Shown piece after piece: positions 1 through 25,859 of a stretch of DNA of 25,859 bases. Position 1 is the stretch's first letter; every line of letters begins with the position of its first letter. Below the pieces are notes generated by a model, which was not told where the DNA came from, made no database searches, and worked only from the letters and a program-made list of their open reading frames with translations. Location of the stretch: IMG/VR virus record IMGVR_UViG_3300042542_000798, positions 1 through 25,859 of that record. One strand, given 5' to 3'. Position numbers and translations under genes: made by a program. Source of the stretch: a virus.

Positions 1-56
1 GTCATAGACGCCTAAGGTCGCAAACTTTTGACCCACCCTCCATCTCTACACCCGCC

Positions 57-356
57 TCACTTCGCGTCGCCGCGTCGCGAGTTGCACGACCGATGCGCGG
101 GAAGAAGTGGGCTGTCCTTGTCTCCAGGTATGACGTGGTCAGCAGTCCACGGGTCGTCGGCTCGTGCGCCTTCGAGACAGATCCAACAGTATTGGGCAGA
201 CTCGCGTACTGCCTTGGCTCGTGCTTGGTAGTCGCCTGCGTAATGCGGTCGCTTGGGTTTGGGATGGAGTCGGTTGTATGTGGTCTGGCAGTCTGGGCAT
301 CGGCGTGGGTTGGTGGTGAGTTGTCGGCAAGTTAGACATGGTCTAGAGATGGTCAT
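57..356 (-). CDS. HNH endonuclease
   Basis: This 99-residue protein has the layout of small phage HNH nucleases. Two CxxC-type pairs (C7/C10 and C20/C23) form a probable N-terminal zinc knuckle. A second pair, CWIC (C57/C60), precedes the core with ADHVIPGD (H74) and AHRSCNSRRG (H88, C91, N92), the beta-beta-alpha metal fold that nicks or cuts DNA. Phage proteins of this kind often sit next to the terminase and help DNA cleavage during packaging. Terminase genes are not visible here and would lie beyond base 1 if that order holds, which is inference. The ATG at 356 has no clear Shine-Dalgarno; it follows the repeat-rich region at 378-568. Confidence 0.85.
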   Translation of the reverse strand: MTISRPCLTCRQLTTNPRRCPDCQTTYNRLHPKPKRPHYAGDYQARAKAVRESAQYCWICLEGARADDPWTADHVIPGDKDSPLLPAHRSCNSRRGDAK

Positions 357-377
357 AGGTGTGCGCCAGGCATGGTC

Positions 378-568
378 ACGCCGTCACGCCAAGTAATACT
401 TGGCGCGGGACGGCGTATGTGACAAATTGTGTTTCACGCCGTGTTTCACGCCGTGGGTTGGACTCAATGAATATAAGGGTTTGCAGGCGAAAACGGCGTA
501 CGCCGTGGTCACGCCGTGTGTGTTCGGCGTGACGGCGTAAGGTGTGGTTTCACGCCGTGTCACGCCGT
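378..568. repeat. Iteron-like repeat cluster (ACGCCGT core), candidate replication origin
   Basis: The 7-bp core ACGCCGT occurs ten times in 191 bp. Plus-orientation copies start at 378, 436, 448, 500, 511, 552 and 562; inverted copies (ACGGCGT) start at 410, 493 and 532. Most plus copies are preceded by TC, and two form a perfect 12-bp tandem GTTTCACGCCGT at 431-442 and 443-454. The core also appears singly elsewhere (for example near 2729, 13190 and 16936), but never clustered. The array lies in the largest non-coding gap, just past the 3' end of the primase-helicase gene. Iterons beside a replication initiator are typical of plasmid and phage origins, so origin function is the leading inference. 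An operator array for a repressor is the alternative. Confidence 0.7.
387..405. promoter_or_regulatory. 19-bp perfect palindrome, candidate protein-binding site
   Basis: CGCCAAGTA and TACTTGGCG are exact inverted arms of 9 bp around a single central A. The element lies inside the iteron-like cluster and partly overlaps a degenerate repeat copy (CACGCC at 385-390). A dimeric DNA-binding protein or a hairpin in single-stranded origin DNA are both possible; the sequence does not decide. Confidence 0.5.
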
Positions 569-573
569 GGGTT

Positions 574-2403
574 TTAGAACTGTTCAAAGAGTGGATCATT
601 TATCTGTTCTCGGCGTTGGGTGTGGGCTTGTCGGGCTGTTTTGCGGACTACATGGTAGATCGTTTCGGCGCGTTCTTTGACTTCGGCCCACATGGCGTCG
701 AGGCTGATGGTTGGGTCGATATTGAGTTCTTCTAGCATCTTGAGGGCTTGGGTTAGTCGTTCGCCGCCTTGGATGTCTTGTGTGAACATTTTGTGTTGGT
801 CGTGGATGATGAGGTTGATTCGTTCGGGTATCCAGGTGTGCCGGTGCTTTTGTCGGATCATGACTAGACGTCCGTCTACTTTGGTCATCTGCCAGACCAG
901 GTCAACGTCATCGTTCTTTGCGCTGGTGCCTCGTGCGCCTTTCTTGAGGTCTTTGCCTGCGTGGTCTATGCGCATGAGTGATCGGCCTTCTTGTTTGAGG
1001 TTGATGGCTGTCCAGCGGTAGAAGTTGCGGACGGTGTCGGCGTCGTTTTCTGCGCCTTCGACTGCTCGTGCGAAGGTGTCTATGATTACGAGTTCGGCTT
1101 GGCAGGCTCGTGCTAGATCGCAGATTTGTTTTGCGCCTTCTGGTTTGTCGAGTGCGTCGATGGGTGGGAGTGAGGCGTAGTGGAGTCGTGTGAGGTCTGT
1201 GTCTTTGTTGTAGCCCATTGCGGTGAGTCGTTCGTAGAGAACAGCCTGTGACATTTCGTAGTCCATGTAGAGGACGTTGGTTGGTGGTTTGGGTTCGGCG
1301 AAGATCTCTTTACCTGTGGCTAGTGCGGCTGCGATGTAGAGCGCGAGCAACGATTTGCCTGTTCCGCCTGGTGCGAAGATGACGACGAGTTGGTTGCGTG
1401 GAATGATGGGTTCGATGAGCCAGTCTTCGGCTGGGAATGATTGGTTCCAGAAGTCTGTCCAGTTGATGAGTATGTTGTCGGTCTTTGATGGTTGCTCGAC
1501 TGGTACGAGTGCTTTGCCTTCTTGTAATAGTTTCTTGGCGAACGCTGATCGGTCGCCGTTGTGGTGCATGGCTGCGGTGTAGCCGAAGCGTGTGTATGCA
1601 CCAGCGGGCAGGTTCGTGATGCTGGTCGTGAAGACTCGGATGATGTCTTTGCCTTGCCATCCTGTAGTTGCGCTGGTGCCTTCGCGGATATCTTTGCCTG
1701 GTCGAATCCAGTGTGCTTCACCTGACTGATCAATGTGTGCGAGTGTCCATCCGTCTTGGCGTAATAGGTCAGGCCAAGTTGTCGCAGCGCAATATCTTGA
1801 CGCTGGTCCTTCTTCGGTGAGTATGTTTGCGGTTGACTCGTATGTCATCGGTATGTCATCGGCGGGTTTCTCGGTGAGGATCAACACCATCCACAACGGC
1901 ATGTCGGCTGGTTTGTGTTCGGCGATTGATCTGCCTTCAACCCATTCATAGGTCTTGCCATTCGGATGAATGGTTGGTGGTGCAAGGACTTGTCCGCCGA
2001 TGCCACGGATGTCGATGCCTTGTCCGAGTCGGCCTGATGCTTCGTTGCGGATCGGTTGGTCGGTGAGGAAGTAGATGTGTCGTCCGCCGGAGCCTGTGAT
2101 GACTTCGACTGTCTCTGGGAGTTTGCCGTTGAGTTCTTCTAGGTCTGCGAGTGTGTCTGATCCGCTGAACTGTTCACGGTCATCTATGTCGATGACGATT
2201 AGGTAGCGGTCACGGAAGTCGCCTGTCGCGATGCCTAGTCCGCAGTCTTTGAACTGTCCTTCGAACCATGTGCGAATTGTGGTCGGGTCGGATGTGGCTG
2301 CGTTCTGCCAGCCTTGCATCGGCGGTCGCTTCTCGCCTTGTTTGATTGGTACGACTCGAATGCCTTTGTTGGCGTATGCAAGTGCAGTTTGTAACACGCT
2401 CAT
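574..2403 (-). CDS. Bifunctional DNA primase-polymerase / RepA-type helicase
   Basis: The 609-residue protein joins two replication activities. Residues 1-180 are a Prim-Pol (archaeo-eukaryotic primase) domain: metal-binding aspartates in VIDIDD (72-75), GSGGRHIYF with H109, and GIDIRGIGGQVLAPPTIHP (129-147). Residues 320-535 are a RecA-like ATPase of the AAA_25/RepA kind, with Walker A APGGTGKS (344-351) and Walker B ELVIID (437-442). It probably unwinds the phage origin and lays down primers. The ATG at 2403 is preceded by GGAGAG at good spacing. No DNA polymerase of family A, B or C is visible, so this may be the main replication protein, with elongation by the host or by genes outside the window. 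The gene ends six bases from the iteron cluster, which supports an initiator role. Confidence 0.92.
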   Translation of the reverse strand: MSVLQTALAYANKGIRVVPIKQGEKRPPMQGWQNAATSDPTTIRTWFEGQFKDCGLGIATGDFRDRYLIVIDIDDREQFSGSDTLADLEELNGKLPETVEVITGSGGRHIYFLTDQPIRNEASGRLGQGIDIRGIGGQVLAPPTIHPNGKTYEWVEGRSIAEHKPADMPLWMVLILTEKPADDIPMTYESTANILTEEGPASRYCAATTWPDLLRQDGWTLAHIDQSGEAHWIRPGKDIREGTSATTGWQGKDIIRVFTTSITNLPAGAYTRFGYTAAMHHNGDRSAFAKKLLQEGKALVPVEQPSKTDNILINWTDFWNQSFPAEDWLIEPIIPRNQLVVIFAPGGTGKSLLALYIAAALATGKEIFAEPKPPTNVLYMDYEMSQAVLYERLTAMGYNKDTDLTRLHYASLPPIDALDKPEGAKQICDLARACQAELVIIDTFARAVEGAENDADTVRNFYRWTAINLKQEGRSLMRIDHAGKDLKKGARGTSAKNDDVDLVWQMTKVDGRLVMIRQKHRHTWIPERINLIIHDQHKMFTQDIQGGERLTQALKMLEELNIDPTISLDAMWAEVKERAETIYHVVRKTARQAHTQRREQINDPLFEQF

Positions 2404-2430
2404 GAACTCTCCTTGTTTGAGTTGCTTAGT

Positions 2431-2889
2431 TTAATGTTTAATAATTATGTTCACGATGTCTTGCGGGATCTTCCGACCGCGCATGTCATAGAGCCAGGAC
2501 ACGAAGACAAGTTCGCTCAACTTGGTGTTGTTGTCATTTGATGGTAGGTCTGCGCCGTGTGCATACACGTTCAGCGGTATCACTTGGAACCACGGTGTTG
2601 AATCTTCTGGGACTTCTCCCCACCAGCCGTCTTGGTTCGAGTGTCCGTAGCGGACTATGAACGCCGGCAGACCTGCCATGTCGCCGAGAGCGATGAGCGT
2701 TCGGATGTTCGCAGATTCGAGGTTGATGACGCCGTGTTCGTGTTTGTAGTCGATGAGTGCCATCGGTACGCATCGGTCGTATTCGGCGAGGATGAAGTCC
2801 AAGTCCATCGCAGGTACGTCTCGTCCCCACAGTCGGTGTCGGCCTGATAGCCATGCGTCTCGTTTGAAGTGTTGTTCATTGCTTGTCAT
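2431..2889 (-). CDS. Putative PD-(D/E)XK-type nuclease
   Basis: The 152-residue protein contains MDLDFILAEYD (aspartates 29 and 31, E36), followed at residues 47-49 by the strand ALIDYK. This spacing of an acidic strand and a D-x-K pair is typical of small PD-(D/E)XK nucleases of phages. The C-terminal half (PWFQVIPLNVYA, LSELVFVSWLYDMRG) has no motif I can name. It lies in the replication module between an HTH protein and the primase-helicase, so a role in DNA processing or host-DNA breakdown is reasonable. The ATG at 2889 overlaps the upstream stop by 14 bases and has no strong Shine-Dalgarno. The family call rests on one motif and is moderate. Confidence 0.6.
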   Translation of the reverse strand: MTSNEQHFKRDAWLSGRHRLWGRDVPAMDLDFILAEYDRCVPMALIDYKHEHGVINLESANIRTLIALGDMAGLPAFIVRYGHSNQDGWWGEVPEDSTPWFQVIPLNVYAHGADLPSNDNNTKLSELVFVSWLYDMRGRKIPQDIVNIIIKH

Positions 2890-3118
2890 ACCAGTCCGTC
2901 CATATCTCTTGTGGGTGCATTCCTATTTTGATTGCGTACTTGTCTGCTTGCCACAGCGTTAGTGCTGCGTCTTGATTGTTTCGCCATCGGCAGATGGTTC
3001 CTCGTGACACACCGAACACATCCGCCAACAAGGAAGCGTGTGTGTTCGGTGGCCACAGTTCAATGAGTTTCTTTGCTGGGAAGCAGAAGAACTTCTTTGC
3101 CTGTTGCTTCGTGGTCAC
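2876..3118 (-). CDS. Small helix-turn-helix DNA-binding protein
   Basis: The segment NTHASLLADVFGVSRGTICRWRNN reads as a classic helix-turn-helix, with VSRGTICRW as the recognition helix. A second part, ADKYAIKIGMHPQEIWTDWY, resembles small actinophage and actinobacterial regulators in which a HPxEIW stretch follows the HTH. I chose the GTG at 3118, which forms a GTGA overlap with the upstream gene, over a TTG at 3142; neither has a good Shine-Dalgarno. With this start the protein has 80 residues. It probably regulates early transcription; its operator is not identified. The palindrome at 387-405 is one possible target, but nothing in the sequence links them. Confidence 0.65.
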   Translation of the reverse strand: MTTKQQAKKFFCFPAKKLIELWPPNTHASLLADVFGVSRGTICRWRNNQDAALTLWQADKYAIKIGMHPQEIWTDWYDKQ

Positions 3119-3321
3119 TGTTTGATGAGTGGTGTGGTGCAACCAGTCTCGGTGTTGAATATGTCGATGTCTTCAGGTTGGATGCCTGTTGCTTCGATTG
3201 CTTCACGATGCACGGCTGTGATCGTGCAGGTTGGTGCGACGATGATGATGTCACCGTCAGCGTTTGGGTCGTAGTCGATGCGCGTTGTGCCGAGCATCGT
3301 GTTGATGTAGATCTGTTTCAT
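3115..3321 (-). CDS. Hypothetical protein (68 aa)
   Basis: This 68-residue protein is not recognised. It looks like a single small alpha/beta domain with beta-prone stretches (KQIYINTMLG, DGDIIIVAPTCTITAV) and an acidic helix (EAIEATGIQPEDIDIF). The ATG at 3321 has a strong GGAGA upstream and overlaps the previous stop as TAATG, which indicates translational coupling with the 112-aa gene before it. It lies among short early-region genes. No catalytic motif, membrane segment or metal site is visible. Confidence 0.7.
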   Translation of the reverse strand: MKQIYINTMLGTTRIDYDPNADGDIIIVAPTCTITAVHREAIEATGIQPEDIDIFNTETGCTTPLIKQ

Positions 3322-3659
3322 TAGTTCTCCTCATCTTGATCGTATGGTTTGTCTTGCTCTTGCTGGAATTGAATCCAGAAGTCTTTGTTTGTTGCGTCAG
3401 GTCGCGCCCACTTGTATCGAATGCTCGGATGGTTCGGTGAACGCTTGCCACGCTTCTTCGGCTTTGACTCTGGTGAGTTGCCTACCTTGACGCCTGGGTA
3501 CATGAATCCGTTGCGTGTGTGTTCGTGGAATGCGATCGCTTGGAATTGCCGATCCATACCTCCGTTGATGAGTGCGTCGGCGAGCTGGTCGGCGAGTTGG
3601 CGTTCTATCGCCAGTTCGTTCATCAAGTTTTGAATGATTGCTTTGCTTGTTTTGTCCAT
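3321..3659 (-). CDS. Hypothetical protein (112 aa)
   Basis: This 112-residue protein is not recognised. Its N-terminal 35 residues form a likely amphipathic helix or coiled coil (LMNELAIERQLADQLADAL). The middle is aromatic and basic (FHEHTRNGFMYPG, then KPKKRGKRSP), and the end is strongly acidic (YDQDEEN). The basic patch could contact nucleic acid, but this is only composition. A canonical AGGAGG lies ahead of the ATG at 3659, so it may begin a translational unit with the gene at 3115-3321, to which it is coupled. Confidence 0.7.
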   Translation of the reverse strand: MDKTSKAIIQNLMNELAIERQLADQLADALINGGMDRQFQAIAFHEHTRNGFMYPGVKVGNSPESKPKKRGKRSPNHPSIRYKWARPDATNKDFWIQFQQEQDKPYDQDEEN

Positions 3660-3677
3660 TGTGCAGACCTCCTATGG

Positions 3678-3923
3678 TCAATCGTCTTCTAATAACTGTC
3701 TTGCTATCCTCAACTTCTCGGCAGCCGAGGCTGATTCGAGTAGCCCGATCGTAGTTGATGTCACTTGCTCCGGTGGGCATATGGTGAAGAATTTTTGTTC
3801 GGTTGTCACATAGTTTTGGATGGTCGCGACCAGCACATAGGCGGTGCAAACATTGTCGGCGTCAACTTCGGATTCAATAAAGTATTTGATGCGGTCATCA
3901 ATCGGATCCTGATGCTCACTCAT
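3678..3923 (-). CDS. Hypothetical protein (81 aa)
   Basis: This acidic 81-residue protein of unknown function begins MSEHQDPIDDRIKYFIES and ends ASAAEKLRIARQLLEDD. The middle (TAYVLVATIQNYVTTEQKFF) is beta-strand-like. No catalytic or metal site is visible. The ATG at 3923 has only a weak purine stretch (GACGACG) upstream and overlaps the end of a 29-codon open frame, so translation may be coupled to it. It belongs to the early-region run of small genes. Confidence 0.6.
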   Translation of the reverse strand: MSEHQDPIDDRIKYFIESEVDADNVCTAYVLVATIQNYVTTEQKFFTICPPEQVTSTTIGLLESASAAEKLRIARQLLEDD

Positions 3924-4005
3924 CGTCGTCGTCTAGTTTCTCACCACACACAGGCTTCGCCGGCAGGATGCGGTTCGGTAGGCAGGAGCAGAGTCGGGCT
4001 TTCAT
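3916..4005 (-). CDS. Possible 29-residue Cys-containing peptide
   Basis: A 30-codon frame starts with an ATG that overlaps the upstream stop as ATGA (4005-4002) and ends at a TGA at 3916-3918, overlapping the next start. It encodes MKARLCSCLP followed by a PVCGEKL stretch and a DDDDE tail. Three cysteines (6, 8 and 20) might bind metal. The tight overlaps at both ends are what real genes in this region show, and it fills an otherwise empty gap of about 80 bases. It has no Shine-Dalgarno and no recognised family, so it may instead be untranslated spacer. Confidence 0.35.
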   Translation of the reverse strand: MKARLCSCLPNRILPAKPVCGEKLDDDDE

Positions 4006-4319
4006 CGTTCTGCCACGGTGCGCGGGAATGGCAGATCGTTGTAAGCCTGGTTGAGTAAGCCGAGGTATCCGAGTGCGTCGGCGAGCGAGTCGTGGTGTAG
4101 TCGGTTCTTGTCAAGGTTGGTGCGGAGTCGCGCCATCTTGACGGACACCATGAACAGGAGTGCGTCGGAGAGGCTGAGTTTGATGCCGGTCAGTCCTTCG
4201 AAGATGTGGATGACTTTGCTGTAGTCGTCTACGACATTGCCGTAGGTGTCGTTGCGTGGTCCTGTGACGAGTTGGTGTGCTTCGAGAAGTATGTCTGCTC
4301 CGACTGATTGGGTTTTCAT
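4002..4319 (-). CDS. DUF6378-type phage protein
   Basis: The 105-residue sequence matches the pattern of the DUF6378 family: ILLEAHQLVTGPRNDTYG near the start, an all-alpha middle (DALLFMVSVKMARLR) and HHDSLADALGYLGLLNQAY near the end. Family members are common in phages. The conserved R-x3-YG and K-x-ARL plus D-x3-D pattern recalls all-alpha NTP pyrophosphohydrolases such as MazG, so a role in clearing or adjusting nucleotide pools is plausible but unproven. The ATG at 4319 overlaps the upstream stop as ATGA. Confidence 0.7.
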   Translation of the reverse strand: MKTQSVGADILLEAHQLVTGPRNDTYGNVVDDYSKVIHIFEGLTGIKLSLSDALLFMVSVKMARLRTNLDKNRLHHDSLADALGYLGLLNQAYNDLPFPRTVAER

Positions 4320-4504
4320 TTGTTGTCCTTGACGATCTCGTATTTTGATTGGCTGAATGCAAGCACACGGCCGTTTGGTTCAATGCCGATCCATGTTGGA
4401 TTATCTGGGTCGCAAAGACATCCTGCGATGCGTTCGGTGTTGAGTCGGACTTCGCCGTCACACAGTTGGCAGACGATGTATGTGTCGAGTCCGATGGTGA
4501 TCAC
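4316..4504 (-). CDS. Small zinc-ribbon-like protein (62 aa)
   Basis: This 62-residue protein has a CQLC pair (12/15) and a CLC pair about 15 residues later, with beta-rich sequence between. That suggests a rubredoxin-like zinc knuckle. The GTG at 4504 forms a GTGA overlap with the upstream coiled-coil gene. No enzyme motif is seen. It may bind nucleic acid or a protein partner; I cannot say which. Confidence 0.65.
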   Translation of the reverse strand: MITIGLDTYIVCQLCDGEVRLNTERIAGCLCDPDNPTWIGIEPNGRVLAFSQSKYEIVKDNK

Positions 4505-4725
4505 AGTTCAACACCTTGTTGGATGTGGACGCGGAGTCGGCTGACAAGTGCGTGTGCTTCGCGCAGATGAACTTTGCAGGCTTCTAGTTCTTGGTGAAGG
4601 CTGACGCAGTTGGTGCGGTCGTCGTCGCGTTGCTGGGTGACGAGTTCTAGTGCGACAGATAGTTCTGCGACTCGGGTTTGTAACTCGACTATCTCTTGGC
4701 TCATTGCGTATGTGTCGCCAGTCAT
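4501..4725 (-). CDS. Coiled-coil protein (74 aa)
   Basis: Nearly all of this 74-residue protein follows a heptad pattern (QEIVELQTRVAELSVALEL, then HQELEACKVHLREAHALVS), so it should form a long coiled coil and act as a dimer or scaffold. The ATG at 4725 has GGAGAAG seven bases upstream and overlaps the previous stop as ATGA. No specific function can be assigned. Confidence 0.7.
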   Translation of the reverse strand: MTGDTYAMSQEIVELQTRVAELSVALELVTQQRDDDRTNCVSLHQELEACKVHLREAHALVSRLRVHIQQGVEL

Positions 4726-4853
4726 TTCTTGCTTCTCCGTTCTAGTTCTTGTTTGAGTGCTGCTATCACTTCGAATAGTCGGTCTTGATCTCCGACACCG
4801 ACATATTGTCTTTCAAGGAACGCAATGGCGTCCTGTATATCTTTCTTAGTCAT
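4722..4853 (-). CDS. Small hypothetical protein (43 aa)
   Basis: I start this gene at the ATG at 4853 because GGAGGT lies four bases upstream. A longer reading from a TTG at 4931 has no such site and would translate through the hairpin at 4878-4918. The 43-residue product (starting MTKKDIQDAIAFLERQYVGV, ending in EAALKQELERR-like helix) is helical and basic at its C-terminus. Function is unknown. It overlaps the next gene by ATGA. Confidence 0.65.
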   Translation of the reverse strand: MTKKDIQDAIAFLERQYVGVGDQDRLFEVIAALKQELERRSKK

Positions 4854-4877
4854 ATCGACCTCCGCTGGTTGGGACAA

Positions 4878-4918
4878 GAACCTTACTCTGCGGTTCCCAA
4901 TGACGCAAAGTAAGGTTC
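4878..4918 (-). promoter_or_regulatory. Intergenic hairpin between the SSB-like gene and the 43-aa gene
   Basis: GAACCTTACT (4878-4887) and AGTAAGGTTC (4909-4918) are a perfect 10-bp inverted repeat. Inside, TGCG (4889-4892) pairs with CGCA (4904-4907), leaving an 11-base loop. In the minus-strand transcript no U-tract follows the stem, so it does not look like a standard intrinsic terminator. Its position about 25 bases before the 4853 start fits an RNA element, a processing site or an operator. Confidence 0.6.
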
Positions 4919-4935
4919 GAGCCTTCGTCAATTAC

Positions 4936-5334
4936 TTACCAGCGGTCGTCTGTGGCGACCTTCTCAACCTTGGCTGCGAACAGTTTCGGTGCGTTGAAGC
5001 CTGCTTTCTTCTCTCCGTCGCCTGAGTATTTGACCGAGATTCGATTGCCGGTCAACTCCGTAACGGATGCTTGCTTCGCTGCCTCACGGATCGCCGTGAT
5101 CATCGCACCACGCGCCCACAATGCTGAATCGCCATTGTTTTCTGTTTTGAGGTTGATCACATACACGAACTTTGGATCGCCGTTCGGCCAGGTCTTTGCG
5201 ACGCCAGCTGGATCTCGATCTTCTAGTTTCTTGACATCAGTCACGATGCCACTGTGTACATCACCGATTTTCTCAAACTTCAAACTTGGCAGTTTGGGTC
5301 CGCCTCCTGCTAGGAGATCTTGTTCGTCTGACAT
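4936..5334 (-). CDS. Putative single-stranded DNA-binding (OB-fold-like) protein
   Basis: The 132-residue protein has a beta-rich body that reads like an OB fold: VHSGIVTDVKKLEDRDPAG, then KFVYVINLKTENNGDSALWA, AITAIREAAKQ-like helix, and NRISVKYSGDGEK. The glycine-rich N-terminus and short acidic-aromatic tail (ATDDRW) recall phage SSB-like proteins, which coat single strands during replication and recombination. It sits with a RecB-like nuclease and upstream of the primase-helicase. Start ATG 5334 overlaps the previous stop as TAATG and has AGGTAGG upstream. No exact signature is present, so the functional call is moderate. Confidence 0.55.
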   Translation of the reverse strand: MSDEQDLLAGGGPKLPSLKFEKIGDVHSGIVTDVKKLEDRDPAGVAKTWPNGDPKFVYVINLKTENNGDSALWARGAMITAIREAAKQASVTELTGNRISVKYSGDGEKKAGFNAPKLFAAKVEKVATDDRW

Positions 5335-5795
5335 TACTTACCTACCTTTTCTTTGCTTGTTTGGGAATCCGTAGGAGTTCGTGTGAATCCGTAAGAGTCC
5401 GTTGATGTGTTCCACACGATGTCTTGTTCATCCCAACGAATCGCACGACAGATGACAGCGAACTGTTCTGCGCAGGATGCGTCAAGATGCCCGATGGCAC
5501 CGCCTGCCGTTTTGAATAACACACCCTGAATCGAGTGGCAGAGACTCGTGATCAGGAGTTCGTCACAGTTATCAGACAAGATGAGGTCAACTAGACCTCG
5601 TCCGATCTGATATCTGCGATGCGATTTGAGTTGATCCAACGAGATGGAGTGACCGTACTCGTTGCATTCTGTTGCAATCTTTTTCATCATTGCGCGTTGA
5701 TGTGGGCGGAGGCAGTCAAACTCTGATTGGAGTTGCAGTACACATGAGCGGTCAACGCCAGTGTCATATGTTCGGCCTTCGAATGTGTCGGTCAT
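5334..5795 (-). CDS. Hypothetical protein (153 aa)
   Basis: The 153-residue protein has no family I recognise. It is largely helical (HQRAMMKKIATECNEYGHS, IGRGLVDLILSDNCDELLI) with several scattered cysteines, and ends in a polar tail in which a short unit is repeated (TDSYGF, TPTDSQ). At DNA level this tail is an imperfect 20-bp tandem repeat around 5368-5402 that shares GAATCCGTA and GAGT. It is coupled by ATGA to the RecB-like nuclease before it and by TAATG to the SSB-like gene after it, which suggests a role in DNA metabolism. Confidence 0.7.
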   Translation of the reverse strand: MTDTFEGRTYDTGVDRSCVLQLQSEFDCLRPHQRAMMKKIATECNEYGHSISLDQLKSHRRYQIGRGLVDLILSDNCDELLITSLCHSIQGVLFKTAGGAIGHLDASCAEQFAVICRAIRWDEQDIVWNTSTDSYGFTRTPTDSQTSKEKVGK

Positions 5796-6841
5796 TTCTT
5801 TGCCTTCTTGCGGGCAGGTTTCACCATCGGATCTGTTTCAAAGAACTGGACACTATGTTCGGCTTCGAGCAGACCGACGATGCGGATCAGTAGGTCTATT
5901 TGTTCGGATGATGCGTCAGCCAACTTCGGTACTTCGTTCGGCCATAATGCCCGCAACATCTTCTGCGCTGGTTCTGGCATGTGTTTGATTCGTGCTGTCA
6001 TCCAGTCGCGACGCTTGTCAAGACCTGTGTCTAGTTTGATGATCTTGCCTTCTTCGAAGCGTTCGTTCAGATTGTTGCGTTTACGCCAAGCACGAACATT
6101 GAGTGCGAGTGCTAGACCTTCGCGTCCTGCGTTGAGGTCTACCCAGTACAGTTCGCAGCGGGCTTCGCCTGCTGGTAAGTGAAAGACGATGGCACGATCC
6201 TTCTCAATCATCGGCAGGCTGGTGCGGACTGCGGTTTGGTAGTTGTAGATGTGTTCGGCGTCGGCGTAGGCAGCCAACTGGATTGCGATTGACCGCCAAG
6301 AGTAGGTGAGGTCGGTGCCAGTTTTGAGGTCGGCGATGTACATTCGGCCGTCCACTTCGACTATGCGGTCAAGTGTTCCTGCGTATTCTGAGCTGTCGTT
6401 GATGACGACTGACTCGATGTAATCGGGCATGATGTGGACACCGTACTTTTGCAATGTGGATACATACGCGTCAACATCTGGTTGCAGACCTGGGAGGATT
6501 TGTGGTTTCTTGCCGAGGTCAACTTGTTCGGTGACTGAGTGGAGTGCTGTGCCGAGGTTGGCGCGATGTGATCCGCCACCTGCGGTGATTGCTTCTTCAC
6601 AGATTCTGTTCAACGCAGATTTGTCATCAAGTTTTGTGGACGCTTGCGCAAGTAGATCTGATCGGTTGATTAAGCCGGTGACAACCATTCGGTTCGCCCA
6701 TTGTTTCAATGCGGCTTCGTCGTCTGGTGCTTTCGCGATCGTGGTGACACGGGTGTAGCCGCGTTGTTTGCCGTCAGGTGTTGTGACGAGGTAACGACCC
6801 CACCGATCTTTCGGTGCTTCTTGTCGTGTTTCTTCGAGCAT
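5792..6841 (-). CDS. RecB/Cas4-family PD-(D/E)XK exonuclease
   Basis: This 349-residue protein carries the ordered motifs of the RecB-like nuclease family: NLGTALHSVTE (H101), EYAGTLDRI (D158), MYIADLKTG (D171 and K173) and IAIQLAAYADAE (Q188, Y192). These residues bind metal and cut DNA. No iron-sulfur cysteine cluster of the Cas4 kind is visible at the C-terminus, which is basic (KPARKKAKK). Phage homologues act as recombination or replication exonucleases, and the SSB-like gene two genes on fits that. Start ATG 6841 has GGAG upstream. Confidence 0.85.
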   Translation of the reverse strand: MLEETRQEAPKDRWGRYLVTTPDGKQRGYTRVTTIAKAPDDEAALKQWANRMVVTGLINRSDLLAQASTKLDDKSALNRICEEAITAGGGSHRANLGTALHSVTEQVDLGKKPQILPGLQPDVDAYVSTLQKYGVHIMPDYIESVVINDSSEYAGTLDRIVEVDGRMYIADLKTGTDLTYSWRSIAIQLAAYADAEHIYNYQTAVRTSLPMIEKDRAIVFHLPAGEARCELYWVDLNAGREGLALALNVRAWRKRNNLNERFEEGKIIKLDTGLDKRRDWMTARIKHMPEPAQKMLRALWPNEVPKLADASSEQIDLLIRIVGLLEAEHSVQFFETDPMVKPARKKAKK

Positions 6842-6883
6842 GTGCAGTCTCCTTGTTTTCTTGGGAATCTTTGTTGGTTGGAA

Positions 6884-7261
6884 CTATATCGGATCTGTGT
6901 GCGCGGATGCGGGATTGTCAGGAATGTTTTTGTAGGCGTTCCAAAGTTTGAGGAACTCGGTCATTGTCATGATCGCATACCAGTTGTCAACTTCGGCTGC
7001 GCCTTGTTTCTTCACGGCGCAAACACCATGATTCGTGCCACGGTTCTTCTGCTCAACTTCTAGTTCTCGAAGCCAACAACCGATGTCGTGTCTGCGCTGA
7101 TCCTTCACTTCTACGGTCAGGTCTTCGACACCGTCAATGTCGCCGCGGTCGTCGGACCAACCTGATCTGGCGCGTTCAGCCTTTGGGTGGCCGTGGTCGT
7201 GGAAGAACTTCGCCACCTGCAATTCGGCGCGCGTACCTTTTCTTCGTTGTGGATTTGACAT
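6884..7261 (-). CDS. Holliday-junction-resolvase-like PD-(D/E)XK nuclease
   Basis: The 125-residue protein begins MSNPQRRKGTRAELQVAKFF and contains ARSGWSDDRGDIDG followed by LTVEVKDQ. The glutamate in the first helix, the GDIDG aspartates and the E-x-K of VEVK form a PD-(D/E)XK site of the small resolvase-like kind. It probably resolves branched DNA before packaging or trims replication intermediates. I prefer the ATG at 7261, nine bases after AGGAGAG, to ATGs or TTGs further upstream. Its first 86 bases overlap the end of the whiB gene in another frame. Confidence 0.75.
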   Translation of the reverse strand: MSNPQRRKGTRAELQVAKFFHDHGHPKAERARSGWSDDRGDIDGVEDLTVEVKDQRRHDIGCWLRELEVEQKNRGTNHGVCAVKKQGAAEVDNWYAIMTMTEFLKLWNAYKNIPDNPASAHTDPI

Positions 7262-7550
7262 GAGTACCATCTCTCCTTCGTCGTCGTGTCTCAATGCGTC
7301 GCTCGACTGTTGTCAGTCCGCCCCACACGCCGACAGAATCGTTCTTGATAGCAAAGTCTAGACACTTTTCACGGACCACGCAGATGTCGCAAAGTTTCTT
7401 CGCTTCACGCACCGCATGCAAATATCTTTCGTGGAAGAAGATGTCTGTCCCTTCACCACGACAAGTTCCGTATTGTTGCCAATCTGGTCGGAGTAATTCG
7501 AAGACGTTCTTCGACTCCGACCAGACGTCAATGATTCTGTTTTCGCTCAT
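7176..7550 (-). CDS. whiB: WhiB-family iron-sulfur transcription regulator
   Basis: Four cysteines in WhiB arrangement are present: C30 in TCRGEG, then C54, C57 and C63 in LCDICVVREKC. These bind a [4Fe-4S] cluster. The family's GVWGG turn follows at about residues 74-78, with a basic, arginine-rich C-terminus for DNA or sigma-factor contact. WhiB proteins occur only in Actinobacteria and their phages, so this is the best host marker in the window. Start ATG 7550 overlaps the previous stop as TGATG. The C-terminal tail is longer than usual (124 residues in all), and its last 28 codons overlap the nuclease gene. Confidence 0.93.
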   Translation of the reverse strand: MSENRIIDVWSESKNVFELLRPDWQQYGTCRGEGTDIFFHERYLHAVREAKKLCDICVVREKCLDFAIKNDSVGVWGGLTTVERRIETRRRRRDGTHVKSTTKKRYARRIAGGEVLPRPRPPKG

Positions 7551-7732
7551 CAGTTAATTTGGCGTATCCATTTAGATACTTTGATCATCACCGCAAAGTT
7601 GATTGCCGCATAGATTGCGATCTGTGTCGTTGATGCCGGTGATTCTTCTGGGAGTCGTGGCATGCAAAGAAGCATGACCCAACCCGCCAAGATGAACGCC
7701 AATGTGAACTTGATTTTTTCTTTGTTACTCAT
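7550..7732 (-). CDS. Small membrane protein (60 aa)
   Basis: The 60-residue protein has two hydrophobic segments, about residues 8-24 (KFTLAFILAGWVMLLCM) and 36-51 (TQIAIYAAINFAVMI), flanked by charged residues (MSNKEKIK at the start, KWIRQIN at the end). It should be a two-pass inner-membrane protein with both ends on the cytoplasmic side. A perfect AGGAGG precedes the ATG at 7732. It lies between the lysis genes and whiB, so it could be a small holin-like or membrane-regulatory protein; no family is recognised. Confidence 0.7.
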   Translation of the reverse strand: MSNKEKIKFTLAFILAGWVMLLCMPRLPEESPASTTQIAIYAAINFAVMIKVSKWIRQIN

Positions 7733-7775
7733 TTGTCCTCCTAGTTAATACTTCGCCTGTATCAGTTATAGGACA

Positions 7776-8339
7776 TTAGGGCATGGATGTGGTGGATACC
7801 TTGCAAACCGTCCAGTTACAAGGGTTCCAAGGCTCGAAGCCTGACAGACGGTACAGAACCAGCCCAGCCTGAAGGTTCGTGTAGGCGTCGAGTAATGGTG
7901 CTTGGGTGCAGATGTTTAGTTCACGGCAGACCGCAGCCCACTTGTTTCTTTTCATGTCGTAGTTGACGCCGTTGATCTGTAGAAGCCCTGTGTCGGATCG
8001 GTGATTCCATTCGCTGACACCTGTGATGTTGCAGTCTTTGTCAACCTTGTCTCCACCGCGACGGTTCGGGCATCCACCCGATTCGCGTAGGACGATCTGG
8101 GTGAGCTGGTCAATGCTGTTGTCTGGCCATCCTGCCTGCTTGGCAAGGGACGGAAGCCAGGAGACATCGCCGTGACGGAACTTGATCGGCTTGGGTAGGT
8201 CAAGCCTGTCAGGTTGCCAGAGTGGCTGTAATGCTTCGACATCGCTTCTGGTGACGTCTGGTGCGTAAGCAGCGTGGGCTATGCCGAGGCTCATGGTGAG
8301 TGTTGCGACTGTTGCCATGATTGCGGAGAGTATGCGCAT
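7776..8339 (-). CDS. Secreted lysozyme/transglycosylase-like enzyme
   Basis: The 187-residue protein starts at ATG 8339 after AAAGGA; a longer TTG reading to 8432 lacks a good site. Residues 1-24 (MRILSAIMATVATLTMSLGI then AHA-A) form a clear signal peptide. The mature part has LTQIVLRESGGC with a likely catalytic glutamate, a CNITGVSEW stretch and SDTGLLQINGVNYD, the pattern of SLT/lysozyme-like glycan-cleaving domains. Several cysteines (GGCPN, DCNI, VCREL, NICT, NPCNWTVC) suggest disulfides outside the cell. It probably cuts the glycan strands of the wall and complements the M15 peptidase upstream. Because it is exported by the host it would not need a holin. Confidence 0.8.
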   Translation of the reverse strand: MRILSAIMATVATLTMSLGIAHAAYAPDVTRSDVEALQPLWQPDRLDLPKPIKFRHGDVSWLPSLAKQAGWPDNSIDQLTQIVLRESGGCPNRRGGDKVDKDCNITGVSEWNHRSDTGLLQINGVNYDMKRNKWAAVCRELNICTQAPLLDAYTNLQAGLVLYRLSGFEPWNPCNWTVCKVSTTSMP

Positions 8340-8464
8340 CGTGGTCCTTTCGTAAGTGCAGGGATAACGCAACCAGAAGGAGGTGACTGGTTGCGGTGCC
8401 ACATCAACCCTAGTGGGGAGCGCACCTGCCAACCTTAGCCGATGGGCTGAGATTAACGCTATAT
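8340..8464 (-). other. Non-coding leader of the secreted lysis gene
   Basis: This 125-base gap is one of the two longest gene-free stretches in the window. It holds the hairpin at 8368-8395 and a weaker inverted repeat near 8436-8453 (CTTAGCC with GGCTGAG, one mismatch). I see no convincing promoter and no gene in it. Confidence 0.5.
8368..8395 (-). promoter_or_regulatory. Hairpin with an anti-Shine-Dalgarno loop upstream of the secreted lysis gene
   Basis: CGCAACCAG (8368-8376) and CTGGTTGCG (8387-8395) form a perfect 9-bp stem with a 10-base loop. In the minus-strand transcript the loop reads UCACCUCCUU, the same as the conserved 3' end of bacterial 16S rRNA. Five loop bases (UCCUU) can pair with the AAGGA of the Shine-Dalgarno at 8345-8350, ahead of the signal-peptide enzyme. 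No U-tract follows, so it is not a typical terminator. Confidence 0.55.
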
Positions 8465-8728
8465 CTAGCGGTCTGGAGTATTTATTTCTAGATCCATCAA
8501 CACTTTGATGCTGACAACCATCTTCACAGGAATGTGCAGAACGTGGTCAATGGCGTCTTCGTTGCGTGATTGGTAGACGGTGACATGTTCAGGCTTGCCA
8601 CCATCGGATGTGGACAACAGGAAGCCGACTGTGTTGACGACCGCTGGTTCGGTGTCGAGGCTGGTGATTGGTATCCATGATTCGGATCCGCTGTGCGCGT
8701 CATGCCAGATGACAAGTACGGCGGTCAC
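8465..8728 (-). CDS. Conserved phage hypothetical protein (87 aa)
   Basis: The 87-residue protein (MTAVLVIWHDAHSGSESWIP at the start, then AVVNTVGFLLS, KPEHVTVYQSRNEDAIDHV and LHIPVKMVVSI) resembles a small beta-rich protein often found next to lysis genes of actinobacterial and freshwater phages. Its biochemical role is not known to me. The GTG at 8728 makes a GTGA overlap with the holin-like gene before it. No signal peptide or membrane segment is seen. Confidence 0.65.
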   Translation of the reverse strand: MTAVLVIWHDAHSGSESWIPITSLDTEPAVVNTVGFLLSTSDGGKPEHVTVYQSRNEDAIDHVLHIPVKMVVSIKVLMDLEINTPDR

Positions 8729-8991
8729 TTCTTCTTGCGTGTCGCAACCTGCTTGACCTTTAGGTCTTTGCGTGGCTCCTTGGTTGATGTGTTGACATGC
8801 CAGTCGAGATGGCTGGTGAGTTTCGCAGATGTTTTGCCGACCATGTCAATCACGGTGTCGAGTCGCTTTTGGACGATTGCGTGGTCGGTTCGGTTTTCGT
8901 TGGCGAGGTTGCGCATTTGGATGATGGCGACGGCGATTCCGCCGAGTGCTGCAACTACTGCGGCGAAGACGATTGCGAGTCCAGCGTCCAT
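8725..8991 (-). CDS. Holin-like membrane protein with coiled coil
   Basis: The 88-residue product starts at ATG 8991, one base after the M15 peptidase stop; longer readings would run into that gene. Residues 4-25 (GLAIVFAAVVAALGGIAVAI) form one membrane segment. A heptad-like helix (residues 27-62) and a strongly basic tail (ATRKKK) follow. One membrane span, a coiled coil and a charged tail next to an endolysin gene are typical of class III-like holins or lysis regulators. Membrane location is well supported; the holin role comes from context. Confidence 0.7.
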   Translation of the reverse strand: MDAGLAIVFAAVVAALGGIAVAIIQMRNLANENRTDHAIVQKRLDTVIDMVGKTSAKLTSHLDWHVNTSTKEPRKDLKVKQVATRKKK

Positions 8992-8992
8992 G

Positions 8993-9544
8993 TCACACGA
9001 CCTTCTTGCGGTCAAGCCATGCTTGGACAGCAGCAGGGACGTTGTCGCCGGCTGTGTAGCGAAGATGCCATGGTTCTTCTGGTACGACTTCCCACGAGAA
9101 GCCGAAGTCAAGTGCGTTCTTCAGCATCCATTCGAAGCGTGGACCTGACGCCGACCAGATGTCAACCGCAATGGCAAGATTGTGCATGGACGAGCCTGGC
9201 GACGCAAGCGATGCCATGGTCGGTGACTTCTTGTACCACTTCACACCTTCCCAAGTTCGTGTCGATGCGCCTGCGAGCGGTGACTTCTGGTATCGCTGCA
9301 AGAACACTGTGGTCTGCATGGCAAGTGTGCGGTAGGTGTCGCCTGCTGAGGTTGGTTTGAATGGTTTTATTCCGTCTGCGAATGCTTTGTCGCGCATCGC
9401 ATGATATGCGTCGGCTGCTCGCCAGTGAAGTTTGCCGTACGGTTGGACGTCGCGGAGCAGATGCGCAGGCACCTCACCAGGCTTGACGCCTTTGAGATCT
9501 GCCGGCAAAGTGACCTTGACTATCGGCCAGTTCTTTGCGTTCAC
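8993..9544 (-). CDS. Endolysin: M15/VanY-type D-Ala-D-Ala carboxypeptidase
   Basis: The 183-residue protein carries the zinc motif of M15 peptidases: GSSMHNLAIAVDIW (H121 and D128) and EEPWHLRY (catalytic E157, H160). R72 in TYRTLAMQ fits the conserved substrate-binding arginine. It should cut the peptide stems of peptidoglycan. There is no signal peptide, so it needs a holin to reach the wall; two or three holin-like genes surround it. The GTG at 9544 overlaps the previous stop as GTGA. No separate wall-binding domain is visible. Confidence 0.88.
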   Translation of the reverse strand: MNAKNWPIVKVTLPADLKGVKPGEVPAHLLRDVQPYGKLHWRAADAYHAMRDKAFADGIKPFKPTSAGDTYRTLAMQTTVFLQRYQKSPLAGASTRTWEGVKWYKKSPTMASLASPGSSMHNLAIAVDIWSASGPRFEWMLKNALDFGFSWEVVPEEPWHLRYTAGDNVPAAVQAWLDRKKVV

Positions 9545-9816
9545 TTCTTCTTCTTGCCGTTGCTTGTTCCGAATGCTTCTTTGATCTCGTCCGCTGTCAA
9601 CGCACCGTCAACCGATGCGGCTGCGAGCTTCTGCACAACTGCGATGACCGACATCGCTCCAGCCATGATCGCCGACTTGGCAACCGACACACCGATGACT
9701 GCGCCTGTGGTGATTGCTGGGAGTGCTGTCGAGAGGAACAGACTGAACAGTCTTTGTCCGAGGTCAAAGAATCTTGCAGCAGTTGCGTTCGGTTTAATCT
9801 TCATGTCCTGATCCAT
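9541..9816 (-). CDS. Small membrane protein, possible holin component
   Basis: The 91-residue protein has a hydrophobic middle (about residues 23-62, including STALPAITTGAVIGVSVAK and SAIMAGAMSVIAVVQKL) that could form two short membrane helices. A helix DGALTADEIKEAFG, resembling an EF-hand-like end, and a GKKKK tail follow. Start ATG 9816 has AAGGAGAAG upstream; ATG 9804 is an alternative. It lies between a two-span holin-like gene and the endolysin. A lysis role is inferred from position only. Confidence 0.6.
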   Translation of the reverse strand: MDQDMKIKPNATAARFFDLGQRLFSLFLSTALPAITTGAVIGVSVAKSAIMAGAMSVIAVVQKLAAASVDGALTADEIKEAFGTSNGKKKK

Positions 9817-9982
9817 CTTCTTCTCCTTTGGTCAATACTCCTGCCAAGTGTAGTGCGAGGGACAGGAACGTGAATATCAACGCCCAGTTCTGTACGGTTC
9901 CAGACAGCGTCATGATGGTGATCGCGGATGCGCCCAGCGTGAAGCCGAGCGCAAACAGTTCATCTCTAAGTTTGGCAAACAC
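9794..9982 (-). CDS. Two-span holin-like membrane protein
   Basis: The 62-residue protein has two strong hydrophobic segments, about 10-27 (LFALGFTLGASAITIMTL) and 33-50 (WALIFTFLSLALHLAGVL), and an acidic tail (KGEEDGSGHED). This is the size and topology of class II holins. The GTG at 9982 overlaps the stop of the PA14 gene by one base, so translation is probably coupled. It is the best holin candidate of the region. Confidence 0.65.
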   Translation of the reverse strand: MFAKLRDELFALGFTLGASAITIMTLSGTVQNWALIFTFLSLALHLAGVLTKGEEDGSGHED

Positions 9983-11508
9983 TAGGTGTTCCTTCTGCGC
10001 AGGCTTGCTCCTACCGCCACAAGTGTATTTGATACGGCGACCAAAGTTCTACGCTCGCCAACAGGTATGGTCTGGCCGACCATCTGGAACGAATCGAACA
10101 AGCCCGCGAACACATCAATGGTTTCTTGGAACGCCTTCTTCACTTTTGTTGGTGCTTCGTTCAGGACTTCAACGAGTTCGTCGGCTTGTTCGGTTGTGAG
10201 TTCTTCCACGATGATCTCTTCAAAGATCGCTTCGGCTTGGTCTTGTGTTACCGCATCCAACACTTCAGGTGTTGACGCGATGCTGACCGCCTGGTCGGAT
10301 GTGATTGTGGTGGTCAAGATCTGCTCGATTGCTGCGACAATTTGTGCCGGTGCCGCATCAGCCAACACTTCAAGAATCTGTTCAACCTTCTCGTCGGTGA
10401 TCGGTTCATCTTCAACGATGTCGAGTGTCTCTACGAACTCATCTAGTTCTTCTTCGGTGAACACCTCAGACTCGATGTCAGGTAGCGTTGTGGTCGATGA
10501 ACTCTCTTCTTCTGGTGGCAATGTTTCTTGGGTATCTGGTTCTTGCAACGGCTGTGATGTTGGCGTGGTTGTTTCGGCGGGCAGAGTTGGAACGGATTCA
10601 GGAACAGTCGGATCAGGCTCAACAGGCTCGGTTGTAGATGTTTCTTCAATCGTGGTGGATGTTGTGGATTCGGGTTCAGGTGCGACAGTTGTGGTCGTGG
10701 TATCAGGAACTAATACGACGACTGGTTCGCTAGTCGTAGTCGTCTGAGGAGGTGTATATGGTGCAGAAGTTGTGGTCGTTGTTTGAACTGGGATGGTCGT
10801 CGTTGACGTTGTTGTTGTCGTTTGCGTGGTTGTTGGTGCAAGAGTTGTCGAAGTCGTTGTGGTCGTTTCTTGTGGAAGGGTTGATGTAGATGTCGAAGTC
10901 GTGGAAGAAGTTGTTGTGGACTCTTGAAGTGTCGTGCTGGTGGTGCTTGTCGATGTTGTGGTTGTGGTCGTGGTTGTTGAACCAGCCTGAGTTGTGAACG
11001 CGGAGTCTGGCACGATCTGCCAGTCACCGTCATCAATCTTCCACGCAAGCATTACGCAGGACCCACCGCCGTTTTCGTACATGAAGAGTTGAAGCGGGAC
11101 ACTGCCAGACTCGATGTCAAGATTGCCTGACATAGTCCATGTGCAGCCTTGGTCATACCAAACACCGAACATCTCATCACCGATAGTTATCTCACCGCCG
11201 TCATCTGACGCGAGCATGAACTCAATCGTGTCGTGAACTGGGATTGTGATGTAGCCGGTCATGTGAACCATGAACAGATCGCCTGTGCAATCCTCGTACG
11301 GTTCACCGTCATAACTGCGATTGATATTGTTCTCGACCTCTGAACCGCAAACAGGATATTCATCAGTCGACTGGACTGGCGGGATCTCGTCAATCGTGAA
11401 GTAGGTCGTATTCAACCCAGGTATCGGTTCGGCTCGAACCGTAGTCGGCCAGATCGAGAACAGGATTGCTGGTAGCGGAATCAGCCACCTAGTTAAAGTG
11501 CGACCCAC
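9982..11508 (-). CDS. Secreted PA14-domain protein with Thr/Ser stalk
   Basis: The ~508-residue protein has four parts. Residues 1-26 are a signal peptide (RWLIPLPAILFSIWPTTVRA). Residues 30-170 look like a PA14 carbohydrate-binding domain (PGLNTTYFTIDEIPP; MLASDDGGEITIGDEMFGVW; LQLFMYENGGGSCVMLAWK) with paired cysteines. Residues 175-345 are a low-complexity Thr/Ser/Pro stalk. Residues 345-480 are acidic and helical. A hydrophobic stretch (TLVAVSNTLVAVGASL) flanked by RR and RRR follows and could be a membrane anchor with the end inside. Similar stalks are common in Acidimicrobiia surface proteins, so host origin is plausible. It may be a virion or cell-surface lectin-like protein. It starts at GTG 11508, two bases after the previous stop. 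Confidence 0.75.
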   Translation of the reverse strand: MGRTLTRWLIPLPAILFSIWPTTVRAEPIPGLNTTYFTIDEIPPVQSTDEYPVCGSEVENNINRSYDGEPYEDCTGDLFMVHMTGYITIPVHDTIEFMLASDDGGEITIGDEMFGVWYDQGCTWTMSGNLDIESGSVPLQLFMYENGGGSCVMLAWKIDDGDWQIVPDSAFTTQAGSTTTTTTTTSTSTTSTTLQESTTTSSTTSTSTSTLPQETTTTTSTTLAPTTTQTTTTTSTTTIPVQTTTTTSAPYTPPQTTTTSEPVVVLVPDTTTTTVAPEPESTTSTTIEETSTTEPVEPDPTVPESVPTLPAETTTPTSQPLQEPDTQETLPPEEESSSTTTLPDIESEVFTEEELDEFVETLDIVEDEPITDEKVEQILEVLADAAPAQIVAAIEQILTTTITSDQAVSIASTPEVLDAVTQDQAEAIFEEIIVEELTTEQADELVEVLNEAPTKVKKAFQETIDVFAGLFDSFQMVGQTIPVGERRTLVAVSNTLVAVGASLRRRNT

Positions 11509-11510
11509 AT

Positions 11511-11732
11511 CTACGGATTAACGATGACTGGTGGTGGTGGCGGAGTAAAGTTGTTTGTTGTTGAGTCATATGTAAACCCAACTCCGGCGTATTGTTTGCC
11601 TGCTTTATCAAAGAAAGTCTCAACCCATGTGCCTGGGTAACGGTCAGGGTTTGCGTCAATAAACTCTTGTGTTACGACATGGACATCAACAACGACATTG
11701 TCATCGTTGATTTGTGCAAAGTATTGGCTCAT
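11511..11732 (-). CDS. Small fibre-associated hypothetical protein (73 aa)
   Basis: The 73-residue protein MSQYFAQINDDNVVVDVHVV with PGTWVETFFD, KQYAGVGFTYD and a PPPPPVIVNP end resembles a small protein that often accompanies tail-fibre genes in aquatic phages. The GxGFTYD segment and proline-rich end fit a short beta domain with a linker. ATG 11732 overlaps the sulfotransferase stop as ATGA. The exact role is unknown; chaperone or fibre tip component are both possible. Confidence 0.65.
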   Translation of the reverse strand: MSQYFAQINDDNVVVDVHVVTQEFIDANPDRYPGTWVETFFDKAGKQYAGVGFTYDSTTNNFTPPPPPVIVNP

Positions 11733-12397
11733 TGTTTTGTCCTAATTGTTGGCATGATTTTGTGCATATCGGTTAAACCCCACACGCTGTCATCATCGGT
11801 GCAAGTGTTCACAATGTGCGACAAGTCGTGTTGAAAGTTTCGTTGACCAATAAAATTATAGAACTCTTTCAGCAGGTTCGTTGTGTCGTTGCATAGACGC
11901 TCATACGACACGATGAAGCATTGTTGAGATATCTGTGACAAAAGGTTTTGTTGCGACATCACACATGGGTCGATTGTGGTTGTTTGTAAGTCAATGTTGA
12001 AGTTTGGTGAGTTGTCAATTAGGCGTTGGAATGATGCCAAGATTTCGTTCATGTCTCGATCCATGACGATGAACTTGGGTATGTAGCCGAGCGCGTTGAT
12101 TAGTACGGAAAGATTGTCGGGTGTTCCCCAGGTGAATGCTTTGTCAATGATGATTGGTTCGATTCTGTCGGCGTAAAACGCTGGGATGAGTGACCGCACC
12201 ACATTCTGTACAGCTGTCGGGTTTGGGTTTGCTTGTAAGGCTTGTCGGCTGTACCACATTTGATGTGTGTGATATAACGCATCGCAAACAGGCGACGATG
12301 ATGATGCAAAGATGTCAGGGTTTTGATTGAGAATACTTGTGAGAAGTGTTGAGCCTGAGCGTGGTAAACCTGCTAGAAAAATATATTCTTTACTCAC
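11729..12397 (-). CDS. PAPS-dependent sulfotransferase-like protein
   Basis: The 222-residue protein begins MSKEYIFLAGLPRSGSTLLT. GLPRSGST is the 5'-phosphosulfate-binding loop of sulfotransferases. DKAFTWGTPDNLSVL and KFIVMDRDMNEILASFQRL match the later region that contacts the nucleotide phosphate. It should move sulfate from PAPS to a sugar or tyrosine. To my eye its base composition is more AT-rich than its neighbours, a possible sign of recent transfer. It lies between the glycine-rich fibre and a small fibre gene, so it could modify the fibre or host surface glycans. GTG 12397 overlaps the fibre stop as GTGA. Confidence 0.85.
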   Translation of the reverse strand: MSKEYIFLAGLPRSGSTLLTSILNQNPDIFASSSSPVCDALYHTHQMWYSRQALQANPNPTAVQNVVRSLIPAFYADRIEPIIIDKAFTWGTPDNLSVLINALGYIPKFIVMDRDMNEILASFQRLIDNSPNFNIDLQTTTIDPCVMSQQNLLSQISQQCFIVSYERLCNDTTNLLKEFYNFIGQRNFQHDLSHIVNTCTDDDSVWGLTDMHKIMPTIRTKQ

Positions 12398-13440
12398 GAT
12401 GTTTTTACTCGAACAAATACGGCACCAGCCGCGCCGTTTCCACCTGTTTTTGCTGCGCCGTTGTTGCCTGTGCAGCCGCCCGACCCTGCCGCACCATAAT
12501 TTACACCGTTTGCGCCGTTTGCGCCTGCGCCGGCTCCGGCTACGCCGCCGTTCGGTGCAGCCGCTGGAGTGTTTGCACCGCCACCCGCTCCCGCTCCCGC
12601 GTAATAGGTTGCACCACCTATGAATGTGCTGATGTCTATGCCTCCACCACCCGCGCCACCGATACCTGAGTTTCCAGTTCCTGAGCCGTTTCCGCCGACA
12701 GCAACTGGAGAGCCACCACCCGCACCACCTGCAAAACCTGACGATGTACCACCGTTATTTCCTTGTGTTGATGCAACAGTTTTTCCACCTGATCCTCCGC
12801 CCGATGAGCCGTCTCCGCCGTTTGGTTGATCGGCTCGAACGCCGTTTCCATTTCCGCCACCCGCAGCACTAATCAAATTACCGATAGCAGACGTAAAACC
12901 AACCGCACCATCAGCAGCCGACACACCCGCACCGCCCGCTCCGACATCGACGGCTACAGTGCCAACAGCAAGATAGATTGTGTTGATTGCGTTAATTCCA
13001 ACTACGCCGCCGCCACCGCCGCCGCCACCCGAATACGAATATGATCCTGGTGCTGCTTGTGGTCCGCCGCCCGCTCCACCGCCACCGATCAAACAGACTT
13101 CCACGAGGCCTGCTGTCGTGACAACCAAATTGGCATCAGCACTAAAGGTGTGGACATTGTATGTTGAACCACCGATCGCAGTTCCCAACGCCGTTGACGC
13201 ACCACCAGAGATTGATGCGTAGGTTGCACCACCAACACTCGCCCACGCTGAACCGTTGAATACTTGTAGACCTGTAGCAGTCGAATATGCAACCATGCCT
13301 GTTGACGGTGACGGGATTGCGGATGATCGTGCTGCGGTGCCGGCATAAACCTGCACGGCCTGATCCATCAAGTACGTCTGGACATTATTCGAAGTCAATA
13401 CTTCGCCAGATGCGAATGTGCGATACCCTGCGCCAGCCAT
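12394..13440 (-). CDS. Glycine-rich tail fibre protein
   Basis: This 348-residue protein starts with a module (residues 1-66, from MAGAGYRTFASGEVLTSNNV to LQVFNGSAW) that typically attaches fibre-like proteins to the tail in actinophages. Residues 95-118 (VHTFSADANLVVTTAGLVEV) lead into a long glycine-rich domain (about 118-335) that ends GAAGAVFVRVKTS. Such domains can form polyglycine-type sandwiches that bind receptors at fibre tips. The first 66 residues are nearly the same as the small gene just upstream (13443-13652), which is a duplication. ATG 13440 follows the previous stop by two bases and has no good Shine-Dalgarno, so translation is likely coupled. Confidence 0.75.
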   Translation of the reverse strand: MAGAGYRTFASGEVLTSNNVQTYLMDQAVQVYAGTAARSSAIPSPSTGMVAYSTATGLQVFNGSAWASVGGATYASISGGASTALGTAIGGSTYNVHTFSADANLVVTTAGLVEVCLIGGGGAGGGPQAAPGSYSYSGGGGGGGGVVGINAINTIYLAVGTVAVDVGAGGAGVSAADGAVGFTSAIGNLISAAGGGNGNGVRADQPNGGDGSSGGGSGGKTVASTQGNNGGTSSGFAGGAGGGSPVAVGGNGSGTGNSGIGGAGGGGIDISTFIGGATYYAGAGAGGGANTPAAAPNGGVAGAGAGANGANGVNYGAAGSGGCTGNNGAAKTGGNGAAGAVFVRVKTS

Positions 13441-13550
13441 GTCTATACATTAACCCATGTTGAGCCGTTAAAAACTTGCAAACCTGTAGCAGTCGAATAT
13501 GCAACCATGCCTGTTGACGGTGACGGGATTGCGGATGATCGTGCTGCGGT
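13270..13550. repeat. 69-bp exact direct repeat in the fibre genes
   Basis: Bases 13270-13338 and 13482-13550 are identical over 69 bp, and flanking sequence is similar to the ends of both modules. Exact identity inside an otherwise diverged duplicate suggests a recent duplication or gene conversion. Confidence 0.85.
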
Positions 13551-13652
13551 ACCTGCATATACCTGAACCATCTGATCCATCAAGTAGGTCATGACATTAT
13601 TCGAAGTCAATACTTCGCCCGATGCGAATGTGCGATATCCAGCTCCAGCCAT
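13443..13652 (-). CDS. Stand-alone copy of the fibre N-terminal module
   Basis: The 69-residue protein (MAGAGYRTFASGEVLTSNNV at the start, FNGSTWVNV at the end) is a near copy of the first 66 residues of the next gene. A 69-bp stretch is identical (13482-13550 equals 13270-13338), an offset of 212 bp. AGGAGA precedes its ATG. It ends in TAG with a two-base gap to the next ATG, and the two genes are in different frames. It may be a truncated fibre that occupies attachment sites without a tip, or a leftover of module exchange. Confidence 0.75.
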   Translation of the reverse strand: MAGAGYRTFASGEVLTSNNVMTYLMDQMVQVYAGTAARSSAIPSPSTGMVAYSTATGLQVFNGSTWVNV

Positions 13653-13659
13653 AATTCTC

Positions 13660-14904
13660 CTATGTTAGTGCGTAAGTTGTGTCATCAAGTTCGGATGTGT
13701 CAAGCAAGAACGGAAGGACGATCTGTGCTTGACCTAGTCCGAATCTTATCCGATGATCTGTGGGTGTAATGTCGTGCGTGACGGACTCGATGAACACGGT
13801 GTCGGTGCGCGACAGTGGCAACCCTTGGTCGTATCGCTTGGTGACGGAACAAACTGATCCCACGTCAAGTGTCAGTACGGTTGGCCATAACGCTGAACCG
13901 CAAGCGTTCAAACTGGTTGAGATCTCATTGAAGCGAATCTTTGGTTCCTTGTATTTGTCGAGCAGGTTCTGTGCCAAGGTCGCTCCAGCCGCTTCGCTCA
14001 CCAACGGCACACCTGAGAACGATAATGTTTGCACACCAAACTTCGTTTGGCTTGTCGCATCGGATGCGATCTGTGCTGCGGTGCCACCATCGACATCTAC
14101 TTGGACACGGTTGAATAATGTTTCTTGACCGTATGCGACACCGATCGCCAAGATCGGAATCTCGTTTGACGCTGTACCACCGAACGATGCGATAGCGGTT
14201 GAGAAGGTGAATGAGATTCTCGGATCAAACTGGATTTCGTTGCGACGGTTTGCGAACAGGCGACCATCCTCAGCGATGGCGACAGCCTGCAACGCCGACA
14301 ACGTGTTCGTGTTGTCGCCGTAGGCGACGGTGCCACAGGTCGCGACACCTGTTGTGATGTCTCGTAGCGCAGTTGAGAAGTTCACTTCTGGTCGGTTCAA
14401 GATTGCTGTGACTCGATCCGAAGTCAACTGCGATGATGGTGAGAATGCGGTGAGTGCTGTGCGGGACAGTTCGTACAGTCCGTCTGCTGAGACAATGGAT
14501 GCGAACGACAGGTTCGGCATCTCGTAGGTGATGTCAAGGTCGGTGATTGCGCCGACGAACAGCTCGGCTGTACCGGCAAGAACCTTGATCGCTCGTCTTG
14601 GTGCCAAGTCGAAGTCGCCTTGGTAATAGGTTGATGCGGTGTTCGCTGGATCAAACAGTCGGCCTGAAGCACGGTCATCAGCCAAGATGCGACAGGTGCC
14701 AGGTGAGAACTGGTCGGTTTGACTGGTGCGGCCACGCTGGATTGCGACAGACAACACATATTCGGTTGCGTCCACAAAGTCTGTTGAGCCGTTAAGTGTG
14801 TCTGTGCCGTCAAGAAGTGATGTGTCGAGGATGAATGCGTCAGCGATCGCACCGACATCCAGAAGCACCGAATACTCTTGACCCCACTTCAAAGTCTTTG
14901 GCAT
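13660..14904 (-). CDS. Minor tail protein (hub or baseplate-like)
   Basis: The 414-residue protein follows the tape measure and precedes the fibres, the usual place for a distal tail or hub-like minor tail protein. Sequence such as WGQEYSVLLDVG, YVLSVAIQRGRTSQTDQFSP, GTCRILADDRASGRLFDP and a later beta-rich part (VCSVTKRYDQGLPLSRTDTV, FIESVTHDITPTDHR) matches actinophage minor tail proteins. They link the tail tube to receptor-binding parts. No peptidase motif is visible. ATG 14904 is two bases after the tape-measure stop. Confidence 0.75.
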   Translation of the reverse strand: MPKTLKWGQEYSVLLDVGAIADAFILDTSLLDGTDTLNGSTDFVDATEYVLSVAIQRGRTSQTDQFSPGTCRILADDRASGRLFDPANTASTYYQGDFDLAPRRAIKVLAGTAELFVGAITDLDITYEMPNLSFASIVSADGLYELSRTALTAFSPSSQLTSDRVTAILNRPEVNFSTALRDITTGVATCGTVAYGDNTNTLSALQAVAIAEDGRLFANRRNEIQFDPRISFTFSTAIASFGGTASNEIPILAIGVAYGQETLFNRVQVDVDGGTAAQIASDATSQTKFGVQTLSFSGVPLVSEAAGATLAQNLLDKYKEPKIRFNEISTSLNACGSALWPTVLTLDVGSVCSVTKRYDQGLPLSRTDTVFIESVTHDITPTDHRIRFGLGQAQIVLPFLLDTSELDDTTYALT

Positions 14905-14906
14905 GG

Positions 14907-17000
14907 CTACCTTCTTGGCGCAAAGCCGAGACGGTCAATCGCGAACGCATCAACCGCCGTGTACTGCTGCAACAGTTGCACAATCTGCCGCCCAGCCTCA
15001 ACACCGTTCGTCCCGATACCCGTGTTCACCACAATCTGCACAGATGGATCAGCTTGACCTGCGAACCCTGTGCCACTGCCTGCCGGTGTCGGCACAGTCG
15101 GCAAGGTTGGGATTGCGGCGGTAACTCCAGCAACTCTTGCAGCCTCAGCCACCTTGGCGATTGCTTCGGCAAGATTCTCGTAGGCTTCCGTCTCACGCTC
15201 GACTGCTTCTGTTAAACGCTCCGATGCTTCACGTTCCTTGACCTTGGCATCGTTGACGTCTTCAAGCAGTTTGTTGTAAGTGTCTGAACCGATGATCGCA
15301 CCGCTCACCGCTTCGTTCAGAACAAGTTGTGCATCTTTAAGTTTGCTAGTGGCTTCAAACTCTGAATCGCTTGCATCCGCGACAGCCAACTTCGCTTGTG
15401 CCAAGTCAATCTCTGCCTGGCGAATTGCTTGCGCACTCGATTCAGGATCTTTGCGCAGATCGGCAAGTGCCTTCTCGGCGTCAGCGACCGCAAACACCGA
15501 CTCCTCGACACGGAACCCAGCCTGCGCAACATTACGTTGAGCCGCCGACAGTTCTCGCTGAGCCTTCTTCGCCTGATCCGAATCCGCACCATAACCATTG
15601 ACCGCATCATTCAACGCCTTCTGCTTCGCGAACACATCGTCCTGCGCACCCTTCAAAGAATCGGCAGCCTTCGACGAAGCAGTCTGCGCATTGTTGAACG
15701 CCTTCTGCGCAGAGGTCGAAGACTTCAACGCATCCGTGTACTTCTCAAACTTCTGTTTCGCAGTCTCAACTGTCTTGGCTGCGCCACCTGTCTTCTTGTC
15801 CAAATTGCCGAGCGACGTTGACCAGTCATCTGTTGACTCTTTAGCCTTCGGCAGAACCTTGGTTCCCAATCTGTCTGTCTGTTCAATCAATGGTGAGATC
15901 TTGTTGCCGGACAGATTCAATGCCGCACTTGTATTGATTACCGATAGTCGCAGTTTGTCGAAGGTGTCAGTGACTTTGTTTGTTCGGTCAATGAGCATCT
16001 GCTCGACTGTGATGATTCCGTCGCCACCTGTGACCGACGAAGCGATCGCTCGCAGAACATCAATGAACGCAAATGCTGGTTTGAAGAAGTTGACGATTGC
16101 TTGTTCAAACTCAATTACCGACAGAATCATTCTCTCAATAGAGTTGATGACCGTAAACGAGACTGGACCCATTGCGGCAGCAAAGTATTTGATTGCACCA
16201 GTCAGACCTTCTTCTTTGAATCCATCGACTGCGGCTTTCAACGCTGGGATGATTCGCTTCTGCAAGAACTCTACGATCTTCTCAAATGCTGGCAGAAGCA
16301 AGAAGCCAACTGTCTCGACTACTTCGCCAAATGATGTGCGGAGAATCTTCACTCGCCCAGTGAATGTGTCGGCTGCGGTTGCGGCTGCACCACCAAACTG
16401 TTCTTCTAAAGTTTTGAGGATTGCTCCAAAGTCTTTTGACTTCTTTGCGCCTTCGTCCAACGGAATGCCGAGTCGAGTAAGGGCGCCGATCTGACCTGTC
16501 GCAGCACGACCCAATCCCAAAGTGACGGCTTCCAAGTCACGGCCTGTGGCTGCGCTTATGTCGAGTGCAAGTCCGAACAGACGTTGAGATTTTTCTAGAT
16601 CACCTGTGGCGCGGGCAAGGTTCCCGAACGCTGGTCGAAGTTCATCATCGGCGACACCTGTCGCCAACATTGCCTGCTCAATGAATGCTTCGGTTGCTTG
16701 CACTTGTGCGGTTGTTGCACCGGCTGAACGAATCAACTGTGCTTCAAGACTTTTCTGTGATGCTTCGTCGGCGGCTGCTGCTGCGACTGCTGCTGTCGCT
16801 GCACCTGCGACCGCGGTCAACGCACCGAGCGCAATGAACGCACCCTTCTTTACGAAGTCAAATGCCTTGCCAAGTCCAGCACCGATTGACTGAACCTTCT
16901 CGATTGACTGCTGTCCTTCACGGGCAAGATTCTTGAACGCCGTGATAGCACCGTCGGCGTTGCCGAGAATCTTTACAACGAATGTGCGTTCACCTGCCAT
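14907..17000 (-). CDS. Tail tape measure protein
   Basis: The 697-residue protein is the longest in the window and has the composition of a tape measure: an N-terminal helix (ILGNADGAITAFKNLAREG), hydrophobic segments (KGAFIALGALTAVAGAATA), and long alanine, lysine and glutamine-rich coiled coils (about residues 415-640: SSKAADSLKGAQDDVFAKQK, AQRELSAAQRNVAQAG). It sets tail length and may help DNA cross the membrane. At about 1.5 angstrom per residue it predicts a tail near 100 nm. No lysozyme or peptidase domain is seen. ATG 17000 has a weak Shine-Dalgarno. Confidence 0.92.
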   Translation of the reverse strand: MAGERTFVVKILGNADGAITAFKNLAREGQQSIEKVQSIGAGLGKAFDFVKKGAFIALGALTAVAGAATAAVAAAAADEASQKSLEAQLIRSAGATTAQVQATEAFIEQAMLATGVADDELRPAFGNLARATGDLEKSQRLFGLALDISAATGRDLEAVTLGLGRAATGQIGALTRLGIPLDEGAKKSKDFGAILKTLEEQFGGAAATAADTFTGRVKILRTSFGEVVETVGFLLLPAFEKIVEFLQKRIIPALKAAVDGFKEEGLTGAIKYFAAAMGPVSFTVINSIERMILSVIEFEQAIVNFFKPAFAFIDVLRAIASSVTGGDGIITVEQMLIDRTNKVTDTFDKLRLSVINTSAALNLSGNKISPLIEQTDRLGTKVLPKAKESTDDWSTSLGNLDKKTGGAAKTVETAKQKFEKYTDALKSSTSAQKAFNNAQTASSKAADSLKGAQDDVFAKQKALNDAVNGYGADSDQAKKAQRELSAAQRNVAQAGFRVEESVFAVADAEKALADLRKDPESSAQAIRQAEIDLAQAKLAVADASDSEFEATSKLKDAQLVLNEAVSGAIIGSDTYNKLLEDVNDAKVKEREASERLTEAVERETEAYENLAEAIAKVAEAARVAGVTAAIPTLPTVPTPAGSGTGFAGQADPSVQIVVNTGIGTNGVEAGRQIVQLLQQYTAVDAFAIDRLGFAPRR

Positions 17001-17016
17001 GGTGAAGCAATTCTAC

Positions 17017-17730
17017 TCAGTTAGCAGTCATCCGTTTACGCAGGTCAGACCACTCACGTTGCATGTCTTTGTGAATCTCTTCTTGTGTCATGCCCTCATA
17101 CTGCGACAAGTCAAGTGGTGCTTCCCACCACTTCGGATCCATTGCGACTCTTGCCCACTTACCACTCTTCGTTTGACGAGTCGTGCGAATGTTCGGTGTG
17201 TCGAATCGTCGTGTCGGTGCAGCGATATCTGTGATGGTTGGATCAAGGAATCGCCAACCTGAATGATGTGTACGGAATGCTTGACCAGCTTCGTGCTGTG
17301 GCAAGAAGAAGATACGGGCAGGGTCTTTGGTTGCTGGGTCGCCTTTGAGACGAAGACGCTCATGTGTCTCGTACCAGACTTCTTCCCAGTTCTGCACCGG
17401 CACAGCCTGCTCAAACGGGACGACGATGTGCCAGTGTGGATCGTTGTCACGATGCGACCAGGTTGTGTAGGCGAAGTGTATGTACGATCCGAGATCTGCT
17501 TGCTCGAATGCTTCGCCGTCAAGGTCGGCAACCAACGCCCAGATGTGTGAGACGTTCGCGTTGCCACGGGTTGTGTGTTCACGGTAGGTGACTGGCGAGT
17601 ACAGCGAGCCGTCTGACTTGTTTGCTCGTTCTTGATGGTTGCCGAGGATGGATGCAAACTCCATCCAAGATTCGGCGATGGTCTTTGGGTAGACGGACTT
17701 GACCGATGGGAACCCAACGACCTCAAACAT
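17017..17730 (-). CDS. Stand-alone archaeo-eukaryotic primase (AEP)-like protein
   Basis: From ATG 17730 (a TTG at 17748 lies upstream) the product has 237 residues. It contains HIWALVADLDGEAF (D69 and D71, a DxD metal site), TTWSHRDNDPHWHIVVPF (H99/H101) and KDPARIFFLPQHEAG (R139). This order and spacing match AEP primase domains of the kind found in plasmid and phage Rep proteins. The rest (WWEAPLDLSQYEG, MQREWSDLRKRM) is not recognised and has no helicase domain. It is odd to find it in the tail module, next to a ribbon-helix-helix gene and behind a separate promoter. It overlaps the upstream stop by eight bases. Primase activity itself is inferred. Confidence 0.65.
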   Translation of the reverse strand: MFEVVGFPSVKSVYPKTIAESWMEFASILGNHQERANKSDGSLYSPVTYREHTTRGNANVSHIWALVADLDGEAFEQADLGSYIHFAYTTWSHRDNDPHWHIVVPFEQAVPVQNWEEVWYETHERLRLKGDPATKDPARIFFLPQHEAGQAFRTHHSGWRFLDPTITDIAAPTRRFDTPNIRTTRQTKSGKWARVAMDPKWWEAPLDLSQYEGMTQEEIHKDMQREWSDLRKRMTAN

Positions 17731-17863
17731 TGTGCAACCCAGTCTCAATGAACTGGCGAAGCAATTCAGACACGGTCACATCTTGTTTCTTGGCTTGACG
17801 CTCAATGAGTGTCTTGAGTTCTTTGTCAACTCTGATAGTGATGGTTGGATATTTGATTGTCAT
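17723..17863 (-). CDS. Ribbon-helix-helix (CopG/Arc-like) DNA-binding protein
   Basis: This 46-residue protein, MTIKYPTITIRVDKELKTLI then ERQAKKQDVTVSELLRQFIE, shows the ribbon-helix-helix pattern: a short beta strand (TITIRVD), helix A (KELKTLIERQAKKQ), a DVTVSE turn and helix B (LLRQFIETGL). Such proteins are dimeric repressors that insert the strand into DNA. ATG 17863 overlaps the previous stop as TGATG. The nearby 9-bp direct repeats around the -10 at 18073-18078 are plausible operators, which would make the cassette self-regulated; this is inference. Confidence 0.8.
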   Translation of the reverse strand: MTIKYPTITIRVDKELKTLIERQAKKQDVTVSELLRQFIETGLHNV

Positions 17864-18045
17864 CACATCACCACGATTGAATGGATAATTTCGTTGTCAA
17901 CAATCAGAAGGTTTGCGTAGTAGACCTTGGTTCCCTTTGGTCGTTGTACTGCTGCGAAGTGTGTCCAGCCTGTTGTGCGCATGCTTGGAGTGTGTTCTTT
18001 GATTTCAATAACTTTGAGTGTTTGGTTCTTGTGTTTGATTTGCAT
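17863..18045 (-). CDS. Hypothetical protein (60 aa), first gene of the RHH/AEP cassette
   Basis: ATG 18045 follows AAGGAGGT by four bases, the best Shine-Dalgarno of this region. The 60-residue product begins MQIKHKNQTLKVIEIKEHTP and ends VYYANLLIVDNEIIHSIVVM. It looks like a small beta-rich domain (QRPKGTKVYYANLLIVDN) and has no motif I recognise. It may be the first gene of a three-gene unit with the ribbon-helix-helix and AEP-like genes, to which it is coupled. Confidence 0.75.
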   Translation of the reverse strand: MQIKHKNQTLKVIEIKEHTPSMRTTGWTHFAAVQRPKGTKVYYANLLIVDNEIIHSIVVM

Positions 18046-18063
18046 GACTACCTCCTTAGGTAT

Positions 18064-18093
18064 GTAAGACAATCTATAGGAAGCGTAAGACAA
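18064..18093. repeat. 9-bp direct repeats flanking the -10 box (candidate operator)
   Basis: GTAAGACAA occurs at 18064-18072 and 18085-18093, a 21-bp step or about two helical turns. The -10 box TATAGA lies between them, touching the first copy. Ribbon-helix-helix repressors often bind such evenly spaced repeats, so these are candidate sites for the protein encoded at 17723-17863. Confidence 0.55.
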
Positions 18094-18101
18094 ACGCAAC
18101 T
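18073..18101 (-). promoter_or_regulatory. Candidate promoter of the RHH/AEP cassette
   Basis: On the minus strand a TATAGA (18073-18078) is a good -10 box, with TTGCGT (18094-18099) 15 bases upstream as a weak -35. Transcription from it would reach the ATG at 18045 after about 20 bases of leader with AAGGAGGT. An internal promoter inside a tail operon is unusual. Spacer is short, so confidence is moderate. Confidence 0.5.
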
Positions 18102-18115
18102 ATCTTTTCAAAGAT
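18102..18115. promoter_or_regulatory. Short inverted repeat upstream of the cassette promoter
   Basis: ATCTTT and AAAGAT are 6-bp inverted arms with a 2-base centre, just upstream of the candidate -35. It may be an activator or repressor site, or only AT-rich promoter DNA. A weak CCTTA/TAAGG hairpin at 18123-18137, just after the preceding stop, is too small to call a terminator. Confidence 0.3.
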
Positions 18116-18140
18116 TTTTGAGCCTTATTCCGTAAGGGTT

Positions 18141-18689
18141 CTAGCCGATGCCTAGTTCCTTGACCACACGGTCCATGCCATCTAGGTACTCCTTGGCGAT
18201 CGCGTTCTTGCGCTTGCGGACGGTCGGCCAGAAGAAGTATCCGGACTGACCTCGATGTCGCAAGAACTGCTTTGTCTTAGGTGTAGCACCACCACCAAAC
18301 TCCGCACCGAAGAACACATCGGCACGAGTTACTTTTGTTTTGCGTTTACTATTCGGACGAGACTTTGACACGAACGATTCTTTGCCACGCAACTTGATTG
18401 TCGGGATGCGGTCGTTGCTTGCGCGTAGTCCTTTGGCGACCTGTATCGCTTGACTGGCTCGACTGACCGTGGTCGCTTCAAGTTTGACTTTTGATTCCAA
18501 GTCTCTTGCCACCGCGTAGGCGACTTTGCGCATCTCTTTGTTGAACTGCGGAGATGCCTTCGAGAACTTGCGCAAAGTTTCAAACAAGTCCTTCACCACA
18601 ACTGTGTTGCCTGCGACTGCTGCGGTGCCGGCACGACCAAGAGTCCCACCTGTATCGCCTGGCATATTCGGGAATGCTGAGAAGGCCAT
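18141..18689 (-). CDS. HK97-gp10-like tail protein
   Basis: The 182-residue basic protein has the pattern of the HK97 gp10-like family: a helical middle (SPQFNKEMRKVAYAVARDLE) and a C-terminal part with VFFGAEFGGG, FLRHRGQSGYFFWPTVRK and YLDGMDRVVKELG. Members act in head-tail joining or tail completion. It lies after the chaperone instead of beside the connector, which is a little unusual. ATG 18689 has AAGGAT upstream and lies three bases after the stop of the frameshifted chaperone. Confidence 0.65.
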   Translation of the reverse strand: MAFSAFPNMPGDTGGTLGRAGTAAVAGNTVVVKDLFETLRKFSKASPQFNKEMRKVAYAVARDLESKVKLEATTVSRASQAIQVAKGLRASNDRIPTIKLRGKESFVSKSRPNSKRKTKVTRADVFFGAEFGGGATPKTKQFLRHRGQSGYFFWPTVRKRKNAIAKEYLDGMDRVVKELGIG

Positions 18690-18691
18690 GA

Positions 18692-19107
18692 CTAGATCCT
18701 TTGATTCGGGTTCATCTTGACACTCTTCCAGCGCAGATAGCCGAGCATCGTGTACAGCATTCTAGGTGATTCTTGTAGAAGTAAAGATGGTGCGATGTGA
18801 GTCTCACACGCTAGGTATGCGATCAGCCAGTGGGCTGAGGATTCTCCAAAGGGTTGATCACCGCAGAATCGGTTCCAACCTCCACACTCTCGACTGTCTC
18901 AATCCATTCTTCAAACTTCATCGCAGTCTTCTTCGTGCGCTTTGTTGCATGCCACGCCAACCAGGCAAGGTCGGTGAGGCGTAGTTCTGTTTGGAAGTTT
19001 GCGACCGAACGATTCTTCTCGCCTTCGAAGGCGATAAAGTCTGCGAACTGCGCGGTCACTTTATTGACTACGCCGTCGAGCGCGATTACTTCTAGATTGA
19101 TTTTCAT
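18692..19107 (-). CDS. Tail assembly chaperone, -1 frameshift (GT-like) form
   Basis: After the slippery CCCTTTG the -1 frame stays open for 51 codons to a TAG at 18692-18694. This adds a tail that begins GESSAHWLIAYLACETHIAP and ends YLRWKSVKMNPNQRI. The fused product would have about 138 residues. A G/GT pair made by -1 shifting ahead of the tape measure is a conserved feature of long-tailed phages. The extension has no start of its own with a good Shine-Dalgarno and is otherwise unexplained by any gene. Confidence 0.75.
18823..18838 (-). other. Frameshift-stimulating hairpin
   Basis: TCAGCC and GGCTGA pair perfectly around a CACT loop, eight bases after the slippery heptamer. The zero-frame stop codon lies within the 3' arm. 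Confidence 0.6.
18823..19107 (-). CDS. Tail assembly chaperone, short (G-like) form
   Basis: The 94-residue protein MKINLEVIALDGVVNKVTAQ continues through ELRLTDLAWLAWHATKRTKK, typical of tail assembly chaperones of siphophages, which hold the tape measure during tail building. It lies directly after the tail-tube gene. ATG 19107 has a perfect AGGAGGT upstream. The end of the gene carries a -1 frameshift signal, so this is the product of ribosomes that do not shift. It ends in NPLENPQPTG. Confidence 0.8.
   Translation of the reverse strand: MKINLEVIALDGVVNKVTAQFADFIAFEGEKNRSVANFQTELRLTDLAWLAWHATKRTKKTAMKFEEWIETVESVEVGTDSAVINPLENPQPTG
18847..18853 (-). promoter_or_regulatory. -1 ribosomal frameshift slippery heptamer CCCTTTG
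   Basis: In the frame of the chaperone the bases read C CCT TTG, the X XXY YYZ pattern. Eight bases downstream a hairpin follows: TCAGCC-CACT-GGCTGA at 18823-18838, a perfect 6-bp stem with a 4-base loop that includes the zero-frame stop. Site, spacer and hairpin together form a standard -1 frameshift signal. Confidence 0.8.
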
Positions 19108-19135
19108 TCTTACCTCCTGATTGTTTTGTTAAGAA

Positions 19136-19546
19136 CTATGCGGTTGCTTTTGTGATCGTTCCGCTGATTGGCCAAGTGACATCGGCTGTGTTCAATTCAC
19201 CGACAGCACCGTTGACTGGGCTGAACTCTGTGCAAAGTACAGAGAAGGTGTAGTGAGGTGAAGCGGTTCCTGCTGCTGCTGTGCCTGCTGGTTTCACAAC
19301 CATCGTGACAGCGGTCGATCCGATCAATGGCATGATGAGTCCGTCAATGGCGTTGTAGTCGTTGTGCAACGAGAGTGTCACCGAGTTGTCAATCAATCCT
19401 GAGACGCGAGTTACTGCACCACCTGAACCGAAGTTTGTTGTTGGTACTTCGGCTGCTGAAGTTGACAGAGTTACTGCTGCAACGCTTGATGTGATATCGG
19501 TGCCGTTCAGAATTACGTTTGAGTTTGTGAGAACTAACTTTGCCAT
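19136..19546 (-). CDS. Major tail (tube) protein
   Basis: The 136-residue protein is rich in alanine, serine, threonine and valine with repeated short beta strands (MAKLVLTNSNVILNGTDITS, TLSTSAAEVPTTNFG, NTADVTWPISGTITKATA). This is typical of actinophage tail-tube proteins, which stack as hexameric rings to form the tube. Position between tail terminator and chaperone agrees. ATG 19546 has AGGAGAT upstream. Confidence 0.8.
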   Translation of the reverse strand: MAKLVLTNSNVILNGTDITSSVAAVTLSTSAAEVPTTNFGSGGAVTRVSGLIDNSVTLSLHNDYNAIDGLIMPLIGSTAVTMVVKPAGTAAAGTASPHYTFSVLCTEFSPVNGAVGELNTADVTWPISGTITKATA

Positions 19547-19548
19547 GA

Positions 19549-19716
19549 TTATTGATCTCCTGCCGTGTCGGCTTTTGAGGTTGATTTATCCGCTACCGGA
19601 ACAATGCGACCCGATTGCAGTAGAGAGTCTAGATGATCAACATCTGCGCCATCAATAGTGGCTGGATATTGTTTGTCTAAGACCGTGAAGCCTTCAACCA
19701 CCTGGAACTTTGCCAT
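19549..19716 (-). CDS. Small structural-region protein (55 aa)
   Basis: A frame of 56 codons runs from ATG 19716 to TAA 19549, three bases after the tail-terminator stop and ending just before the tube gene's Shine-Dalgarno region. The product begins MAKFQVVEGFTVLDKQYPAT and contains VDHLDSLLQSGRIVPVADK. The pattern of a strand, a helix ending in SGRIVPV and a polar tail is common in very small phage morphogenesis proteins. Its role is unknown. Confidence 0.7.
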   Translation of the reverse strand: MAKFQVVEGFTVLDKQYPATIDGADVDHLDSLLQSGRIVPVADKSTSKADTAGDQ

Positions 19717-19719
19717 AGG

Positions 19720-20130
19720 TTAAGCGTACACGACGACACGAAAGTCAACTGTCAGATAGGTCGTATCGTTCGCGTCAACGGTTGAGATGTTGGATGCCTC
19801 TTCAACGATTAAGGTTTGTGCGTATCCGCCTAGTGATGTGTCGGCTTCGATCGCTGCGCGAATCCCGCTGTCATAAGACAGGTAGGTGTCCATCAGGTTT
19901 TGTGCGGTGCGTTCTGCTGCACGACCGACAATCACACTGACCGTGAAGACGTGTGTGACTAAGCCTGCTCGCATTGCACCGTGGTAGGTGATTGATTCGA
20001 GTGTCGGCCATGCGATACCGCCGAGCGACGGGTTCACCTGATCGGGTTGCTGTGCGAATGCGCGAAGATTCGGGATCGTGGCAAGACGTGTCTGGAGTCC
20101 TGTTTTGAGTTCGGTGACTGTTGCGGTCAT
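19720..20130 (-). CDS. Tail terminator protein
   Basis: The 136-residue protein starts with a helix (VTELKTGLQTRLATIPNLRA), continues through FTVSVIVGRAAERTAQN and TYLSYDSGIRAAIEADTSLG, and ends TTYLTVDFRVVVYA. This alpha/beta order fits tail terminator or minor tail proteins that cap the tube at its head-side end. It lies between the connector and the tail tube, the usual order. ATG 20130 overlaps the connector stop as ATGA. Confidence 0.7.
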   Translation of the reverse strand: MTATVTELKTGLQTRLATIPNLRAFAQQPDQVNPSLGGIAWPTLESITYHGAMRAGLVTHVFTVSVIVGRAAERTAQNLMDTYLSYDSGIRAAIEADTSLGGYAQTLIVEEASNISTVDANDTTYLTVDFRVVVYA

Positions 20131-20753
20131 GCGAACATTCGCATTCGGCGATATGGCTCGACAAGTTGTGCGACGTCTGGGTCGAGTGCGCGTGTCACTC
20201 GTATCGCACCCAAGTCTCCGAAGCCGGCAACGCCGAGCGGTGAATCGTAACGCTTGAAGATTCTTGACGCCTGGATGATCACAGCTTGTGTAATCGGCTC
20301 AGGTACAGATGGCCAACCGTAGACCGCGGTGAGTTGCACCAATGCTTCGAGTCCGAAGTTTGCGTTTAAGGTTGGGAACAGATAGTCGCCGACTGCGCGG
20401 ATGCGTGTGTAAGGAACTGTCAACCCGTCCAAGATTCCGTTGACTGGTTCTAGTTGCCAATCGCTTGGACTCCAAGTGACATCAAAGTTGCCGTCCGCAT
20501 TTGTTTGTGTTTTTAATGTGATCGCAGTTCCAGCGATGTCGTCAATCTCGCACACGAATGAATCGGCTGCGGTGAACAGTCTCGTGGTTGCCGATCCGTA
20601 AGCCCAGAACTGTCGGTTCGCATAACCATCAATCAGTCGACTGGCAGCTCCGACACAATTGTCAAGAAGTTCATCGTCCTGAGTGTCGGCAGTCCCGATA
20701 CGAAGAGCAGCCTTAACTTGATTGCGTGTGGCGTAGCCGTTCGTGATTGCCAT
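20127..20753 (-). CDS. Head-tail connector (gp6-like adaptor)
   Basis: The 208-residue protein begins with an all-helical part (YATRNQVKAALRIGTADTQD, DELLDNCVGAASRLIDGYAN) typical of phage head-tail connector proteins that bind below the portal. A beta-rich insertion (about residues 55-125) and a helical end (EPITQAVIIQASRIFKRYDS) follow. A GGAAT lies ahead of ATG 20753. It is the first tail-side gene after the glycan island. Confidence 0.75.
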   Translation of the reverse strand: MAITNGYATRNQVKAALRIGTADTQDDELLDNCVGAASRLIDGYANRQFWAYGSATTRLFTAADSFVCEIDDIAGTAITLKTQTNADGNFDVTWSPSDWQLEPVNGILDGLTVPYTRIRAVGDYLFPTLNANFGLEALVQLTAVYGWPSVPEPITQAVIIQASRIFKRYDSPLGVAGFGDLGAIRVTRALDPDVAQLVEPYRRMRMFA

Positions 20754-20764
20754 AGATTCCTATC

Positions 20765-21385
20765 CTACTCAACAACCAACAACTCAAGTGATGGCTGAAG
20801 TCTGAAGAATCTTACTCCATACAACTCACGCAACTTGTTGATGACAATCGGGAACCATTGACTCCAGCCTTCAGGGTTGATTGCTTTGCTGTCGCCGTAC
20901 TTGCCGAAGTTACTTATCCCACCTATCGACCCGTTGTCAACGCCGACCAAATTAATTTGTGATGCACCCATGTAGCAGGCAAGGTGCATCGCTATATGTG
21001 CCGAGGTGCCACCAACAACCAACACATCTGGGTCGGTTGGCCATCCGATGTCAGGTCGCCAGAATGGTGCGTGTGGTCGGAAGGTGATGTGATTACCTGA
21101 CCCGACATGGGTTGCGGTCATGTCTGATGCTTCTAAGTCCATGTCTGGAGTGACGAATATGCGGTCAGGGTTTTCATCAATTCGTTTGGCTGTAGTCGAG
21201 TTGGCTTTGGAATAATTTGACGCCGAATAGAAGTCGGCGATACCGAACCAGAATCCGACATCGTTGATCGACACAACAACCTTGTCATCAAAGAACTGTG
21301 GTGTCACCCAGTCCATACTCGGACCAGAACCACACACCCAGATCTCTTCACCTTTGTGACAGTCTTTCAAGTTTTGAAGAATCAT
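20765..21385 (-). CDS. MptE/DUF115-like Rossmann protein
   Basis: The 206-residue protein has EIWVCGSGPSMDWV, the glycine-rich loop of MptE-like and DUF115 proteins, with VVVSINDVGFWFG and LVVGGTSAHIAMHLACYMGA later, where INLVGVDN follows. Members bind nucleotides, and DUF115 relatives take part in flagellin and capsular glycan modification. Its place after four glycosyltransferase-like genes suggests glycan work. ATG 21385 overlaps the previous stop as ATGA. Confidence 0.7.
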   Translation of the reverse strand: MILQNLKDCHKGEEIWVCGSGPSMDWVTPQFFDDKVVVSINDVGFWFGIADFYSASNYSKANSTTAKRIDENPDRIFVTPDMDLEASDMTATHVGSGNHITFRPHAPFWRPDIGWPTDPDVLVVGGTSAHIAMHLACYMGASQINLVGVDNGSIGGISNFGKYGDSKAINPEGWSQWFPIVINKLRELYGVRFFRLQPSLELLVVE

Positions 21386-22047
21386 TCAGTCAACTTCGGC
21401 GGCCAATCCTCACCAGGTATCACACGACCAGATTCCAACAGTCTACGAAAATTGAACACTTCTTGTTCGGCTTGGTCGTCTCTTTGTGCAGTCAGTGCAT
21501 CATCGTGTCGAACCCAAGTCCACACACAACGCGAATCAAACGACGCTTCAACATTGTGTGACCGCATCTCGCACCAATGAATCCAATCAACATACTTGTG
21601 GGAACGGTACGGAATCTTCAACCAAGTCTTGCGACGAATCACCGCAAGTCCTGGCATACCGTTGTTTTGTTGATTGAGAAGATTCTTGTATTGTTCAGGT
21701 GTGCCGTGACACAATCCGCCGTCCCACCGACCGCGCACATTCACGGCATCACCTTGCAGAACTAGACCGTCAAAGAAGTTCGGATCCATAGTGTCATCGA
21801 CTGGAAGATGTGTACACCATTCGGCTGTTGCTTCACGCACGCCCACATTCACACACGGCCAGATGCGGTCATCCCAATACGGCACAACCTTCCACCAAGA
21901 TGGCACATCAACTCTTGCAGTCGTCACAAGAATCACCTCTTGCGGTTTGACCGTCAAGCCTTCAATCGAGGCAATGAATGCTTCACCGAACCGATCCCAA
22001 TACTTCTGATCAAACGGTGAGATGATCGCTACCGGCGACGGTACCAC
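21382..22047 (-). CDS. GT-A-like glycosyltransferase
   Basis: The 221-residue protein has SPVAIISPFDQKYWDRFGEA at the start, a strand EVILVTTARVDVP, and WCTHLPVDDTMDPNFF, where DD is the probable metal and sugar-nucleotide site of GT-A folds. A later WIHWCEMRSHN and WVRHDDAL also fit. GTG 22047 is the only reasonable start and overlaps the GT17-like gene by 19 bases. Donor and acceptor sugars cannot be predicted. Confidence 0.65.
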   Translation of the reverse strand: MVPSPVAIISPFDQKYWDRFGEAFIASIEGLTVKPQEVILVTTARVDVPSWWKVVPYWDDRIWPCVNVGVREATAEWCTHLPVDDTMDPNFFDGLVLQGDAVNVRGRWDGGLCHGTPEQYKNLLNQQNNGMPGLAVIRRKTWLKIPYRSHKYVDWIHWCEMRSHNVEASFDSRCVWTWVRHDDALTAQRDDQAEQEVFNFRRLLESGRVIPGEDWPPKLTE

Positions 22048-22763
22048 GACAACGGAGCCTTCCCTTCAGCAATCCACGGAATCCACGAATCATCCATCTG
22101 CACCTCAATCAACTGTTCGCCGCGTATCGAGCGACCGACCCGATAGTTCTCGGCCATAAACACATCAGGGTTCTCGACCATGAGTTCTTGGTGAGAGAAC
22201 GAACGCATCTTGTTCGCAGCCCATTCAGGTCCACCCATCCAAGACACATGCCAACCTGAATGAATCTGATGCAACTGATGACGCAACGATCTCATAGTTT
22301 GCGCATCACCAGTTCGACTACCCCACGGACCCGCAACCATTGTGTGTTCATCAGATAGACGCCAATACGCCGACATCACGAGACGCTTCATCATGTAACC
22401 ATGCCAACCAGTTTTCAAAGTCTCTATATCGTTCGGCGACCAGATCTCATCACAATCCGCGACCGTCACAATGTCTTCGGCTTCTGGTGCGAACTGTCGC
22501 AACACGGTGAAGAGATGGTTGCGTTGCGCATGTTCAGCCGACCAGCTGCGAAGCGAAGCATCTGGTTCATAGATCTCATAGTGGATTTTGTCGCGCCATT
22601 TGTAGAACCTGTCAAGGTCAATTCCGTGTGCTTTGGGTTGACCCATGAAAGTTGTTGCCGACTCGACAATGATGACCTTGTCTACGACATCACCGATCTC
22701 TGACAGTCGGCATTCGAGCATGTCGTGTTCTTGATTGAACAGGATGCAATCAAACACTCTCAT
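22029..22763 (-). CDS. Family-17-like glycosyltransferase
   Basis: The 244-residue protein matches glycosyltransferase family 17 (N-acetylglucosaminyltransferase type): MRVFDCILFNQEHDMLECRL, VVDKVIIVESATTFMGQPKA, DIVTVADCDEIWSPND and HSGWHVSWMGGPEWAANKM. Aquatic phages often carry this gene. It probably adds a sugar to a phage structural protein or host glycan. ATG 22763 overlaps the methyltransferase stop as ATGA. Confidence 0.85.
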   Translation of the reverse strand: MRVFDCILFNQEHDMLECRLSEIGDVVDKVIIVESATTFMGQPKAHGIDLDRFYKWRDKIHYEIYEPDASLRSWSAEHAQRNHLFTVLRQFAPEAEDIVTVADCDEIWSPNDIETLKTGWHGYMMKRLVMSAYWRLSDEHTMVAGPWGSRTGDAQTMRSLRHQLHQIHSGWHVSWMGGPEWAANKMRSFSHQELMVENPDVFMAENYRVGRSIRGEQLIEVQMDDSWIPWIAEGKAPLSWYRRR

Positions 22764-23329
22764 CTTTGTGACTTACCTACGAGCAGGATGCGGTTGTCGT
22801 TCATGACAATCTTTGTGTCAATAGAACAATGTTTCTCAAACTCGGTTTGCAAAGTGTTGATGTCAGGGATGTGCCAAGTTGTGTCGGCAGGAATGTATTC
22901 AACAAGTATCAGCCAGTTACATCTTGTGGATGCTTCTAGGATTACTTCTTGCCAGTTTTCTTGCATGACCAACGTGTGCGACATGACCGCGCAATCGTAC
23001 CCACCTGACTTCGCTGCGGTCAGACCGTCACCGACACGGAAGTCGATGTCAGGGTAGGACGCTTTTGCTTTGCGTATCGCAGTCGCTGAGATGTCGTAGG
23101 CGACAACCCTTCTACCGCGTAACGCCATCAGATGTGTTTGTGTACCTTTACCGCAACCGATGTCCAGTATTGAACCAAATGAGAACGCCGACATGACTGT
23201 TGAGAGCAGACGATATCCCATCGGTCGCACATCGGACTGATACCAAGCATCAAACTCTTGAACATCTTCGGCTTGATACATCTCATCAAGTTTGAATCCG
23301 TCTTGCAAGTAGTCGTGATACTTAGCCAT
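22760..23329 (-). CDS. SAM-dependent methyltransferase
   Basis: The 189-residue protein carries motif I FGSILDIGCGKGTQTHLMA, then RVVAYDISATAIRKAK (acidic residue for SAM ribose) and DCAVMSHTLVMQE. It is a class I methyltransferase of the small-molecule or sugar kind, not a DNA methylase. It probably methylates a glycan or a sugar nucleotide made in this island. I chose ATG 23329, which overlaps the previous stop as TGATG, over GTG 23368. Confidence 0.8.
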   Translation of the reverse strand: MAKYHDYLQDGFKLDEMYQAEDVQEFDAWYQSDVRPMGYRLLSTVMSAFSFGSILDIGCGKGTQTHLMALRGRRVVAYDISATAIRKAKASYPDIDFRVGDGLTAAKSGGYDCAVMSHTLVMQENWQEVILEASTRCNWLILVEYIPADTTWHIPDINTLQTEFEKHCSIDTKIVMNDNRILLVGKSQR

Positions 23330-23982
23330 CAATCCCAACTCAGGTTGATTCGGCGTTGCAGATCCCACTGCCCTGCGTCAAGTCGTGCGTTGCGAAGTTT
23401 GAACAACTCCATGTTCGCTCGGAAGCTCTCACGATTCTTGTTAAACAGCGACGGATCCGACAGCAACGTGGACGAGTTGTCGTGATAGACCAGCGCATCA
23501 GACTTGACAATCTTCTTGTGTAACCGTGTTGCGCGACGCTCATAGTCGTTGTCTTCGAAGTATGCAGGATGGAATGCTTCGCAGAACAGTCCAACATCTT
23601 TGACAACTTCGGATCCGATCCAAGCACAACACCAACCAGGTTCACCCGCTAGATGTATCTCGTCTATGTCTGACTCTTTGTAGAACTTCTCTAGATGTCC
23701 GTGACCGAAGTGTGCATCTGAGTTGAGCAGAATCCAACCTGTTGCGAACGGTGTCATCTTGATTCCAAGATTCCACGATGTTGCCACACCAAGGTTTGAT
23801 GGCATGTCCATGATGTATCGGTTCTGAATCTTTGTGCTGCGTGGCAGAACCAAACAGTCTTTGGCGATCCGACCGCCGTTGTCAATGATGATCAGATTCT
23901 CAACTGGGTAGTCGATTGACTTGATGCACCTTTCAAGCAGGTCGTATCGGTTGAGGACAGGGATGACTATGACCGGCACCAT
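23329..23982 (-). CDS. Family-2-like glycosyltransferase
   Basis: From ATG 23982, eight bases after AGGAG, the 217-residue product begins MVPVIVIPVLNRYDLLERCI. It has LIIIDNGGRIA, GVATSWNLGI and WILLNSDAHFG, the signature and DxD-like site (NSD) of GT2 enzymes. FHPAYFEDNDYERRA is the usual acceptor-side motif. It overlaps the end of the GT4-like gene by 16 bases. The acceptor is unknown. Confidence 0.85.
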   Translation of the reverse strand: MVPVIVIPVLNRYDLLERCIKSIDYPVENLIIIDNGGRIAKDCLVLPRSTKIQNRYIMDMPSNLGVATSWNLGIKMTPFATGWILLNSDAHFGHGHLEKFYKESDIDEIHLAGEPGWCCAWIGSEVVKDVGLFCEAFHPAYFEDNDYERRATRLHKKIVKSDALVYHDNSSTLLSDPSLFNKNRESFRANMELFKLRNARLDAGQWDLQRRINLSWD

Positions 23983-25262
23983 GCGGACAACTCCTTCATT
24001 GTTGGCTTCCAATACTGCTCAAATACTTGATCGGCTTCGTACCCTAGGGCATGGGTGATCGCGTCCTGAGAACGGCTCCTAGGCGCGTTATAGGCCGCCT
24101 TGAGAGCGTTCACGATGTCAGGCACATTCGGTGTGAAGAACCATGACTTCTGTGCCGCATCCCACCACGGCTGACCCTCCACCGTCCAGCCGTCACCAAC
24201 CAGTTCAGGTTGTGCCGTGAAGTTGCTGACAATCACTCGACACCCGCAAGCTTGCGCTTCAATAACAGGAATGCCGAACCCTTCGCCCATACTGCAGGCA
24301 AGAAGAACATCGGACGCCGTGTACATCGCAGCCATCACATTCTGTGGCAACGAATGACGGTACGCATACTGATCGACAACCTTGTACTTGTCTTTCGATA
24401 CACCGACCGCATCCAACAATGTTGGCAAACTAATCCCAGCCATCGCACCATCAGGTTCCGTGTACAGATACAGCACAGCATCAGGGTGATCTTTGGCGAA
24501 GATTGAGAACGCAAGAATGTTCTCGGCCCAAGCCTTCCGCGCAGGTTGCGAACCTTTGTTGGTCGCAACCATAGACACAACGAATCGGTCTTCTTCCCAA
24601 CCCATGAACTCTCGACCAGTCATCTTCTGACCGTTTGCCAATGTCACCGACTCGGTCGGTTTGAACACCGGCTCGATTGCGTGTGGAACATACAAGTGTT
24701 CAACGCCTGCTGTCTCCAACATTCGTGAACCGAACTTTGACATTGCGATCGGTCGCACGTTCTCACGCGCACACCAAGCCAACACTTCTGGTGGTGTTGG
24801 CTGATGATCAATCGGAACCCATGACGCAATGTTCTTCAAAGTTTTCAACGAGTCAGACTTCAACACCCAAGTGTCGAAGAGTGTGACGAGCAGTGTCGGC
24901 GTTGATAGGTCTTGGTTCGCCCATTCCATTGTGTGCGCGACAACTACATCGTCGGAGTATGCAGCCAATCCTTGTGGATAGATTTTGAATCCGTTCCAAG
25001 TTGATGTCGAGCCTGCGAGGCCGTACATCGCGTGGACTGCTACTTGGTGGTCTTCTTTCGCGAGCCTTTGGATGACTTGCGCGGTTTGCTGTCCGTATCC
25101 TGTGGAAGCCCAAGGTGCGTTGGAATACCAGACGATCCTGAGTCGGTCGGGATTGGTAGGTCGGACACTTCCAACGAGTGCGCTACGCCCGCTCGGAGCA
25201 AACGCTCCGCTAAGGCTCCTGGCATCTCCACTGGGACGCCCTTCACGATTACGGTTTGCCAC
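23967..25262 (-). CDS. GT4-like glycosyltransferase (GT-B fold)
   Basis: The protein has the GT-B order: RLRIVWYSNAPWASTGYGQQ (binding loop, about residues 41-60), RPIAMSKFGSRMLETAG, LYVPHAIEPVFKPTE and LACSMGEGFGIPVIEAQACG (EX7E). It uses a nucleotide sugar. The only start in this frame is GTG 25262, which gives 431 residues; the first 40 (RNREGRPSGDARSLSGAFAP) look like the out-of-frame shadow of the overlapping small gene. Either the enzyme has a strange extension or it begins at a non-standard codon near RLRIVW. It shares its Shine-Dalgarno with the small gene. Confidence 0.8.
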   Translation of the reverse strand: MANRNREGRPSGDARSLSGAFAPSGRSALVGSVRPTNPDRLRIVWYSNAPWASTGYGQQTAQVIQRLAKEDHQVAVHAMYGLAGSTSTWNGFKIYPQGLAAYSDDVVVAHTMEWANQDLSTPTLLVTLFDTWVLKSDSLKTLKNIASWVPIDHQPTPPEVLAWCARENVRPIAMSKFGSRMLETAGVEHLYVPHAIEPVFKPTESVTLANGQKMTGREFMGWEEDRFVVSMVATNKGSQPARKAWAENILAFSIFAKDHPDAVLYLYTEPDGAMAGISLPTLLDAVGVSKDKYKVVDQYAYRHSLPQNVMAAMYTASDVLLACSMGEGFGIPVIEAQACGCRVIVSNFTAQPELVGDGWTVEGQPWWDAAQKSWFFTPNVPDIVNALKAAYNAPRSRSQDAITHALGYEADQVFEQYWKPTMKELSAWCRS

Positions 25263-25267
25263 ATCAT
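25040..25267 (-). CDS. Small conserved phage protein after the capsid gene
   Basis: ATGs at 25267 and 25264 both follow AGGAGG (25268-25273). The product of about 75 residues begins MMWQTVIVKGVPVEMPGALA with ERLLRAGVA, a pattern seen in small phage proteins near the capsid gene, and ends in a lysine-rich tail (KSSKGSRKKTTK). Its frame overlaps the start of the GT4-like gene for over 220 bases. I think this frame is the truly coding one in the overlap, because its sequence looks like a folded protein. Function is unknown. Confidence 0.65.
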   Translation of the reverse strand: MMWQTVIVKGVPVEMPGALAERLLRAGVAHSLEVSDLPIPTDSGSSGIPTHLGLPQDTDSKPRKSSKGSRKKTTK

Positions 25268-25273
25268 CCTCCT
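25268..25273 (-). promoter_or_regulatory. Shared Shine-Dalgarno for two overlapping genes
   Basis: AGGAGG is followed by ATGATGTGG. The ATG at 25264 (3 bases away) starts the small gene, and the GTG at 25262 (5 bases away) starts the glycosyltransferase frame. The two starts overlap by one base in different frames. Confidence 0.6.
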
Positions 25274-25295
25274 AAGAATAGTGCAGATATAGAGA

Positions 25296-25334
25296 AAGTC
25301 CACGGCCAACCCTGCACGAAATGGCCGTGGACTT
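25296..25334 (-). terminator. Strong hairpin after the capsid gene, probable terminator
   Basis: AAGTCCACGGCCA (25296-25308) and TGGCCGTGGACTT (25322-25334) are a perfect 13-bp inverted repeat with a 13-base loop. In the minus-strand transcript the stem is followed by UCUCUAUAUC, a partly U-rich stretch. It should end or reduce transcription from the capsid gene into the glycan island. Confidence 0.65.
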
Positions 25335-25344
25335 AATCCTAGTC

Positions 25345-25362
25345 ACAGTCCTTGCGGACTGT
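25345..25362 (-). terminator. Second hairpin with GNRA-type loop after the capsid gene
   Basis: ACAGTCC and GGACTGT (7 bp) enclose TTGC, which is GCAA in the transcript, a stable GNRA tetraloop. It lies between the capsid stop and the larger hairpin, with no U-tract after it. It may protect the capsid mRNA end or act with the next hairpin. Confidence 0.45.
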
Positions 25363-25386
25363 CATGTCTGTTATCGGTTGCTCTAA

Positions 25387-25859
25387 TTAAGCAGCGTTGC
25401 CGATGAAGTGTTTGACATGTGATGTTTGTGGCAAGTTGCCGTCAACACGCATTGTTGCGCGGAAGGTAACAAGGCCAGTGCTGAATGCGAAGTCATCGCT
25501 TCGATCCAACTTGATGCCGCCAACTTGACGAACGAAGAACGAAGGAAGGTGTCCGAAGATTACCGACTTCGCGCTAGTTGCTGTGCTGGCCATTGCTGGG
25601 TTCTCGAATACTGGGTATCCAAGAAGCAAGTCATTCGCATCAGCGTTGAGTGCTGGTGAGAAGACGTAGTTGCCTGCTGTGTCTTTGAGAGAACGCATCT
25701 TCGCGATTGAAGACGAGTTCATCTGGAAGCCCGAACCTGCAAGACGACGACCGGCTGTGTCTACCGAGTAGACCAAGCTGATCAAGTTGTCTGCTGTGAA
25801 CGCACCAGATACACCCGTTCCGCCAGTCACGCCGACAGCGGATGCTGTGACGATACCTT
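25387..25859 (-). CDS. HK97-fold major capsid protein, C-terminal part
   Basis: The reading frame is open from the window edge (first complete residues GIVTASAVGVTGGTGVSGAF) to a TAA at 25387. The stretch LLLGYPVFENPAM, then SVIFGHLPSFFVRQVGGIKL and DRSDDFAFSTGLVTFRATMR with a VDGNLPQTSHVKHF end is the C-terminal beta-rich A-domain of HK97-type capsid proteins. The N-terminal part lies beyond the window, so its length and any delta domain cannot be judged. It is the first gene in this window in transcription order. Confidence 0.88.
   Translation of the reverse strand, partial: GIVTASAVGVTGGTGVSGAFTADNLISLVYSVDTAGRRLAGSGFQMNSSSIAKMRSLKDTAGNYVFSPALNADANDLLLGYPVFENPAMASTATSAKSVIFGHLPSFFVRQVGGIKLDRSDDFAFSTGLVTFRATMRVDGNLPQTSHVKHFIGNAA

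Follow-up and report, generated by a model that had tools for sequence, protein, structure and literature searches.

Acr-aca operons place an aca gene behind their acr genes, and the Aca protein binds inverted repeats within the core promoter; ten families of HTH proteins, Aca1-10, have been described (PMC9410906), and at the time of the Aca9 report the HTH domain marked every known Aca (PMC7648647). The anti-defence islands formed by early genes of archaeal viruses have a conserved regulatory sequence before small, poorly conserved genes, as well as a dedicated small repressor (PMC11065993). In pMV158, one transcript carries the gene of the RHH protein CopG and the rep gene behind it (PMC5717011).

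We analyzed a locus that resembles all three in a 25.9-kb virus fragment (25,859 nucleotides, hereafter the window, which denotes the whole stretch; Table 1). By sequence comparison, the mobile unit in this locus is a promoter with operator-like sites, one or more small genes and an RHH gene (18115-17723), and it excludes the AEP gene that follows. We consider it fairly probable that this unit is an autoregulated accessory cargo cassette, a candidate for anti-defence, which has displaced the promoter of the AEP gene. Like acr-aca operons, it consists of variable small genes followed by a conserved gene for a DNA-binding regulator, its predicted operator lies within the core promoter, and related phages vary in the content and presence of the unit. 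In contrast to them, its regulator is an RHH protein (CopG/Arc fold) and not a HTH protein, its cargo has no known Acr relative, and it appears to displace the promoter of a core primase, to which it is translationally coupled. Since the known Acas are HTH proteins, we do not file the cassette regulator as an Aca, but propose that it works like one. The likeness to the archaeal-virus islands lies in the conserved sequence before small, poorly conserved genes and in the small predicted repressor; the cassette differs from them in occurring once per genome examined, in its bacterial-type promoter and in its constant last RHH gene. As in pMV158, the RHH gene (46 aa in the window) precedes and overlaps a replication-type gene; unlike there, this gene codes for an AEP protein instead of a RepB-type initiator and is a core gene of the phage, whereas the RHH gene is dispensable and movable.

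The three short coupled genes that a sequence-only reading had noticed before the tape measure gene are real: they lie on the minus strand, ORF60 and the RHH gene share the sequence TGATG, and the RHH and AEP ORFs overlap by 8 nt. Its grouping of RHH and AEP as a single cassette does not stand, since AEP occurs with or without RHH in the synteny of 208 loci.

Table 1. Positions of the features of the locus and of related features in the window.
Feature	Positions	Strand	Basis
Second primase, Prim-Pol + AAA_25 helicase-type replication protein	574..2403	-	PF09250 4.7e-42, PF13481 3.9e-28
Spot 2, empty in the window; cassette site of cousin phages	8433..8464	-	Comparison with cousins
Tape measure protein, right neighbour	14907..17000	-	PHROG tail length tape measure 9e-5
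Stand-alone AEP-fold primase/polymerase-like protein, 237 aa, tail-module core gene outside the mobile cassette	17017..17730	-	PHROG DNA primase 1.9e-12
RHH (CopG/Arc-type) protein, 46 aa, terminal cassette gene, predicted autorepressor	17723..17863	-	Pfam RHH_1; alignment
Cargo gene ORF60, 60 aa, family F01	17863..18045	-	Swapped for or joined with other small genes in relatives
Shine-Dalgarno AAGGAGG of ORF60	18051..18057	-	Read in sequence; kept in spot-1 cassettes
Two operator-like sites TTGTCTTAC	18064..18093	-	Sequence comparison
Cassette promoter, -35 TTGCGT (18099-18094), 17-nt spacer, -10 TAGATT (18076-18071)	18071..18099	-	Sequence reading; recurs in relatives
Conserved upstream cassette element AACCCTTAC..AATAAGGCTC, A/T-rich, and left junction after the neck stop codon	18097..18140	-	Common to cassettes of both spots
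Neck/tail-completion-like protein, left neighbour	18141..18689	-	PHROG phrog_5 0.0023, weak

The AEP gene of the tail module

Searches of viral contigs identified 529 relatives of the neck-like protein; they also gave close relatives (80-96%) and another two groups that are about 42% identical. Together they yielded 208 distinct loci that include a neck as well as an AEP gene, in three groups about 42% identical to each other; only exact copies were removed to obtain these counts, and as all relatives are metagenome contigs, close ones may be over-sampled. The order neck, AEP, tape measure was found in 208/208 loci, wherever a tape measure gene was present; in alignments the AEP and tape measure genes are 13-21 bp apart. 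Present in all 208 loci, AEP is an ancestral core gene of the tail module, where the sequence-only reading had expected no such gene. A recent capture of AEP was rejected, given its presence in three groups about 42% identical. No AEP is annotated at the neck-to-tape-measure junction of phage phiPsal1 (from gene 17 to the tape measure), and a search of a collection of papers for primases in tail modules found nothing pertinent.

A sequence search of solved structures with the AEP protein gave no match. Structure prediction (AF2, 39 aligned sequences) produced a model of middling confidence (pLDDT 67.7, pTM 0.60), poor past residue 166; an earlier model built on a shallow alignment had a pLDDT of 35. 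The best fold match of the model was the AEP domain of cyanophage S-2L PrimPol (6zp9; Foldseek 4.1e-5), which aligned with Z 8.0 over 140 residues at an rmsd of 3.8, with 16% identity over the aligned part. The next matches were mostly AEPs (CAPP, PriS, LigD Pol), with the unrelated chain HP0184 at rank 2. The S-2L domain is thus the closest solved fold, from which the window protein differs in that it stands alone with 237 aa, lacks a helicase domain and is encoded in the tail module. Residues D69/D71 (the hDhD motif) are kept in 314/315 AEP homologs, and H99, H101, K135, D136 and R139 are invariant across the complete ones; the assignment of H99/H101 as the His motif and of D136 as the third acidic motif was made by inspection. 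The sole homolog with a changed catalytic DxD (VVEDEEEKF, L326:5001-5729) reflects either a true loss or a sequence error. The model supports an AEP fold with its catalytic residues, in agreement with the original description of the protein as AEP-like, and we predict that it has primase activity. We also considered a HUH/Rep protein, suggested by a weak Pfam match to REP_ORF2-G2P (E 0.045), and rejected it, as AEPs were at the top of the fold search and RepB reached a Z of 3.4.

The second Prim-Pol that had been noted in the window was confirmed by profile search (Table 1), and a Prim-Pol helicase is encoded in several relatives too, so that phages of this clade seem as a rule to have two AEP enzymes each.

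Where the cassette is absent, AEP probably has its own transcript, since the promoter-like pattern TTGNNN-15..18-TANNNT occurs in 136/136 distinct cassette-less leaders of all three groups; shuffled leaders contain it in 7-9% of cases. The promoter-like leader of cassette-less relatives, TTGnnTtnGGCTGnGGnTTCGCTAnCCTG..GGAGG (corresponding to the 17731-17790 region; e.g. L002:1553-1610), is conserved between the groups, although their proteins are 42% identical. A hairpin in this leader (AGGAT/ATCCT) was also considered; its compensatory change is limited to one sequence and the same bases fit the promoter, for which reason we prefer the latter.

Distribution and control sites of the cassette

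In group 1, to which the window belongs, the cassette is present between neck and AEP (spot 1) in 22/84 loci, with a neck-AEP interval of 408-806 bp; the 62 other loci have 53-59 bp there, and in groups 2 and 3 spot 1 holds the cassette in 0/124 loci. The inconstancy of the cassette next to a constant AEP argues for an accessory unit. The sequence-only reading had named as refuting evidence that all relatives carry these genes as part of the tail module: this is so for AEP, and not for the RHH gene and the 60-aa gene. Its notion of a self-regulated mini-cassette with its own promoter and operator-like repeats holds for the promoter/operator, small gene(s) and RHH, a unit that some relatives have and others lack. 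The interference system that it also suggested would correspond here to a candidate anti-defence cassette. On a tree of AEP (80 rows) presence of the cassette changes at least 18 times, 14 of them forced by well-supported branches, and the changes are no fewer than under shuffled labels; this unclustered pattern again suggests an accessory element. The nearest relatives of the window lack the cassette.

Cousin phages have an equivalent cassette, ending in the same type of RHH, at a second spot, flanked by an 87-aa gene and a lysozyme-like gene, in 6/13 contigs that were not picked for having one. Spot 2 is empty in the window and in seven group-1 genomes. The recurrence of promoter/operator, cargo and terminal RHH at this second spot is a further argument for an accessory cassette.

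At spot 1, the left junction lies just 3' of CGGCTGA, within the spacer of the AEP promoter (L104, L146), and consequently the -10 box of that promoter is lost. At the right junction, the AEP leader and start supply the codons for LHNV, the C-terminus of RHH; the RHH proteins of cousins have different C-termini. The GC content of the cassette is 41.7% vs 51.9% in the phage, within the lowest 0.4% of windows. We count this low GC, together with the low pN/pS values given below, in favour of an accessory cassette, though low GC equally fits any recently gained gene.

These observations bear on the proposal that RHH and AEP form a plasmid-like replication-control unit of the CopG-RepB type, either a captured replicon or a satellite, in which RHH would repress both itself and the overlapping, replication-starting AEP gene. 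It draws on the AEP fold and on the 8-nt overlap of the RHH gene with the AEP start, with a presumably shared transcript as for CopG in pMV158. The constant linkage of RHH and replication gene seen in CopG-RepB is however missing: 62/84 group-1 loci and 124/124 loci of groups 2 and 3 have AEP without RHH, the RHH gene being absent from 74% of the close relatives that retain AEP. Moreover, the RHH cassette of cousins precedes the lysozyme-like gene and not AEP, and cassette-less AEP genes have a promoter of their own. With AEP ancestral, synteny largely refutes a plasmid-type replicon, and we regard it as very improbable.

The -10 box, Shine-Dalgarno and 9-bp repeats read from the sequence are indeed present, and the promoter recurs in relatives with a similar architecture (TTGCAT/TTGCAA, about 17 nt, TAGATT/TATATT); a loose pattern finds it in 38/43 cassettes. 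A generic promoter scan of the window did not list it. Its predicted transcription start is near 18064. The whole window has just two exact copies of the 9-mer TTGTCTTAC, at a spacing of 21 bp, with one copy (18093-18085) in the -35/-10 interval and the other (18072-18064) over the predicted start. Both are variants of the pseudo-palindrome TTGT-CTT-ACAA. The predicted operator is the pseudo-palindrome TTGTCTTACAA placed in the -35/-10 interval, of which an inverted form was found too; L181 and L302 have the inverted form TTGTAAGACAA, which fits a two-fold symmetric RHH site. The operator is present in 41/43 non-identical cassettes (the remaining two have one-mismatch forms) and in 0/9 of the empty close relatives, a difference that speaks for a cassette with its own control sites. 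In spot-2 cassettes (e.g. L297, L307, L312), we observed a leader hairpin right 5' of the first cargo gene, with apparently compensatory changes (ATCAAGGAAACACCTTGA, ATCGGGGAAACGCCCCGA); the spot-1 cassette of L150 has AGAGGAAACGCCTCT.

The RHH gene is terminal in the cassettes read, behind one to three cargo genes with start/stop overlap. The window protein matches Pfam RHH_1 (4e-6, 27.0 bits vs a cut-off of 20.5), and cousin proteins score 28.6 (L163), 23.2 (L307) and, below the cut-off, 18.9 (L182). In L310:381-640, an RHH gene comes right after a one-mismatch operator, in an apparently cargo-less cassette. By analogy with acr-aca operons, RHH would repress the cassette promoter through the operator-like sites.

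Cargo genes and proposed mode of action

We clustered the cargo proteins by pairwise BLAST and obtained about 20 families of small proteins across the 43 non-identical cassettes; clusters F02, F13 and F23 were excluded from this count as flanking genes or spurious, and the gene chains of L164, L178, L181 and L302, missed by automatic reading, were read by eye. Families F01 and F04 occur at both spots. Cargo varies behind identical upstream sequence, as in L162 and L008, whose 140 identical nt end at the start codon and lead into different cargo, and this also argues for an accessory cassette. Similarly, L146 and L152 have an 86-nt promoter and 45/46 RHH residues in common and differ in cargo. 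The pN/pS values of 0.064 for ORF60, 0.125 for F03 and 0.25 for RHH reflect purifying selection, and hence these are real proteins.

The cargo gave no match above chance in Pfam, PHROGs, PADLOC or NCBIfam, and no match to known anti-defence families or to toxin families. F06 has distant kin of unassigned function in other phages and plasmids; no such kin were found for F01 and F05. We count the want of a known-family match, and the RHH protein in place of the HTH of Acas, against an anti-defence role.

If the unit were a type II toxin-antitoxin system, the small gene would be the toxin, and RHH the antitoxin and autorepressor. RHH antitoxins do autoregulate, and profile searches gave weak, sub-threshold matches to RelB/CopG antitoxins. 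However, the RHH proteins have 46-53 aa, with little room for a toxin-binding tail; one RHH type is combined with about 20 unrelated cargo families, often as two or three cargo genes; toxin family matches are absent; and RHH seems to stand without cargo in L310. We find this explanation decidedly unlikely.

Lone transcription units are common in phage late modules. The cassette could thus be a neutral or metabolic moron, its small genes serving host physiology, superinfection exclusion or the like from their own promoter. Cargo functions are unassigned, and the C-rich small proteins F04 and F05 could be metal-binding regulators, as a moron would allow; yet fast cargo exchange at two fixed spots and strong signals of autoregulation suit arms-race genes better, which leaves a moron rather unlikely.

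The proposed autoregulated accessory cassette builds on features that can be established by comparing sequences: the anatomy of the unit, its presence and absence, cargo exchange, two spots, conserved control sites and purifying selection. Its cargo is most likely an anti-defence or host-takeover protein, the anti-defence function being suggested by analogy. We propose that the conserved promoter, with its operator-like sites, has one to three exchangeable small genes under its control. The promoter would fire at once when unbound DNA enters, producing cargo and RHH; RHH would then bind the operators and shut the promoter, with an early burst of cargo followed by repression as the presumed course. 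On this view, the unit settled at spot 1 in the leader of a resident core AEP gene, where it took away the -10 box of the AEP promoter and joined the end of RHH to the start of AEP, which couples the translation of AEP to RHH. Repression by RHH would also limit read-through into the primase and tape measure genes, which the cassette promoter would otherwise drive.

More tentatively, such cassettes may represent an unrecognised class of anti-defence island of actinobacterial phages, with about 20 unnamed families, one promoter/operator and an Aca-like RHH; upon insertion, a core stand-alone primase and perhaps the tape measure too would come under cassette control. The shared promoter and RHH serve as a tag retrieving these small-protein families from uncultured, probably actinobacterial phages. 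The candidate anti-defence genes obtained in this way form a short list open to testing, for bacteria whose phage defence is little known, and the acr-aca principle would extend to a second repressor fold. A stand-alone primase with its own promoter, catalytically intact by its residues and conserved in the tail module beside a Prim-Pol helicase, raises the question of what a phage would use a primase for late in infection or in connection with the virion.

The phage, its host and other genes of the window

A search of a phage collection revealed no close relative of the window among named phages; the nearest, through the adaptor protein, was Pontimonas phage phiPsal1 (45.5%). The window encodes a WhiB protein (7176-7550; PF02467 5.7e-18), the single item of evidence used here for host and lifestyle. 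WhiB is a marker of actinobacterial phages (PMC6802176) and points to a host among the actinobacteria, which is probably that of the window phage. With either of two queries, no relatives were found in bacterial genomes, and for this reason no host was assigned from prophages.

Elsewhere in the window, a sulfotransferase-like gene (11729-12397; PF13469 3.8e-12) is flanked by tail-fibre-like genes, and an adjacent ORF pair (12394-13652) duplicates a fibre-like start, with N-termini (MAGAGYRTFASGEVLTSNNV..) that are nearly identical. Between the major capsid and adaptor genes (20765-25262) there is a row of non-structural genes, glycosyltransferase-like ones among them, and cousin phages and phiPsal1 have a row of this kind too.
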